NCBI GenBank assembly: GCA_039182125.1
Contig: JBCDCH010000013.1
Coordinates: forward strand, 1 to 64,000
Direction of reading: 5' to 3'
Source: Planctomycetota bacterium
GTDB lineage: Bacteria; Planctomycetota; Phycisphaerae; Tepidisphaerales; Tepidisphaeraceae
DNA length: 64,000 nt
The notes beneath the pieces are model-generated. The model was not told the DNA's origin, made no database searches, and saw only the letters and a list, made by a program, of their open reading frames with translations. The translations under genes and the position numbers were made by a program. Below, piece after piece: positions 1 through 64,000 of the stretch; positions within the stretch are counted from its first letter, which is position 1; every line of letters begins with the position of its first letter.

Positions 1-74
1 CCGGGTCGTTTTTGGCTTCCGGTGTTTTTGCGGTGCGTGGCCCCGCACCGCGGTTCTGCGATACGGTCACGCGT

Positions 75-536
75 ATGCCACGCGTGCTCATGGTTTGTCT
101 CGGGAACATTTGCCGATCGCCCGCGGCGGAGGCGGTACTGCGATCGACATTGGAGCAGGAGGGGTTGGCGGACGGCGTGCATGTCGACTCGGCGGGCACC
201 ATCGGCTACCACGCCGGCGACCCTGCCGACGCACGCATGCGCGCTGCGGGAAGTGCCCGCGGCTACGCGTTGACCAGCATCGCCCGCCGCGTCACCGATG
301 AGGACTTCCACGACTTCGATCTGATCATCGCGATGGACCGTGCGAACCTGCGCGACCTGCAAGCCCGCGCCGATGGTCCGGCGGAGATCGTCATGCTCGG
401 CGAGTTCGTGCCGGGAGAAGGTGTGCCCGAAGTGCCTGACCCGTACTACGGCGGCGATGACGGCTTCGAGCGCGTGTTGGATCTGATCGAGTCGGCGATG
501 CCGGCGCTGGTGGCGAAGCTTCAGGAGATGGCGTGA
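75..536 (+). CDS. Low-molecular-weight protein tyrosine phosphatase family protein
   Basis: A 153-residue protein of normal family length. The P-loop C-x5-R motif is at residues 8-14 (CLGNICRS, nucleophile Cys8, Arg14) and the general-acid motif DPYYGG places the acid at Asp122. These enzymes hydrolyse phosphotyrosine or small phosphate esters in the cytosol. I chose ATG 75 because the P-loop then sits at its usual distance from the N-terminus; a longer TTG start at 12 would add an unsupported extension. The stop overlaps the GTG of the fructosamine kinase gene (GTGA), so the two are probably translationally coupled. Bacterial fructosamine-kinase homologues are often found beside such phosphatases, and some of these phosphatases act on ketoamine 5-phosphates, so a role in protein deglycation is plausible rather than classical tyrosine signalling. 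Confidence 0.93.
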   Translation: MPRVLMVCLGNICRSPAAEAVLRSTLEQEGLADGVHVDSAGTIGYHAGDPADARMRAAGSARGYALTSIARRVTDEDFHDFDLIIAMDRANLRDLQARADGPAEIVMLGEFVPGEGVPEVPDPYYGGDDGFERVLDLIESAMPALVAKLQEMA

Positions 537-1363
537 GCGTTACGGTGGATGTTGCGGCGGCGCTGGGCGTGGCGGTGAAGCGGAGCACGCCGGTCGGCGG
601 CGGGTGCATCGCGGAGGCGAGTCGGGTGGAGTTGGCGGACGGCCGCACCGTCTTTGCCAAGGGCGGCGCGGGGGCGGGCGGATTCGCGGCGGAGGCGGCG
701 GGGTTGCGGGCACTGGCGCAGTTTGCTGGGCCGCGCGTGCCGGCGGTGTTGCATGTTGATGAATGCGTGCTCGTGTTGGAGTGGCTCGACCTCGAACCGG
801 TGCACGACGCGGCGGCGTGGGGGACGGCACTCGCGGGACTGCATCGCAACTCCGCGGGTGCGGTCGATCGTTTTGGTTTCGACGTCGACGGCGCGCTCGG
901 CAGTACGCCGCAGTCCCACTCGTGGTGTGAGGATTGGGTCACGTTCTGGCGCGAGCGCCGCCTGCGGCCGATGCTCGAACTCATCCACGACGCCGAGGTC
1001 CGCCGGCTCGGCGACCAACTCGACGCGAAGCTCGACCAACTCCTCGCCGGCGGCGACCACACGCCCTGCCTCATCCACGGCGACCTCTGGTCCGGCAACC
1101 TCGCCGAGTCTCATGGTCGCCCCACAACCTTCGACCCCGCCGCCTGTTACGCCGGCCGCGAAGCCGACCTCGGCATGCTCCGCTGGATGGGCAACCTCGG
1201 CCCGAACTTCGAATCCGCCTACGCCGACGCATTCCCCCTACCACCCGGCAGCAATCGCCGCGTGCAGGTCTACGAACTCCACCACCACCTCAACCACCTG
1301 CACCTCTTCGGAAGCGGCTACCGCGGCGGGTGTCTGCGGTTGATGAGCGACATCCTCAGATAA
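533..1363 (+). CDS. Fructosamine/ketosamine-3-kinase family protein
   Basis: A 276-residue protein of the fructosamine-3-kinase/aminoglycoside phosphotransferase fold. Lys43 (in VFAKGG) is the likely ATP-binding lysine. The catalytic loop HGDLWSGN is at residues 182-189 (Asp184, Asn189) and the metal-binding FDPA motif is at 200-203. The family phosphorylates sugar-derived ketoamines on glycated lysines, which destabilises them and allows deglycation. The GTG start overlaps the stop of the preceding phosphatase gene by four bases, indicating a two-gene operon. Bacterial members commonly prefer ribulosamines or erythrulosamines. The exact substrate cannot be read from the sequence. Confidence 0.93.
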   Translation: MSVTVDVAAALGVAVKRSTPVGGGCIAEASRVELADGRTVFAKGGAGAGGFAAEAAGLRALAQFAGPRVPAVLHVDECVLVLEWLDLEPVHDAAAWGTALAGLHRNSAGAVDRFGFDVDGALGSTPQSHSWCEDWVTFWRERRLRPMLELIHDAEVRRLGDQLDAKLDQLLAGGDHTPCLIHGDLWSGNLAESHGRPTTFDPAACYAGREADLGMLRWMGNLGPNFESAYADAFPLPPGSNRRVQVYELHHHLNHLHLFGSGYRGGCLRLMSDILR

Positions 1364-1470
1364 GTTGCGGCGATTCGCGCGTGTTGTCGCTGCCCCAAGC
1401 TAACCCGCGACGAATTTCCACGTTGGCCAATTCTGGCGCACCTAACGCGGAATTCCGATATGATTTGAAC

Positions 1471-1498
1471 TTGACCGCGCGTAGGACGTACCTATCTT
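1471..1498 (+). promoter_or_regulatory. Candidate sigma-70-type promoter
   Basis: TTGACC at 1471-1476 and TATCTT at 1493-1498 are separated by 16 bases in a locally AT-richer intergenic stretch. Transcription would start near 1505 and run into the terminator at 1558-1591 before reaching the NYN gene at 1604. The match is by eye only. Confidence 0.45.
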
Positions 1499-1557
1499 AC
1501 ACGCGTCGTTAATTGACCGCGGCGTGCCCGTCTGGGAACGTCGCGAGACTATTCCCG

Positions 1558-1591
1558 GGTCGGCTGTCGCTACGACAGCCGACCTTTTTTT
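1558..1591 (+). terminator. Strong Rho-independent terminator just upstream of the NYN gene
   Basis: A perfect 12-bp stem (GGTCGGCTGTCG at 1558-1569 with CGACAGCCGACC at 1573-1584) closes a three-base CTA loop and is followed by seven T residues (1585-1591). It ends only 12 bases before the NYN start codon. It could terminate a short RNA starting near 1505, insulate the NYN gene from the upstream operon, or act as an attenuator. A preceding weaker hairpin (CTGGGAA near 1533 with TTCCCGG at 1552-1558) overlaps its first base. Confidence 0.85.
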
Positions 1592-1603
1592 GCGAGATTT
1601 TCG

Positions 1604-2432
1604 ATGCGCGTCGCAATCTTCTTTGATGGAAAGAACTTTTACCGCGGTTGGAAGAAAGCGACAGAGCTTCAAGTCGATTTTCAGAGGCTGAGTGAGTGGT
1701 TGGTCAAAGCCGTCAATGGGCAGCGACTAGCCGGCGCGTATTACTACACCGGAACAGAAACGGGTAAAGCGGGCGAAACAGAATCTCAGAAAGGTCTGAA
1801 CCGCTTTTTAGGCCAACTGGACTCTACTCCAGGGTTTTACGTCCGGCGATACGCGAGGCGATCGTACACCTCGCCACCCTGTGAGAACTGCGGGCACAGG
1901 AATCGTTACACGCAGGAGAAGCAAGTTGATACCACGATGGTTGCTGACATGCTTCGACTGGCTGCAGTCGATGCGTTTGATTCGTTGATATTGGCGTCAG
2001 GTGACCTCGATCATTTGCCTGGAATAGAACGGAGTCCGCTTGCTCGGAAAGCAGGTCTACATCGCGAGTTGGAAGGGAATCGGACTCTCGAAGGCGCTGA
2101 GACTAGCCGCTTTCGATCACGTCGATTTTACCGATGGTTTGGATTCCTTCGCTCACGAACCCAAGCCTGCGAAGCCAATTAAGGGTGGAACAGAGTCCCT
2201 TTTCCCGGAGGACAACAGTCTTGAAACGGCTGTCTTATCCGAACTGAGTCGGGCGGAGGAGAAATTCGCGGATGGTTACGTTGGATTCAACTATTTCACT
2301 TCTAAATGGGACGGCAAGGATCTTCCGAAGCAACCCGATGTACTTGCTCGCATTCTTGATCGCCTCGCAAAGAAAGAAAAAATCGAGAAGTACGTTATCG
2401 ACGGAGTGAAAGCGATACGTCTTAAATCATAG
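1604..2432 (+). pseudogene. NYN-domain (LabA/DUF88-like) nuclease gene with a one-base frameshift
   Basis: Reading from ATG 1604 gives an N-terminal NYN/PIN-like domain: the first Asp in IFFDGKNFY, a Cys-x2-Cys pair in the middle, and the acidic motif LASGDLDHLPGIE. The frame is then lost. The +1-shifted frame continues at once with RLLGKQVYIASW, the expected strand following the NYN active site, and runs to a TAA at 2430-2432. Removing one base near 2033 would restore a single protein of about 275 residues with a C-terminal basic winged-helix-like region. NYN proteins are metal-dependent ribonucleases. Base composition is clearly lower in GC than the neighbours, suggesting horizontal acquisition. 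It may be a true pseudogene, a sequencing error, or programmed frameshifting; no slippery heptamer is obvious. Confidence 0.75.
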
Positions 2433-2440
2433 CCCACGCC

Positions 2441-3736
2441 CTAACGGTCCAACTCCGCCGCGATGACGTTGATGCTACCGATCACCGCCACCACGTCGGC
2501 GATGCTGTGGCCTTCGATCTGCTTGGCGAAGGTTTGGTAGTTCACGAAGCACGGCGGACGGGTTCGTACGCGGAACGGGACGTTGCCGCCGTCGGAGATG
2601 ATGTAGTAGCCGAGTTCGCCGTTGGCGGACTCGATGCGGCCGTAGGCCTCGCCGACCGGGGCGGTGAAGCCGCGGTTGGTCATGATCATCTCGAAGTGCT
2701 GGATCAGGCCCTCGATGGAGCTGTAGACCTGATCCTTGGGCGGGAGGACTTCCTTGCCCTCGGGGCTGACGTTGACCGGACCGCCGGGGAGGTTGTCGAG
2801 CAGCTGGTTGATGATCTTGACCGACTGCTTGATCTCCTCGACACGGCAGAAGAAGCGGGCAAACGCATCGCCCTCCTCCATCACCGGCACTTGGAAGTCG
2901 ACGCCGGACGTGCCCTTGCCGTCCCAGTTGTCCTCGAAACACAGGTACGGCTCGGCCTTGCGCAAGTCCCGCTTCACGCCCGACGCCCGTGCCATCGGTC
3001 CGGTCAGACTCCAGGCGATCGCTTCATCCCGACTGAGCGTGCCGATGTTGCGGGTGCGTTCGCGGAAAATCTTGTTGCGGTTGAGCAGCTTCTCCATGTC
3101 ACCGATCGCACCGGGCAGCTCTTCATTGATGAACCGGCGGACGAGGTTCTTGAACACCTCCTCGTCGGGCAGGTCTTGGTTGAGGCCGCCGACGCGGGTC
3201 CAGGACGTGTGGTAGCGGCTGCCGGACATGTACTCGACGATGTCGTAGATGTTCTCGCGCTGGTTGAAGCCGTAGAGGAAGGACGTGAACGCCCCGAGGT
3301 CGAGGCCGGCCGCGCCGACGCAGAGCAGGTGCGACTGGATGCGGCCGAGCTCGCCGGCAATCGTGCGCAGTGCCTTACAGCGCGGCGTGAGTTCGATGCC
3401 CATCAAACGCTCGGCCGCGTTGTGCCAGGCCAGCTCGTTGTAGATCGGCGCCGAGTAGTCCATGCGGTCGACGATCGTGACGTACTGGTTGTAGTTGAGG
3501 TGCTCGCCGAGCTTCTCGAAGCCCGAGTGCAGGTAGCCGATGTGCGGGGTCGCCTTGACGATGCGTTCGCCGTCGAGCTCGAGGACTAGGCGCAGGGTCG
3601 TGTGGGTGGCCGGGTGCTGGGGGCCGAAGTTGAGCGTCCAGCGGTTGGAGCCGCCTTCACTGCTGACCGTCCCGCCGCTTTCGGCGTCGAGGAGAATGGC
3701 TTCATCGGCGGTGGTTTCTAAGAGCGAGTAAGGCAT
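2441..3736 (-). CDS. nuoD: NADH-quinone oxidoreductase subunit D (49-kDa subunit)
   Basis: A 431-residue protein matching the 49-kDa subunit of respiratory complex I. Near the N-terminus it has the signature GPQHPATH followed by PHIGYLHSGFEKL, which helps line the quinone pocket. The ends of the family (ISDGG near the C-terminus and a terminal Asp-Arg) are present. It sits on the cytosolic peripheral arm next to NuoB and NuoC. No other nuo gene is visible: the neighbours are the broken NYN gene downstream and parB divergently upstream, so this subunit is encoded apart from the rest of its complex. The first about 30 residues are a non-conserved extension; the start at 3736 is the most upstream ATG. 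Confidence 0.95.
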   Translation of the reverse strand: MPYSLLETTADEAILLDAESGGTVSSEGGSNRWTLNFGPQHPATHTTLRLVLELDGERIVKATPHIGYLHSGFEKLGEHLNYNQYVTIVDRMDYSAPIYNELAWHNAAERLMGIELTPRCKALRTIAGELGRIQSHLLCVGAAGLDLGAFTSFLYGFNQRENIYDIVEYMSGSRYHTSWTRVGGLNQDLPDEEVFKNLVRRFINEELPGAIGDMEKLLNRNKIFRERTRNIGTLSRDEAIAWSLTGPMARASGVKRDLRKAEPYLCFEDNWDGKGTSGVDFQVPVMEEGDAFARFFCRVEEIKQSVKIINQLLDNLPGGPVNVSPEGKEVLPPKDQVYSSIEGLIQHFEMIMTNRGFTAPVGEAYGRIESANGELGYYIISDGGNVPFRVRTRPPCFVNYQTFAKQIEGHSIADVVAVIGSINVIAAELDR

Positions 3737-4010
3737 GAGATGGGCTCAGTGAGGGGCACGCGGTCCCGTGGCTTCGTTCCTTCGAGGCGACAACACCCTG
3801 CGGCGAACTGCTGAGGCACGCCATCGGGCAACGCATGTTAGTAAGTGCAACGCCCCACCGCGACTTTCAGAATCCGGCGGGAATCACATGTGATCAATGA
3901 TCATAAAACAATTTATGCCGACGCATGACTCGAAGTTGGTTGACCTGAGGGTGACTGGCGATTCTCGTCGGCCGCCCTACACTGCGGGCGTCTCATCGAA
4001 AGGTACACGG

Positions 4011-5024
4011 ATGTCGGCGAAGAAAGCAGCCAAACCTCGGCTTGGGCGTGGACTCAGCAGCCTGCTGAGCATGGACAAGAACGAGGCCGAGTCGGCCCCC
4101 GCCTCAAAGCCCACCGCCTCGAAGCCGTCGCCCTCAAAGCCCGCCGCCCCATCGGCTGCTCCGGAGAATGCCACGCCGGACTCGACCGCGCCCGCCCCCG
4201 TTCGCCGCGAGGTCGGTTCGCCGGCGGAACTGCCGGATGACGCTCGCGTCTTCGAGCTATCCCTTGGCCAGATCAAGGTGAACCCCCGTCAGCCGCGGCA
4301 GTCTTTTGATGACGCCGCCCTCTCGGAGCTGGCCGACAGCATCAAGGCGAACGGGTTGATCCAGCCGATCGTCGTGCGGCGCAAGGCGGACGGCTTTGAG
4401 CTGATCGCCGGCGAGCGGCGGTATCGAGCAACGGAGCTCGCGGGCCTGGACACGATTCGTTCCCTGGTCCGCGAGGCCGACCCGACGACGCAGGCTCGAT
4501 TGGCGCTGGTCGAGAACATCCACCGGGCCGATCTGAACCCGATCGAGCGTGCCGAAGCCTACCAGGCCTTGATGGACGAGGCCGACCTGACGCAAGCGGC
4601 GCTGGCCGAGGAACTTGGCGAAGACCGCTCGTCGATCGCGAATCACCTGCGGCTGCTGAAGCTCACCGAGTCGGTTCGGACGCTGGTCGTGGAGGAGCGG
4701 ATCACGCTGGGCCATGCGAAAGTGCTGGCAGGCGTGGACGACGGGATGGAGCAGGACCGGCTTGCGAAGGCCGTGGTGGCGCAGAACCTGAGCGTGCGGA
4801 ACCTCGAACGACTCGTGGCCGAGGATCCGAAGCAGGCGACCCGCAAACCGACTGGCCGCGAGGCGCACCTGTCCGACCTCGAAGAGAAGATCCGCCAAAG
4901 CACTGGTCTGCGGGCCCAGGTCGCGAGCCGAAAGGGTGGCAAGGGCCGATTGACGTTGCACTACGGCAGCCTCGACGAGTTCGACGACCTGCTTGCCAAG
5001 CTCGGCGTTCGCTTGGAAGACTGA
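4011..5024 (+). CDS. parB: Chromosome partitioning protein ParB
   Basis: A 337-residue ParB/Spo0J-type CTP-dependent clamp that loads at parS and spreads on DNA. From ATG 4011 the N-terminus carries LGRGLSSLL at residues 11-19, the typical ParA-interaction segment, then an Ala/Pro/Ser-rich linker. Next come the ParB nuclease-like CTPase domain with GERRYRA, a helix-turn-helix (TQAALAEELGEDRSSIANHL) and a C-terminal dimerisation domain. An alternative upstream start (3897) adds a region with no ParB similarity; ATG 4011 has AAAGG upstream and was chosen. No parA lies beside it in this window. Two parS palindromes follow within 62 bases of the stop codon. Confidence 0.95.
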   Translation: MSAKKAAKPRLGRGLSSLLSMDKNEAESAPASKPTASKPSPSKPAAPSAAPENATPDSTAPAPVRREVGSPAELPDDARVFELSLGQIKVNPRQPRQSFDDAALSELADSIKANGLIQPIVVRRKADGFELIAGERRYRATELAGLDTIRSLVREADPTTQARLALVENIHRADLNPIERAEAYQALMDEADLTQAALAEELGEDRSSIANHLRLLKLTESVRTLVVEERITLGHAKVLAGVDDGMEQDRLAKAVVAQNLSVRNLERLVAEDPKQATRKPTGREAHLSDLEEKIRQSTGLRAQVASRKGGKGRLTLHYGSLDEFDDLLAKLGVRLED

Positions 5025-5026
5025 CG

Positions 5027-5042
5027 TGTTCCACGTGGAACA
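5027..5042. promoter_or_regulatory. parS centromere site 1
   Basis: TGTTCCACGTGGAACA is a perfect 16-bp palindrome (18 bp with flanking G and C at 5026-5043) that matches the conserved bacterial parS pattern tGTTNCACGTGNAACa. It begins two bases after the parB stop codon. This is the loading site for the ParB clamp. Confidence 0.92.
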
Positions 5043-5070
5043 CGCCCCGCCTGTTGTCTCGATTCACCCA

Positions 5071-5086
5071 TGTTCCACGTGGAACT
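5071..5086. promoter_or_regulatory. parS centromere site 2
   Basis: TGTTCCACGTGGAACT matches site 1 in 15 of 16 positions and keeps the central GTTCCACGTGGAAC palindrome. It lies 28 bases after site 1 and runs up to the deoC ribosome-binding sequence (TTGGAGG at 5087-5093), so ParB bound here could affect deoC expression. Confidence 0.88.
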
Positions 5087-5101
5087 TTGGAGGCCTGACC
5101 C

Positions 5102-5824
5102 ATGCCCGACTTGACCCCCGCCACGCTTGCCGCCCAGATCGATCACACGATTCTCAATCCGGAGGCATCCACGGATGCGGTGATGGCCGTGGCGGATGAA
5201 GCCGTCCAGCACGGCTTCGCGTCCGTCTGTGTCGCACCCGCATGGGTCAAAGCGGTCGCCGACCGTGTCGCGGGGCGGACGAAGGTCTGCTCGGTCGTTG
5301 GCTTCCCGCACGGCACGTCCAAGCCCACCGTCAAAGCCATCGAGGCCACCGCAGCCGCCAAGGACGGGGCGAGAGAGATCGACATGGTCTTGCATCTGCC
5401 ATTGCTCATCGAAAGTCACGTCGATCGAGCCACTGCGGAGGTCCGCGAGGTCGTCGCCGGCTGCCGGGCGGTCAGGTCCGATATCGTCGTGAAAGTCATC
5501 GTTGAGTCCGCGGCCCTCCACGCCGCCGACCCGACCGGCGACATCATCCGCCACGCCTGCGACGTGGTCCGCACCGGCGGGGCGGACTTTATCAAGACCT
5601 CCACCGGCTTCCATCCCGCCGGCGGGGCGTCCGAGCAGGCCGTTAAGCTCATGGTCGAACACGCCACCGGGCTCCACGTCAAAGCCTCCGGCGGCATCCG
5701 CACCCTCGCCGACTGCCGCACCTATCTCGACTTCGGCGCGACCCGACTTGGCATGAGCAAGGGCATCGCCGCGATCGCGGAACTCACCGGTGGGGCGTCG
5801 GCTCAGGACGACGGGACCTACTGA
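5102..5824 (+). CDS. deoC: Deoxyribose-phosphate aldolase
   Basis: A 240-residue class I aldolase that splits 2-deoxyribose-5-phosphate into glyceraldehyde-3-phosphate and acetaldehyde in deoxynucleoside breakdown. The Schiff-base lysine is Lys165 in FIKTSTGF, the assisting lysine is Lys194 in HVKASGGIR, and the proton-relay Asp94 is in REIDMVLH. Length is normal. The start ATG has a strong TTGGAGG eight bases upstream that abuts a parS site. The 3' end overlaps the end of the convergent membrane protein gene by 41 bases. Confidence 0.95.
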   Translation: MPDLTPATLAAQIDHTILNPEASTDAVMAVADEAVQHGFASVCVAPAWVKAVADRVAGRTKVCSVVGFPHGTSKPTVKAIEATAAAKDGAREIDMVLHLPLLIESHVDRATAEVREVVAGCRAVRSDIVVKVIVESAALHAADPTGDIIRHACDVVRTGGADFIKTSTGFHPAGGASEQAVKLMVEHATGLHVKASGGIRTLADCRTYLDFGATRLGMSKGIAAIAELTGGASAQDDGTY

Positions 5825-6323
5825 CTCGCCGCTCGGCGAACCCGCAAGCCCCGAGAATCAGCCCGAGGACGCCATGCATCAGCGCGGTCGTTACCCAACG
5901 ATCAGACAATGCGTACGGCACTTCGGTCCCGAGCGCGGTGAGCTCGTACGGCAGTGGTTGCTCGAGCCAAGGTCCGAATCCGCTGATGGCATTGGCTGTG
6001 AGTAACGGATGGACGTCAATCCAGTTGCCGCCGACGCTCGTCCAGAGCGGCATGCTCAGCCACGCGATGCCGAACATCAACGTCAGCGTCGGCGAGAGCC
6101 GGGCTCCCATCCAAGCGCAGAGGCTGAAGAGGGCGAGCAAAATATAGACAATCAACCAGCCGCTCCATGTGAGTGGCAGGAACATCCAGCACAGCGCAAC
6201 GGCGTCAATCACCACGGCCAGCGCCAACCCGCGCCGCCAGCCGGTCGTCCATGCCACCACGACCGGCACGCCCAACGCCACGGCCGCGAAGCCGAGCACG
6301 ATCCAGTCGAAGCTCGCAATCAT
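5784..6323 (-). CDS. Small multi-pass membrane protein of unknown function
   Basis: A 179-residue hydrophobic protein with about five to six predicted membrane helices: two near residues 5-22 and 30-45, a long pair at about 50-75, one near 80-98 and one near 150-165. The C-terminal tail is basic. I do not recognise a family. The ATG at 6323 overlaps the stop of the upstream YdjY-domain gene as ATGA, so the two are probably co-translated and may work together at the membrane. Longer starts to 6527 are frame shadows of that gene. The end overlaps convergent deoC. Confidence 0.6.
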   Translation of the reverse strand: MIASFDWIVLGFAAVALGVPVVVAWTTGWRRGLALAVVIDAVALCWMFLPLTWSGWLIVYILLALFSLCAWMGARLSPTLTLMFGIAWLSMPLWTSVGGNWIDVHPLLTANAISGFGPWLEQPLPYELTALGTEVPYALSDRWVTTALMHGVLGLILGACGFAERRVSRSRRPEPTPHR

Positions 6324-7258
6324 TCGCCGCCCGGCTGGGTGGTCGGCCCGGGCCGGGGGGTAACCAGATCTTGGTACTTGCGGTCGAGCTCGTCGATGAC
6401 CCGCTGCAATCGGTCGGCCTCGGCGATGAGACGGTCCTGTTCGGCCCGGAGGGCGGCGATCACGTCGTAATGCGTCTGGGCGGCGAGGCGGACCGAGTCC
6501 GCGCCCGGCAGCACCGCTGCCTCCCATTGCCGCGTCAACGCATCGACCCGGGCCTGGTCGACCCCGATTGGCTCGTCCAACGAGACCGCTTTCTGTTTTG
6601 TGTTCGGTAAACTCGCTTCGTCACCGATCGGCTCGATGATGAGCGTCACCGCCGTGCCGCCGGGCGGGGCGGTGACGGGGTTCAGCTCCCACTCCAGCAG
6701 CTCGTTGGAGTCGCTCGCCAACTGCGGCACGTCGAAGACGGTGTGCTCGAAGTTGACCAGCGAGACGATCTGGCCGGTGACGTCGGCAACGTAGGTGCCG
6801 TCGGGCGCGGTGCGGGAGCCGACGAAAGCGAAGGTCCGCGGCGGCATCGGCTCGCCGTTGTCGATGCGGCGGATGAGCTGCTCGACCGGCTTGGTCACGT
6901 CGCCGGCGGGCGTGGCCCATTCGACGCTGATCCGCACGGGCGGGCCGGCGGGGGGGAGGAACTCCTGCTTGGCCGGGCTCCAGCGGATCGGCTGGCCCGG
7001 CTCGAGCCCGAGCACCAGGGCGGCGGCGTGGATGTCGCTGGGCCGGGCGAGGGTGCGGACGACGGTCTCGTGATCCGCCGTCCCGGCCACGACGCAGACG
7101 AACTCCAGCGGCACGTCTAATGCCAACGACTCCGCGGCGATGCGCAACTGCCGCGCGTCCAGATCAGCCCGGACGTGCGGCAGTTCGAAAATCGCAGGTG
7201 CCTCTGCCGGCTTCGTTGCCGGCTGTAGCAGGGCGGCAAACAACAGGAATGCGAGCAT
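6320..7258 (-). CDS. Secreted YdjY-domain protein with C-terminal coiled coil
   Basis: A 312-residue exported protein. The N-terminus is a short hydrophobic signal peptide (LAFLLFAALL). Residues about 28-200 fit the YdjY domain common in planctomycetes: a strand-rich start, the conserved ETVVRTLARPSDIHAAALVLGLEPG segment, and a carboxy part on a target that looks like a metal- or peptide-binding fold of unknown role. Residues about 235-300 are charged and heptad-like, suggesting a coiled coil, followed by a Pro/Thr-rich end. It is the first gene of a two-gene unit with the overlapping membrane protein. Function is not established for this family. Confidence 0.72.
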   Translation of the reverse strand: MLAFLLFAALLQPATKPAEAPAIFELPHVRADLDARQLRIAAESLALDVPLEFVCVVAGTADHETVVRTLARPSDIHAAALVLGLEPGQPIRWSPAKQEFLPPAGPPVRISVEWATPAGDVTKPVEQLIRRIDNGEPMPPRTFAFVGSRTAPDGTYVADVTGQIVSLVNFEHTVFDVPQLASDSNELLEWELNPVTAPPGGTAVTLIIEPIGDEASLPNTKQKAVSLDEPIGVDQARVDALTRQWEAAVLPGADSVRLAAQTHYDVIAALRAEQDRLIAEADRLQRVIDELDRKYQDLVTPRPGPTTQPGGE

Positions 7259-7285
7259 CCCGTGATCGTCGCCGAATCAGCCCCC

Positions 7286-7738
7286 CTAGTCCATATCGGA
7301 ATCGCACAGCCGCATGGGCACGACCAAGTCGGGGCGTCGGTTGTGGAAGAACAGAGCTCCTTCGTACCAACCTTCGCCGCAGGATCGCGAGCGGTGGACG
7401 GTACAGGCCGCGGAAAACGGCTGGTCGTCGGGGCCCATCATCTCGACGATGCCTTTGAACCCCAACGGCAGGGGTTCGCGGGAGACGAAGCCGATGCCTT
7501 GGTGATCGATGTCGCGGGTGTAGACGACCCATGCGTCGGTGCCCTCGGCGTCGGCGAAGAGTCGGATGTGTGCGACGGCGCGGTGTTGCAGCCGGGCGAC
7601 GTCCCGGCGATCGCCCTTGGGCCGGTTGTAGCTGAACGTCTGGCCTCGACCCGCTTCGAGCGCGGTGATCACCATGTCCACCTCCGGGGTCCACCCGGAT
7701 CCGACTTTGCATGTATCCATCTCAAGTAACGCCGACAT
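7286..7738 (-). CDS. PilZ-like domain protein
   Basis: A 150-residue soluble protein. The central part fits a PilZ c-di-GMP-binding domain: an RR-x2-AR start at about residues 43-48 followed about 35 residues later by DIDHQGIGF, which matches the D/N-x-S-x2-G motif with His in place of Ser. Beta-strand patterning continues to the C-terminus. If functional it would sense c-di-GMP and control surface or motility functions. The ATG at 7738 has GGAG eight bases upstream. It is separated by 27 bases from the YdjY gene and may share its transcript. The Ser-to-His change makes c-di-GMP binding uncertain. Confidence 0.6.
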   Translation of the reverse strand: MSALLEMDTCKVGSGWTPEVDMVITALEAGRGQTFSYNRPKGDRRDVARLQHRAVAHIRLFADAEGTDAWVVYTRDIDHQGIGFVSREPLPLGFKGIVEMMGPDDQPFSAACTVHRSRSCGEGWYEGALFFHNRRPDLVVPMRLCDSDMD

Positions 7739-7926
7739 CGTTCATCTCCGTCCCGAGGCGTCCGCCTCTTAGAGTGGTTCCCCGAAGCTGTAATCCCCCA
7801 CCGCTGAGATGTACGATTCGAATGCGATGCCACGCAAGGCCGATGGCGCATTTTTCGTCGTGACGTGTCGGAGTTCGGGTCCGATACGTTTTGAACCGTG
7901 CCGAAACGTGCTCCGTAGCATGGGGT

Positions 7927-8724
7927 ATGAACGCATTGCTTTTGAGCGTGGCGCTGATGACGACGTCCGCCGACACATCACAGCCAGTTTCCTGGGATCA
8001 GGACTCGACGTGGTACGACGGGCTGGTCGAGAAGGCGACCTATGACGCGACCCGTGTGATCTACGGCAAGGCCCGTTCGTACGAAGCGATTTTCCTGACC
8101 AACAAGGAACAGCACGAAACCGCGACCTGGACCAAAGCCACCGGCGGTTCGGTCAAGACCGTCGAAGTCTGGAAGCACAACCAGATCGAAGTCGTGCCCA
8201 CGCCGAACTACGACTACAAGTTCACCACGACCTCACACCTCACGGTCGATGGCCTTGAACTGACCCGCATGGACATGAGCGAGAGCGAGTGGTGCGGTAC
8301 GACGTTCGCGCAGTACATCAAGACCGGCGACGGGTACGACTACTTCAGCTTCGGCTACATGCCCGGCGAAGGGCGCCAGACCGGTACGGTGAGCGGGGAT
8401 GTCGTACCCGTGAATGCGTTGCCGTTGTACCTGCGCGACTTCGACTTCGCGGCGGGCGAGGATGTGACCCTGTCGCTTTTGCCCGACCAGAAGAGCAACC
8501 GCCTCCAACCGTTCACGCCCGTCGAAGGCACGATCAAGTACCTCGGCGAAGTCGACGGCGGTTACGAACTCGAAGTGCACATCGGCGGCAATCTCTTCGG
8601 CACCTACACCATGGCCGACCGTGATCGGCTGCACGTCATGCTGAGCTTCGAGAGCGCCGACGGCACGCAGACCTACAAACTCAAGTCGCAAGACCGTGTG
8701 AACTACTGGTCGATCAAGGAATGA
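7927..8724 (+). CDS. Exported protein of unknown function
   Basis: A 265-residue protein whose N-terminus (MNALLLSVALMTTSA then Asp) reads as a short signal peptide. The mature part is rich in aromatic residues and alternating beta strands and has no cysteine pairs or catalytic motif that I recognise. ATG 7927 was chosen over an upstream in-frame start because it begins exactly at the signal peptide. It is monocistronic, divergent from the PilZ-like gene, and converges on the sulfatase with only seven bases between stop codons. Confidence 0.6.
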   Translation: MNALLLSVALMTTSADTSQPVSWDQDSTWYDGLVEKATYDATRVIYGKARSYEAIFLTNKEQHETATWTKATGGSVKTVEVWKHNQIEVVPTPNYDYKFTTTSHLTVDGLELTRMDMSESEWCGTTFAQYIKTGDGYDYFSFGYMPGEGRQTGTVSGDVVPVNALPLYLRDFDFAAGEDVTLSLLPDQKSNRLQPFTPVEGTIKYLGEVDGGYELEVHIGGNLFGTYTMADRDRLHVMLSFESADGTQTYKLKSQDRVNYWSIKE

Positions 8725-8731
8725 GCGCGGT

Positions 8732-10138
8732 TTACGACGTCAACGGATGAAGGTCATCGCTCGGGCGAGTTTCGCGTTGAACCTGTTGACCGATCTCGTG
8801 CTTGGGTCGATGGGTGTCGGCGATGGTCGGCGTGGGTTCGCCCGCTTGCTCCATGCGGCGAATCAGACGTTGCTTCATGTCCGCGCGAACCTCGGCGTAG
8901 TCGGGTTGGCCCGCGAGGTTGACCAGTTCGTACGGGTCGGCGACGAGGTCGTAAAGGTGGCTTTCGACAAGGTCGTTCGCATGGCGATCGCTTGCCTTGG
9001 CGTTGGGAGCGATCGCCGCGTACTTCCAACGGTTGGTCCGCACCGCGCGGCCGAAGTGTGATTCACTGATCTGCACGAACGCCTCGTCGGGCAAGTCGCC
9101 CAGCGCGCTCTTGCCGTGTGCGCCTTCGGGCGCGTTGACACCGGCGGCGTCGCAGAGGGTGGGCACAAGGTCGGTCAGTTGGAACGGTCGTTCATCGCGG
9201 CCGCCTCCGGTGAAGGGGCCGCCGTGGATCATGCAAGGCACGCGAATGCTCACGTCGTGGCAGCTGCGTTTGTATTCGTCGTTGCGGGTTCGGAAGTGAC
9301 AGCCGTGGTCGGAGGTGTAGACGACGATGGTGTTGTCGGCGATGCCGTAGGAAATCAATGCGTCCATCACACGGCCGAACGCCTCGTCGAGACGCTTGAT
9401 CGAGCCGAGGTAGCCGGGCAGGGCTTGCTGGGCGTTGCCGCCGGTGAGGTGTTCGTAGAAGCCCGGCACGCCCGGCAAGGTCTGCAAGTCCGGCGGCGTC
9501 CATCGACCTCGGTAGCGCTCTTCATACCCGGCGGGTGCGGGGTGAGCGTCGCGGTGGTTTTGCATGTGCGGTTCGATCTCGCTGATCATCATGCAGAACG
9601 GCTCGCCCGTCGGCGCTTGCTCGCCGATGAACCGGATCCCCGCGTCGGCGACGGCGTCGACGCGGTAGCCGGGCAGTTTGGTTTCGCGATTGTCCTTGTC
9701 GTAGAGGATCGTGTGATAACCGTCGCTGCAGGCTTCGAGCGCCTGGGCGGCGAGCCAATGATCCCACCCGCCGCGATCTTCAGCGATCACGGCTTGGTTC
9801 TCGTCGTGCTCGTTGCGGCCCAAGTGCCACTTGCCGAAATAGCCGGTCGTGTAACCCGCATCGGCGAAGCGTTTGGCGAAAGAGTCGTGATCGGCCGGGA
9901 GCAGGCGGCCGTTGGTGTGGCAGCCGTCCCCGACCGCGGTCGCGTACTTGCCGGTTTGCAGACACGCCCGCGCCGGCCCGCACACCGGTTGCGGCGTCGT
10001 CGCATACGGAAACACCGTCCCGCGCGACCCCCAGTAATCAAAGTTCGGCGTCAACTCCAGCGGACAACCGTTCAGGCCCGTCGTGTCCCAACGTTGCTGA
10101 TCGGAGAAAAACACAACGACATTCGGACGATCGGCCAT
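8732..10138 (-). CDS. Sulfatase (alkaline phosphatase superfamily)
   Basis: A 468-residue type I sulfatase. The formylglycine-generating motif C-x-P-x-R is at residues 53-57 (CGPAR) with the following LQTGKYA segment. The metal-binding Asp13 lies in VVFFSDQQRWDTTG, and TSDHGCHF gives the second metal-site Asp-His. It hydrolyses sulfate esters, typically of sulfated polysaccharides or small molecules, after conversion of Cys53 to formylglycine. No signal peptide is seen, so it would act in the cytoplasm or leave by another route, unlike most planctomycete sulfatases. It stands alone without sulfated-polysaccharide utilisation genes. Confidence 0.9.
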   Translation of the reverse strand: MADRPNVVVFFSDQQRWDTTGLNGCPLELTPNFDYWGSRGTVFPYATTPQPVCGPARACLQTGKYATAVGDGCHTNGRLLPADHDSFAKRFADAGYTTGYFGKWHLGRNEHDENQAVIAEDRGGWDHWLAAQALEACSDGYHTILYDKDNRETKLPGYRVDAVADAGIRFIGEQAPTGEPFCMMISEIEPHMQNHRDAHPAPAGYEERYRGRWTPPDLQTLPGVPGFYEHLTGGNAQQALPGYLGSIKRLDEAFGRVMDALISYGIADNTIVVYTSDHGCHFRTRNDEYKRSCHDVSIRVPCMIHGGPFTGGGRDERPFQLTDLVPTLCDAAGVNAPEGAHGKSALGDLPDEAFVQISESHFGRAVRTNRWKYAAIAPNAKASDRHANDLVESHLYDLVADPYELVNLAGQPDYAEVRADMKQRLIRRMEQAGEPTPTIADTHRPKHEIGQQVQRETRPSDDLHPLTS

Positions 10139-10171
10139 GGTGTAAGCGTAGCGGATGCAAACCCCGTCCGA

Positions 10172-11023
10172 CTACCGCCGGGCTTCGGTCGTGAGGCCGA
10201 CACCGGTCACCGTGGCGTAAGTGCATCCTTGTTCGAGGTGATGAACGGGTGTCTCGGGAAACGCGGTGCGCAGTTCGTCGGTGAGCGTGGTCATGCCCGT
10301 CTCTTCGGCAACGCCGTGATTGACCACGACCAACGGCGTGCCGGTGTCGTGACACCACTCGCCGGCCACCCAGCCACGCACGATGTCATCGACCGCGACG
10401 GCCAAGTCCGCGCCCATGTCGTACAACTCGAACGGGTCCGAAGCGCAGCCCGTTCCGACGCCCACTGTGCGGACGATGTGGTCCGGATCCCCGTAGAACT
10501 CGACCACCGGTTGGCCGAGCAGTGCCGTGCGTTTGGCGATCGCCGCAGCGACCTCCGACGCCGGTCGCGGCTCGATCCGATGCACGCGGTAGTACGGCTT
10601 GCTCGCAAGCACGTCGCCGAGTTCCAGGTGCTCCGCCCAGGCGAACGGCACGCCGCGCACCGGCAAAGCATCCCACAGATCATGGCAGCGGATGATCGTC
10701 AGTTCGAGCTCGTCGATCAGCGCGGCTTTCTCCGCGCGTGATCGCAACAACGTCGGTTTCGGATCGGACGCGTCGTTCTTCAACTCGAAGTGATCCCAGA
10801 ACGTCGGCTCGTGCGTGACGACCAGGTTGGCCCCGAGCGTCGCGGCGTTGTGCAGCGTCGTGCTGTACGGCATCCAGCACACCGCGATCGCTTTCACCGC
10901 CTGGTCGCGCGGCCCGGCGATGATTCGGTCAACACTCTTGGCCGGCGGCGTCTGATCGAAGCTCGCCCACAGGCCGGTCAGGTGTTCGAGCACGTCCTGG
11001 GGTGTGAGCGGTTCCGCGGGCAT
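10172..11023 (-). CDS. Nif3-like dinuclear metal centre protein (DUF34)
   Basis: A 283-residue protein of the Nif3/YbgI family. The metal-binding motif VVTHEPTFW is at about residues 68-76, a second Asp-His/Glu set appears in IRCHDLWDALP, and VVNHGVAEETGM near the C-terminus supplies the last His and Glu. Family members bind two metals in a hexameric toroid; their true substrate is unsettled, and the GTP cyclohydrolase annotation applies only to some. The start is 22 bases from the divergent SDR gene, so the two share a very short promoter region. Confidence 0.8.
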   Translation of the reverse strand: MPAEPLTPQDVLEHLTGLWASFDQTPPAKSVDRIIAGPRDQAVKAIAVCWMPYSTTLHNAATLGANLVVTHEPTFWDHFELKNDASDPKPTLLRSRAEKAALIDELELTIIRCHDLWDALPVRGVPFAWAEHLELGDVLASKPYYRVHRIEPRPASEVAAAIAKRTALLGQPVVEFYGDPDHIVRTVGVGTGCASDPFELYDMGADLAVAVDDIVRGWVAGEWCHDTGTPLVVVNHGVAEETGMTTLTDELRTAFPETPVHHLEQGCTYATVTGVGLTTEARR

Positions 11024-11045
11024 GGTGCTTACCTAAGCTGCGGAC

Positions 11046-11819
11046 GTGAGCACGGCAAGCACGCAGGACTCGGTTTTTGATCTCGACGGCAAAGTCGCCC
11101 TGGTCACGGGCGGCACCAGCGGCATCGGGCGGGCGGCGGCGGAGATGCTCGCGGCCCACGGCTGCCGTGTCGCGATCAACTACGCCGCCAACGACAAACG
11201 CGCCGCCGAAGTCGAAGACGCGATCGAGGGCAGCAAGGCGTTCAAGGCTGACATCTCCGACCCGGAGGTCGGTCCTCGGCTCGTCGCCGACGTCGTCCAA
11301 CACTTCGGCAAGCTGGACGTGCTCGTCCACTCGGCCGGCATCTCCAAACGTGATGACACCAACCCCCACGACTTCGATCGCGTCGTCAAGGTTCACCTGC
11401 ACAGCACCCACGCGCTGCTCCCCGCGGCGGCCGATGCGATGGACGACAGCGGCGGCGGCAGCATCATCGTCCTGACCTCGATTGCCAACAACAAAGGCAG
11501 CGCGACCAGTTACGGTGCCGCGATGGCGGGGAAGCTTTGTTACTCGCTCGGCTTTGCCCGGCTCGTGGCCAAGCGGAACATCCGCGTCAACGCCGTCGCC
11601 GCCGGGACGATCTTCACTGAGATGGTCAACCCGTTCTTCAAATCCAACGCCGCCCGTCGCGAGCACACCGAGAAGGTCATGCCGTTGTGGGACAAGCGCG
11701 AGGGCATCCCCGAAGGCGATCAGGTCGGCAAGGTCATTCTCTTCCTCGCGTCCGATCTGGCCAGCCATCTCACCGGTGAAGAGATCCGTGTCAACGGCGG
11801 CCAGTGGATCGCGGTCTAG
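11046..11819 (+). CDS. Short-chain dehydrogenase/reductase with an altered catalytic tetrad
   Basis: A 257-residue Rossmann-fold SDR. The nucleotide motif TGGTSGIG is at residues 21-28 and the NNAG equivalent is HSAG at 95-98. The catalytic serine region is Thr144-Ser145 and the catalytic tyrosine is Tyr156. The usual Y-x3-K is Y156-G-A-A-M160: methionine replaces the lysine that binds the cofactor ribose and lowers the tyrosine pKa. The C-terminal segment RVNAVAAGTIFTEM and the final INGGQWIAV-like end are normal. The GTG start is only 22 bases from the divergent Nif3-like gene. It precedes a Gfo/Idh/MocA oxidoreductase by 23 bases and is probably co-transcribed in a sugar or polyol pathway. 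Confidence 0.85.
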   Translation: MSTASTQDSVFDLDGKVALVTGGTSGIGRAAAEMLAAHGCRVAINYAANDKRAAEVEDAIEGSKAFKADISDPEVGPRLVADVVQHFGKLDVLVHSAGISKRDDTNPHDFDRVVKVHLHSTHALLPAAADAMDDSGGGSIIVLTSIANNKGSATSYGAAMAGKLCYSLGFARLVAKRNIRVNAVAAGTIFTEMVNPFFKSNAARREHTEKVMPLWDKREGIPEGDQVGKVILFLASDLASHLTGEEIRVNGGQWIAV

Positions 11820-11842
11820 GCACCAGCGTGTACGCTGTCGGC

Positions 11843-12910
11843 ATGCTCAAGGTTGCCTGCATCGGAACCGGTGGGATCATCGGGGCGCACATGCCCGGCT
11901 GGGAGAAGTCGCCCGACGCCGAGGTCGTCGCCGGCGTCGACCCCAACGCCGAGCATCTCAAAGCCTGGGGCGAGAAACACGGCATCAACCGCCTGCATGA
12001 ACGGGTCGAGGACGTGCTGTCCGATCCCGAGGTCGACATCGTCGACATCTGCACGCCCAACCGGTTCCACGCGCCGCTTACGGTGCAGGCTCTCGAAGCG
12101 GGCAAGCATGTCCTGTGCGAGAAGCCGCTCGTGCCGACGGTCGCCGAAGTCCGGCAGATCATCGACGCGCGTGACAAGGCCGATCGGCTGGTGATGACCG
12201 CGCAGAACTTTCGGTTCCTCGACAAGTCGGTCGCGCTCAAGCATCTGGTCGACGCGGGCCGGCTCGGCGAGGTGTACCACAGTCGGGCATGGTGGTTGCG
12301 GCGTGGGGCGATCCCGACGCGGCCGGGCTTTTTGCTCATGGAACAAGCCGGCGGCGGGCCGTGCATCGACCTCGGCGTTCACGTCCTCGATCTCACGCTC
12401 CACCTGCTGGGCCATCCGAAACCCGTAAGCGTCACCGGCACCGCCGTGACCAAGCTCGCCAACAAGCCCGGCGCGTGGAGCGAGTGGGGCGGCAAGCTCG
12501 AAGACCCCGCCGCCGTCGACGTCGAGGAGTTCGCCGCCGGCATGGTTCGGTTCGACAACGGGTCCACGCTCGTGCTCGAAACGTCCTGGATGCTCCACCA
12601 CCCGACACGCGGCAACGGCGACGTCGCCATCTGGCTCTACGGCGATAAGGCCGGCGCGTACTTCGGCGATGACAGCGACGTCAAAATCCTCGAGACCGAC
12701 AACGACGCCAACCACTTCCGTGACACGATCGTCCGCCCGATGGACACCCATCTCGGTGGCCACGCGGTCGAGTGCATCGCCTTCGCCAAAGCCGTCAGGG
12801 AGGGCGCACCATCACCGGTGCCGCCGGAGGATTCGCTCGCGGTCATCGGTGTGCTCGACGGCCTTTATCAGAGCAGTCGCGCCGGCCGGGAAGTGCCGGT
12901 GGTGTTGTGA
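11843..12910 (+). CDS. Gfo/Idh/MocA family oxidoreductase
   Basis: A 355-residue NAD(P)-dependent oxidoreductase. The Rossmann GTGGIIG motif is at residues 8-14, the family signature CEKPLVPT is near residue 95, and the C-terminal substrate domain holds GGGPCIDLGVHVLDL with the usual Asp and His. Members oxidise or reduce sugars, inositols and related compounds. It lies 23 bases after the SDR stop, so the two probably form one operon. ATG 11843 was chosen because the Rossmann strand begins there; a GTG-containing longer form runs back into the SDR gene. Substrate cannot be assigned. Confidence 0.9.
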   Translation: MLKVACIGTGGIIGAHMPGWEKSPDAEVVAGVDPNAEHLKAWGEKHGINRLHERVEDVLSDPEVDIVDICTPNRFHAPLTVQALEAGKHVLCEKPLVPTVAEVRQIIDARDKADRLVMTAQNFRFLDKSVALKHLVDAGRLGEVYHSRAWWLRRGAIPTRPGFLLMEQAGGGPCIDLGVHVLDLTLHLLGHPKPVSVTGTAVTKLANKPGAWSEWGGKLEDPAAVDVEEFAAGMVRFDNGSTLVLETSWMLHHPTRGNGDVAIWLYGDKAGAYFGDDSDVKILETDNDANHFRDTIVRPMDTHLGGHAVECIAFAKAVREGAPSPVPPEDSLAVIGVLDGLYQSSRAGREVPVVL

Positions 12911-12913
12911 GCG

Positions 12914-14401
12914 TCAGTTCCAGATCGCTTCGACTTCGTCCTGCGTCGCGGGCAAGAGAAGAAGTTTGGCCTCGGGGTTGGTGCTTCCGAGATACCGGCC
13001 GGTCGCGGTGTCGAACACGTGCCGCGTCTTGCTGCCCTCGAGTCCGATGCGGTCTTCGATCACGATGCCTGTCACGGTCTGTGTGCCGAGCCGAACTTCC
13101 TGTTCTTCCAGCACGTCGATGTACCGGAGCATGATCTCGGCCCGGTCGGGCACCCACTGGGCAAACAGATAACCACGCTGCCGGTCCAACGGCAACAACC
13201 GCGGCAACAGCGTCGCATACGCCTGTGGCAGGTAGAACGGTGGCAACTCGCGCACGACCTCCGGGTCGTTCCCGTCGGCCCCGCCCCGCGTGACGGTGAG
13301 CGTGTACTCCTTGGTGAGCCGCACGCCGTCAACACCGGCCGGATCGCGGACGGCCTTGGTCCGCTCGATCGTCACGCCGACTTCTTCGAGGAAGGACGTC
13401 TCGACGCGTTCGCCTTGCGGGTTGACCGTCGTGGTGAGCGTGGTCCAACGCTCGCGACTGCGGTCGAAGGTGGCGAACATGCGTTGCTCGGCGTCGATCG
13501 TCACGGCGTTGGCGTCGTCGCTGCGCAACCGCGACCGCAGGCCGATTTGGATGCCGGTCCCGTCGCCCGAACCCGGCTCGCCTTTGGACACGGCCAGCTC
13601 GGCGAGATCGGGGATCGCCTCGCCGATGCCCGTGAACGTGGCGGTGTAGCCGATGTCCTGGCCGTTCTGGATGATCCGCACCCACTCGCTTTCGTGCAGC
13701 ACCTCGCGCAGCCGCGCCTCGGTCCAATTGACCAGCAGCGTGCGTGAGCGGATGAGCCGGTCTTCCTGTTCGATCCGCAAGTCGCGTTGGTCGACAAGCC
13801 GGACCGTGTCGATGAGGTCGCTGAACGTCGCGGCTGCCGCGAGCACGTCCGGCTGCTGCTCGAGGAGCGCGTCCTGATCGGCGGGGATCGTGTAGGTGAA
13901 CTGGAAATAGATGTTGTCGGAAAGCCGCAGCAGCGCGATCTGTTTGACCTGTCGGCCGGTGACGGTTTGTTGGTCGAGGACGATCACGCCGATCTCGCCG
14001 TTGGCGGTCGGGATGACCTCGTTGCGGAGCAGTTTGCCCGCGGTGTTGCGGACCTGCTCTCCGGCGATGTAGTCGGTCATGCCCGGCGAAAACGTCGGTT
14101 TATCGTCCGGCCGCGTGGTCGGCTCGACGACCGAATCCAGCGGGTACCCTTGGCCGGGCAGGTCGATGCGCCGCACGACGAACGTGCCAGCACCGCTGTA
14201 GCGCGCGATCTCGCCGGGCCGGGCGTCGACCCGGGCCAACTCCGCCGGCGGTCGGAAGCTCACGCCGCTGGTCTGGCCTTCGAACATCGGCCCGAGCCGG
14301 GCGCCGGGCGTTTGTGCCAGCGCCTGTGTCAGCGCGAGCCCGCCGAGCAGCCACACGCAGAGAATCCCGAGACCAATACGTTGAATATTCATGAAGTGCA
14401 T
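12914..14401 (-). CDS. Exported protein of unknown function
   Basis: A 495-residue protein with a clear signal peptide (hydrophobic core LGILCVWLLGGLALTQALA, cleavage likely before QTPGARLG). The mature region is mainly beta and charged; I see no catalytic motif. AGGAAA lies four bases before ATG 14401, supporting this start over the ATG three codons later. The end is three bases from the convergent Gfo/Idh gene. The upstream neighbour 14410-14916 is another membrane-anchored protein eight bases away with a similar theme (LSVRLPEGF versus VSFRPPAEL), so the two are probably one operon and may be distantly related partners. Confidence 0.65.
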   Translation of the reverse strand: MHFMNIQRIGLGILCVWLLGGLALTQALAQTPGARLGPMFEGQTSGVSFRPPAELARVDARPGEIARYSGAGTFVVRRIDLPGQGYPLDSVVEPTTRPDDKPTFSPGMTDYIAGEQVRNTAGKLLRNEVIPTANGEIGVIVLDQQTVTGRQVKQIALLRLSDNIYFQFTYTIPADQDALLEQQPDVLAAAATFSDLIDTVRLVDQRDLRIEQEDRLIRSRTLLVNWTEARLREVLHESEWVRIIQNGQDIGYTATFTGIGEAIPDLAELAVSKGEPGSGDGTGIQIGLRSRLRSDDANAVTIDAEQRMFATFDRSRERWTTLTTTVNPQGERVETSFLEEVGVTIERTKAVRDPAGVDGVRLTKEYTLTVTRGGADGNDPEVVRELPPFYLPQAYATLLPRLLPLDRQRGYLFAQWVPDRAEIMLRYIDVLEEQEVRLGTQTVTGIVIEDRIGLEGSKTRHVFDTATGRYLGSTNPEAKLLLLPATQDEVEAIWN

Positions 14402-14409
14402 GGGGTTTC

Positions 14410-14916
14410 CTATCGTTCGACGCCGCCGGGCGGGATTGGTTCGAGCACGGCCACATCGACGATGCGACGCAGCAACAGCAATCGCCGCGCGTCGGGTCGT
14501 CCCGTCGCAGCCAGCTCGATCAGCAACAACCGACCGTCGGCGGTGTCCGCCATCGCGACATGCGTGACGCGCGGCTCCTGGCCCGGCTCGACGAAGGTCG
14601 CCAGCGTCCCGGGCCGGCCGGCCATGAGGACCGGCTCCGTCGCAATCGCCTGTCCGGTGTAAAACATCTTGAGCGCGTCCTGGGCAGACACGTCGTCCCG
14701 CACCAGCACACGAACTTCCACCGTGTCCCGGTCGGCGAAGAGCACCTTGCCCGTGTCGGTGGTACGCGTGTCGACGTTGAAGCCCTCGGGCAGCCGGACG
14801 CTCAGATCGCCGATGCGCACGAGCGTGTTCAGTGGTTCCAGAGGATTGCCCCGGCCGAGAACACTGCCCACCGCGATGGTCAGCACCATCAGCCCCCAGA
14901 GCACCGCGTTGCGCAC
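14410..14916 (-). CDS. Membrane-anchored extracytoplasmic protein of unknown function
   Basis: About 168 residues with an N-terminal membrane helix or uncleaved signal (AVLWGLMVLTIAVGSVLG) and a periplasmic domain. The start is uncertain: GTG 14916, GTG 14904 or ATG 14889 all fit; the open frame continues far upstream but there it is antisense to the DNA ligase gene and lacks coding character. It is the first gene of a likely two-gene operon with 12914-14401 and is divergent from the ligase gene. Function is unknown. Confidence 0.5.
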   Translation of the reverse strand: MRNAVLWGLMVLTIAVGSVLGRGNPLEPLNTLVRIGDLSVRLPEGFNVDTRTTDTGKVLFADRDTVEVRVLVRDDVSAQDALKMFYTGQAIATEPVLMAGRPGTLATFVEPGQEPRVTHVAMADTADGRLLLIELAATGRPDARRLLLLRRIVDVAVLEPIPPGGVER

Positions 14917-15031
14917 GGCGATCCGGGTGGAGGTTTGTGGGGCGGAGCGTGGCACGGCCGTGATGTTACAGCGCGATGTCCGCCCGAGCGCGACCGGGTT
15001 CCTCCGGAACGCGACCCCATAACATCGCGGC

Positions 15032-16786
15032 GTGCCGAGTCCCGCGCCCGACGTATCCGCCGACACGTTATCCGCGTTTGCCGTGGCTAACGACGCTGCC
15101 GCGGCGACGACGAAGAAGCTGGAGAAGCAATCCGCATTGGCCGGGTATTTCCGAACGCTCGGGGAGGACGATCTGGCAAGGGCGGTGCGGTTCGCTGGGG
15201 GGCGGGCGTTCGCCGAGACCGACGAACGCGTCGTCGGCGTGAGCGGGCGGACCTTCGGCGACGTCGCGGTGTCGGTGCTCGGGCTCGACCGATCGGCCTG
15301 GCGGCTGGCAGTCATCCGCAACGGTGAAGTCGGCGAAGCCCTCGCGTCGGTTTGGCAGCAGCGCGACGGCGACCCGCTGGTGCTCGCGGACCTGGAGCAT
15401 CTGTTTGAGGACCTTGCCGCGACCGGCAACGCCGAGGAAAAACGCCACATGCTCGCGGCGGTGCTCCGCCGCTGCAACAACGACCGCGAGGCGGCGTACC
15501 TCGGCAAGATCGTCATGGGCGACCTGCGCACCGGCGTGCGCGACGGTAACCTGCTCGCCGCAATCGCCGAGGCGTTCGAGCGGGACGAGGCGGACGTCCG
15601 CCGGGCGGCGCTGCTGATCGGCGCGCTGGATGCGGTGGTGCTTCGGGCCAAGGCCGACACGCTCGCCGAGGCGGAGTTCACACTCTTCCACCCGATCCAG
15701 TTCATGCTCGCCACGCCGGTGGAGACGGCCGAACTTGCCGCCGAGAAAATGCCCGAGGCCGGCTTCCACACCGACGACAAACTCGACGGCATCCGTGGCC
15801 AAGTACACAAGGATGAAACTGGGGACGGGGAACGCCTCCACATCTACACCCGCACTCTCGACCGCACCGACGCGAGCTTCCCCGACGTCGTCGACCAACT
15901 GCAAAAGGTGTCAGGGTCCTTTTTGCTCGACGGGGAGATCCTCCCCTACAAGCGCGGCGTCGTGTTGCCGTTCTCGAGCATCCAGAAACGCCTGGGTCGC
16001 AAGCAACTCACCGCGAGTATTCTGCAGAAACATCCGTGCGTGTTCGTCGCGTTCGACATCCTCTACCGCGACGGCGTGCTGTTGATGGACGCGCCGCTGA
16101 CCGAGCGGCGGGCGGTGCTGGAGGACCTGGCCAAACAGTGCGGCGCGACGACGCTCGGTGAGGAGGCGACCGGACCGTTCCTGCTCGCGCGGCAGATGCC
16201 GACACGCACCGCCGACGAGATCGAAGCCGCCTTCCTCGAAGCCCGTGCCGCCCGCAACGAGGGCTTGATCCTCAAGGACCCCAGCAGCTCTTACACCCCT
16301 GGTCGCCGCGGCGGTGCGTGGCTGAAGTTGAAGACGCACCTGCCCACGCTCGACTGCGTCGTCGTCGCCGCCGAGCACGGCCACGGCAAACGCCGCGACG
16401 TGCTCAGCGATTACACCTTCGCCGTCTGGGCCGGCGAGCCCGGCGCGAGCGAACTGCTCACGCTCGGCAAGGCCTACAGCGGCGTCACCGACGCTGAGAT
16501 CGCCGAGCTGACGACGCTGTTCAAGGAGATCGCCACCGACTTCAACGGGCGGGTATATCAGGTGAAGCCGCAGGTCGTCATGGAGATCGCCATGGACCAG
16601 GTGCAGAGAAGCGACCGCCACAATAGCGGCTACGCCCTGCGCTTCCCCCGCATCAAACGCATCCGCCATGACAAGAACATCGAAGACGCCGACACGCTCG
16701 AGCGCGTGGCGAAGGTCTACGAAAGCGAAAGCAACTTCGGGCAGGTGGAGGACGAAGTCGACGGGCAGATGAGTTTGTTTGGGTGA
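15032..16786 (+). CDS. ATP-dependent DNA ligase with C-terminal sliding-clamp motif
   Basis: A 584-residue ligase with three domains: an N-terminal alpha-helical DNA-binding domain (about 1-215), the adenylation domain with the nucleophile Lys250 in motif I (DDKLDGIRG), motif III-like FVAFDILY, motif IV NEGLILK and motif V WLKLK, and a C-terminal OB fold. It is closest in layout to archaeal/eukaryotic-type replicative ligases. It seals nicks using ATP, in addition to the NAD-dependent LigA expected elsewhere. The last residues QMSLFG (579-584) match the bacterial beta-clamp-binding motif QL[S/D]LF. The GTG start is the first in frame after the divergent gene. No Ku or exonuclease gene is adjacent. 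Confidence 0.92.
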   Translation: MPSPAPDVSADTLSAFAVANDAAAATTKKLEKQSALAGYFRTLGEDDLARAVRFAGGRAFAETDERVVGVSGRTFGDVAVSVLGLDRSAWRLAVIRNGEVGEALASVWQQRDGDPLVLADLEHLFEDLAATGNAEEKRHMLAAVLRRCNNDREAAYLGKIVMGDLRTGVRDGNLLAAIAEAFERDEADVRRAALLIGALDAVVLRAKADTLAEAEFTLFHPIQFMLATPVETAELAAEKMPEAGFHTDDKLDGIRGQVHKDETGDGERLHIYTRTLDRTDASFPDVVDQLQKVSGSFLLDGEILPYKRGVVLPFSSIQKRLGRKQLTASILQKHPCVFVAFDILYRDGVLLMDAPLTERRAVLEDLAKQCGATTLGEEATGPFLLARQMPTRTADEIEAAFLEARAARNEGLILKDPSSSYTPGRRGGAWLKLKTHLPTLDCVVVAAEHGHGKRRDVLSDYTFAVWAGEPGASELLTLGKAYSGVTDAEIAELTTLFKEIATDFNGRVYQVKPQVVMEIAMDQVQRSDRHNSGYALRFPRIKRIRHDKNIEDADTLERVAKVYESESNFGQVEDEVDGQMSLFG

Positions 16787-16798
16787 GGATCACCAGCC

Positions 16799-16870
16799 AA
16801 CGCCCACGGGTTCACCCGTGGGTCTGCACTCGGTCACGAAAGCCGACCCACGCCTGAAGGCGTGGGCGTT
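16799..16870. repeat. Intergenic palindromic repeat, family A, copy 1 (double hairpin)
   Basis: Two hairpins sit between the ligase gene and the next start. The first is CCCACGGGTTCACCCGTGGG (16803-16822) and the second is CCCACGCCTGAAGGCGTGGG (16847-16866). The outer bases AACGCCCACG (16799-16808) and CGTGGGCGTT (16861-16870) also pair, so the whole element is one larger inverted repeat. The first hairpin with its flanking GTCTGC recurs at 29490. Confidence 0.85.
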
Positions 16871-16882
16871 CTCGGAGTTATC

Positions 16883-17752
16883 ATGCGTCAGCGTTTGTTC
16901 GATGACTCGATTCGTCGACACCTTCCCGATCGCGGGGCGGGGGTGCCGGACGCGGTGATCGAGGCCCACTTTCGGGAGATCGTGCGGACCCAGCGCGAGC
17001 GATCGATGTGGCCGGCGCTGCCATATTTCCTTGTCGGGATGGCGCAAGTCTGGGGCATCGTCTTGGGCTGGTTCTTGCTTCGCCCGATCATCGGAATCTA
17101 CCCCACATTTCTGTTGATCTTCCTTCTGGCGGTGGGCTGGATCTACTGGGGAGCGCAGCAGAACCGAGGGCTCGCGCAAAGATTGCAGGCTCGGTTGTCG
17201 TCTGCGGTGGGCCGACCGTCGGCGTGCAGTGTTTGCGATTACGACCTGCGGCAGATCACAAGCGAGCGCTGCCCGGAGTGCGGGTCACCGGTGTACATCC
17301 CGCCGGTCGGTGCGGTGGCGACCGACGCGCTGATGCTGGCCACGAAGCTATCGCGCACGAACTACTTCCACGTCAAGCTTGAGCCGTTCCATCCCACGGT
17401 CGCCGAGGGCATTCGTTCGCACATCGAGGGACGCAACGCCATCGACATCGACGGTGGCACACGCTTGGTGTTGTTTCTCCTGGCGATTGTTTCGGTGCCA
17501 ATTGTCTGCGGCTTACTGGTTTTTGCGCCGAGTTGGTCATCGGCCGTCGTGGCCGTGGCAACGCTCGTCGTGGTCATCGTGCTCCCGTGGACACATTCGC
17601 GCTGGCATCACCGACGCCTGCTACGGAAGTATCTCAACCGTGACACCCCCTTGCCCTGCTGGTTCTGCGGCGAGCACGAGGACGCCACGCCGTGCAGCAA
17701 GTGCGGAGCGCGGAACGTGACGCGGGACGAGGTGCCCAACTCCGCCGTGTAG
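16883..17752 (+). CDS. Membrane protein with two zinc ribbons
   Basis: A 289-residue protein with a cytosolic N-terminus, two membrane helices at about residues 45-65 and 70-88, a zinc ribbon CSVCDYDL ... CPECG at about 114-133, two more helices at about 190-210 and 215-235, and a C-terminal ribbon CWFCG ... CSKCG. The CxxCxYDLR form of the first ribbon is frequent in planctomycete membrane proteins of unknown role. ATG 16883 has CGGAG seven bases upstream and was preferred to a longer form. Its stop codon lies inside the left arm of the palindrome at 17744-17815. Confidence 0.65.
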   Translation: MRQRLFDDSIRRHLPDRGAGVPDAVIEAHFREIVRTQRERSMWPALPYFLVGMAQVWGIVLGWFLLRPIIGIYPTFLLIFLLAVGWIYWGAQQNRGLAQRLQARLSSAVGRPSACSVCDYDLRQITSERCPECGSPVYIPPVGAVATDALMLATKLSRTNYFHVKLEPFHPTVAEGIRSHIEGRNAIDIDGGTRLVLFLLAIVSVPIVCGLLVFAPSWSSAVVAVATLVVVIVLPWTHSRWHHRRLLRKYLNRDTPLPCWFCGEHEDATPCSKCGARNVTRDEVPNSAV

Positions 17753-17815
17753 CGGTGCGACGAAGTCGCCCAAGCCGCACGCCCCACGGGCGATTTCGTC
17801 GCACCGCTACACGGC
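17744..17815. terminator. Long palindrome shared by two convergent genes (family B, copy 1)
   Basis: A 28-bp inverted repeat with one mismatch: the left arm 17744-17771 begins GCCGTGTAGCGGTGCGACGA and pairs with 17788-17815, leaving a 16-base loop. Both flanking genes end inside it: the plus-strand gene at the TAG of the left arm and the minus-strand gene at the TAG of the right arm. It probably works as a bidirectional terminator or RNA 3'-end structure. A second copy is at 31444-31512. There is no T-run, so intrinsic termination is not certain. Confidence 0.75.
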
Positions 17816-18688
17816 AGCGCGTCGGCCCAGGGCGAGGCCTGTCAGTGCCGCGCCGGCTTCGACGATGATGCTCTGGGCGCGCATGAGCAGGGCGACCGCC
17901 GCCGCGAGTTCGGGGCTTACGACCGTGCTCAGGCCCAAGGCGTAGATGCCTTCGCGGACGCCGAGGCCGCCGGGGGCGAACAAGGCAAGGTAGCCGATGG
18001 TTTGGGCCAGCGCGGCCGTCGCGATGCAGCGGGGTAGTGCCTCGACGCCGACGTTGGTCAGGGCGTTGAGCATCAGCAGCGTGCTCAGTCCGTAGAAGAC
18101 CCATTGCGCGATCGCCGAGAGCGCGGGGGCGAAGTAATCCTTGAACCGCAGCGGCCGTTCGAGCGGCGGCTTCTTCGTGAGCCGAAGGCCCAGCGCGATG
18201 AGTTGGCCGAAGACCGCCGGGTGCAGCACGACGATCGCCGCGATGACGACGACGACCGCGACGATCTGTTGTTCCGGCAGAAGCCAGCCGCCAAAGAGCA
18301 GGCCGAACATCACCGCCAGTCCGTCGAGGATCAGATAGCACGAGAGCGCCACCGCAACGGGTACGCCGTGGCTACGCAGCAGCGTCGCGGCCGTCCCGAT
18401 CGCCCAGACCTTGCCGGGGACGTACTTGCCCAGGATCGGCACCCACACGCACTGCGCCGTCGCCCGCCAAGAGAGTTCGTGCCCGAGCCCGTGGAGCAGC
18501 GCGCGGTATGCGACAAGTTGTGCCAGGAATACACACGCCGCCGCGGCGGTGCTTGCCGGGACCCACCGCCAGTCCACGCTCGGCGGGTCGGCCAGCAGCG
18601 TCTTGATCGGACCGGCGAGCGCCCAGCCGACCAGCCCGAGCGTGAGCGCCAGCAGCAACCACTTCACGATGGGCCAGGCGGCTTTCAA
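17807..18688 (-). CDS. YbhN/LPG-synthase-type membrane protein (UPF0104 family)
   Basis: An integral membrane protein of about 293 residues with seven to eight helices and the family signature APGGLGVREG near residue 230, plus LGKYVPGKVW in the middle. The family (lysylphosphatidylglycerol synthase transmembrane region) is thought to flip lipids or glycolipids. The C-terminal synthase domain of MprF is absent. I place the start at a TTG (18688), where the first hydrophobic segment begins (KAAWPIVKWLLLAL), because upstream possibilities run into the divergent gene at 18853. The start is tentative. Its stop lies in the palindrome at 17744-17815. Confidence 0.75.
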   Translation of the reverse strand: MKAAWPIVKWLLLALTLGLVGWALAGPIKTLLADPPSVDWRWVPASTAAAACVFLAQLVAYRALLHGLGHELSWRATAQCVWVPILGKYVPGKVWAIGTAATLLRSHGVPVAVALSCYLILDGLAVMFGLLFGGWLLPEQQIVAVVVVIAAIVVLHPAVFGQLIALGLRLTKKPPLERPLRFKDYFAPALSAIAQWVFYGLSTLLMLNALTNVGVEALPRCIATAALAQTIGYLALFAPGGLGVREGIYALGLSTVVSPELAAAVALLMRAQSIIVEAGAALTGLALGRRAAV

Positions 18689-18852
18689 GACGCACAGCGT
18701 AGCCAACCGCGTTGCGGAGCAACGCAGCTGTGCGCTTTCGTGAGTGCAAAACACCAAACACGAAACACCAAGCACAAATCCGTTTAAGAACTGCAACTGT
18801 GACGCGTCTTCGTCGTCGTTAGGATTGAGACCGACCCAACCAAGGACGCCCC

Positions 18853-20967
18853 ATGAAACCGATCGCCACCGCATTGACCTTCGCCGCCGCTGCCGCTTTG
18901 TCGGCCGTGACGTTCGCCCAGAACGCCGAGCAGGCCGCCATCGCGGAAGCCGCCGCCGAGACCAACGTCGAGGTCCAGGCGGTGACGTTGTTCTCCTCGG
19001 GCGTGGGCATGTTCCGCCACGCCGGCACCGTTGACGGCGACGCCGAAGCGACGCTGCGTTTTCGCTCCGAGCAGATCAACGACATTCTCAAGTCGCTCGT
19101 GCTTCAGGATCTCGACGGCGGCAGCATCGGCACCGTCTCCTACCCGTCGCGCGATCCGCTAAGCAAGACGCTCGCGTCGTTTCAGGTGGACCTCTCCGGC
19201 AGCCCGGACATGTCCGACCTGCTCGAGCAGCTGCGCGGGGCACAGGTCGTCGTGCTGGTGGGCGATCGCACCGCCGAGGGAACCATCATCGGCATCGAGA
19301 CCAAGGACAAACCCGTCGAGGGCGGGGAGTCGGTTGAGGTCGACGTGCTGAATCTCTTCACGGGGACCGGGCTGATGGCCGTTCCGCTCGATCAGGTACG
19401 CGGGATCGAACTGAGCGACGCGAAGCTCCAGGAAGAACTCGGCCGCGCGCTGGCCGCACTGGCCGGTGCGCGTGACACGAACAAGAAGCCGGTGACGATC
19501 TCATTCACCGGCGACGGCGAGCGGCGCGTGCAGTTCGGGTACGTCGTCGAGACGCCGGTATGGAAGACGAGCTACCGCCTGGTCATGGGTCAGGACAAGG
19601 ACGCGGATCTGCAGGGCTGGGCGATCGTGGAGAACCAGACCGACTTTGATTGGGAGAACGTGCAGCTGTCGCTGGTGAGCGGTCGGCCGATCTCGTTCGT
19701 GCAGGATTTGTACGAGCCGTTGTACGTGCCGCGTCCGGTGGTGGTGCCGGAGTTGTACGCGTCTCTGCGGCCCCAGCGATACGAGGGTGGGCTGGCGGTG
19801 GGCAACGCGGTCGCCGGCGATGGGAGTCGGCTGTTGCTGTCGCAGCGTGAGGCGAACGAAGCACTCGGACGCCAACTCGCTCGGAGACGCGGAGAGCTTG
19901 CCGAGGACCTGGGCGTGCCGCAAGCCGCCGAGGCCGAGGCATACTTCGGTGGCGGCTTCAACCCAACTCAAGGCGTCGCGACGATCGCCTCCGGCTCCGA
20001 CATCGGTGAGCTCTTCCAGTACACCGTCGGCAGCGTCAGCCTCGCGCGCCAGTCCAGCGCGATGATCCCCGTCGTGACCGACCCGGTCGAGGCCGAGGCG
20101 GTGAGCATTTACAACAGCACCGTCATGCCGCGCCATCCGCTCAACGGCGCGTGGCTGACCAACACGACCGACAAGCACCTGCTCGCCGGGCCGATGACCG
20201 TCTACACCGGCAGCGGCGCGTACCAGGGCGACGCGCAGGTCGACAATCTCCCGCCCGGTCAGTCGCGTCTGATCTCCTACGGCATCGACCTCAACGTCGT
20301 CGCCGATGTCGAGCAGTCGTCCAACCGCGACACGCTGCTTTCGGCGAAGATCGACGACGGCGTCCTCATCGTCGAGCGGCTCGGCCAGAGCAAGTGGACC
20401 TACACGTTCGACAACAAGACCGACGACGAGAAGCTCATCGTTGTCGAGCATCCGCGGAACAAGCCGTGGGAGTTGCACGAGACGGCCGAACCGTTCGAGA
20501 CGACCGAGCAGCAGTACCGCTTCCGCGTCGACATCGCCGGCGACGGCACGACCGAGTTCGACGTCACGCAACGCCGCACCTACGACCAGCGCTTCGCCAT
20601 CCTCGACATGGACCCGCGGCAGATTCTCGTTTACGCCAACACCGGCACGATCGACGACAACGTCCGCGAAGCGCTCAAGAAGATCGCCGAACGCAAACGC
20701 GAAGTCGTCGCCGTCGAGCGTGACATCGCCGAGGCCGAACAACAGATTCGTGACATCACCCAGGAGCAGGACCGCATCCGTCAAAACATGCGGACCGTCG
20801 ACCGCAACAGCGCCTACCACCAGCGTCTGATGGACAAGCTCAACGATCAGGAGACGCAGATCGAAGAACTGCAAACGCGCCGCGCCGAGTTGGCCGAGAA
20901 GCTCGAAACCATGCGGGCCGCGCTAAGCGAGGAGTTCGGCAAGTTCAGCGTCGGGGCGAAGAAGTAA
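18853..20967 (+). CDS. Secreted DUF4139 domain protein
   Basis: A 704-residue exported protein with signal peptide (TALTFAAAAALSAVTFA then QN). The N-terminal part has the DUF4140-like start (VEVQAVTLFSSGVGMFRHAG). The middle is DUF4139: VWKTSYRLVM, GWAIVENQTDFDWENVQLSLVSGRP and later beta-rich repeats. Residues about 605-700 form a long coiled coil. The domain pair is widespread in bacteria but has no established function. AAGGA lies six bases before ATG 18853. The gene is monocistronic and converges on phoU with six bases between stops. Confidence 0.8.
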   Translation: MKPIATALTFAAAAALSAVTFAQNAEQAAIAEAAAETNVEVQAVTLFSSGVGMFRHAGTVDGDAEATLRFRSEQINDILKSLVLQDLDGGSIGTVSYPSRDPLSKTLASFQVDLSGSPDMSDLLEQLRGAQVVVLVGDRTAEGTIIGIETKDKPVEGGESVEVDVLNLFTGTGLMAVPLDQVRGIELSDAKLQEELGRALAALAGARDTNKKPVTISFTGDGERRVQFGYVVETPVWKTSYRLVMGQDKDADLQGWAIVENQTDFDWENVQLSLVSGRPISFVQDLYEPLYVPRPVVVPELYASLRPQRYEGGLAVGNAVAGDGSRLLLSQREANEALGRQLARRRGELAEDLGVPQAAEAEAYFGGGFNPTQGVATIASGSDIGELFQYTVGSVSLARQSSAMIPVVTDPVEAEAVSIYNSTVMPRHPLNGAWLTNTTDKHLLAGPMTVYTGSGAYQGDAQVDNLPPGQSRLISYGIDLNVVADVEQSSNRDTLLSAKIDDGVLIVERLGQSKWTYTFDNKTDDEKLIVVEHPRNKPWELHETAEPFETTEQQYRFRVDIAGDGTTEFDVTQRRTYDQRFAILDMDPRQILVYANTGTIDDNVREALKKIAERKREVVAVERDIAEAEQQIRDITQEQDRIRQNMRTVDRNSAYHQRLMDKLNDQETQIEELQTRRAELAEKLETMRAALSEEFGKFSVGAKK

Positions 20968-20973
20968 GCACGA

Positions 20974-21642
20974 TCAGCACGCGTCGTTTTGCTCGCCCGC
21001 ATGACGGACGTCGTCGCCGCGGACCATGTAGATCACGTCTTCGGCGATGTTCGTTGCGTGATCGCCGATACGTTCGAGATTTCGGCTCACCAGCACCAGC
21101 GACATCGAAGAGCTGGCCGTGGACGGGTCGGCCATGATCTGACGGAGCAGCTCGCGGAAAATTCCGTCGCGTCGTTCGTTGATCGTCTCGTCCGATGCGA
21201 CCACGCGTTGGGCCAGCGCGACGTCCCGACTGATCAACGCTTCGAGCGCGTCGGTGACGGCCTGCTTGACCAAGTCGAAGAGGTCACGCATCTCGGCGGG
21301 CGGGCGAACGTCCTGCTCGAAGATGAACGGGACGGCCTGGCAGATGTTCACCGTGCAATCGCCGACGCGTTCGAGATTGCTTGCCGCCCGGCTCAGCGCG
21401 AACGTGAGCCGCACGTCCGACGCGACTGGCTGTTGCTTGATGATCGTCAGAACAGCCTCGTGGTCGACGCAGGACTGAAGTCGGTCCATGTCTTCTTCGG
21501 CCGCGAAGACGGTCGCTCGCTTTCCTTCGTCCCGATCCAGCAACGCGTCACGGGCGTTGCCGATCATCCGCTCGGCCAGCCCGCCCATCTTGAGCAGGCA
21601 GGTGAGCAGGCCCGCGAGTTGGTCATCGAGTGCATCGCGCAT
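20974..21642 (-). CDS. phoU: Phosphate signalling complex protein PhoU
   Basis: A 222-residue all-alpha protein with two PhoU repeats. Each contains the metal-cluster motif: SNLERVGDCTVNI in the first half and RNLERIGDHATNIAEDV in the second. It links the Pst transporter to the PhoR sensor kinase and represses the phosphate starvation response when phosphate is plentiful. ATG 21642 was chosen as the start of the first conserved helix; the open frame continues upstream into the intergenic region and pstB without coding character. It is the last gene of the pst operon. Confidence 0.93.
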   Translation of the reverse strand: MRDALDDQLAGLLTCLLKMGGLAERMIGNARDALLDRDEGKRATVFAAEEDMDRLQSCVDHEAVLTIIKQQPVASDVRLTFALSRAASNLERVGDCTVNICQAVPFIFEQDVRPPAEMRDLFDLVKQAVTDALEALISRDVALAQRVVASDETINERRDGIFRELLRQIMADPSTASSSMSLVLVSRNLERIGDHATNIAEDVIYMVRGDDVRHAGEQNDAC

Positions 21643-21697
21643 GGGGCGCCTTCGAATCGCGAAGCGATCCGGGGTCAAAGCCGGACGGCCAGACGGA

Positions 21698-22600
21698 TCA
21701 GCCGAACCGGCCGGTGACGTACGCCTCGGTTTCGGCGAGGGCCGGGGTTTGGAAGAGCGTCGAGGTCGGCCCATATTCGACGAGCCGGCCAAGGTACATG
21801 AACGCCGTGTAGTCGCTGGTGCGGGTCGCCTGTTGCATGTTGTGGGTGACGATCAGCACGGTGTAGGTGCCGCGGAGTTCGGCGATGAGGTCTTCGATCT
21901 TGCCGGTGGCGATGGGGTCGAGCGCGCTGCACGGTTCGTCCATGAGCAACACCTCCGGCTCGGCGGCGATGGCGCGGGCGATGCACAGGCGTTGCTGCTG
22001 ACCACCGGAAAGGCCAAGCGCCGATTCCTTGAGCCGGTCCTTCACCTCGTCCCAAAGCGCTGCCCCGCGTAGCGCCTTTTCACAGGTTTCCTCCAGCACG
22101 CCCTTGCGACGCTCGCCGTCGACACGCAGGCTGAACACGACATTCTCGAAAATGCTCATCGGGAATGGGTTGGACTTCTGGAAGACCATGCCCATGCGTT
22201 TGCGAAGCTCGATGACATCGACGCTGCGTGAGTAGATGGAGTCGCCGTTGATCGTCATGTCGCCCTCGATGCGAACCGAGTCGATCAGATCGTTCATGCG
22301 GTTGACGCAGCGGAGCAGGGTCGACTTGCCGCAGCCCGACGGGCCGATCAGCGCGGTGACCTTGCCGTGCGGGATCGACATGTTGATGTCCCACAGCGCC
22401 TGCTTGGTGCCGTAGAACAGGTTGAAGTCCTTCACGTCGACGACGGGCGTTTCCGTGGCGAGTTCGGGGTGGATGTGCGCGGGGAAGTTGCCGCCGGCGT
22501 CGACGGCCGCCTGCAATTGCCCGGCCTGCTTTTGCGGCGGACGCAACTGCACGTCGTCGCCGGTGGAGCCGTCGGTCGTTGTTTGCGTGTCGGTCAGCAT
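21698..22600 (-). CDS. pstB: Phosphate ABC transporter ATP-binding protein
   Basis: A 300-residue ATPase. Walker [10 protein letters not shown] is at about residues 86-94, the Q-loop is in [13 protein letters not shown], the ABC signature LSGGQQQRL is at about 199-207, Walker B is [12 protein letters not shown], and the H-loop is VTHNMQQA. It powers phosphate import through PstCA. The N-terminus carries about 50 extra, non-conserved residues compared with the roughly 250-residue enterobacterial protein. It lies 22 bases after pstA and 55 bases before phoU. Confidence 0.95.
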
Positions 22601-22622
22601 GACTTGGTCCGGAAAAAGTGAA

Positions 22623-24581
22623 TCAGAACGCCCCGCCGGCGAAGGCTCGGCGGAGTCGTGAGCGGATAAAGATCGCCGTGATGTTCAGGAACACGACGAT
22701 GGCGATGAGCACGAGCACGGTCGTGAACAGCAGCGGGCGGGCGGCCTCGGAGTCGGGTGACTGGAAGCCCAGGTCGAAGACGTGAAAGCCCAGGTGCATG
22801 AACGAACGGTTGGTGCCGAAGTACGGGAAGTCCGCCGCGACGGGCAGCTCCGGCGCGAGCTTGACCGCGCCCACGAGCATGAGCGGCGCGACCTCACCGG
22901 TGCCCCGGGCTATGGCAAGGATCATCCCGGTCATGATGCCCGGCAGCGCGCGGGGCAGCACGATGCGTCGGATAGTCTGCCACTTGGAAGCGCCACAGGC
23001 GTAGGAGCCTTCGCGCATCGAGTTGGGCACGGCCGCGAGGGCTTCCTCGGTCGAGACGATGATCACCGGCAGGGTCAGCAGCGCGAGGGTGAGCGACGCC
23101 CAGATCATCGCCGACTTGCCGACGGTCGGGTCGGGGAGCTTGGCGCGGTGGAAGCCGTCGAAGAACGGGATGGTCGCCAAGAGCCAGCCGAGGGTGACGA
23201 CCGCGCCCGCCCAGAGGAAGAAGGTCGCGAAGCCGAGCGCGCGGGTCTGCCATTCGCCGCCGACCTTGTCGGACTTGCCCATGCGTCCGCCGAGGATGCC
23301 GACGACGACCGCCGCGGCGACGAGGAGGATCGCCACGCCGATACCCGCCCACCAACCGCCGGCGCTCGCGTGACCGAAGCCGGCGTGCTCGGGGCCGCCG
23401 TCGATCCACTTGCCGACGGTGTAGCAGAAAAACCCGAGCCCGAAGACGCCGTAGACGATGCTCGGCACGCCGGCGAGGTTGTTCACACAGATGCGGATGA
23501 CACTGACGATCAGGCCCTGCCTGGCGTACTCGCGGAGGTAGATCGCCGCGATGACGCCGATGGGCAGCACCACGAGGATCATGATGAACGTGAGCATCAC
23601 GGTGCCGACGATGGCCGGCCAGATCCCGCCCTCGCTGTTGGCTTCGCGGGGCACGTCGGTGAGGTACTCCCACCACCGGCCGAAGTAGATGCCGACCTTG
23701 TCGAGCGTGCCCAACTGGTTGGCAGGGAAGGCTCGCACGACGCGGTGGAGCATCATCGGCTCGTCGGGATAGAGCGGATCGTTCGGGACGATCACGCCGG
23801 CTTCGGTCCGCATCTCCATGCGGAACTTGGCCAGTTCGTCCTCGAGTTCGCGGCGCTCGGCGTTGAGTTCGGTGAACCGCGCGGCCATCTCTTCGAGCGC
23901 CGGCTGTGCGTCGGCGACGGCCTGGCGATACTCGGTCGAGCCCTCGCCGTGTTCGAGCTCGACGCTCCTGAGTTTGAGGCGAACGACTTCTTCCTCGTCG
24001 GCGAGCCCGCCGATCTCGTATTCTTCGAGTTCCTTGAGTTTCGCGAAAATCGCGCGGGCCTGGGGGTAAAGCTCCTGGAACTTCGCCCAGGCTTCGGCCC
24101 GGCCCTCGGTGCGGACGCCGTCGTGGATGATCGCGTCGAGGTAGCCGATCGCGATGCCGTTCTCGAGCCGCTCGACGGTCAGCGCCCATTCGGGTTCGTT
24201 GGTCTCGGCGATGGCGTCTTCGCGGACGTACTTGAACCGCTCGCCGGTGACGTCGAAGTTGCCGACGCGGTAGAGGATTTCCTGCCCGGTGCCGTCGGCC
24301 TTGTCGACCGCGCGTGACGGGATGCCCAGCAGCGTGTCGCCGTCGGTCGTGGAGACCTGCACGACCGGCTGGGGCCAGAACGTGCCCAGACCCTGCAGCA
24401 GCACAAACCCGAGCAGCGTCACGGTCATCAGCAGCGCGACCGCGACACACCCGCCGGTGAGCCAGACCATCGGCTGACCACGCGAGACGAGCGAAGTACG
24501 CCGCTTGCGGCGTTGGGGCGCGACGTCGGCGGTGGCCGGGTCGGCGTAGTCGATGTCGTTTGGCTCGTTGGGTTCGGACAT
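22623..24581 (-). CDS. pstA: Phosphate ABC transporter permease PstA, enlarged form
   Basis: A 652-residue permease, about twice the usual length of roughly 280. After an N-terminal membrane helix (about 33-58) comes a large extracytoplasmic insert to about residue 310 with beta segments and a charged coiled-coil stretch (about 175-260). The permease core follows, with six helices and the cytoplasmic EAA loop [21 protein letters not shown] smaller extra segment sits in the loop before the EAA region, where [17 protein letters not shown] sequence appears. It pairs with PstC, whose stop is five bases upstream of this start. Enlarged PstA/PstC pairs are known in some other bacteria such as pseudomonads. 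Confidence 0.92.
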
Positions 24582-24586
24582 CGTCT

Positions 24587-27364
24587 CTAGAGCTGCAGGG
24601 CCCGTTTGCGGAAGTGATTGCGGACGACTTCCGCGATCGTGTTGATCACGAACGTCATGGCGAAGAGGATCAACGCGCTGGCGAAGAGATAGCGGTAGAG
24701 CGTCTCGCCTTGCGGCGCTTCGGGCATTTCGACGGCGATGTTCGCGGCCATCGTTCGGCCGCCGTTAAAGATGTTGCCGTCGAGGATCGGCGTGTTGCCG
24801 TATGCCATCAGCACGATCATCGTCTCGCCGACCGCACGTCCCAGACCGATCATGCACGCCGAGAAGATGCCGCTGATCCCCACCGGCAGCACCACGCGGA
24901 TTGCCGTCTGCCACGGCGTCGCGCCCGCGCCTAGCGCGGCCGAGCGGAGGGTGTTGGGCACGCTGCTGAGCGCATCCTCGGAGATCGTGTAGATGATGGG
25001 GATCACGGCAAAGCCCATCATGATGCCGATGATCACCGAGTTGCGTGTGATGTACGTGCCGGCCGGCGACCAGTCGATGAGCCCGAGCGACCAGTCGCCG
25101 CGTAGGTCTAGGCCGACGCTCGTGAAGGCTCCGCCGATCGCGGTGGCGAGCAGGATCGCCACGCCGAGCGACACGATCAGCCGAATGCCGTCGACCCCAG
25201 CGATCTTCTTGCGATCGTCGGTGTTGTAGGCGTTGAGCCGGGGTCGGATGAAGGTGTTGAACACGAAGACCACGCCGATGAGTAGCAAGGGCGTGAGCAG
25301 GCCGATCCAGCCGGCGGTGGTGCCCCAGAAGCCCGTGCCGGTGCGTCGGTTGAGCCAGGCCTTGATGTCACCGCCGTACAGGATCGTTTCGAGCAGGGGC
25401 GCGACCAGCAGCGCCGCGCCGAACGTCACGAGCACCGCGCCGATCATCACGATGAACGGCACCCACTTGGGCAGCGGCCGGACCACGTCCGGCGGGAGCA
25501 GTTGCCAGAGCCAGCCGAACATGAACACCCCCGCCGGGACGCATACGAACGTGAGCAGCGCGCCGGGGATGATGTCCTCGAAGATCGGAGCGAGCACCAA
25601 CCCACCGATGAATCCGAGCACCACCGAGGGCAGGCCCGCCATCATCTCGATCGTCGGCTTCACGACCGCCTTGGCCCGCGGGTCCATGAACTCCGACGTG
25701 TAAATCGCCCCGAGGATGGCAATCGGCACCGCGAAGAGCATCGCGTAGAGCGTGGCCTTGAGCGTGCCGAAAATGAGCGGAACGAAGCTGACTTTCGGTT
25801 CCGCGTCGTCGGTGCCGCCACCGGACTGCCACTGGAAATCCTTGCCGGGATAGCCTTCGTAATGGATCGGGGTGAAGAGGGCCGCGAGGTGGTCGCCGGG
25901 GTAGTCGTTGGCGATGTCGAAGGCGGCGAGCGCGCCGGTGTCGGTGATGGTCAGGGCGGCGTCGGCCCGCGGCGAAAGCGTGGCCAGGTCGATCGCCCCC
26001 TCGGCAGCCAGGCGGGTCGTGCCTTCGAGGCTGCTGGTGGTCATGTAGAACAAAGTGATGTTGCCCAGCGCGTCGCCGACGAGGAACTGGCGGTCGCGCT
26101 CGCTGGGGCTGAACGCCGTGACGGCGGCGTCGAGCTCGGCGAACGTGTGTGCTTGCACCATGTGCAAGTCGTCTGGGTTCATCTCGTCGTCGGGCGTGCC
26201 TTCGGGATAGTTGGTCGCGAACCAGCCCGACACGCCGCCTGCCGAGTCACCGACGATCAGCGTGACGTCGCCGATGAGCATGCGGGCGGCGGTAATGGTG
26301 CGATCGGTCTCGGGCAGCAGGTCGGCGACCTCGACGACCCGGGCGTTCTCCGGATCGGTCGTGTCGAACCGCAGCGTTTGGCCGTCCTCGTAGACGAGGT
26401 AAACGCCCCGGCCACGCGACTGCATGAACACGCCGACCGGCTCGACGCCCGTCGGCGCCTGATCCATCGGCAACTCGAACTCCGAGAGCGACTTGGTGAC
26501 CTTGTTGGTCATCAGGTTCCGCTTCTGCGTGACCTTTTCGTAGAAAAGTCGACCGTCTTCGCGGAGCACGACCAACGCCTCGTCGCCGCCGGCTGCTTCG
26601 TCGTCCTCGACGAGATAGTCCAGAAGCTTGATCGGGCTGGGGTCGCCGGCGGCTTTACCGATCGCGACGGGCTCGCCAAAGGTGACGTTGGGCGTGGTGA
26701 CGCGAATGCGGTTGCCGGGGATGAGCTCGGCGACGCCGCCTTCGAAGATCGCCGTGTCACCAGGGTTGAGCCCTTCGAGTGCATCGGGCACACCCGCCGG
26801 GAAACTGACGCCGAACGGCACCGAGCCGAGCAAGACCGTTCCGTCTTCTCGGCCGATCGCGACGTTGCTGCGCTTAACGCTCACGGCCGTCACCGGCACG
26901 TCGGAGATCCTTCGCGTTTCGATCAGCTCCGCTTCCTGCGTGCGGAAGGTCGAGAGCGCGCCGGCTTCGTCGATGATCCAGAACGAGACGACGTTCTCAT
27001 CGACCCGCACCGCGACGGGCGCGGCTTTATCGGCGTCGATCTCGGCGACGGTCGTCGGATTGAGCTCGGCCGAACCGAAGAGCGGCACCACCACCGACGC
27101 GAGGAACAACAAGATCAGGGCCAGCGCGCCGATGACGGAGAGGCCGCCGACGGTGATGACCCACTTGGAGACGCTGTCGGCGATCTTGATCGAGGCCGGC
27201 GTGGTGTGGCGGCGCTTGCGGCCCGTGAACGAGCGCGCCGGTTGGCCACCACCGGTGTTGGTCGGCGCGTCGGGGTCGGAACCTTGGCTGCTCGGCGGTG
27301 GGTTGTCGGGCACGATGGTCGAGTTGCGGTCCGGGAGTCTGACGGCAGCAATTCCGTCGGTCAA
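24587..27364 (-). CDS. pstC: Phosphate ABC transporter permease PstC, very large form
   Basis: A 925-residue permease, roughly three times the usual length. A cytosolic Pro/Arg-rich N-terminus leads to a membrane helix at about 68-95, then about 430 residues of extracytoplasmic beta-rich sequence with repeated strand-turn units (VKRSNVAIGREDGTVLLG-like), resembling a beta-propeller. The permease core starts near residue 510 with several helices. The EAA loop is ALSSVPNTLRSAALGAGATPW near residue 810. The TTG start at 27364 is the most upstream option and uncertain. The insert may sense or present phosphate or interact with PstS at the membrane. It lies between pstS and pstA in one operon. Confidence 0.9.
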   Translation of the reverse strand: MTDGIAAVRLPDRNSTIVPDNPPPSSQGSDPDAPTNTGGGQPARSFTGRKRRHTTPASIKIADSVSKWVITVGGLSVIGALALILLFLASVVVPLFGSAELNPTTVAEIDADKAAPVAVRVDENVVSFWIIDEAGALSTFRTQEAELIETRRISDVPVTAVSVKRSNVAIGREDGTVLLGSVPFGVSFPAGVPDALEGLNPGDTAIFEGGVAELIPGNRIRVTTPNVTFGEPVAIGKAAGDPSPIKLLDYLVEDDEAAGGDEALVVLREDGRLFYEKVTQKRNLMTNKVTKSLSEFELPMDQAPTGVEPVGVFMQSRGRGVYLVYEDGQTLRFDTTDPENARVVEVADLLPETDRTITAARMLIGDVTLIVGDSAGGVSGWFATNYPEGTPDDEMNPDDLHMVQAHTFAELDAAVTAFSPSERDRQFLVGDALGNITLFYMTTSSLEGTTRLAAEGAIDLATLSPRADAALTITDTGALAAFDIANDYPGDHLAALFTPIHYEGYPGKDFQWQSGGGTDDAEPKVSFVPLIFGTLKATLYAMLFAVPIAILGAIYTSEFMDPRAKAVVKPTIEMMAGLPSVVLGFIGGLVLAPIFEDIIPGALLTFVCVPAGVFMFGWLWQLLPPDVVRPLPKWVPFIVMIGAVLVTFGAALLVAPLLETILYGGDIKAWLNRRTGTGFWGTTAGWIGLLTPLLLIGVVFVFNTFIRPRLNAYNTDDRKKIAGVDGIRLIVSLGVAILLATAIGGAFTSVGLDLRGDWSLGLIDWSPAGTYITRNSVIIGIMMGFAVIPIIYTISEDALSSVPNTLRSAALGAGATPWQTAIRVVLPVGISGIFSACMIGLGRAVGETMIVLMAYGNTPILDGNIFNGGRTMAANIAVEMPEAPQGETLYRYLFASALILFAMTFVINTIAEVVRNHFRKRALQL

Positions 27365-27471
27365 ACTTCAAGCCCCAATCCGTTGCGGCAAAACGTCGGC
27401 GACGGGTTCAACCGCCACCGACGCGTGTGGATTGCATTTCCCCCCGAGGACCTTGGCACAAGCCGACGGGA

Positions 27472-28434
27472 TTAGCCGCCGAGCTTGGCGAGATCTTCCT
27501 GGGCGATCACGTTGGTGATCGGGTAGTAGCCGTCCTTGAGCACGACCTGCTGGCCCTGCTTGCTGAGCACCATCGTCAGGAACTCCTTGACGATCGGGGT
27601 CGGCGACTGGTTCGGCGGTACGTTGACGTAGACGTAGAGGAAGCGGGCCAGCGGGTAGTCGCCCGAGTAGGCGTTGTCGGCGTTGGCTGCGACGCCGTCG
27701 ATGGCGACGGCCTTGACGTCGGCGGTCAGGTAGCCGATGCCGCTGTAGCCGATGCCGAACTTGTCGGAGGCGATGCCCTGCACGACGGCGGAGCTACCGG
27801 GTTGTTCCTTGACGGTGGCCTTGTAGTCGGCCTTGCCCAGGGCGGCGGACTTGAAGAAGCCGTAGGTGCCCGAGGCGGAGTTGCGGCCGTAGAGGCTCAC
27901 GGGCTTGTCGGCCCACTCGCCGGTCGCGCCCAGGTCGCCCCAGGTCACGTTGTCCGGACCGTTGACGGAGAAGACCTGCTCGACCTGCTCGAGGGTGAGG
28001 TTGTCGATCGGGTTGTCCTTGTGGACAAAGACAGCCAAGGCGTCGACGGCGGTGCGGATCGGGGTCGGGGCGTAGCCGAACTCCTCGGTGAACTTCTCGA
28101 CCTCACCAGCCTTCATCGCCCGGCTCATCGGACCCAACTGCGAGGTGCCGGAGATCAACGCCGGCGGGGCGGTCGAGGAACCCTTGCCCTCGATCTCGAC
28201 GTCGGCCTGCGGGTAGAGGCTCTTGAACTCCTCGGCCCAGAGGGTCATGAGGTTGTTGAGCGTGTCGGAGCCGACGGACTTGATGTTGCCGCTGACGCCG
28301 CTGGTGGGCTCGTAGGTCGGCAGGGATTCGTCGACGGTCACCTGAGCGGTGACGACGGTGGCACCGAGGGCCACGACGGCACCGGCTGCCGCGATCGTGG
28401 TCGCCTTGCGGCGAAGGTTGCGAAGGATATTCAT
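27472..28434 (-). CDS. pstS: Phosphate-binding periplasmic protein
   Basis: A 320-residue substrate-binding protein. The signal peptide runs MNILRNLRRKATTIAAAGAV to about residue 31 (ATVVTAQ). The phosphate-loop segments are GSDTLNNLM near the N-terminus, GKGSSTAPPALISGTSQLGPMS, and RNSASGTYGFF. It captures phosphate for the PstCA channel. ATG 28434 has GGAG seven bases upstream; a longer frame to 28536 lacks a signal peptide at its start. It heads the pstSCAB-phoU operon, and the 209 bases upstream should hold its promoter; I could not identify a convincing Pho box. Confidence 0.94.
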   Translation of the reverse strand: MNILRNLRRKATTIAAAGAVVALGATVVTAQVTVDESLPTYEPTSGVSGNIKSVGSDTLNNLMTLWAEEFKSLYPQADVEIEGKGSSTAPPALISGTSQLGPMSRAMKAGEVEKFTEEFGYAPTPIRTAVDALAVFVHKDNPIDNLTLEQVEQVFSVNGPDNVTWGDLGATGEWADKPVSLYGRNSASGTYGFFKSAALGKADYKATVKEQPGSSAVVQGIASDKFGIGYSGIGYLTADVKAVAIDGVAANADNAYSGDYPLARFLYVYVNVPPNQSPTPIVKEFLTMVLSKQGQQVVLKDGYYPITNVIAQEDLAKLGG

Positions 28435-28643
28435 GGGTGGTTCTCCGAAAGTGATTGCACAAGCCGCGAAAGGGGATGCTTTCATCCCCAATTCCTCGCG
28501 GTTCGGCGGCACCTTACGCGTCGGCGACATTTCCATGTGTTAGCGTTTGGTAAAGCCTGTGCGTGACTTTCGCGAGCGCGTCAGCGATCCGCGTTTTCAG
28601 CCAAATCAACGGCCCGCATGTAACCGATGGGCTAGATTGACCC

Positions 28644-29480
28644 ATGCCGTCCGCCACGATTTCTTCCAATGCAGGTCCGATATCGACAGGCGCGACGGCA
28701 CCACCGGCGACGATCCGCGTCGCGTCGGTCAACTACTTCAACGCCAAGCCGCTCATCGCGGGGCTCGGTGAGCGTGACGATGTCGACCTCGCGCTGGACG
28801 TGCCGAGCAAACTCCTGCGTCGTTTGCAGGACGAAACCGCCGACATCGCGTTGTTGCCGGTGATCGACTACCAGCGGATCGAGGGGGCGACGCTCCTGCC
28901 CACCGGCGGCGGCATCGGCTGCGACGGGGCCACGCTGACGGTGCGGATCTTCAGCCAGACGCCGCTGGACCGGATCGACCGCCTCTGCTGTGACCCGGAT
29001 AGCCACACGTCGGTCGCCCTGGCCCGGATCGTGATGAAGCGGCTGCACGGCCGGGTGCCCGAACTCGCCCCGCTCCACGCCGTCACCGGTGCCCCCGGCG
29101 AGGCTCGGTTGCTCATCGGCGACAAGGTCGTCTGTGAAGAGCCGGTCGGGTTTGAGCATCAACTCGATCTCGGAGCCGCGTGGAAGCAGCTCACCGGGCT
29201 CCCGTTCGTCTTCGCCTGCTGGACCGCTCGGGCCGGCGTTGAACTCGGCGACATCATCGAAACCCTCGCCGACTGCCGGACACGCGGTCTGGGCATGGTC
29301 GACGAGCTGATCAAGAAGCACGCCATCCCCCGCGGTTGGCCGCCCGGCATCGCCCACCGCTATCTCACGCAGCACCTCCACTACGAGGTCGGCGAAAGAC
29401 AACTCGAAGCGATCGAGCTCTACCACCGCTACGCCGAGGAAGACGGCATCATCCCTCGCGCGCATCCGTTGGTTCATTGA
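28644..29480 (+). CDS. mqnA: Chorismate dehydratase MqnA (futalosine menaquinone pathway)
   Basis: A 278-residue periplasmic-binding-protein-like enzyme. The start SVNYFNAKPLIAGL, then PSKLLRRLQDETADIALLPVIDY, DSHTSVALARIVMK and VFACWTAR match MqnA, which dehydrates chorismate to 3-[(1-carboxyvinyl)oxy]benzoate. This is the first step of the alternative menaquinone route. No other mqn gene is in the window. The gene is divergent from pstS and is followed by a palindromic repeat and the LOG-type gene. Confidence 0.88.
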   Translation: MPSATISSNAGPISTGATAPPATIRVASVNYFNAKPLIAGLGERDDVDLALDVPSKLLRRLQDETADIALLPVIDYQRIEGATLLPTGGGIGCDGATLTVRIFSQTPLDRIDRLCCDPDSHTSVALARIVMKRLHGRVPELAPLHAVTGAPGEARLLIGDKVVCEEPVGFEHQLDLGAAWKQLTGLPFVFACWTARAGVELGDIIETLADCRTRGLGMVDELIKKHAIPRGWPPGIAHRYLTQHLHYEVGERQLEAIELYHRYAEEDGIIPRAHPLVH

Positions 29481-29487
29481 TCGGTAA

Positions 29488-29512
29488 AGCCCACGGGTTC
29501 ACCCGTGGGTCT
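29488..29512. repeat. Intergenic palindromic repeat, family A, copy 2
   Basis: CCCACGGGTTCACCCGTGGG (29490-29509) followed by TCTGC is identical to the first hairpin of the element at 16799-16870. It lies between the mqnA stop (29480) and the next start (29533). The second hairpin of copy 1 is missing here. No T-run follows, so a terminator role is uncertain. Confidence 0.85.
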
Positions 29513-29532
29513 GCCTGCGGTAGGTTCCCCGG

Positions 29533-30312
29533 ATGGACCAATCCAACGTCGCGCCGTTAAAGCCCTCCGAACTCCCGTCCTACTGCTCGATCGGCCCGGC
29601 CACCGGTCGGCCCGTCGACTCCGGCACGCTCGGCCCCGAGCGCGGCGACGCCTGGCGCGTGTTCAAGATCATGTCCGAGTTCGTCGAGGGCTTCGAAACC
29701 CTCGCCGAACTACCCCGGGCCACGAGCATCTTCGGCTCGGCCCGCACCAAGCCGGATCACCCCGAGTACCAGCAGGCCGTCGAGTGTGCCGCGAAGCTGG
29801 TCAGTTGCGGCCACGCCGTCATCACCGGCGGCGGCCCCGGCATCATGGAAGCCGGCAACAAAGGTGCCTTCGAAGCCGGCGGCACCTCCGTCGGCCTCAA
29901 CATCAAACTCCCCCACGAGCAAAGCGGTAATCCCTACCAGACCATCTCCATCGACTTCAATTACTTCTACGCCCGCAAAGTGATGTTCGTGAAGCACAGC
30001 AGCGCCTTCATCTGCTTCCCCGGCGGCTTCGGCACCATGGACGAGTTCTTCGAAACCGCCACCCTGATGCAAACCATGAAGATCGAGCCGTTCCCGATGA
30101 TCCTCTTCGACAAAGGCTACTGGAGCGGCCTGCTGGACTGGATCAAGGGAACCCTCGCCCCCGGCGGCTACATCAACGACGTCGACACGGACCTCTACCG
30201 CCTCACCGACGACATCGACGAAGCCGTCGCCTGGGCGACGGGCGAGCCTTGGTGGCAACCGGCGGAAAAGAGTCCCGCGATCAAGGCATTCGCGGAGAAA
30301 GTGGGAAAGTGA
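29533..30312 (+). CDS. LOG family protein (TIGR00730-type, nucleotide phosphoribohydrolase-like)
   Basis: A 259-residue Rossmann-like protein with GGGPGIME at 99-106 and the family signature PGGFGTMDE at 163-171. LOG proteins release free base from nucleoside 5'-monophosphates; the older label lysine decarboxylase is generally wrong. The N-terminal 55 residues are a non-conserved extension. It stands 52 bases after mqnA with a palindrome between them. The gene after it has very different base composition. Confidence 0.88.
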   Translation: MDQSNVAPLKPSELPSYCSIGPATGRPVDSGTLGPERGDAWRVFKIMSEFVEGFETLAELPRATSIFGSARTKPDHPEYQQAVECAAKLVSCGHAVITGGGPGIMEAGNKGAFEAGGTSVGLNIKLPHEQSGNPYQTISIDFNYFYARKVMFVKHSSAFICFPGGFGTMDEFFETATLMQTMKIEPFPMILFDKGYWSGLLDWIKGTLAPGGYINDVDTDLYRLTDDIDEAVAWATGEPWWQPAEKSPAIKAFAEKVGK

Positions 30313-30344
30313 GTATGCCAATAGGCAATGCCTAACATTCGCAG

Positions 30345-31100
30345 ATGGACTACGATAAAGACAACTCGGCTGCTCGACTTTTGAGCATTCTTGAAAGCGC
30401 CCAAAAGTCTCGTGCTCGAAACGTCTCAGACATGCTCTCGGAGGTCTTTCCACAACAAGCAACGGACGAGCTCGGGGTCTTAAAGGTCTTGGCTCAACTT
30501 TTCAGCCTTCAGATCAAGGTCCAAGAAGATGTTCGGGCGCTCGAGAACGCAAATCCTGATCGGTTGTTGAAGCGTCACGAACGAGTGACGGACCTGTTCA
30601 AGCGGTTGAATCCAGACGCCGGATGGGAGGGACTTCGCGGCAGCATTAACGAGGCGATGCTTGATGGATTAGAACATTGTGCGGATGCGATCGACCGCGA
30701 GTCGCCAATAGACAGGATTGCTGCCGATGATCTAGTTGAGCTTCGGGCTCAAATCCACACTGTGCGGGAACTAGTCATCAGATCCTCGCTAAGTAGCTCG
30801 ACCAAAACAGCATTAGTAAAGATGCTTGCACAAATCGATCTTGCGATCGTCGACTACTCTATTACTGGGCTAGATGGGATGGCACAAGCGTTGGAGCAGG
30901 CGGCAGGAATTATTGCATTGGACGAGAACTCTCGAAAAGAAGCCGACGAAAATGGCGATGCTGGTTTCGAGGTATGGAAGGTTGTGTCCAGAGGATGCGA
31001 ACTAGTTCGTACCGCAGCATCCGCGACCAGATTGGGCGGTTGGGTTAAGTTTCTGCCACTCGTCGCTGACGAGGGATCTCAAAAACTTCTGAGCGAGTAA
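30345..31100 (+). CDS. Hypothetical helical protein in a low-GC insertion
   Basis: A 251-residue protein predicted to be almost entirely alpha-helical and soluble, with alternating charged and hydrophobic residues and no known motif. The third-base GC preference seen in the surrounding genes is largely absent, so this looks like recently acquired DNA. It starts 32 bases after the LOG gene. Its 3' end overlaps antisense with the region where a nucleotidyltransferase gene appears truncated, which fits insertion of this gene beside or into that older gene. I cannot assign a function. Confidence 0.6.
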   Translation: MDYDKDNSAARLLSILESAQKSRARNVSDMLSEVFPQQATDELGVLKVLAQLFSLQIKVQEDVRALENANPDRLLKRHERVTDLFKRLNPDAGWEGLRGSINEAMLDGLEHCADAIDRESPIDRIAADDLVELRAQIHTVRELVIRSSLSSSTKTALVKMLAQIDLAIVDYSITGLDGMAQALEQAAGIIALDENSRKEADENGDAGFEVWKVVSRGCELVRTAASATRLGGWVKFLPLVADEGSQKLLSE

Positions 31101-31152
31101 GATGCTTGGTGGGCCGTGAACTTTTGGCAACGCACTATTGGAGACACACAAA

Positions 31153-31286
31153 TCACCGATCGTCCGCGTCAGACCTTGATAGATCACCGCATGACCGCCG
31201 ATCAGCAGGTACTTGACCCCACGGTTGTGGAAGAACCTCAAGAGATCGAGGTGATCGGGCAAGAATGGCGTCTCGGCCGTAGACAC
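31153..31286 (-). pseudogene. Truncated nucleotidyltransferase (MNT/AbiEii-like fold)
   Basis: From GTG 31286 the frame reads LDLLRFFHNRGVKYLLIGGHAVIYQGLTRT-IGD, which is the N-terminus of minimal nucleotidyltransferases (LIGGxAxxxxGxxRxTxD). The similarity stops at about 31165, right after the first catalytic-motif region, and the frame then runs into sequence antisense to the neighbouring low-GC gene. The second metal-binding Asp and the rest of the domain are missing. It overlaps the small companion frame. This is the stump of a gene cut by insertion or deletion. Confidence 0.6.
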
Positions 31287-31422
31287 GTTCCTGCAGTTTC
31301 ACGGCGATCGCGAGACGCTGCAAGGGCGTGAGCGCCCAGTTCTCGCGCCGGGTCGCTTCGTCGGCGACGTCGAAGTCGTCGAACACCTCCACCGTGGCCA
31401 GCAGGTCGTCGCCGTTCATCAT
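31153..31422 (-). CDS. Small protein accompanying a truncated nucleotidyltransferase
   Basis: An 89-residue frame with a plausible coding start (VEVFDDFDVADEATRRENWALT, then PLQRLAIAVKLQERVYG). Small proteins of this type, ending near a YG-x-D-A motif, often precede minimal nucleotidyltransferase genes and partner with them. After residue about 52 the sequence becomes Arg/Ser-rich and looks non-coding, and the second frame takes over, so the true gene may end or be frameshifted there. It is probably a remnant. Confidence 0.4.
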   Translation of the reverse strand: MMNGDDLLATVEVFDDFDVADEATRRENWALTPLQRLAIAVKLQERVYGRDAILARSPRSLEVLPQPWGQVPADRRSCGDLSRSDADDR

Positions 31423-31443
31423 GACATGGTATCGGCATTTGTT

Positions 31444-31512
31444 TAGCGGGTGCGACGAAGTTGCCCGTGGTGCGAAGGTCCCCGCGGCACGGGCGACTTC
31501 GTCGCACCGCTA
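31444..31512. terminator. Long palindrome, family B, copy 2
   Basis: The left arm 31444-31469 (starting TAGCGGGTGCGACGAAGT) pairs with 31488-31512 (CACGGGCGACTTCGTCGCAC then CGCTA) with few mismatches. It shares most of its sequence with the palindrome at 17744-17815. It lies just beyond the 3' end of the 3D-domain gene, so both copies are at gene ends. No T-run is present. Confidence 0.75.
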
Positions 31513-31516
31513 CACA

Positions 31517-31918
31517 TCACTCCCACACTTCGACGCGGAGCGAGCGCTTGCCCCAGGCTTTCGCGGTTTCGTGGTCGGCGAAGAAGACGTCCAACTTCGT
31601 GCCCTTGATGGCGCCGCCGCGGTCGAGGACGGGGACGGGGTCGTCGTTGGCGTAGCCGGGGACGCGGAGCATCGTGCCCATGGGGAAGTGCTCGGTGTCG
31701 GCGGCGACGAATCGGCCGGCGTTGTGGGTGACGGGCTTGCCGCTGGCGGTGATCCCGTCGGCGTGCTCGCCGCAGCAGACGCTGCACGGGCAGTACGCCG
31801 TCACGGTCATCCGCACCACACGCACCGAGTCGGGCCGCTGGACGTTGGCCGCGATGCCGACCACGCCCAGCCCGAGCGCTGCAAGAACGATGAGGATGCG
31901 CACGAAGCAGCCCGTCAC
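31517..31918 (-). CDS. 3D-domain (double-psi beta-barrel) exported protein
   Basis: A 133-residue protein with an N-terminal membrane or signal helix (ILIVLAALGLGVVGIAA) and a 3D domain: VTAYCPCSVCCG, DGITASGKPV, FVAADTEHFPMGT, and LDRGGAIKGTKLDVFFADH with the conserved aspartates. The fold is shared with MltA and RlpA and suggests peptidoglycan cleavage or binding outside the membrane. Four cysteines lie in the first motif. It is monocistronic, and its 3' end adjoins a long palindrome. Confidence 0.85.
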   Translation of the reverse strand: MTGCFVRILIVLAALGLGVVGIAANVQRPDSVRVVRMTVTAYCPCSVCCGEHADGITASGKPVTHNAGRFVAADTEHFPMGTMLRVPGYANDDPVPVLDRGGAIKGTKLDVFFADHETAKAWGKRSLRVEVWE

Positions 31919-31991
31919 GCTGGAAAGTTTCGCCGAGCGCGACGGGCAGGGTCAACGTCCGATATCTGGCGCGACAGGCGGTTGCAGAAAG

Positions 31992-32090
31992 GCGGAATGC
32001 GGAAAGCGGAAAGCGGAAAGCGGAATGAAGCAGGCCTTCCGTGGCTCGCTCTTCATCCCGCCTTCCGACTTCCGCACTCCGACTTTCCGC
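31992..32090. repeat. GCGGAA-rich inverted repeat
   Basis: The left arm 31992-32030 consists of five near-identical GCGGAA(A/T) units. The right arm 32052-32090, read on the other strand, begins GCGGAAAGTCGGAGTGCGGA and pairs imperfectly with it across a 21-base loop. It occupies the gap between the B12-domain gene (its stop is the last bases of the right arm) and the upstream end of the 3D gene. It resembles low-complexity intergenic repeats spread through some planctomycete genomes. Confidence 0.7.
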
Positions 32091-32839
32091 TATGCCGCCA
32101 GCTTCTCGCGCTTCGCCGCCTGCTTGCGGACGCGGCGCATCTTGCCGACGGTTTGCTGTTCGACACTGGCCTTGCGGTGCGGGTTGGCCTCGGCGACGGT
32201 GACCGCCGCGGCGGCGCTGTCGGCCCAGAGATCGGCACCGATCTCCTCGGCAAGCCCCTCGGCCCGCTTGAACACACCGCCGCAGCACATCACCTGCATG
32301 CCCGGGCAGCTGTTCACGTCCCGCAGATAGTCGATCAGCGCCCGCACGTTGGGCAGCTGCTGGGGGAGGGTGGCGAAGTGGATGAGCAGGTCCGGGCGGT
32401 GGTTGCCGACCATTTCGAGGATCTCGTCGTTGGGCACGTCGCCGCCGACGAACATGACGTCCCAGCCGTCGGCCTCGAAGAGCTCGGCACAGATCTGCCC
32501 ACCCAGCTCCTCGGGCTCGTCGTTGCCGCAGAAGATCAGGGCCTTCTTGCCGTTGGCGGGCATGTGCTCGAGTTCGCCGGCGAGGCGGTCGACCAGCGAG
32601 CGGTTGAGCCGGGTGGCCAGGCCCATCTGGACGACGGTGAGCTTGTCGTCCTTGTAGAGGCTGCGGACGTGCTCCATGGCGGCGTAGCAGATCTCGGTGA
32701 GGTAGGTGCGTGCGTCGATACCCGAGTCGAGGGCGTCGGCGACGGCGTCGCGGCCGGCCTTGCGGTCACCGGTGATCAGGGCCCGCAGGTAGGCTTCGTA
32801 GAACTTCGAGTCGGTCATGCTGGTGGCGTAGTCGTCCAT
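32090..32839 (-). CDS. CarH/MtaC-like B12-binding-domain protein lacking cobalt ligands
   Basis: A 249-residue soluble protein. Residues about 10-95 form the helical cap domain (B12-binding-2) and 98-215 a Rossmann-like cobalamin domain: LIFCGN, then GWDVMFVGGDVPNDEI, FATLP and VMCCGGVF. In CarH-type proteins the lower ligand is the His of ExHxLG; here the sequence is E108-P-E110-E-L-G113, so Glu replaces His. The cap motif expected as QEHLAT reads Q71-M-G-L-A-T, losing the second Glu-His. The C-terminus is a basic tail (about 222-249). There is no DNA-binding N-terminal domain. It may bind another ligand or act as a scaffold. It is monocistronic and divergent from proB. Confidence 0.78.
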   Translation of the reverse strand: MDDYATSMTDSKFYEAYLRALITGDRKAGRDAVADALDSGIDARTYLTEICYAAMEHVRSLYKDDKLTVVQMGLATRLNRSLVDRLAGELEHMPANGKKALIFCGNDEPEELGGQICAELFEADGWDVMFVGGDVPNDEILEMVGNHRPDLLIHFATLPQQLPNVRALIDYLRDVNSCPGMQVMCCGGVFKRAEGLAEEIGADLWADSAAAAVTVAEANPHRKASVEQQTVGKMRRVRKQAAKREKLAA

Positions 32840-33018
32840 GGGTGGGTCCGTGTGGGTTTGGCTTGTTTGGTGAAGATGGGTAACTTCGACACCAAGTTCA
32901 TCGCCAAAGCGGGTTGAAAAGCATTATCCATTTTAACATTTCGTGGCAAAGTGGCGTTTTCGGGGCAAGAACGGCGGTCTGGCCGACCGCGCGACCGTGC
33001 GTGTCGTATGGTGCTCCC

Positions 33019-34110
33019 GTGCCACGCACCGTGTTTGCCCAATCCCGCTCGATCGTGATCAAGGTCGGCTCGGCCGTGCTGGGCGACGGCGGGGGGATCG
33101 ACGCGCAAGTTTTGCGCTGCCTGGCGAGCCAGATCGTGGCCCTGCGGACCGCAGGCAAGACGGTGACGCTCATCAGTAGTGGCGCGGTGCTGGCGGGGCG
33201 GGCGGCGTTGGGGATCGCGCGGCCGACCGACCTGGCCCGCCTGCAGGCCGTCGCGGCGATCGGGCAGCGTCGGCTCATGGACGTTTGGGCTGCCGCCTTC
33301 GCCGAGTTCGACCTGCCTGTCGGCCAGCTCCTGCTCACCCGCGACGACGCCGACCATCGCCGCCGGTTTCTCAATCTTCGCGACTGTTTGCGGGCGTTGC
33401 ACGAGATGAACGCCGTGCCGATCGTCAACGAGAACGACACGATCGGCACCGAGGAGCTGACGAGCTTCGGTGACAACGACGGCCTGGCCGCGGTGATCAG
33501 TGCCGCCCTACATGCCGACGCGTTGGTGCTGCTGAGCACCGCGCCGGGCCTGCTCGCCGGCGGGGCGGTGATCGACACGGTCGCCGACCTGCCGGCGGCG
33601 CGTCGGCATGTCGTGATGGACAAGAGCACCGACGGTCGTGGAGGGATGGCCAGCAAGCTCGACGCGGCGGGCATCGTTTGCGGGGCCGGGGCGTGGATGG
33701 CGATCGCCGACGGCCGGCGCGATCGTGTGCTGACCGACCTGTTCGCCGGCGAGGTCGTCGGCACCGTCTTCAAGCCGATCAACGTCCGCCGCACCGGCCG
33801 CAGCCTGTGGATCGGCACCGCGCGGCCGGTCGGCTCCATCACCGTCGACGCCGGCGCGGCCAAGGCACTTCAAGGCGGCGATGCCTCCCTCCTGCCCATC
33901 GGCGTCGTCTCCGCCAAGGGCGACTTCAAACGCGGCGACATCGTCGCCGTCCACGACCCCACCGGCCACGCCATCGCCCGCGGCCTCATCCGCTACGACG
34001 CCCCCGACATCCCCCGCATCGCCGGCAAACGCACCAGCGACCTGGCCCGCCTCGACCCGCCGGCGAACTACGACGAAGTTATTCACCGCGACGATCTCGT
34101 TCTCGCCTGA
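33019..34110 (+). CDS. proB: Glutamate 5-kinase
   Basis: A 363-residue amino-acid kinase with a C-terminal PUA domain. The kinase core has IVIKVGSAVL, LISSGAVLAGR, NENDTIGTEELTSFGDNDGLAA and the STAPGLL loop; DKSTDGRGGMASKLDAA is typical of ProB. It phosphorylates glutamate in the first step of proline synthesis. I chose GTG 33019 because conserved sequence begins a few residues later; an upstream ATG at 32914 would add 35 unrelated residues. No proA is adjacent. The pseudouridine synthase gene follows after 36 bases. Confidence 0.93.
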   Translation: MPRTVFAQSRSIVIKVGSAVLGDGGGIDAQVLRCLASQIVALRTAGKTVTLISSGAVLAGRAALGIARPTDLARLQAVAAIGQRRLMDVWAAAFAEFDLPVGQLLLTRDDADHRRRFLNLRDCLRALHEMNAVPIVNENDTIGTEELTSFGDNDGLAAVISAALHADALVLLSTAPGLLAGGAVIDTVADLPAARRHVVMDKSTDGRGGMASKLDAAGIVCGAGAWMAIADGRRDRVLTDLFAGEVVGTVFKPINVRRTGRSLWIGTARPVGSITVDAGAAKALQGGDASLLPIGVVSAKGDFKRGDIVAVHDPTGHAIARGLIRYDAPDIPRIAGKRTSDLARLDPPANYDEVIHRDDLVLA

Positions 34111-34146
34111 CGCTCGTGGATCACTCGCCAACCTACGCTGTCCCCC

Positions 34147-34917
34147 ATGCCCGCCGAGCGCATCCAAAAACTCCTCGCCAATGCCGGCATCGCTTCGCGG
34201 CGTGCCGTCGAGGCGATGGTGCTTGAAGGGCGTGTGCGCCACAACGGGCAGGTCGTGCGCGAGCTACCGGTCATGGTCGATCCCGAGACCGACACGGTCG
34301 ACGTCGACGGCGAGCCGGTGAAGCTCGGCGGGACCAAACGCCGACGCGTCTACGTGCTGATGCACAAACCGACCGGCTACGTCTGCACCAACGTGGGCCA
34401 ACAGACCGCGCTGGGCCCGCAGCGCCTCGCGATCGATCTGTTGCCGCCGGGCTTTCGCAAACGTGTCTACCCCGTCGGCCGGCTCGACGCCGAATCGACC
34501 GGCCTGCTCCTGCTCACCGACGACGGCCCGCTCACGCAAAAACTCACGCATCCCAAGTTCGGCGTGCCCAAGGTCTACCGAGTCGTCTGCGACGGACTCG
34601 TCGACGCCAAGATCCTTTCCGAACTCGAGCAGGGCGTGCGCCTCGCCGACCGCGACGGGAAGCACTACGTCGCGAAGGTGCACTCGGCGAAGATTCATCG
34701 ACGCGGGCGTGATCGGAGCATTCTCGACCTCACGCTCAAGGGCGGCCGCAACCGACAGATCCGCCGCGCTCTGGCCAAGTTCGACCACAAGGTCCGCAAG
34801 CTCCAACGCATCCGCTTCGGCCCGATCAAACTCGACAAGCTCAAGCCTGGCGAATCTCGCCTGCTCACCCCCGCCGAGGTCAAAGCGCTCAAGCGAGCCG
34901 TCGGCATCTGGGTGTAA
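34147..34917 (+). CDS. RsuA/RluB-family rRNA pseudouridine synthase
   Basis: A 256-residue enzyme with an N-terminal S4 RNA-binding domain (RIQKLLANAGIASRRAVEAM) and a pseudouridine synthase domain. The catalytic aspartate is Asp114 in GRLDAESTGLLLLT. KPTGYVCTN and GRNRQIRRAL are the other family motifs. It isomerises a uridine in ribosomal RNA; RluB-like specificity for 23S rRNA is likely, but RsuA cannot be excluded. It probably shares a transcript with proB. Confidence 0.9.
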   Translation: MPAERIQKLLANAGIASRRAVEAMVLEGRVRHNGQVVRELPVMVDPETDTVDVDGEPVKLGGTKRRRVYVLMHKPTGYVCTNVGQQTALGPQRLAIDLLPPGFRKRVYPVGRLDAESTGLLLLTDDGPLTQKLTHPKFGVPKVYRVVCDGLVDAKILSELEQGVRLADRDGKHYVAKVHSAKIHRRGRDRSILDLTLKGGRNRQIRRALAKFDHKVRKLQRIRFGPIKLDKLKPGESRLLTPAEVKALKRAVGIWV

Positions 34918-35041
34918 CGCGGGGCGAGAACCGAAAGAAAAGGAAAAGAAAGAAACGGCATGCCGGTCGTGTCGTCTGTGGTGTGTGCGTGCCGCGCCAC
35001 GGTCGCGTCGTTTCGTCGAGTTTGACCCGACAAAACGCACG

Positions 35042-35069
35042 TTGACGACCCCCATCCGTGGGGTAGCTT
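35042..35069 (+). promoter_or_regulatory. Candidate promoter of the giant surface-protein gene
   Basis: TTGACG (35042-35047) and TAGCTT (35064-35069) are spaced 16 bases apart, 65 bases before the start at 35134. The spacer contains a palindrome, CCCC-ATCCGT-GGGG, which could bind a regulator. A purine-rich run (about 34929-34958) lies upstream. Visual match only. Confidence 0.35.
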
Positions 35070-35133
35070 CGAACATTATTCGGGCTTCTACGTACACAGA
35101 CCCGGACATCCACCCGTACCCCAACCCCTGAAA

Positions 35134-38100
35134 ATGCCCACCTCCACACGCAATGCCCTCCGCCGTTCCGCCGCCGCCGTTGTCGAGAATTTGGAAACGA
35201 GGAAACTGCTGGCGGTGACCGCCGGTTTCGATCAAGGCGTACTCACGGTCAACACGACCGACGCCGACGAAACCGTCACGGTTACCTCGAGCCCCAGCAA
35301 CGGCGAGCTGTTCGTTTTCGTTGGCGACTTCAGTTTCCGCTCGGGGCCGGTCGCCGATCTGCAGCGGATCGAGTTGAACCTTGGCGGCGGTGTCGATCGC
35401 GTGGGGCTTGGGTCGCTCGTGTCCAGCGGCTACGACCTGGTCATCGACGCCGGGCCGGGCGATGACAACATCAATCTCAAGGACCTGCGTGGCCACGACG
35501 CCGCAACTGTCCGCGGCGGCGCGGGCGATGACTTTCTCCAAACCAGCTCCGACGGTAACGACGAACTCTTCGGCGACGCAGGCAACGACGCCCTCGTTTC
35601 ATTCAACAACGGACCCAAGGACATCCTCCGCGGCGGCGAGGGCGACGACAGTCTCAACGGCCTGGGTAACCACGAAGCGTTCGGCGATGGTGGTGTCGAC
35701 ACGTTCTCTGACAACTCCGACACGCGCGCCGAGGGCGAGTACCTCACTACCCTTCGTGGCGGCGACGGTGACGACATCATTGGCCGGCCCTTCGCGTACA
35801 CCATCCGACGCACCGTCCTCGCCTTCGGCGATGCCGGCGACGACACCATCGGCCTGTTCTACGGAACGCCCACCGTCTTCGGCGGCGAAGGCGACGACAA
35901 CATCATCATCGGCCGGGGTCAAGCCCACGGTGAGGATGGGGACGATTCACTGACCAACAACACAGGCTTCAGCGGTGGCACGGTCGAGTTCTTTGGCGGC
36001 CTCGGCAACGACAACCTGCAAATCGTCGCCGGCAGCAGCCTCGGCGACGGCGGCGCGGGCGACGACACCGTCTCCGCAGGCGACTCACCCGACACCGGCG
36101 ACAACGAACGCATGACGCTCTTGGGCGGAGCGGGTGATGACAGGGTCAGCGCCGGGCTCGGCCGCGGCGAAGACCGCCAAGTTACGCTTCGCGGTGGCGA
36201 AGGCGACGACACCCTCAGCGGTACCGGCGCGACCGTCCTCGACGGCGAAGCCGGCAACGACTCGCTTCTGGGCGGCACCGCCCCCAGCGAGTACATCGGC
36301 GGCAGCGGCGTCGACATCCTCGATTTCACGCAACTCGACCCCGCCGTCGACATCACCGTCACCCGCGACGGCATCGCCGACGACGGGCCGACCGGCACCA
36401 ACGCCAATGTCAACGCCGACATCGAGGCGGTCTTCGGTGCCGACACCAAGGACGCCGACGCCGAGGGCGCACCGCAACTGATCGCCTTCGAGTATTTCGA
36501 CGAGCCGCAGTTCTCCTCCGAGGGCCAGCTGAGCAACGGCACGCCGTGGACGCTGGAGAACAGCGGGGCGGGCACGCCGTACTTCACCGTCGGCGGCACC
36601 CGACTCTTCGCCACCGACACCGACGAGCAGGTCTCGACCTTCCGCACCGAGTCCTTCGACATCAGCGGCGGGCCGGTCACCATCAACTGGGACATGGGCC
36701 GACGTGCGATCGAGGGCGAGTTCGTCTCCTTCGGCTACCGCCTCGACGGCGGCGAGTTCGTCGAGTACCGACGCTTCGACGAGCCCGGCGACGTCGGGCT
36801 GAAAGTCCAATCGCCCGCCCTCACCGGCCAAACGCTCGCGCTGGAGATCCGCCTGCTGGTCCGCGACATCCCATCGGAATTTACGACCGTGTCGTTCCGA
36901 AACCTTCAGGTGATCCAGCAGCTGCAGGGCAACCCGCCGAGCGACGGCACGCCGCTCTTCTCCGAACCCTTCGACGAGCCCAACGGCTCGACCAACGGCA
37001 CGCTCGACCCGGCCGGCGCGTGGCGCGTCTTCGCGCCCAACGGCGGCATCGCCGTGCAGAACGGCCAGCTCCGCATCGCCGACACCGTCGACTTCACCTC
37101 CTGGTTCACCACGCCCCTGGACATCGCCGGCGCGGGCCCGGTGAGCATCTCGGCCGACCTGACCGGCACCGACATCGGCCCCGACGACCTGGCCCGCTTC
37201 ACCTACAGTGTCGATGGCGGACCGCTCCAGCAGTTCGGCTTCACCCGCGGCACCGACGGCAGCCTCACCGCCACCGCCGGAGGCATCATCGGCGACACGC
37301 TCAAGCTCGAGTTCCAGTTCCGCACCGCCGGCGGCAGCCCCGCGGTCTACACCCTCGACAACGTCGCGGTCACCACGGAGGGCACGGCGGAAGAAGTCAC
37401 CGTCGAGCGGGACGGCGACACCGTTTTCATCACGGGCACCTCCGGTGACGACGTGATCACCGTCCAGCGGATTGCTGATGGCACCAACGACGTACGCATT
37501 GTCGCCAATGGTGTGGATCGTGGCCGGTTCGATGCGAGCAATGTGCTGGCCAATCTCGGCGACGGCGACGACGACTTCCGCGAGGTGAGCGGTCTGCCCA
37601 CGGGCATTCCGGTCACCGTCAATGGTGGTACGGGCAACGACACGATCGTCGGCGGTGCGTCGTCGAACAACGAGATCAACGGTGGCCTCGGCGATGACAG
37701 CCTCCGCACCGGACTCGGCGGCGGAATCGTTCGCGGCGGCGACGGCAACGACATCATCAGCGGCTCCAACGAAGCCTCGGCTCAGCTCTTCGGCGGCGGC
37801 GGGAACGATGACATCACCATCTTCAGTGGCACCGTCGACGCGGGCACCGGTGACGACACGATCACCAAAGCGGGCGCATCGTTCGGTACTGGCCCGGTGA
37901 CCATCGACGCCGGTGCCGGCAACGATACCGTGATCATTCGCACCCCCAACGGGCCTGCGCTGGTCCGGGGCGGTGATGGCAACGACCGGTTCGACACGAG
38001 CCAGTTCGACGGAGTCGCCTCCGGCTTCACGCTTCTGGGTGAGGCGGGCAACGACACGCTCGTCTCGGGCGTCTCGGCCGACGACTTCACCGGCGGTGCT

Positions 38101-41100
38101 GGCACCGACACCGTCGACTACACCCAACGCACCGATGGGCCGTTCAATGTCACCTTCGACAACGTGGCCAACGACGGGGCCGAAGGCGAGGGCGACAACA
38201 TCCGCGATGATGTCGAAGTTGCTTTGGGCGTCGAGGACGACGGGCCGAGCCAAACGCTCTTTGCCGAGCCGTTCGATGAGCCCAACGGGGCCAACAGCGG
38301 CACGCTCACGCCCACGGGCACATGGCGCACCTTCCTGGGTGCCGGCAACGCGCCCGACCTGCAGCAGCGCCTGCGCGTCGCCGACGGCAAGCTGCTCGCG
38401 ACCAACACCGAAGGCTTCGTCAGCTGGTTCACCTCCGACCTCGACATCGCCGGCCAGGGGCCCGTCGACGTCAGCCTCGACCTGGTCGGGACCAACCTCG
38501 GTGCCGACGATCTGGCCCGTTTCATCTACCGGCTTGACGGTGGTGCGACCCAGCAGTTCGCGTTCGTCCGCGCCACCGACGGCAGCCTGACCGCAACCGC
38601 CGAAGGCCTCACCGGCGACACGCTCAAGATCGAGGTCCAGTTCCAGGCCCTCCAAGGTCAGTTCACCCTCGACAACTTTGCCGTGACTGCGCAAGGTACC
38701 GGCACTAATGAAGTGAGCATCACCATCGACGACCGCGTCCTGCGCGTCACCGGCACCGAAGGCGACGACGAAGTCCTCGTCAATCGCTTCGCCAACGGCA
38801 GGGATTACGACGTGTCGGTCGGCGGGGAGTTCGTGCAGTCCTTCGACCCGGACAGCTTCGACGCCATCGAAGTTCTCGGCCTCGGCGGCAACGATACCCT
38901 CGAAGTTCAGGCCGGATTCAACGACGATATCGGCGGCTTCGACGACGATGCGAAGAATGTCTTCATCGATGGCGGTCTCGGGAATGACGACGTCACCGGG
39001 TTCGGCCTGGACGGCGAAGTCCGCGGTGGCGCGGGCGATGACACGGTCCGCAGCCGGACCACCGTGATCGCCTACGGCGATGCGGGCGACGACCGCCTCT
39101 CGCCCGCAACCGGCTTCCCGTTCGGCTTCACTGGCTACGGCGGCGCGGGCAACGACACTCTCAGAGGGAGCGACTCCGAAAGCGCATTTCGGCTCTTCGG
39201 AGAAGAGGGCGATGACTTCATCAGCGCTACCGGCGGCTTCATCATCGCCGACGGCGGAGAGGGCGATGATATAATCAACCTCAGCACCACTGCCGCGTTC
39301 GGCAGAGCCTCCGCCAACGTGTCCGGCGGCGCGGGCGCTGACACGATCATCTTCTTCGAGATCGGCAACTCGTTCGACCGGCCCGAGGTCACCGTCGACG
39401 CCGGGCCCGACGACGACGTGGTCGACCTCTCCGGCCAGAACAGAGGAACCGTCAACGTCGATCTCGGTGATGGCAACGATCGCGTGATCACAGGCAACGA
39501 AGTCTTCGGCACTCAAGGCCCGCAGACCGCGGACATCACCATCAACGGCGGCGCCGGCAATGACACGCTCGTCAGCGGCAAGGTCACCGAGACCTTCAAC
39601 GGCGGCAGTGGCAACGACACTGTCGACTACACCGCACGCACAGGCGAAGACATCACCGTCAGCTTCGACGGCCAGTCCAACGACGGCAGTGCCGACATCT
39701 TCCCCCAAACCGATACATTCGACGTTCCGGAAAACGACAACATTGGCACCGACGTCGAAAATGTGCTCGGCGCGACCGTCGTCGGTCAGCCGTCGGTGCC
39801 GCTCTACGAAGAGCCGTTCGACGAAGCCGACGGCTCCACAACCGGCAACCTCACCCCGGTCGGTACATGGCGGACCTTCCAGCCCGATGGCGGCATTGCG
39901 GTGCAGGACGGTGTGCTGGTCATCGAGGACACGACCGGGTTCGTCAGTTGGTTTACCAACGACCTCGACATCTCCGGCGCTGGGCCGGTGGGCATCAGCA
40001 TCGACCTTACCGGCACCGGCCTCGGCCCGGACGATCTCGCCAACTTCCTCTACCGCGTCGACGGCGGGTCCAACCAGCAGTTCGCCTTCACCCGCGGCAC
40101 CAGCGGCAGTCTCACCGCAACCGCGACCGGCATCATCGGCTCGACGCTGAAGCTTGAGGTCCAGTTCAAAGCGGTTGTCGGCACCTACACGCTCGACAAT
40201 GTCGCTGTCACAGCTGGGCAAACCTCATCCGACGAGGTCAACATCGAAATCGTCGATCGACAGTTGCAGATCACCGGCACCTCCGGCGACGACGATGTCT
40301 TTGTCGATCGTCGCTCCAACACCGACGGCACGATCTACTTGGTGCTCATCGACAATGTGGTCGTGACGGAAATCGCCGCGGGCGACTTCGACACCATCTT
40401 CATAGATGGTGGCGCGGGCAGCGACCGGCTGGGTGCGATCGCCACCTCCGGCGGCGAGTTTGATGCCGAGTCCAAGCCCGCGACGATCATCGGTAGCGAC
40501 GGCGATGACCGCCTGTTCGCGCGAACGCCCGACGCATCACTTCTCGGCAATGCGGGCAACGACTCGATCACCATCGACCGCGGCATCGCTGACGGCGGCA
40601 CCGGCAACGACACGTTCGTCGTCGGCTCCGGCAGCAGCACGCTCATCGGCGGTGACGGCGACGACGAGTTCAGCACCGTTGCACCCGGCTCCGACCCTGA
40701 GCCCGACGCCACGCGTGTCGTCCAAGGCGGATCTGGCAACGACACACTGTTCTCTGGACGCGGCGCGGACGACTTCTCCGGCGGATCCGGCACAGACACC
40801 GTCAACTACAGCCGTCGAGTCGACAGTGACGGCCCGTTCTTCGTCACGCTCGACAACCTGGCCAACGACGGGGGTCCCGGCGAGGGCGACAACATCCGCG
40901 ACGATGTCGAGCAAATCCTCAATGCGGGCTTCGACGACGGCAGCGGTGCCAACACACTCTACCTCGAAGACTTCACCGAACCCACCGGTAGCACCACCGG
41001 GCAAATCGTGTCTCCGAGCGGTCTGAATCCCGCGGCATGGCAGACCTTCCGTGGCGGGCTGGGTGCCGGCACCTTTGAGGTCCGCGACGGGGCGCTGCTC

Positions 41101-42546
41101 GTAGAGAATACCGACGGCGTCGTCTCCTGGTTCACCAACGACATTGAGATCAACGGGACAGTCGACATCACCCTGACCGTCACTGCCGAGAACCTTGCAG
41201 CCAGCGACTACGCTCGCTTCACCTATACGCCGGATTTCAACCAACCGCAGGTCCAGTTCGGCATCGTGCGTGGTGAGAACGGCACGTTCCAGATTACCGC
41301 CGAGGACGTCGATGTTCGAAGGCTCAAGCTCGAGTGGCAGTTCCGCGCCGAGCAGGGCTCGTTCCGCATCGACAACCTGCGCATCACGCAGCCCAACGGT
41401 CCGGAACAAGTCACCGCCGAGGTCGTCGACGGTGTTCTGCAAATCGATGGCACTCAGTCCGGCGAGTTGATCCGGTTGCGTGCGATCGAACTGGACGGCG
41501 GTGGCGTCGGCGTGCAAATCCTCAACGGTCCCACGGCCGGCACTTACGAAACACGCGACGTGCTGGTCAACCTGCTCGGCGGTCCGGACAACTTCGACAT
41601 GTTCGAGCCGGTCGGTGACATCGGCGAAGGCCTGAACGTGACTGTTAACGCCGGGCTTGGCGACGACCGTGTGATCTTCCGCAGCGGCGTCGGCGTGATC
41701 AACGGCGGCGAGGGCGACGACTTCCTCGTGGTTCGCGACGACGCCAGCGCCACCACCAACGGTGGTGACGGTGCCGACCGCATTCGCGGCGCCGATCGCG
41801 CAACGCTTCTGGCCCGCGGCGGCGAGGGCAACGACACGCTCGAAACCGCCGAGCTCGATCTCGACGCCCCGCGTGCCACCTTGTTTGGCGACGCCGGCGA
41901 TGACCTGTTCCAGAACGGCCCCAGCGCTCAGGACATTTCAGGCGGCGATGGGCAAGACACGGTCCGATTCACCGAGATCTCCAGCGGCCCGGATCGTCCC
42001 GACGGCCCGATCACCGTGAGCTTCGACGGGCAGGCTAACGACGGCGCTCCCAGCGAGAACGACAACATCGCCGACGACGTCGAGATCATCGAGGGTGCCA
42101 CCATCGTCGACGATCCCGCCACGTCGCTCTACGCCGAGTCGTTCGACGAAGCCAACAGCGCAACCACCGGCACCTTCGACACCGCCACCTGGAACACCTT
42201 CCGCGGCGCACCCAACTTTAGCGTGCAGGACGACGTGTTCCGTGCGACCGATACCGACGGCTTCCGCACGTGGTACACCAACCGCTTTGACATCTCGGGC
42301 GGCCCGGTGGATCTGTCGCTGGACTTGGCGAGCATTGGTGAACTCGATGACGGTGATCGCCTCAATGTCCTGGTTCGCGTAGACGGTGGCTCGGCCCAGA
42401 TCATCGCCACCTTCCGCGGAAGTGTGCCTGATGATTTCGTCGCCACGCTCACCGGTATCACTGGCAGTACGCTGCAGGTCGAGGTTCAGGCCAACGTCAG
42501 TGGCGGTGCCTACACGTGGGACAACTTCCGCGTGAGCCGGGCGTAG
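35134..42546 (+). CDS. Giant modular surface protein: RTX-like repeats and six beta-sandwich modules
   Basis: A 2470-residue Asp/Gly-rich protein. The N-terminus carries ENLETRKLL, the LExRxLL element found at the start of many planctomycete extracellular proteins. A first block of RTX-like calcium-binding nonapeptides (GGxGDDxx) fills about 40-440. Six related beta-sandwich modules of about 140 residues follow, starting near residues 449, 607, 1041, 1555, 1941 and 2331 (pattern FDEPNGSTxGxLxP ... SWFT-xxLDIxGxGPV ... LDNVAVT). Between modules 2-3, 3-4, 4-5 and 5-6 are further RTX blocks of 235-355 residues, each opening with a short ITGTSGDD-type sequence and ending with the same linker DNxANDGxxGEGDN. 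The chain ends in module 6. It probably forms a calcium-stabilised surface fibre or adhesin, exported by a system that cannot be seen here; no secretion genes are adjacent. Confidence 0.88.
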   Translation: MPTSTRNALRRSAAAVVENLETRKLLAVTAGFDQGVLTVNTTDADETVTVTSSPSNGELFVFVGDFSFRSGPVADLQRIELNLGGGVDRVGLGSLVSSGYDLVIDAGPGDDNINLKDLRGHDAATVRGGAGDDFLQTSSDGNDELFGDAGNDALVSFNNGPKDILRGGEGDDSLNGLGNHEAFGDGGVDTFSDNSDTRAEGEYLTTLRGGDGDDIIGRPFAYTIRRTVLAFGDAGDDTIGLFYGTPTVFGGEGDDNIIIGRGQAHGEDGDDSLTNNTGFSGGTVEFFGGLGNDNLQIVAGSSLGDGGAGDDTVSAGDSPDTGDNERMTLLGGAGDDRVSAGLGRGEDRQVTLRGGEGDDTLSGTGATVLDGEAGNDSLLGGTAPSEYIGGSGVDILDFTQLDPAVDITVTRDGIADDGPTGTNANVNADIEAVFGADTKDADAEGAPQLIAFEYFDEPQFSSEGQLSNGTPWTLENSGAGTPYFTVGGTRLFATDTDEQVSTFRTESFDISGGPVTINWDMGRRAIEGEFVSFGYRLDGGEFVEYRRFDEPGDVGLKVQSPALTGQTLALEIRLLVRDIPSEFTTVSFRNLQVIQQLQGNPPSDGTPLFSEPFDEPNGSTNGTLDPAGAWRVFAPNGGIAVQNGQLRIADTVDFTSWFTTPLDIAGAGPVSISADLTGTDIGPDDLARFTYSVDGGPLQQFGFTRGTDGSLTATAGGIIGDTLKLEFQFRTAGGSPAVYTLDNVAVTTEGTAEEVTVERDGDTVFITGTSGDDVITVQRIADGTNDVRIVANGVDRGRFDASNVLANLGDGDDDFREVSGLPTGIPVTVNGGTGNDTIVGGASSNNEINGGLGDDSLRTGLGGGIVRGGDGNDIISGSNEASAQLFGGGGNDDITIFSGTVDAGTGDDTITKAGASFGTGPVTIDAGAGNDTVIIRTPNGPALVRGGDGNDRFDTSQFDGVASGFTLLGEAGNDTLVSGVSADDFTGGAGTDTVDYTQRTDGPFNVTFDNVANDGAEGEGDNIRDDVEVALGVEDDGPSQTLFAEPFDEPNGANSGTLTPTGTWRTFLGAGNAPDLQQRLRVADGKLLATNTEGFVSWFTSDLDIAGQGPVDVSLDLVGTNLGADDLARFIYRLDGGATQQFAFVRATDGSLTATAEGLTGDTLKIEVQFQALQGQFTLDNFAVTAQGTGTNEVSITIDDRVLRVTGTEGDDEVLVNRFANGRDYDVSVGGEFVQSFDPDSFDAIEVLGLGGNDTLEVQAGFNDDIGGFDDDAKNVFIDGGLGNDDVTGFGLDGEVRGGAGDDTVRSRTTVIAYGDAGDDRLSPATGFPFGFTGYGGAGNDTLRGSDSESAFRLFGEEGDDFISATGGFIIADGGEGDDIINLSTTAAFGRASANVSGGAGADTIIFFEIGNSFDRPEVTVDAGPDDDVVDLSGQNRGTVNVDLGDGNDRVITGNEVFGTQGPQTADITINGGAGNDTLVSGKVTETFNGGSGNDTVDYTARTGEDITVSFDGQSNDGSADIFPQTDTFDVPENDNIGTDVENVLGATVVGQPSVPLYEEPFDEADGSTTGNLTPVGTWRTFQPDGGIAVQDGVLVIEDTTGFVSWFTNDLDISGAGPVGISIDLTGTGLGPDDLANFLYRVDGGSNQQFAFTRGTSGSLTATATGIIGSTLKLEVQFKAVVGTYTLDNVAVTAGQTSSDEVNIEIVDRQLQITGTSGDDDVFVDRRSNTDGTIYLVLIDNVVVTEIAAGDFDTIFIDGGAGSDRLGAIATSGGEFDAESKPATIIGSDGDDRLFARTPDASLLGNAGNDSITIDRGIADGGTGNDTFVVGSGSSTLIGGDGDDEFSTVAPGSDPEPDATRVVQGGSGNDTLFSGRGADDFSGGSGTDTVNYSRRVDSDGPFFVTLDNLANDGGPGEGDNIRDDVEQILNAGFDDGSGANTLYLEDFTEPTGSTTGQIVSPSGLNPAAWQTFRGGLGAGTFEVRDGALLVENTDGVVSWFTNDIEINGTVDITLTVTAENLAASDYARFTYTPDFNQPQVQFGIVRGENGTFQITAEDVDVRRLKLEWQFRAEQGSFRIDNLRITQPNGPEQVTAEVVDGVLQIDGTQSGELIRLRAIELDGGGVGVQILNGPTAGTYETRDVLVNLLGGPDNFDMFEPVGDIGEGLNVTVNAGLGDDRVIFRSGVGVINGGEGDDFLVVRDDASATTNGGDGADRIRGADRATLLARGGEGNDTLETAELDLDAPRATLFGDAGDDLFQNGPSAQDISGGDGQDTVRFTEISSGPDRPDGPITVSFDGQANDGAPSENDNIADDVEIIEGATIVDDPATSLYAESFDEANSATTGTFDTATWNTFRGAPNFSVQDDVFRATDTDGFRTWYTNRFDISGGPVDLSLDLASIGELDDGDRLNVLVRVDGGSAQIIATFRGSVPDDFVATLTGITGSTLQVEVQANVSGGAYTWDNFRVSRA

Positions 42547-42560
42547 TCACAGGGGCTCGG

Positions 42561-45140
<2,580 letters not shown>

Positions 45141-45485
45141 CGACCGTCAAAGGCCCCGACTCGGCCGACTTTTCCAAAGAGCGATGAATTTCACCCGCGA
45201 ACCTCGCGTTCTCCTCCCGCCGATAACCGCCCCAAACAAATCGGCCGCAGAACCCTCACAGGTCCAACGGCCGAACAGTCAAGAAAAGGATGGGCGATAC
45301 AGGGCTCGAACCTGTGACCTCTTGCGTGTCATGCATCGTGCGCTAACGCGTGCCGCACGAACAAACGCCGATTCTCGCCCGCTGCGAAGTCGGAAACGCG
45401 CACGTCCTACGCGAGTACACCGAACCCGAGACGCGCAAACGCGCCAGTCGTCGTCCCCGTTGTCGTCCCCGGTAGGTGGTGCTTC
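45141..45485. other. Gap between host kinase gene and first phage gene
   Basis: These 345 bases hold the promoter region of the histidine kinase, a tRNA 3' fragment (45291-45335) and about 150 bases of phage DNA with no convincing gene. The CGGCCG pairs near 45242 and 45268 can form a weak hairpin. I see no integrase or repressor here. Confidence 0.7.
45291..45335 (-). tRNA. 3' fragment of tRNA-Val(GAC), putative prophage attachment core
   Basis: Read on the minus strand: the anticodon loop ATGACAC (anticodon GAC, preceded by U33 and followed by A37), the 3' anticodon stem GCAAG, variable loop AGGTC, a perfect T arm ACAGG-TTCGAGC-CCTGT, acceptor strand ATCGCCC and discriminator A. CCA is not encoded. 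The 5' half (acceptor GGGCGAT, D arm and most of the 5' anticodon stem) is missing: upstream sequence matches only the last three bases of the anticodon stem (TGC). This is the picture left when a phage integrates into a tRNA 3' end, with the intact tRNA rebuilt at the other prophage end. Confidence 0.8.
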
Positions 45486-45707
45486 ATGAGCCCGCCGACT
45501 AACCCCGGGAGCATGCCCGACTACGTCGAGGTGCCCGAGTGGCCCGACCGCCTCATGGTCATCGTGAGCCGCGTCGTGGTCGCCGTCATCATCGACCAGG
45601 GCAACAACCGTCGCACGTTGGTACACCGGTTCGCTGGCTGGCTGACCGCCGCCCAGGTCGAGCACTGCCGTCGGAAGCAGGTTGAGTGGGACGGGGGTGG
45701 CCAGTGA
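45486..45707 (+). CDS. Small phage protein of unknown function
   Basis: A 73-residue protein with a Pro-rich start and a central hydrophobic stretch (LMVIVSRVVVAVIID) that is probably a buried strand rather than a membrane helix because charged residues flank it closely. AGGTGG precedes ATG 45486. Its stop overlaps the GTG of the HNH gene. No family recognised. Confidence 0.6.
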   Translation: MSPPTNPGSMPDYVEVPEWPDRLMVIVSRVVVAVIIDQGNNRRTLVHRFAGWLTAAQVEHCRRKQVEWDGGGQ

Positions 45708-46153
45708 AGCGCACCGCCCTCCAACGCACGACACCGCTCAAGCGCGGAACGTCCCAACTCACCCGCCGCACCAAGCTCCGCCCGATGTCGGCCAAGCGTG
45801 AGGCCGAGCGGTTGATCCGCAAGGCCGTCCGCGTCCGCGTGCTCGCACGGGACAAGGGCCGGTGCCAGCTCCGCGTGGTGGGCGTATGCACAAGCCACGC
45901 GGTCGACGTCCATGAGGTCCGCCCGCGCGGTCGGGGCGGGGACTACCTCGACCCGGACAACTGCGTCGCGGCTTGCCGGGCCTGCCATGACCACGTCCAC
46001 AACAACCCTGCCGAGTCGCTGGCCGCGGGACGGCTGGCGAGTGGGCACGTTGGTGCTGGAGGTGAGTACGACCTCGACGGCTGGATCACTGCCTACAGCA
46101 TCACCGAAGCGTGGCCCGATTGGGCACCACGTCCCGCGGAGGTGCAGTCGTGA
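45704..46153 (+). CDS. HNH endonuclease-like phage protein
   Basis: A 149-residue basic protein. After an Arg/Lys-rich N-terminus, the ββα-metal core reads RDKGRCQLRVVGVC, then VDVHEVRPRGRGGDYLDPDNCVAACRACHDHVHNN, with the His, Asn and His of the HNH site and the zinc-binding cysteines. Small HNH proteins assist phage packaging or act as homing-type nucleases. The GTG start overlaps the previous stop (GTGA), and its own stop overlaps the next start in the same way. A second HNH gene lies next to the terminase at 55063. Confidence 0.82.
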   Translation: MKRTALQRTTPLKRGTSQLTRRTKLRPMSAKREAERLIRKAVRVRVLARDKGRCQLRVVGVCTSHAVDVHEVRPRGRGGDYLDPDNCVAACRACHDHVHNNPAESLAAGRLASGHVGAGGEYDLDGWITAYSITEAWPDWAPRPAEVQS

Positions 46154-46563
46154 TCACGATCACCATCGCTAGTACCAAGCGCGTCGCCCGCGGCAAGACC
46201 CGGCTCATCGAGGTGCCCGTCGCCAAACGAGAGACGGCCGAGGAGTGCGCTGATTTTCTCGGGTTCGGCAAGTGGCGCGGAGATCCGCAACTGATCCGCG
46301 AGGCGGTCCGCACCGGAGCCGAGTACCGGGGTTGTCGGTTCCACAACGGTGACCCGAAACGCCGGGCCGCTCGCAATGTTCCACCGCGCGCTAGTCATTG
46401 CCGGCCCGTGACGGTCGTTGGCATCGGTGACTTCCCCAGCCAGGCCGAAGCCGCCCGCCGACTGAAACGAACACCGGCGGCCATCCGCCAGGCACTCGTA
46501 TGGGGAAACCGCGTCGCGGGCTACGAGGTTCGCTACCAAACGCCGGAGGTGTCCGATGCCTGA
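46150..46563 (+). CDS. Phage protein with two NUMOD1-like DNA-binding repeats
   Basis: A 137-residue basic protein. Two segments share a helix-turn-helix-like pattern: an N-terminal one ending in GAEYRGCRFH and a C-terminal one FPSQAEAARRLKRTPAAIRQAL ending in GYEVRY. The second resembles NUMOD1 modules, which accompany HNH/GIY homing nucleases and bind DNA. It follows the HNH gene with a GTGA overlap, so the two may act together as nuclease and DNA-recognition parts. Confidence 0.6.
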   Translation: MITITIASTKRVARGKTRLIEVPVAKRETAEECADFLGFGKWRGDPQLIREAVRTGAEYRGCRFHNGDPKRRAARNVPPRASHCRPVTVVGIGDFPSQAEAARRLKRTPAAIRQALVWGNRVAGYEVRYQTPEVSDA

Positions 46564-46771
46564 CTTCTCCCGCGAGCGATCGTGCACCGGGAAGGTGCGT
46601 CACGCCACACGCCGCAGCGCGCGCAAACACGCCCGCGGCCTGAACCAACGTCAACGCAAAACCGGGAAGTACCGCGTCGCGGCGTACCGCTGCGACTACT
46701 GCGGCGGCTACCACGTCGGCCACCAGTTCGACGGCACCGTCCGCGAAGCCCGCCGAAAGGAGTGTGCGTGA
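46556..46771 (+). CDS. Small zinc-finger-like phage protein
   Basis: A 71-residue very basic protein. The N-terminal half is Arg/Lys-rich, and the C-terminal half has CDYCGGYHVGH, a Cys-x2-Cys-x3-His-x2-His pattern able to bind zinc. Such small proteins are frequent in phage early regions and probably bind nucleic acid. It overlaps both neighbours (8 bases before, TGATG after). Confidence 0.65.
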   Translation: MPDFSRERSCTGKVRHATRRSARKHARGLNQRQRKTGKYRVAAYRCDYCGGYHVGHQFDGTVREARRKECA

Positions 46772-47787
46772 TGGCACTGTCCCAAGCCCGCACCAACCGT
46801 AAAATCCTGCGCCTGTCCAGACTGCTCAAACTGCCGCGCGCTCACGCGATCGGCCACCTCGAACTTCTGTGGATGAGCGCCCACGATGCGCTACGCGACG
46901 ACGTCGGCGACGCGATCGACGTCGAGGCCGCCGCCGAGTGGGAGGGCGAGGAGGGCGAGTTCGCCGCGGCGATGATCGAGGTCGGCCTGCTCGACGAGCA
47001 CGACGACACGCTGTACGTCCACGACTACTACGAGCACCTGCCGGAGATGCACCTCAAGCGCCTGCTCCGCAAGGTCGCGGGTGCCGAGTGGCTGCCGGCG
47101 AAACCGTCTACGAAACACGTCAAAGACCATTTTTGCTGCATGGCAGCCGAGCGGCAGCCGGACAGCAGCCGAAAGTCTGCCCACCAGACCAGACCAGACC
47201 CCACCTCACCAATTTCCCCCACTGGCCCCCAGGGGCCCGAGCCGCCGGGTGAAGTCGAGCCGACCGACGAGCCGGACATCGCCACGCCCGAGCAGGCCGC
47301 AGCAGCGCGCAGCGCCGCCTCCGACCGCCGCGATGCCGAGCCGCCGCCCGACAGCGTGCCCGCCGCGATCGAGGCGTTCGACCGCTGGAGCCGCGAGCCA
47401 ACGCCGCGGGGCAGGGGCAAGCCGCTCGACACCGCCGCCAACGAGCACCGCGAGATCGTCCGGCTTTGCGAAACCCTCGCACACCGACCACCGATCCCAC
47501 ACGGCGACGCCCAGGTCCGCCCCGACCGCCTGATCCCGCAGGCCGTGGATCGGCTCATCGCCCGGGGCAAGTCCGACGGCAAACCGCCGTTCCGCCGCCC
47601 GAACTTTGCGGTCGGCTGCGTGCGGAACGAGCTCGACGACTGGAACAACGGCATTGACCTCCAGCCCCGCGCCGGGCCGGGGAGCTACGCCGACGACCGC
47701 AGGCAACGCGCCAACGCCACCAACGAAACCGTCAAGCAACGCCTCAAAGCCAAACGGGAGCAGACCCATGACCGACGAGCAAGCTGA
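46771..47787 (+). CDS. Replication-initiation-like phage protein
   Basis: A 338-residue protein. The first about 100 residues (KILRLSRLLKLPRAHAIGHLELLW, then EEGEFAAAMIEVGLLDE) resemble the winged-helix N-terminus of phage replisome organisers. A long Pro/Glu-rich linker (about 130-215) leads to a conserved-looking C-terminal segment around KPPFRRPNFAVGCVRNELDDW. It would bind the phage origin and recruit the host helicase. ATG 46771 follows AAAGGA. The end overlaps the next gene by 20 bases, as expected for a partner such as a helicase loader. Confidence 0.6.
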   Translation: MALSQARTNRKILRLSRLLKLPRAHAIGHLELLWMSAHDALRDDVGDAIDVEAAAEWEGEEGEFAAAMIEVGLLDEHDDTLYVHDYYEHLPEMHLKRLLRKVAGAEWLPAKPSTKHVKDHFCCMAAERQPDSSRKSAHQTRPDPTSPISPTGPQGPEPPGEVEPTDEPDIATPEQAAAARSAASDRRDAEPPPDSVPAAIEAFDRWSREPTPRGRGKPLDTAANEHREIVRLCETLAHRPPIPHGDAQVRPDRLIPQAVDRLIARGKSDGKPPFRRPNFAVGCVRNELDDWNNGIDLQPRAGPGSYADDRRQRANATNETVKQRLKAKREQTHDRRAS

Positions 47788-48394
47788 CCAACTGGTCGAC
47801 AGACTCAACGACGCCGACAAGGGCCTCTGGCCCGGCAAGTTCAACGAGGCCGAGTTGGAGCAGTGGGTGACGGCACTCCGCCGCTACCGCTGGGACCGCG
47901 TCGAGCAGGAGCTGTTCGCGGCCTACCGGGGCGACGGCAACCACCGCGCCGGGTACAAGCCGTCGCTCGGTGCCGTGGTCGCTGTGGTGCGCGATGCCGT
48001 GGATGAGTCCGCCGACGACTCACGCGAGCATGAGCAAGCGGCCGACTTCCCCGAACTGCTCCGCCGCCGCCATCCCAACCTACGCGGCAAGTCCAACGTC
48101 GAGGTGGTGATGATCTACCACGCCGCGCAGGTCCGGTCGGTGGTGTGGCCGATCCGCAAGCAGGCTTCGCAACGCGGCCCCGATCGCGACCGTGCTCGCC
48201 AGGACCACGCGATCGCCGAAGAAAAGCTCACCGCTCTGGTCCGTTCCTGCCAACGCGACCTACGCGCCTACGCCGGCATGTCCGATGAGCAAGCGCTCAA
48301 CGCCGCCGCGTGGATCGACGCCAACGACAGCGACTTCGAGGACGCCCTGCGCGACCTTCGCAACGCCGACGTGTTCGACGCCGCCGCCGCATAG
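47768..48394 (+). CDS. Phage protein, possible helicase-loader-like partner
   Basis: A 208-residue soluble helical protein. The N-terminal part (LWPGKFNEAELEQWVTALRRYRW, then EQELFAAYRGDGNHRAGYKPSLGAV) recalls the small N-terminal domain of replicative helicase loaders/inhibitors, but no Walker motif is present, so ATP use is unlikely. It directly follows the replication-like gene with a 20-base overlap. It ends in TAG, showing that amber codons do stop translation in this element. Confidence 0.45.
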   Translation: MTDEQADQLVDRLNDADKGLWPGKFNEAELEQWVTALRRYRWDRVEQELFAAYRGDGNHRAGYKPSLGAVVAVVRDAVDESADDSREHEQAADFPELLRRRHPNLRGKSNVEVVMIYHAAQVRSVVWPIRKQASQRGPDRDRARQDHAIAEEKLTALVRSCQRDLRAYAGMSDEQALNAAAWIDANDSDFEDALRDLRNADVFDAAAA

Positions 48395-48432
48395 GACCAA
48401 CACACCCAGCAACCCCGCACGGACGCAGTACC

Positions 48433-48900
48433 ATGAGCGAAGTGAATCGCCGGGCACCCCAACTCAAACCAGCTGGCTACGGCGGGGGCTCGATGCCCCT
48501 CGACGAGGACTGGATTGAGTTTTCGGAGTGGGCCAACAAACGCGATCAGCAGGCTGCCGATACCAAGGTCGCCGACGAACCGCTCGACGCCGCCGCCGAG
48601 CGTGCCGTGAAGCGTCTTCTCCGCCTGGTCGAGAAGCTACTGACCGGCGACGATCCGATCGCCACGCAGCTCGCCGCCGCCGGCTGGTACAACTTGCGCG
48701 AGCACCCCGAGGCCCGGAAATGGTGGGCCAAGCTCGACATGCAGTGCCGGCTCATGTTCATCCGCGAGGGCTGGGCCGCCGACTGCGGCGGGAGCATCGC
48801 CGAGGCCGTCCCGCTGAAAATCTGGAAAAAGTTCAACGCCAAAATCCGCGTTTCTGGCGTGGATTCAGCGATCATGGGCGAAACGCTCCGATATTCTTGA
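48433..48900 (+). CDS. Phage protein of unknown function
   Basis: A 155-residue soluble protein, charged in the first half (residues 30-75), with a compact C-terminal part rich in aromatic residues (GWYNLREHPEARKWWAKLDMQC). ATG 48433 begins the coherent coding part; the frame upstream is antisense-like shadow of the previous gene. No motif recognised. Confidence 0.5.
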   Translation: MSEVNRRAPQLKPAGYGGGSMPLDEDWIEFSEWANKRDQQAADTKVADEPLDAAAERAVKRLLRLVEKLLTGDDPIATQLAAAGWYNLREHPEARKWWAKLDMQCRLMFIREGWAADCGGSIAEAVPLKIWKKFNAKIRVSGVDSAIMGETLRYS

Positions 48901-48921
48901 CGCTCACCTGCATAGAGGTAG

Positions 48922-49143
48922 ATGGCGTTGTCCCTTGACCACCTCAAGACCATTCACCTGATCGCGGTCGAAGGTAAATCTGACGCCGAAGCCGCCGAGG
49001 TGTTGGACGTGTCCGAGCGGACCATCGAACGCCGCTGGAGTGAGGCCAAGGTCTACGCCCCGAAGCTCCGCCGACGTCGGCCACCGCCCAAGCCCCGCAC
49101 CGTCGCGTTGACTGACGGATTGCTCGCCACCACCGCCGCGTGA
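48922..49143 (+). CDS. Small helix-turn-helix phage protein
   Basis: A 73-residue protein with a clear sigma-region-4/LuxR-like helix-turn-helix (IHLIAVEGKSDAEAAEVLD, VSERTIERRWSEAK) and a basic Pro-rich tail. It probably controls the late genes that follow. Its stop overlaps the start of the membrane protein gene as GTGA. Confidence 0.7.
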   Translation: MALSLDHLKTIHLIAVEGKSDAEAAEVLDVSERTIERRWSEAKVYAPKLRRRRPPPKPRTVALTDGLLATTAA

Positions 49144-49451
49144 CCGCGTCCGCATCCCCAACTGAACCGGCCGTCGACTTCGGGAAGTTCGTGTCCCGCA
49201 AGTTCATCGTGAACGGTGGCGTCACCGCCGCGATCGCGTACCTCAACGACGTGTCGGTGACCAAGTGCTGGATCATCGCCCTGATCGTGTGCGTGTTCAC
49301 CATCGTCCAAGGCGCGATCGACTACGCCAAGGTCATCCGAGGCACCGTCCCCGCCGATGAGCACGCCGCCGCGGTTGCCCGCGCCGAACTGGCCGAGGCC
49401 ACCGTCGAGCGGAAGCGGGCCGAGAAGGCCAAGACCGAGGCGATGTACTAG
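49140..49451 (+). CDS. Membrane-anchored coiled-coil phage protein, interrupted by an in-frame amber codon
   Basis: A 103-residue product as read to TAG (49449-49451): one membrane helix (about 42-62, CWIIALIVCVFTIVQGAI) and a long charged coiled coil (about 75-103). The frame continues unbroken after the TAG for 41 codons to TGA at 49575-49577, still with coiled-coil and aromatic coding character. The final TGA overlaps the ATG of the next gene as ATGA, the arrangement used by almost every gene here. The intact product would be 145 residues. The topology (N-terminal anchor plus coiled coil, next to a lipoprotein gene) fits an inner-membrane spanin or similar lysis protein. Confidence 0.7.
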   Translation: MTASASPTEPAVDFGKFVSRKFIVNGGVTAAIAYLNDVSVTKCWIIALIVCVFTIVQGAIDYAKVIRGTVPADEHAAAVARAELAEATVERKRAEKAKTEAMY

Positions 49452-49577
49452 GGCGAGATCAATCAGCGTGACGCGAAGGTCGCCGCGCTGGAGGCCGAGT
49501 TGGCACCGCTTCGCCAGTGGCACCGCCAGAACGATCACCTCATGCCCGAGTTCGAACAGTGGAAACGAAGCCGATGA
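49449..49577 (+). other. In-frame continuation after amber codon of the membrane protein gene
   Basis: This stretch contains the TAG codon, then GEINQRDAKVAALEAELAPL and a further 21 residues before TGA. It keeps the heptad pattern of the upstream coiled coil and makes the correct 4-base overlap with the lipoprotein gene. It has no ribosome-binding site of its own. Either the amber is a recent nonsense mutation or sequencing error, or ribosomes read through it at some frequency. Confidence 0.75.
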
Positions 49578-49963
49578 ACCCGATCACCCACGCCCGCCGC
49601 GTTTTCGCCATTATCACCCTCGCCCTCATGGCCGCCACGTTCGCAACCGGCTGCGCCGCCAAGGCTCGCCAAGAGTCGAGCGACGCGAACCTCGCCGCCA
49701 ACCGCGGGTATCTGGCCGAGTACGTCGAGCGGGACACCCCGCATCGCCCGCAGGCCGAGGGCATCATCGCCCGCATCGACGCCGGCGAGGTGGAGGACGT
49801 CGACGCCGAGATCACCGTCTACGACCAATCCCGTCCGCTGATCGAGGACTACGCCCAGATCGCCGACGACGAGGGCCAGGTCGACGCGCTGTTCACGCCC
49901 CGCAGCGTCGGCATCCTCGAATGGCTCAACGCATGGGGCCGTGAACTGGATCGCTACCGATGA
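49574..49963 (+). CDS. Small lipoprotein, possible outer-membrane spanin-like subunit
   Basis: A 129-residue protein with a signal peptide (RRVFAIITLALMAATFA) and lipobox ATGC, so Cys27 would be lipidated. The mature part is acidic and helical. Its ATG overlaps the TGA of the interrupted membrane protein gene (ATGA), and its own stop overlaps the next start. A membrane-anchored coiled-coil protein followed by a lipoprotein is how spanin pairs are organised, but it lacks the proline-rich form usual for outer spanins, so this is only a suggestion. Confidence 0.6.
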   Translation: MNPITHARRVFAIITLALMAATFATGCAAKARQESSDANLAANRGYLAEYVERDTPHRPQAEGIIARIDAGEVEDVDAEITVYDQSRPLIEDYAQIADDEGQVDALFTPRSVGILEWLNAWGRELDRYR

Positions 49964-50517
49964 GCTTCGACTTCAACACCATCGCCGACTCCGCCGCCGT
50001 CATCGCCGACCAAGCGAAGCGGGAAGCCATTGAGTCCGTCAAGGGACTCAAGCTCAACGCACTCGACGCACGCGCCGTGGACTACGCCGCAACGCGGCTC
50101 GCCGCGCTGGAGCTGGCCCGCTTCGACCCCGCGTTCCACCTCGAATCCGACCAGATCGAACAGGACCAGCGCGCCGCCATCGCCATGCTCAAGAGCGTCC
50201 GGGCGATCAAAACGGTGGAGTTTCAGGACCGGATCACCCGCATCGTCCAGTCCCTCGCGACCAACGCGTTGCGGGTCGTGCTCGCCCAGATCACCGCCGG
50301 CGGGAGCGAAGCGTTGCTCGCCGTCGTCAACGCCGCACCCGCTGCCACCACGCCGCCGGTTCGGTTTGATCCGCCGGCCGGACCGTTCGCCAACAGTGAG
50401 GCGACGGACATCGACTTCGACGACGCGCAGATTGAGCCGCAGCAGCCAGAGGGCTTCACCGAGCCCCCGAAGCTCCGCCCATCCGAGCAGCGTGTGACCC
50501 GCATGCCGGGTACTTGA
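49960..50517 (+). CDS. Phage protein of unknown function
   Basis: A 185-residue soluble protein: helical and Ala-rich to about residue 130, then a Pro-rich acidic tail. No membrane helix or motif recognised. The start overlaps the lipoprotein stop (ATGA). Its tail sequence PPAGPFAN suggests a flexible linker. Confidence 0.5.
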   Translation: MSFDFNTIADSAAVIADQAKREAIESVKGLKLNALDARAVDYAATRLAALELARFDPAFHLESDQIEQDQRAAIAMLKSVRAIKTVEFQDRITRIVQSLATNALRVVLAQITAGGSEALLAVVNAAPAATTPPVRFDPPAGPFANSEATDIDFDDAQIEPQQPEGFTEPPKLRPSEQRVTRMPGT

Positions 50518-50520
50518 GCC

Positions 50521-50922
50521 ATGTCCGATTCCACCAAGAAAAGTGCCTGGGAGTTGCTGAAGTACGCCACCGGGATCCTCGTGCTGCTGATCGGCCAGTT
50601 CGTCGCCACGGACAAGGCGATCGACAGCGTCGAGTCTCGCCAGGACCGTGCCGAGGTTAGTGCCGAGTACACGATCAAGCAGATCGCGGAACTCAAGAGC
50701 GAACTCGCCGAAGCGTCGAAAGATCGGTGGACAAGCAAAGACCAAGAGGCGTTCTCGAAGGCGATCTACAAAGAGATCGGCCAAGTTGCCGCCACCCTCT
50801 TGCAGGTCTTGGAGGAACAGAAGGCCCGGATGCCCTGGTTCACCGCGTTGCGAACCGACGTGCTCATGCTCCAGCGTGACGTCGGCGACCTGAAACAACA
50901 TCAGAGGCAGGAGGACAAGTGA
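50521..50922 (+). CDS. Membrane-anchored coiled-coil phage protein, candidate holin or inner spanin
   Basis: A 133-residue protein with one membrane helix near the N-terminus (ATGILVLLIGQFVATD, about 16-31) and a long coiled coil (about 35-110). It has the topology of inner-membrane spanins or of type III-like holins and resembles the protein at 49140. It directly precedes the beta-helix gene with an overlap (GTGA). Confidence 0.5.
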   Translation: MSDSTKKSAWELLKYATGILVLLIGQFVATDKAIDSVESRQDRAEVSAEYTIKQIAELKSELAEASKDRWTSKDQEAFSKAIYKEIGQVAATLLQVLEEQKARMPWFTALRTDVLMLQRDVGDLKQHQRQEDK

Positions 50923-51869
50923 CCGCCAAAGACCCGCTCGTCACCGCAGCCGAACACCAGCGCCAGCAGCAGGCGAACTTCCAGCGTGGCCTTGAGGCCA
51001 TCGGAACACTGCCGCCGGGCCCGACGCGTGACCAGCTCACCGAGTTCGCCCACCAGAGCAACTTCCGCGTGACCGAGATGGCGGAGGTGCTCGCGAAGGT
51101 CCTGGGCGACATCAAGATGCCGGCTTTGCGCGAGGAGTGGAAGCCGCCGACCGACGAGGGCTACAAGCCGAAGCCCGGCGAGCGGATCGAAAGGCGGCAG
51201 TTCGCCGGCGGTCGCAACGGCGTCGACCTTGGCTGGGCCCGGCGTGACATCAAGATCATCGACTGCGACTTCATCGGGCAGTCGCGGTACCCGATCTGGC
51301 TCGGGAGTGCTGCCGACGAGGCTTGGGCGGGCAAGGGCCCGGTCGACGAGTTGCTCATCCAGGGCTGCCGGTTCTGGCCGTCCCAGTGGGAGGCGCTGCT
51401 CCGCGGCTACGGCAATGGCCACCGGGTCATCGGCTGCACCGGATGGATCGCCAACCCGGACAAAGGCGGCATCCGCTTCGCCGCCGGCGACGACAAGGAA
51501 GCCCGCGACAACACGATCGTCAACCTCTGCAAGCGGACGCAGAGCGGTATCGCGTTCTGGCCCCACGCCAACCCCGAGTCGGCCGACCCCTCCGACCGCA
51601 TCCGGGGTGCCAGGGCGATCGGCAACCGCCTGACCCACGCCAACATCTTCGTCGGTGACAACGTCGAAGACGCGGTCGTGACCGGCAACACCTTTGTCGA
51701 CGTCCCCGACGACGAGCCGCTGCTGGTGATCAGCGGGGGCGATCGCAACACCAAGAAGTCCGGACGGTCCGGGTTCCGTGCTCCCAACGTCACCACCGAT
51801 ATCCCGCGTGACCGCATCCGCCTGGAGCGTGGTGCGACGTGGGACAACGTCACGCTCCTCGCCGCCTGA
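50919..51869 (+). CDS. Right-handed beta-helix phage protein, candidate tail spike or depolymerase
   Basis: A 316-residue protein. After an N-terminal helical stretch (about 1-70) comes a series of short strand-turn repeats with IxxCxF, LLIQGCRF, VIGCTGW, AIGNRLTHANIFVGDNV and VVTGNTFVDVP, the pattern of a pectate-lyase-like beta helix. Such folds bind or cut polysaccharides at the virion tip. It lies upstream of the packaging genes, which is unusual for a tail-spike gene. The catalytic site cannot be assigned. Confidence 0.7.
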   Translation: MTAKDPLVTAAEHQRQQQANFQRGLEAIGTLPPGPTRDQLTEFAHQSNFRVTEMAEVLAKVLGDIKMPALREEWKPPTDEGYKPKPGERIERRQFAGGRNGVDLGWARRDIKIIDCDFIGQSRYPIWLGSAADEAWAGKGPVDELLIQGCRFWPSQWEALLRGYGNGHRVIGCTGWIANPDKGGIRFAAGDDKEARDNTIVNLCKRTQSGIAFWPHANPESADPSDRIRGARAIGNRLTHANIFVGDNVEDAVVTGNTFVDVPDDEPLLVISGGDRNTKKSGRSGFRAPNVTTDIPRDRIRLERGATWDNVTLLAA

Positions 51870-51884
51870 CCCACACCCCTCACG

Positions 51885-52736
51885 ATGAAAACCATCGCCT
51901 TGATCCTCACGTTGCTCGCCGGCCTCGGCGTCGCGGCCTCCGACCATGTGACACGCGTCGATACCGACGCCGGCCCACACGTCCTGCCCGCGCTCACCAA
52001 CGTCGACGCGCTGGCCGATGCCGGCTTCGCTATCGATATCGACGTGCTCGCCGGCCACGTCACGAGTCGGTACCCGAGGCAGATCGCGGGTCCATCCGCC
52101 GACGCCGGCGTGGCCCTGGCGAACCGGCACCTGCTGCCCGGCCTGCTCATCCTCGACTACGAGCGGGACGACGCGGAGGTCAACGCGGCCCTCATCCGCC
52201 AGCTACGCCAGATCCACCCCTACGAGCCGATCGCCGCCTACGACTACCCCGGCGGACCACTGGCCCACCACGAGGAGATACAGCGGCTCAAGCCGGCCCT
52301 GGAGCGTCCCCGCAACAAGGCGACCGCCCAGCGCTGGACACGCATCAACCAGGACCGCATCGCCGCGAAGCGCGACCCGCACGAGTTGCTGCGGGACATG
52401 GTCGACTACGCCGCGCCGGTCGGTTACTCGTACTACTGGCACAAGCTCACCCCCGAGCAGTTCGGGGCGGCCAACGCGGCCAAGCTGGCCGAGGCGGCCG
52501 AGTGGGGCCTGCCGATCGTCTACTTCGTCTCGCCGTACCAGCGCGGCATCAGCAAGGGTGACCGCCGCGTCCGCATCCCGGACGCCTACCAGGCGGCCCA
52601 GCTCCGTGCCCTGCGTGACGTGGGCGGTCAGCCGATCGTGTGGTTACAGGCCAACTCCGACGCCGAGGCGGTCGAGGCCGCCGGCGACATGATCCGACTC
52701 TGGCGGCAGGTGTGCATGGAGGATCAGGGACGATGA
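51885..52736 (+). CDS. Secreted TIM-barrel-like protein, candidate glycosidase or endolysin
   Basis: A 283-residue protein with a signal peptide (MKTIALILTLLAGLGVAAS). The mature part fits a (beta/alpha)8 barrel: LLPGLLILDYERD with acidic residues at a strand end, PIAAYDYPGG, VDYAAPVGYSYYWHKL, LPIVYFVSPY, and QPIVWLQANSD. This looks like a glycoside hydrolase. A secreted glycosidase in a late phage operon may be the cell-wall lytic enzyme. No closer family recognised. Confidence 0.55.
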   Translation: MKTIALILTLLAGLGVAASDHVTRVDTDAGPHVLPALTNVDALADAGFAIDIDVLAGHVTSRYPRQIAGPSADAGVALANRHLLPGLLILDYERDDAEVNAALIRQLRQIHPYEPIAAYDYPGGPLAHHEEIQRLKPALERPRNKATAQRWTRINQDRIAAKRDPHELLRDMVDYAAPVGYSYYWHKLTPEQFGAANAAKLAEAAEWGLPIVYFVSPYQRGISKGDRRVRIPDAYQAAQLRALRDVGGQPIVWLQANSDAEAVEAAGDMIRLWRQVCMEDQGR

Positions 52737-53272
52737 CCCTCAAGGACTACATCGCCGACGGACAAGCATCGGACGACGACGCGGCAGCGGCTTCGGCCTA
52801 CAACGCCGATTTCAGCCGTGCCCGGACCCTCTGGGTGACCCCCGAGACGCTCATCAGCCGGCTCGCCGCCGACCACGGTGCCGACGGCATCGCCGCGGCG
52901 CGTCGCATCGTCGGGGGGCTCAAGGCTGCGGCCGCCGCCGATCCGCTCGTGGAGATCGCCGACCACCGTCTTCGTAATAGCGAAAAGGGCCTCAACCTTG
53001 GCGACGCATCGACACTGGGCGTGGTTCAACAGCTCGTCGAAGGCGGGGCGTTGCAGCCCAGCGACGCGGCGATGCTGACCGCGTTGGTGCTCGGTCCGCC
53101 CGTCACGGCCGAGGATGTCGACGCGGCCCGTTCGCAACTCGCCGACGAGGAAGCCCGAGCCGATCGACGGACGATCGCCGACACGTGGCTCGCCGACGCC
53201 CGGACGGTGGCCCAAGCCCATGTCGATGGCCGGCTTACCGGTCTACCCGCACTGCCGAAGGTGACCGACTGA
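52733..53272 (+). CDS. Phage structural-region protein of unknown function
   Basis: A 179-residue acidic, Ala-rich helical protein, probably a soluble accessory or assembly protein. No motif recognised. It overlaps the previous gene (ATGA) and the next (TGATG), so it belongs to the same unit as the beta-sandwich proteins that follow. Confidence 0.5.
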   Translation: MTLKDYIADGQASDDDAAAASAYNADFSRARTLWVTPETLISRLAADHGADGIAAARRIVGGLKAAAAADPLVEIADHRLRNSEKGLNLGDASTLGVVQQLVEGGALQPSDAAMLTALVLGPPVTAEDVDAARSQLADEEARADRRTIADTWLADARTVAQAHVDGRLTGLPALPKVTD

Positions 53273-53895
53273 TGACCGCCCCGGCCGGCTCCAACTACAT
53301 CTACACCGCCCCGGCGTCGGGTCCGATCTGCCTTGAGGTGGAGCATGCCACCCGCATCGCGAGCGGACCGGACGGCGATCTTGAGCTCACCACGGTCAAC
53401 ACCCCGTCCGAGAGTGCGTTGCAGGCGGTGAAGCCCAACGGGTTCGCCAGCATCTACAGCACATGGGAAGCGGCCGACGCGCCTTACGCCGAGTTCGAGC
53501 TGACCGACGTCCCCACCGGCGACTACCGCGTCTGGCTCCGCACGCACCGCGACGAGGATGAGGCCGGTCACGACACCACGTTGGTCGGGGCCACCGGAGG
53601 CACGCCCGTCGGCATCTTCGCACGCCACCGATTCAACGGCTTCGCGTCGGGCTGGGGGTGGGAGGACAGCCGCTTCTCGGGGGACAAGCTCACGCTCGCC
53701 GGGGACGTGACGCTGCGGATTCAGCTTCGCGAGCCGCTGCTCAAGCACGACCGCATCCTGTTCACGACCGACACTGGCTACGACCCGTCAACGGTGGCCG
53801 GCGGCGTCGGGCCCGCTGCACTGCTCCCGCCGTTCGGTGGTGGCGGTCGTCGCACGCCGGCCCTCGTGACCGGGGAAGGCGGATTGCTGCCGTGA
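53272..53895 (+). CDS. Beta-sandwich, carbohydrate-binding-module-like phage protein
   Basis: A 207-residue protein. Residues about 10-160 have the strand order and aromatic residues of a CBM6/35-like jelly roll (ICLEVEHATRIASG, YAEFELTDVPTGDYRVWLRT, GWGWEDSRF). The C-terminal about 45 residues are Gly/Pro-rich. It is likely a tail-fibre or receptor-binding component. Starts by TGATG overlap. Confidence 0.6.
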   Translation: MTAPAGSNYIYTAPASGPICLEVEHATRIASGPDGDLELTTVNTPSESALQAVKPNGFASIYSTWEAADAPYAEFELTDVPTGDYRVWLRTHRDEDEAGHDTTLVGATGGTPVGIFARHRFNGFASGWGWEDSRFSGDKLTLAGDVTLRIQLREPLLKHDRILFTTDTGYDPSTVAGGVGPAALLPPFGGGGRRTPALVTGEGGLLP

Positions 53896-54875
53896 TTGGG
53901 TCTATCCCACCAGGAACGACCGACGGCCGCATGGTCGTCGCGTTGTACGACGATGAGGGCGTGCCCGTGACGTCGATCGACGCGTCGGACCTGACCGACA
54001 ACGCGACCAAGGTGCAGTACCTGCGTGACGGCGGCACCTGGGTGGACGGAGCATCGGCCACGCTCAAAACGCTGGGGGCGACTCACGTCGATGGCGGGAT
54101 CGCCAACCTTGCGGGCGGGGCAGCGTGGCTGGTGGACATGCCCGATGCGGCGTTCGCCGACGGGGCCGGGTCGGTGGCCGCTCGGTTGCATCCGCTTCCG
54201 ACCGGCGTGGCCGAGTGCTCGCCGGGGGTGCGGATGATTGATGCCGCCGTATCGGGCGTCCCCGCGGCAACGTGGAGCGCTGGTAATCGCACGCTCACCG
54301 GGTTCGACTTCCCTGTCGGAACAGGTGCCGGTGACCACCTGCTCACGGTCAACGTGACCAGCACCGGTGGCAACGTGAGCGGTGCCACCATCACCGTGCA
54401 GACATCGGCAGGTGTCCGCCACGCGGTGGTGCAGACCGACGTCAACGGGCAGGCCACCGTCGGGGTGTCGGACGATATCTACGCACTGATCGTCAAAGCC
54501 ACGGGCTACGACAGCATCACCGATGCCGTCGAGGTCGATGGCGACAACGCGACGAAGCTGATTACGCTGACCGCCACGGCGACGGCCGAGCCCGCACCTG
54601 CGGGATTCACCAACGTTCCGTACCTTGCGACCGATGCCGACGGCCAGCCGCTTGCCGGTGTCGAGATCACGGCCACGATCACCCGCACGGCTCACGACGA
54701 CGTCGGCCACGCCTACGCCAAGACCCAGACCCGCACGACCGACGCCGCCGGCGTGGCCACGCTGATCCTGCCGCACAACTCGACCGCCGACGTCGAGGCC
54801 GGTGACGTGCGGGAGAGCGTGACGGTACAAGCCGAGGCGAGCACCGCCGTCCGATCAATCGTGATTGCCACCTGA
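53892..54875 (+). CDS. Ig-like/carboxypeptidase-regulatory-like tail-associated phage protein
   Basis: A 327-residue beta-rich protein. The N-terminal third (VVALYDDEGVPVTSIDASDL) resembles phage fibre-attachment segments. The remainder holds two Ig-like domains: VNVTSTGGNVSGATITVQTSAG with TDVNGQATVGV, and FTNVPYLATDADGQPLAGVEI with TDAAGVATLIL. These are typical receptor-contact decorations. The GTG start overlaps the previous gene. Confidence 0.65.
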   Translation: MIGSIPPGTTDGRMVVALYDDEGVPVTSIDASDLTDNATKVQYLRDGGTWVDGASATLKTLGATHVDGGIANLAGGAAWLVDMPDAAFADGAGSVAARLHPLPTGVAECSPGVRMIDAAVSGVPAATWSAGNRTLTGFDFPVGTGAGDHLLTVNVTSTGGNVSGATITVQTSAGVRHAVVQTDVNGQATVGVSDDIYALIVKATGYDSITDAVEVDGDNATKLITLTATATAEPAPAGFTNVPYLATDADGQPLAGVEITATITRTAHDDVGHAYAKTQTRTTDAAGVATLILPHNSTADVEAGDVRESVTVQAEASTAVRSIVIAT

Positions 54876-55063
54876 TGCCAGCTCAAGCACCCCAGCCCGC
54901 ACCGCCAAGTCCGAAGCCGCGGCCATCACCGCCGCCGCCTCCCAAGTACACAAACAATGGGCAGGCGAAAACGAATCCATCACCGGAAGACAGACACGTT
55001 TTCGGCCACTTCCGCATTCCGGACGATGCACGACTGACCATGCGGGACTTTCGTACCGACTGA
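54875..55063 (+). CDS. Short proline-rich phage protein
   Basis: A 62-residue protein, Pro/Lys-rich in the first half, ending in a short charged segment. It is linked to its neighbours on both sides by one-base TGATG overlaps, which is the main support that it is translated. No function assigned. Confidence 0.5.
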   Translation: MPAQAPQPAPPSPKPRPSPPPPPKYTNNGQAKTNPSPEDRHVFGHFRIPDDARLTMRDFRTD

Positions 55064-55449
55064 TGCCACGTCACGCTTGCCGCCATCCCGGATGCCCTCG
55101 CCTGCTCACCGAGCGTGGCTACTGCCCGAAGCACGCAGGCAAGGCCGAGCCCGAGCATCGCAAGCACGACGCCGCCCGAGACGCGGACCATGCACGTCGC
55201 AAGGCGATCTACAACAGCAAGCAGTGGCAGGTGGTGCGTGCCGAAGTACTCGAAGCCGAGCCGATCTGTCGCGAGTGCTCGCGTGAGTTCGCCACCGACG
55301 TCGACCACATCAAGCCGCTGGCCGCTGGCGGCGACCCGTTCGACCGGGACAACCTCCAGCCGCTATGCACGGCCTGTCACCGCCGAAAGACCGCACGGGA
55401 GCGTCGTGAGGGGCTGGCGGGCCATCGGAAGCCGACCCGCAGGGGGTAG
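55063..55449 (+). CDS. HNH endonuclease beside the terminase module
   Basis: A 128-residue HNH protein with zinc-binding cysteines: CRHPGCPRLL and CPKHAG at the start, CRECSREFATDVDHIKPLAAGG and DNLQPLCTACHRRKTARER. The HNH core is His of DHIKPL, Asn of DNLQPL and His of CHRRK. HNH proteins next to TerS/TerL are needed for cos-site cleavage in several HK97-like phages, so this is the likelier packaging partner of the two HNH genes. Ends in TAG. Confidence 0.88.
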   Translation: MPRHACRHPGCPRLLTERGYCPKHAGKAEPEHRKHDAARDADHARRKAIYNSKQWQVVRAEVLEAEPICRECSREFATDVDHIKPLAAGGDPFDRDNLQPLCTACHRRKTARERREGLAGHRKPTRRG

Positions 55450-55548
55450 GGGGTCGGCAACTTTTCAGCCGAGTCTTCCAGACCAAACCCGCCCTGTTTT
55501 TTTCTTCGTGATCTATTTCCGCCGTCTCAAAAATCGGCGCATCGACCC

Positions 55549-56217
55549 GTGCCAACCGCCGTCGCCGACCTGAAACTCAAGTCGCTCCCGCTCACCGGGC
55601 TCAAATGCCCCACCGGTAAGCGGTCAGACCGGAACCACGCCGCCGTGCCGCTGGGCATCGGTGCCGACCGCAGCTTCCGCGAGAAGGGACGCCGCCACCG
55701 CACCCGGATGCTCAAGCACGCGAACCGTGCCGCCGAGCTGATCGGCACGCTGCCCGGACCCGATGAGTCCATCCAGGTGCTCATCGCCGCGACCATCGAC
55801 GGTTGGGCGTGGGTCGACGCGACCATCCAGCTCGCCGGTGGCATCAAGACGCTCTACATCGCCACGCTCGGCTTCAACGACCGCAACGCCGACGCGCTCA
55901 TCACCGCCATCGACAATGGCAAGATCGGCCGCGTCGAGATGATCGCCAGCACCTACTACGCCGCAACACCGGACAGCATCTATCCGCAGCTCGCCGAGGC
56001 GCTGCGGAGCCGAGGCATGCGGATCGCCGCACCCCGCAACCACGCGAAGATTCTGGCGTGCAAGCTGCCCAACGGTCGGACGGTCACCTACCACGGTTCG
56101 GCGAATCTGCGGTCATGCCGCAACGTCGAGCAGGTGGCGATCGAGGGCAGTTCCCGTGTGTTCCGTTTCTACCGCGACTACATCACCGACGCGATCGACG
56201 CCGCCGGAAACGCATGA
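55549..56217 (+). CDS. PLD-like (HxK) phage protein
   Basis: A 222-residue protein. The C-terminal half has HAKILACKL and YHGSANLRSCRN, matching the H-x-K ... G-S-x-N part of phospholipase D nucleases, although the Asp of the HxKxxxxD motif is not present and only one half-site exists, so it would act as a dimer or be non-catalytic. The N-terminus is basic. Similar proteins occur next to terminase genes. The GTG start follows about 100 bases of non-coding sequence, and the stop overlaps the terS start (ATGA). Confidence 0.6.
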   Translation: MPTAVADLKLKSLPLTGLKCPTGKRSDRNHAAVPLGIGADRSFREKGRRHRTRMLKHANRAAELIGTLPGPDESIQVLIAATIDGWAWVDATIQLAGGIKTLYIATLGFNDRNADALITAIDNGKIGRVEMIASTYYAATPDSIYPQLAEALRSRGMRIAAPRNHAKILACKLPNGRTVTYHGSANLRSCRNVEQVAIEGSSRVFRFYRDYITDAIDAAGNA

Positions 56218-56621
56218 GTACCCGAGGCCGCAAGCCTAAGCCGAAACCGGACCGCAACTCGAAGACGCCGACCGTGCCCAAGTCGCTGGGTAAGCAAGCG
56301 GCGGCGAAGTTCCGGGCGCTCACGAAGCTGCTCACACCGCACCGCATCCTCACCGATGCAGACGTCGATGCCCTTGCCGTGCTCGCCAGCGCCCTCGCGC
56401 AGTACGACCACGCCGAGGGGGAGATCGCCAAGTACGGCACCGTGATCAAGAGCGCCCAGGGCGTCCCGATACAAAGCCCGTACATGAGCGTGCAGCGGTC
56501 GGCGTGGGAGCGGATCAAGGTGCTGCTCCCCGAGTTCGGACTCACGCCCAGCGCCCGCGTGCGACTCGGCATGGTCACCGAAGACGATGACAACAGCGAC
56601 GACGAGTTCAGCAACCTCTGA
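56214..56621 (+). CDS. Terminase small subunit (P27 family)
   Basis: A 135-residue protein with a Lys/Pro-rich N-terminus and a helical core (KFRALTKLLTPHRILTDADVDALAVLASALAQYD, then YMSVQRSAWERIKVLLPEFGLTPSARVRL), which is the P27-type TerS pattern. It recognises the phage DNA and directs TerL. It overlaps TerL by 35 bases. Confidence 0.82.
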   Translation: MSTRGRKPKPKPDRNSKTPTVPKSLGKQAAAKFRALTKLLTPHRILTDADVDALAVLASALAQYDHAEGEIAKYGTVIKSAQGVPIQSPYMSVQRSAWERIKVLLPEFGLTPSARVRLGMVTEDDDNSDDEFSNL

Positions 56622-58257
56622 ATCCTGCCCGGAAACGTGGCGGGATCGGTGGGAGGCTTGGCGGGAGGGATTGGTCGATGACGACCGGTACTACTTCGAC
56701 GCCGAGAGGGCCGAACACCCGATCAAGTTCATCGAGACGTTCTGCCGGCACTACACCGGGGACTTCGCCGGCAAGCCGTTCCTGCTCGACGAGTGGCAGA
56801 AGACGATCATCCGCGACCTTTGGGGCTGGCGTCGCCGTAGTGACGGACGCAAGCGGTTCAGCGAGGGCTACATCGAGGGGCCGAAGGGCAGTGGCAAGAC
56901 CCCGTGGGGTGCGGCGCTGGGCCTCTACGGGCTCGCCGGCGAAGGCGTCGCCGGGGCGGAGGTCTACTGCGTCGCCGGCAACACGCTCCAGTCGTCGATC
57001 GCCGTTGACGCCGCGAAGCGGATGGCGAAAGCCCACCCGCGTCTGACCAAGGCGATCGAGTCGAAACGCTACCACCTCAACCACCGCAAGACCGGTAGCG
57101 TGATGCAGGTGTTGTCCGGCAGGGCAGAGGGCAAGCACGGTTTGAAGCCGGGGCCGTTGGTCATCGGCGACGAGATTCACGAGTGGAGCGACCGCGAGCT
57201 CTACGACAGCATCAGCTCCGCCGCCGCCAAGCGGGAGTGCTTGATGCTTTGGCTCACCAACGCCGGCGTCGATCGCAACAGCGTGTGCTACGAACTGCGA
57301 ACGCGGGCGGAGAACGTGCTCAAGGGCGAGTCGTCGGAGACGACGTTTTACCCGGCGGTGTTCGGCCCCGTCGACCCCGACCCGAAGCACTGGTTCAACG
57401 AGACGCTCTGGCAGCGGGTTCATCCGGGCATCGGTTCGATCGTGAAGCTGGAGGACATCCGCCGCGAGTGGGACAAGGCCCGGGAGACGCCAGCGCTGCA
57501 ACCTCGAAACGCCCGGCTCTACCTGGGCGTGTGGACGCAGACCGCCGCAGGCTGGACGGACATGGACTTGTGGGACCGATGCACGGGTGACTTGCCGCCC
57601 GACGACGAGCTGGCCCAGATGGAGTGCTACGTCGGCTTCGACCTGTCGACGAGCGACGACCTCACCGCCACCGGCAATGTCTGGTACGACCCCGACGCCG
57701 ATCACGTCTACGTGCGGACCTGGGCGTGGATCACGCGCAAGAAGGCCGACGATTACCAACAGCAGGACGGGACGCCGTACCACGCTTGGGCCCGCAAGCA
57801 CCGGCTGACCATCATCCCGACCGCGACCATCAGCGAGACGGAGATCGAGGACCACATCGCCGCCCAAGCCGCCGACAACGACGTCCGCGCCGTGGCTTTC
57901 GACCGTCACAAGGCCGGACGGTTGACCAACGGGCTGGAGGACATGGGCCTGCCCTGCATCGCCGTGCAGCAGACCACGGTTGGACTCAACCCCGCGATGA
58001 TCGAGCTCTCCAACCGAATGAAGGCCGGCAGCATCACGCTCGATCACGACCCGCTGCTCCGCTGGCAGGCCGGCAACGTCGAAGTCGTCGCTGACAACAA
58101 CGGGAACATCCGGCCCGTGAAGCACGCCGCCCGGGGCAAGTACGAGGGCAACCGCGCCAAGAAGATCGACGGGTTCATGGCGATGCTTTTTGGCCTGTCC
58201 CGCGTCGCACTCCATGACCCCGCTGAATCCGACGGCGTCGCCGTCATGGTCATCTGA
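56587..58257 (+). CDS. Terminase large subunit (HK97-like)
   Basis: A 556-residue ATPase-nuclease. Walker A GPKGSGKT is at 98-105, Walker B LVIGDEIHEW at about 192-201 and the coupling motif near WLTNAG. The nuclease domain begins CYVGFDLSTSDDLT with metal-binding Asp residues, continues AVAFDRHKAG, and ends near KKIDGFMAMLFGLSR. It cuts the concatemer and pumps DNA into the prohead. Normal length. It overlaps terS and portal. Confidence 0.95.
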   Translation: MTTATTSSATSESCPETWRDRWEAWREGLVDDDRYYFDAERAEHPIKFIETFCRHYTGDFAGKPFLLDEWQKTIIRDLWGWRRRSDGRKRFSEGYIEGPKGSGKTPWGAALGLYGLAGEGVAGAEVYCVAGNTLQSSIAVDAAKRMAKAHPRLTKAIESKRYHLNHRKTGSVMQVLSGRAEGKHGLKPGPLVIGDEIHEWSDRELYDSISSAAAKRECLMLWLTNAGVDRNSVCYELRTRAENVLKGESSETTFYPAVFGPVDPDPKHWFNETLWQRVHPGIGSIVKLEDIRREWDKARETPALQPRNARLYLGVWTQTAAGWTDMDLWDRCTGDLPPDDELAQMECYVGFDLSTSDDLTATGNVWYDPDADHVYVRTWAWITRKKADDYQQQDGTPYHAWARKHRLTIIPTATISETEIEDHIAAQAADNDVRAVAFDRHKAGRLTNGLEDMGLPCIAVQQTTVGLNPAMIELSNRMKAGSITLDHDPLLRWQAGNVEVVADNNGNIRPVKHAARGKYEGNRAKKIDGFMAMLFGLSRVALHDPAESDGVAVMVI

Positions 58258-59510
58258 TGAGCATCATCAACGCACTCCGCGAGAAGTTCGCCACGGTGAT
58301 CTACCCGGTCAACCGCATCGGCGACCCGACGCAGTCGATGACGCCGATGAGCGAGGCGACGGCGATGGGGATCCCCGCGTTCTTCAGCGGCGTGAGCTTC
58401 CTCGCCCTCACGCTGGCCACGCTACCCGTGCATGTGCTGCGGAAAACTGACAACGGGCGAGAGAAGGCCAACGACCACGACCTCAAGGCGCTGCTCGGCA
58501 CGTCACCGAGCGAACTGAACACCGCTGCGCAGTTCTGGGAGACGTTGTTCGCACATGCGGTGTCGTGGGGCAACGGCTACGCCCTCGTCAAACGTGACCG
58601 ATCGGGCAAGCCGACGGAGCTGCTCAACGTCGCCCCGCATCTCGTGGTGCCGACCCGCGTGAACGGTCGCACCGTCTACGCGCTACGGGCCGAGAACGGC
58701 GGCGAGGCGATCCCGGTGCTCGCCCGCGACATGTTCCACCTGCCCGGACTCGGCTACGACGGGATGCAGGGATACAACCCGGTCCGCCTGCTCGCCGAGT
58801 CGTTGCAGCTCGGCCGGGCCGCCCAGAAGTTCGGCACGGCGTTCTTTGCCAATGGGGCGAGGCTCGGGGGTGTCATCGAGTCGGACAAGAGACTCACCGA
58901 CGAGCAGGCCGCCGACATCAAGCGTGTCGTCGAGCACGACTACAGCGGCCCCGAGAAAGCCGGCAAGTGGCTCGTGCTCCAGGGCGGGGCGAAGGCCAAG
59001 ACGTTGTCGGCACCCCCGGAAACCGCCCAGCTCATCGAGACGCTGAACATCAGCGAGCACCAAGTTTGCCAGATTCTCCGAGTGCCCCCGATCCACGTCT
59101 ACGACTTCGGCCGGGCGACGTGGGGCAATGCGGTGGAGATGGACCGGCACACCGTTCAGTACAGCTTGCGACCTTGGATCATCAAGGCCGAGCAGGAGTG
59201 CCGTCGGAAGTTGCTCACCGCCGTTGAGCGGGAGCAGGGCTACTACGTCCAGTTCAGCGTCGACGGCCTGCTTCGGGGTGACCCGAAGACGCGGATGGAA
59301 GTCAGCCGCCTGCGTCTCGGCGAGGGCCTCACCAACATCGACGAAGAACGCGAAATGGATGACCGACCGGTGTTGAACACGCCGTGGTCGAAAGCGTATC
59401 GCGTTCCGGCCAACAGCATGTCCGCGGAGAAGCTCGTGATGCCAGCACCCGCCGACTTCGACGGGACGCCGCCGACGCCGCCCGAACCCACGGAGACGCC
59501 CGATGCCTAG
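58257..59510 (+). CDS. Phage portal protein (HK97 family)
   Basis: A 417-residue protein forming the dodecameric channel at the head vertex. Typical segments: AFFSGVSFLALTLATLPVHV, SWGNGYALVKRD, FFANGARLGGVIESD, and SEHQVCQILRVPPIHVYDF. The C-terminal 30 residues are Pro/Thr-rich. Starts by one-base overlap with terL (TGATG) and overlaps the protease gene by eight bases. Confidence 0.95.
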   Translation: MSIINALREKFATVIYPVNRIGDPTQSMTPMSEATAMGIPAFFSGVSFLALTLATLPVHVLRKTDNGREKANDHDLKALLGTSPSELNTAAQFWETLFAHAVSWGNGYALVKRDRSGKPTELLNVAPHLVVPTRVNGRTVYALRAENGGEAIPVLARDMFHLPGLGYDGMQGYNPVRLLAESLQLGRAAQKFGTAFFANGARLGGVIESDKRLTDEQAADIKRVVEHDYSGPEKAGKWLVLQGGAKAKTLSAPPETAQLIETLNISEHQVCQILRVPPIHVYDFGRATWGNAVEMDRHTVQYSLRPWIIKAEQECRRKLLTAVEREQGYYVQFSVDGLLRGDPKTRMEVSRLRLGEGLTNIDEEREMDDRPVLNTPWSKAYRVPANSMSAEKLVMPAPADFDGTPPTPPEPTETPDA

Positions 59511-60033
59511 TCCCGGCAAGCTCACCGGCTACGCCTTGCTTTACAACGTTCTGTCGGCCGACCGTGGTGGTTACCGCGCTCGATTCGCCCCCGGTTCGAT
59601 TAAGTACCCCGAGGACGGTGACGTGCGGGCGCTCTACGGCCACAGCGAGCTTGCACTGCTCGGACGTGTCAGCAGCGGGACGCTCCAACTCCAGGACGAC
59701 GGGACCGGCATCAAGTTCGCGCTCGACCTGCCCGACACCACGGTCGGCCGCGACGTCGCGGAGTTGGTCCGCCGCAAAGACATCGTCGGGTGCAGCTTCG
59801 GCATCTGGAGCATCACCAAGTCGTCGTGGGTCGTCGAGGACGACATCGAGATTCAGGACTACGGCCAGTGCGTGATGGATGAGATCACGATCACCGGCAA
59901 CCCGAGCTTCCCGCAGTCATCGGTCCGACTGATCGAGCCGGACCAGCCCGACCCCGGTACGCCCAGCACCACGCCACGCCGGAACATGGCGGCGCTGGCG
60001 CTGGCCGACATCGAACTCCAGGCGGTCGCCTGA
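59503..60033 (+). CDS. HK97-type prohead protease
   Basis: A 176-residue serine protease of family U35. The catalytic His47 is in ALYGHSE, Ser98 is in VGCSFG, and the acidic partner is within DEITITGNPSF. It removes the capsid delta domain during maturation. Its start overlaps the portal stop, and the capsid gene follows after 29 bases. Confidence 0.92.
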   Translation: MPSPGKLTGYALLYNVLSADRGGYRARFAPGSIKYPEDGDVRALYGHSELALLGRVSSGTLQLQDDGTGIKFALDLPDTTVGRDVAELVRRKDIVGCSFGIWSITKSSWVVEDDIEIQDYGQCVMDEITITGNPSFPQSSVRLIEPDQPDPGTPSTTPRRNMAALALADIELQAVA

Positions 60034-60062
60034 ACATCGTTTCCCCATACCCCAGGTTCACC

Positions 60063-61424
60063 ATGACCCACAGCAACCCGTTTGTGCGTGCGGCCGCCCT
60101 TGCCGCCATTCTCTCCACCGGCCTTGCGGCCGACGTCCCCACCTACCACACGTTCGAGGACGCCGGCGATGCCAAGTCCGAGGGCGATGACGACTCCACC
60201 GACCCGCAGGACGGCGAGCGTGAGACGTTCGACGCCCTGAAAACCAAGGCCCAGGCCATCATCGACGGCGCGAAACAGGAGGACCGCGAACTTTCCGACG
60301 ATGAGAAGGAGAAGTTCGAGGGCATCACCAAGAAGCTCCGCCGTATGAAGGACGCGAACGACCGCGAGGCCGACCTTGCGAAACTCGACCTCCAGACGTT
60401 CGGCAACACCAACACGAAGAAGGCTCGCGATCTCGTGACCTCCGCACCAAAGCTCCCGGATGATCCGGGTGCCAAGGAGCCCGATGCCAAGGAGAAGTTC
60501 GAGCGGGACGTCGCAAAGTTCGAGACGTTTGTCCGGACCGGCGAACGCCCGGACAACTACGAGAGCTTCACCATCACCACCGGCGTCAACGGCGGGGTGC
60601 TCGTGCCGCGTCGCATCGGCTCGCCGATGGTCGTGAAGCGGACCGCCGACGCCTACCGCCAGGCGATCGCCGCCCGCGGCTTCTCCCCAATCCAGACCGA
60701 CTCCACCGCCGAGTGGAAAGAGCCGCTCATCGACGACACGGCCAACACTTCGGAGTTCCCCGAGGCCGAGAACGACCGGACCGAGAAGGAAGCGGAACCG
60801 GCCATCACCAGCATCACGCTCGGTGCTCCGCTCCACCGCAGCAAGGCGGTGTGGTTCAGCAACACGCAGCTCGCGACACAGACCAACCTCATGTCGTACA
60901 TCGAGCCGCAGCTCTACCGCCGCGTCGATCGGCAGCGTGAGGCGAACATGACGACCAAGATTCTGGCCAACGCCACGCAGGTCGTCACCGGGGCCGCCAC
61001 CGATGGCATCACCTACCTCGAAATCCTCCAGGTGAAGTACACGGTGCCGCGTGCCCACCGCGAGAGCGGCGTGTTCATCATCAGCGACCAGCTCGCCCTC
61101 GCCATTCAGGGCCTCACCGACAACCAGGGCCGCCCCCTGTACGTCGCGTCCATCAAGGACGGTGAACTGGACCGGTTGGCGGGCTGGCCGGTGTTCGTGG
61201 CCGACTCTCTGCCGGACCCGGCCGCCAACAACAAGACGCTCATCGCCGCCAGTGCAGAGGCGTTGCGTATCCGCGATGTCACGAGCGGTGCTGCCGCGCA
61301 ACGCATGGCACGCTACGCCGAACTGCCGGATCACCCCGATCAGGTCGGCATGGAGCTGTTCGAGAACGGCGACGAGAACTTCCACGACCCGTTCGTGGCC
61401 GTGTTCCAGCACGCCGCCGCGTAG
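60063..61424 (+). CDS. Major capsid protein (HK97 fold)
   Basis: A 453-residue protein. The first about 155 residues are a charged, coiled-coil delta/scaffold domain (FDALKTKAQAIIDGA to DVAKFETFVRTG) expected to be removed by the protease. The mature HK97 fold begins near YESFTITTGVNGGVLVPRRI and ends DNFHDPFVAVFQHAA-like. The extreme N-terminus is unusual in reading like a short hydrophobic Ala-rich leader (VRAAALAAILSTGLAA). Ends in TAG. A 71-base gap with GGAG near its end separates the next gene. Confidence 0.95.
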   Translation: MTHSNPFVRAAALAAILSTGLAADVPTYHTFEDAGDAKSEGDDDSTDPQDGERETFDALKTKAQAIIDGAKQEDRELSDDEKEKFEGITKKLRRMKDANDREADLAKLDLQTFGNTNTKKARDLVTSAPKLPDDPGAKEPDAKEKFERDVAKFETFVRTGERPDNYESFTITTGVNGGVLVPRRIGSPMVVKRTADAYRQAIAARGFSPIQTDSTAEWKEPLIDDTANTSEFPEAENDRTEKEAEPAITSITLGAPLHRSKAVWFSNTQLATQTNLMSYIEPQLYRRVDRQREANMTTKILANATQVVTGAATDGITYLEILQVKYTVPRAHRESGVFIISDQLALAIQGLTDNQGRPLYVASIKDGELDRLAGWPVFVADSLPDPAANNKTLIAASAEALRIRDVTSGAAAQRMARYAELPDHPDQVGMELFENGDENFHDPFVAVFQHAAA

Positions 61425-61495
61425 TCCTCAACCCACCCGCCGGCTTGACCGCTGGCGGGCGGTATGCACGCCGTAACCCCACCCCGGAGCCGCAA

Positions 61496-61723
61496 ATGAT
61501 CGTGAAGATGACCCAAGCCCTCGCCACCCCGCGTGGCACTTACCAGAAGGGCGACACCTACGACCTGCCCAACGAAATCGCCGAGCGGTTCGTCGAGAAG
61601 AAGATCGCCGAGCCGTTCACCGCCACGCCGCCGAAGCCCACCGGCCGAGCGTCGAAGGGCGCAAAAGCATCGGTCAAAGGCGACAAGCAGCAGCTCGATA
61701 CGCCGAAGTCGGAGAAGGTGTGA
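61496..61723 (+). CDS. Small head-region phage protein
   Basis: A 75-residue protein: a beta-rich start (IVKMTQALATPRGTYQKGDTYDL, then EIAERFVEKKIAEP) and a Lys/Thr-rich tail. Proteins of this type, with the YQKGDxYDLP pattern, often lie between capsid and connector genes. GGAG lies seven bases upstream of ATG 61496. Exact role unknown. Confidence 0.6.
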   Translation: MIVKMTQALATPRGTYQKGDTYDLPNEIAERFVEKKIAEPFTATPPKPTGRASKGAKASVKGDKQQLDTPKSEKV

Positions 61724-62265
61724 TGCGCCAGCCGATCAACATCACCACCGTCACGCCGCCAGCCGAGACGCCCGTGAGCTACACGTTGGTCAAGGACCAC
61801 ATGCGCGTGGACGGCGACGAGGAGCGTGAGCTGATCCTCCAGATGATCGCCGCCGCCACCGAGTACGCCGAGGCGGAGTTGCAGCGGTCGCTCGTGAGCC
61901 GCACGCTCAACTCCGAGTACGGCGAAGGCCCGGCCGATCGGTCGCACTGGCTCCCGCGTGGGCCGGTGTCGGAGATAACGACCGTTGGCGGCGAGGCAGC
62001 GTCGGGCGTTTCGCTCACCCGGATGGGCGGACGGGACATCGCACTGTTCGACAACGGGGCCGCACCCGCGGGGCCGACCTCAATCGAGTATGTCGCCGGA
62101 TACGGGGACGCCGAGGCGGTCCCGGCCGACATCAAGCAGGGCATCCTCATGCACGTTGCTCACCTCTACGACATGCGCCACAGTGCCAGCGATCGCCCCA
62201 CGCACGCAGTGGAGCATGGCCTCGACGCAATCTACAACCGACATCGCATTGGAGGCGTGTTGTGA
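61723..62265 (+). CDS. Head-tail connector protein (gp6-like)
   Basis: A 180-residue helical protein with the gp6-type pattern: VKDHMRVDGDEERELILQMIAAATEYAEAEL, then a beta region and DIKQGILMHVAHLYDMR at the C-terminus. It forms the ring under the portal. ATG 61723 shares one base with the previous TGA; a GTG one codon earlier is possible. Confidence 0.85.
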   Translation: MRQPINITTVTPPAETPVSYTLVKDHMRVDGDEERELILQMIAAATEYAEAELQRSLVSRTLNSEYGEGPADRSHWLPRGPVSEITTVGGEAASGVSLTRMGGRDIALFDNGAAPAGPTSIEYVAGYGDAEAVPADIKQGILMHVAHLYDMRHSASDRPTHAVEHGLDAIYNRHRIGGVL

Positions 62266-62501
62266 TGAAATCCAACGAGAAACGCTACCGCTTCATCCGC
62301 CCGTGGCAGTCGCGGCAACCCGGTGATGAGCGCGTGTTCGAGATTGACTACGGCGACATGCTGGTTCGCCAAGGCATCGCCCAGCCGGTTGACGAAGACG
62401 TGATCGCAAAGGCGGTCGAGCCGCGGAAGCTGGCAATGCGGCCGCCGAACCCTGCTCAAACGTCCGAAGACGATGAGCAGACCAACGACGAAGCCGAATG
62501 A
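62265..62501 (+). CDS. Small head/tail-region phage protein
   Basis: A 78-residue protein with a basic start (KSNEKRYRFIRPWQSRQPGD) and an acidic end. It carries the YGDMLVRQGIAQPV pattern, similar to the small protein at 61496 (beta-turn then EIAERFVEKKIAEP). Starts by TGATG overlap and ends by ATGA overlap. Role unknown. Confidence 0.55.
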   Translation: MKSNEKRYRFIRPWQSRQPGDERVFEIDYGDMLVRQGIAQPVDEDVIAKAVEPRKLAMRPPNPAQTSEDDEQTNDEAE

Positions 62502-62830
62502 ATGCCGGTGATCTTCGATTCCGGGTGACCGTGCTTTCCGCCGAGGCGAACAAGTTGCCCAACGGCGAGCGCACCACCACGTACCGGCCATCGGTTCGAC
62601 TGTGGGCAGACGTTCGACCGGAATCAGCCAAAGAGGAGATTGAGTCAGCCCGCGCCGCCACCGCTGCGATGTGGACGGTTTACTTCCGCTTCCGTCCATC
62701 AGTGGTATCCACAGACCGACTCGCCTTTCACTTCGCAGGCCAGTCGGTGACGCTCGACATCATCGGAATCACGCACGATTCGAAACGCACTTGGACCCGT
62801 GCCGTGTGTCGCGAGGCGGAGCAACTGTGA
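62498..62830 (+). CDS. Head-tail adaptor protein
   Basis: A 110-residue protein of the phage head-tail joining family: AGDLRFRVTVLSAE at the start, VRLWADVRPESAKEEIESARA, and STDRLAFHFAGQSVTLDIIGI. It seals the head exit and joins the tail. Placed as expected between the connector and the gp10-like gene. Confidence 0.85.
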   Translation: MNAGDLRFRVTVLSAEANKLPNGERTTTYRPSVRLWADVRPESAKEEIESARAATAAMWTVYFRFRPSVVSTDRLAFHFAGQSVTLDIIGITHDSKRTWTRAVCREAEQL

Positions 62831-63279
62831 GCATGACCATCAACAACCTCGACCAGCTCTACGAGCTGCTTGGGCAGCTCGGAGAAAAGTCGGTCCGAAA
62901 GGCAGCAAGAGCGGGCGTGGCTGCGGGCTCAACGCCCATCTCCCGCGAAGCTCGAAGCCGAGCAAATCGCGAGTCCGGGGCACTGAAGCGGAGTATGGGT
63001 AAGCGAACCAAGAGCTACCGCAGCGGCGTCGTCGTCGCCACGGTTGGCCCGCGTCGTGGGGTGAGCTTTGAGTATCAGGGTGAGCGGCGGACTCCCGCCC
63101 ACTACGCCCACCTAGTCAACAACGGCCACCGCAACCGCGACGGATCGCACACTCCCGGATCGCACTTCATGGACGACGCCTTCGATGCAACGTCAGACGA
63201 GGCCGAGCGAGTCGCGGAGGCGAAAATCATTGAGAAGCTCACCAGCGAGGCCCAACGGCTCGGCCAGAAACTCCGATGA
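62827..63279 (+). CDS. HK97 gp10-like tail-connector protein
   Basis: A 150-residue protein matching the HK97 gp10 family: KAARAGVAAGSTPISREARSRAN, KSYRSGVVVATVGPRRG, and YAHLVNNGHRNRDGSHTPGSHFMDDAF. It takes part in tail-to-head attachment. The GTG start overlaps the adaptor stop; an ATG two codons later is also possible. Confidence 0.88.
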   Translation: MSMTINNLDQLYELLGQLGEKSVRKAARAGVAAGSTPISREARSRANRESGALKRSMGKRTKSYRSGVVVATVGPRRGVSFEYQGERRTPAHYAHLVNNGHRNRDGSHTPGSHFMDDAFDATSDEAERVAEAKIIEKLTSEAQRLGQKLR

Positions 63280-63692
63280 CGCCTGACGTCGACACCGCCG
63301 TACTGACTTGCATCCGGTTGTGCCCCGAAGTGCTGGCCGCGGTCGCCGATCGCGTCCGCCCCGTGGTGCTGGGGCAGGGAGACCGCCGACCCGCCATCAC
63401 TTACGAGCCGGTCGAGGACGACCACTTCGACGGCGTCGACGGCAGCACGAGCGAGTACACGCTCACCACCTACGACTTCGACATCTACGCCGATACGCAC
63501 ACGCAGGCTCGGTTCATCTCCGAGGCCCTGCGAAAGCATCTGCACAGCAGCGAGTTCGTTGCCGCCGGCATCGACTGCACATGGTTCTGCGACGGCACCC
63601 GCGTCGTCCGCGACAAACCTACCGACGGAGCGCCCGCTCCCGTCTATCACATTCGTCAGACCTACCGCCTGCTCTGGGCCGCGGTCGACTAA
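63276..63692 (+). CDS. Tail completion/terminator protein (DUF3168-like)
   Basis: A 138-residue protein of the gp17/DUF3168 type: LTCIRLCPEVLAAVADRVRPVV, then RPAITYEPVED, TLTTYDFDIYADTH and HIRQTYRLLWAAVD. It caps the tail tube after the tape measure sets its length. Starts with an ATGA overlap. Confidence 0.8.
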   Translation: MTPDVDTAVLTCIRLCPEVLAAVADRVRPVVLGQGDRRPAITYEPVEDDHFDGVDGSTSEYTLTTYDFDIYADTHTQARFISEALRKHLHSSEFVAAGIDCTWFCDGTRVVRDKPTDGAPAPVYHIRQTYRLLWAAVD

Positions 63693-63713
63693 CCACAATC
63701 ACCGGAGACCATC

Positions 63714-64000
63714 ATGGCCAAGGACACTAAGGGATTTGGTGCCGTGCTGGCGTGGGGCGACATCACGCTCGACGCTGACGGCTACCCCGACCTCGCCGCA
63801 GCGCTTAGCGCGTCTTACACCCCCTTCACGAAGCTGGAGAGCTACACCGCTCCCGAGCAAGACGTCGAGGAGACCGAAACCCGCACGCACCAGAGCCCGG
63901 ATCAGTACGCCGAGCCGAGCCAGGACTGGAAGACCAACGGCGAACTCACCGCCGTGATCCGCTACCGCAAAGACGAGTACGCCGCATTGCTGGCCGCCCT
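63714..64000 (+). CDS. Major tail tube protein, 5' part only (runs off the window)
   Basis: The first 95 residues are present: MAKDTKGFGAVLAWGD, LSASYTPFTKLESYTAPEQD, then TETRTHQSPDQYAEPSQDWK. The position after the tail completion gene, and the start of a strand-rich fold with conserved Thr/Tyr/Glu residues, fit a TP901-1/lambda gpV-like tube protein. GGAG lies nine bases before the ATG. The gene is truncated by the window edge. Confidence 0.75.
   Translation, partial: MAKDTKGFGAVLAWGDITLDADGYPDLAAALSASYTPFTKLESYTAPEQDVEETETRTHQSPDQYAEPSQDWKTNGELTAVIRYRKDEYAALLAA

Follow-up and report, generated by a model that had tools for sequence, protein, structure and literature searches.

An in-frame amber codon in a prophage membrane-protein gene, probably a recent nonsense mutation

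A small membrane-protein gene in a planctomycete prophage is split by an in-frame TAG codon, behind which the reading frame still has the character of coding sequence. The most probable origin of this arrangement, to which we give a chance of roughly 0.6, is a recent single-base nonsense mutation in a gene of 145 codons, which would now yield a product of 103 residues. We infer three points, namely the recency of the change, the holin-like nature of the product and an effect of the truncation on its function. The finding is mostly one of curation: gene callers will annotate a protein of 103 residues and overlook the tail of 41 codons.

The interrupted reading frame

The frame opens at GTG 49140, meets TAG at 49449-49451 and, after 41 further sense codons, closes at TGA 49575-49577 (Table 1). 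This split had been described in an earlier, sequence-only reading of the window (the whole 64,000-nt stretch of DNA analysed here), and re-reading of the sequence showed it to be real. The GTG shares four bases (GTGA, 49140-49143) with the stop codon of the preceding HTH gene, an overlap that makes it a credible start, and the TGA that closes the tail overlaps ATG 49574 of the lipoprotein gene downstream. Inspection of the tail revealed neither a second stop nor a frameshift.

Table 1. The interrupted gene and its neighbours
Feature	Position	Strand	Characteristics
Small HTH protein gene upstream	48922..49143	+	Sigma70_ECF-like HTH region, E 2.7e-6
Truncated ORF, 103 aa	49140..49451	+	Short N-terminus, 2 predicted membrane helices, start of long helix, TAG
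In-frame TAG, codon 104	49449..49451	+	Sequence
Very probable former 3' part of gene, 41 sense codons	49452..49577	+	Phage-like codon usage, same heptad register
Predicted lipoprotein gene downstream, 129 aa	49574..49963	+	Signal ending ATGC, all-helical model

Coding character of the tail

The tail behind the TAG is very probably one-time coding sequence, because its codon usage and its heptad register both exceed chance. A codon model trained on neighbouring genes of the same element, with the interrupted gene itself left out, scores the tail at 0.317 bits per codon, which exceeds 98.4% of stretches read out of frame and ranks at the 28th percentile of 41-codon stretches that are genuinely in frame. 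The remaining forward frames of the tail score negatively, and a frameshift past the stop was rejected on that account. When past-stop extensions were scored for all 30 annotated genes, a long positive one that is otherwise unexplained appeared only in this gene, where coding-like sequence continues in frame past the stop, as expected of a nonsense-mutated gene. The other extensions merge in frame with the gene that follows, score negatively, or could not be counted because they are short or unassigned; the positive score past 63276-63692 was attributed to unannotated downstream sequence. The length of the open frame by itself is little evidence, since a run of 41 open codons arises in 31% of shuffles at this G+C content.

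The coiled-coil pattern that the sequence-only reading had seen after the TAG also holds up. Within residues 105-127, all five strong hydrophobics (I, L, V, M or F) occupy a/d positions of a single heptad register, and that register also fits best before the stop (3/5 there); by shuffling, the match has a p value of 2e-4 when the register is fixed and 0.003 when any register is allowed. In an AlphaFold2 model of the read-through form, built from the single sequence and no alignment, one helix of 60 residues (72-131) spans the stop, and most of it has block pLDDT values of about 91-98.

Gene junctions in the element

The ATGA junction with the next gene had been taken as a sign of an intact downstream frame, on the grounds that almost all genes of the element use it. 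Counting gives a lower figure, with exact 4-base overlaps at 11 of 29 gene junctions and overlaps of other lengths at most of the remainder. The coincidence is also not diagnostic, and is weaker evidence than claimed, because three neighbours with genuine stops, 47768-48394 (TAG), 59503-60033 (TGA) and 60063-61424 (TAG), likewise end on the next start when read past their stops. Their frames run on for 7-13 codons to the xTGA start of the next gene (47768-48436, 59503-60066 and 60063-61448), and these runs may be due to chance or be what remains of overlaps since eroded. A systematic device, in which TAG would precede an in-frame stretch reaching the start of the next gene, was considered and rejected: three of four non-overlapping TAG genes have such a stretch, yet one of the four TGA genes without overlap has it too (exact test about 0.24).

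Termination at TAG

General reassignment of TAG, already thought unlikely in the sequence-only reading, can be rejected here. One gene is affected, and TAG terminates four others (47768-48394, the HNH gene 55060-55449, portal and capsid), as had been noted from the sequence; reading through these four stops gives no positive coding score. Nor did the proposed search for an amber suppressor tRNA find a CUA anticodon, either among 53 genomic tRNA matches to a covariance model or among the 56 tRNAs called by ARAGORN in the stretches fetched. The window holds no tRNA, and the one on the phage's probable second contig has the anticodon CAU. The genome encodes a normal, full-length RF1 whose PxT motif is PET (407 bits, slightly under the 423-bit curated cut-off) and an RF2 with SPF.

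Downstream RNA structure can stimulate readthrough and is not required at every readthrough site. The predicted folding of the RNA at 49430-49580 is no more stable than that of shuffled sequences (z +0.54, pseudoknot-free folding). Thus tRNA content, RF1, RNA structure and relatives lend no positive support to a recoding event that gives short (103) and long (145) forms.

The prophage

The prophage starts near 45290. The 125 bases at 45291-45415 recur as an identical direct repeat at the end of contig C101 (G000:C101:11515-11639, L124), and about 55 of them match a tRNA-Val at the end of contig C96 (95%). The two copies probably represent attL and attR, flanking an element inserted at a tRNA gene, and C101 probably holds the right end of the prophage; its genes, by inspection, include tyrosine-integrase-like, S24-repressor-like and adenine-methylase-like ones, along with the tRNA with the CAU anticodon. 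The element looks otherwise intact and not visibly decaying: family matches were obtained for its terminase, major head protein, head closure and tape measure proteins, and it has an integrase-like gene and the identical probable att repeats.

The HNH gene is separated from its downstream neighbour by a 99-bp gap (55450-55548) that contains runs of G and T; the gap is open in the frame of either flanking gene, is not coding-like and is possibly a cos region. Elsewhere in the window, 35134-42546 encodes a 2470-aa repeat-rich protein with repeated GGxGxD-type motifs and, in its N-terminus, LETRKLLA, a motif known from planctomycete surface proteins.

Nature of the protein

The interrupted gene's product has no significant family match. 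Membrane helices are predicted at residues 20-37 (low confidence) and 40-66 in the AlphaFold2 model, with positive residues before the first and after the second. By the positive-inside rule such positively charged flanks are cytoplasmic, and because they border the two predicted helices, they suggest that the N- and C-termini both lie in the cytoplasm. Two membrane helices with both ends cytoplasmic are the expectation for a class II holin, and the model has two, the ends being placed by charges. An Rz-type i-spanin would have a single N-terminal membrane helix with a periplasmic coiled coil, whereas the model gives two helices, the first at low confidence, and would have a significant spanin-family match; the Rz-like PHROG match is weak (phrog_13, E 0.048) and confined to the read-through form. 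The two predicted helices, the lack of a significant family match and the holin-like topology leave the earlier label of candidate spanin/lysis protein unsupported, and our guess is that a holin-like hairpin with a coiled-coil tail would fit better than an Rz-type spanin. The predicted lipoprotein downstream has a lipobox signal peptide, as an o-spanin would; by inspection it reads FATGC, which departs from the [LVI][ASTVI][GAS]C consensus at -3 as in some o-spanins.

Relatives

When the read-through form, and for some collections also the short form, was used as query, the genome itself gave no homologue and no second copy, and 150 relatives gave none. Across 397 genomes of the class there were only weak coiled-coil or chance matches, five of which were inspected and were not convincing homologues, and the viral contigs, genome contigs and phage records searched held none. 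Terminase, portal and capsid were used to seek related phages, and portal and terminase relatives were found at about 24-39% identity; the gene was not found near them. Neighbouring genes used as baits (49960, 51885 and the lipoprotein) retrieved nothing from viral contigs, the lipoprotein yielded no homologue, and Foldseek comparison of the target model with viral structures returned no significant match. A comparable place in the best syntenic relative is occupied by a compact 81-residue membrane protein that lacks a long coil (L030 10490-10735) and has no detectable sequence similarity to the target. With no homologue found, and hence one sequence only, the ancestral codon 104 is inferred, not observed.

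Origin of the stop codon

If a nonsense mutation is the cause, the original gene would have comprised 145 codons (49140-49577), and a recent single-base substitution would have made codon 104 TAG, where host RF1 would terminate. The resulting protein would retain the two predicted membrane helices and roughly the N-terminal half of the long coiled-coil helix and lose the C-terminal 41 residues, while near-cognate tRNAs, through leaky readthrough, would supply only traces of the long form. A recently broken gene was among the suggestions of the sequence-only reading, and it is supported by the tail's codon usage and heptad register, by a helix predicted to run on across the stop and by the freedom from further lesions. 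Belinky et al. 2021 (PMC7918605) found that in-frame stops occur commonly in bacterial genes, that most of them last no longer than polymorphisms do, and that the mobilome category has more than its share of them.

The main rival is a base-calling or consensus error in a real gene that is intact, with a sense codon at this position. Such an error in a draft would look identical to a mutation, and therefore only reads tell the two apart; the genome is a 131-contig draft, the surroundings of the stop read as an intact gene, and the assembly offers no second copy to corroborate the base. Deep assemblies, however, seldom contain substitution errors, and we regard this origin as unlikely. It is quite unlikely, too, that the 103-residue form is settled and functional, the tail being left over from an older loss of a dispensable C-terminal half-coil. 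Both predicted membrane helices do precede the stop, and the comparably placed protein of the syntenic relative is short and compact, but that protein shares no detectable similarity with the target, and the tail retains full coding statistics with no further lesions.

Programmed amber readthrough, in which the second half of the coiled coil would be added at a set rate so that a single lysis-type gene yields two isoforms with no suppressor tRNA involved, would account for a tail that is in frame, coding-like and register-matched. The base after the TAG is G and not U, and U in that position has been linked to reduced readthrough (PMC5289835). Against this stand the missing CUA tRNA in genome and window, an RF1 with its PxT motif, the unremarkable folding of the RNA 3' of the stop and the lack of relatives that might show conservation of stop and extension, and we consider it highly improbable. 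If true, it would be a rare instance in phages of leaky termination producing two isoforms of a membrane protein; nothing in the evidence here points that way. A non-coding tail is scarcely credible: open runs of this length are frequent in shuffles and three other genes read through to the next start, but the codon (about 0.016) and heptad (0.0002-0.003) signals are unlikely to coincide by chance.

Comparison with known systems

In the two-component Rz/Rz1 spanins (PMC6139136), as here, a membrane protein with a coiled coil is followed by a lipoprotein gene; unlike them, the target has two predicted membrane helices and charges that suggest a cytoplasmic C-terminus. The class II phage holins share its small size and predicted two-helix membrane hairpin, but the target has an extra C-terminal coiled coil and no family match. 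TAG-recoded phages (code 15, crAss-like; PMC9523058, PMC10607447) likewise have in-frame TAG in phage genes, whereas here a single gene is involved, four genes terminate in TAG and no CUA tRNA is found. Although the target, with no orthologues found and hence no conservation or dN/dS measure, differs from the short-lived nonsense codons of PMC7918605, it shares with them a single in-frame stop, an intact downstream frame and a place in a mobile element. Whether nonsense mutation or base error, the lesion in this phage membrane-protein gene looks ordinary in kind, and not like new decoding.
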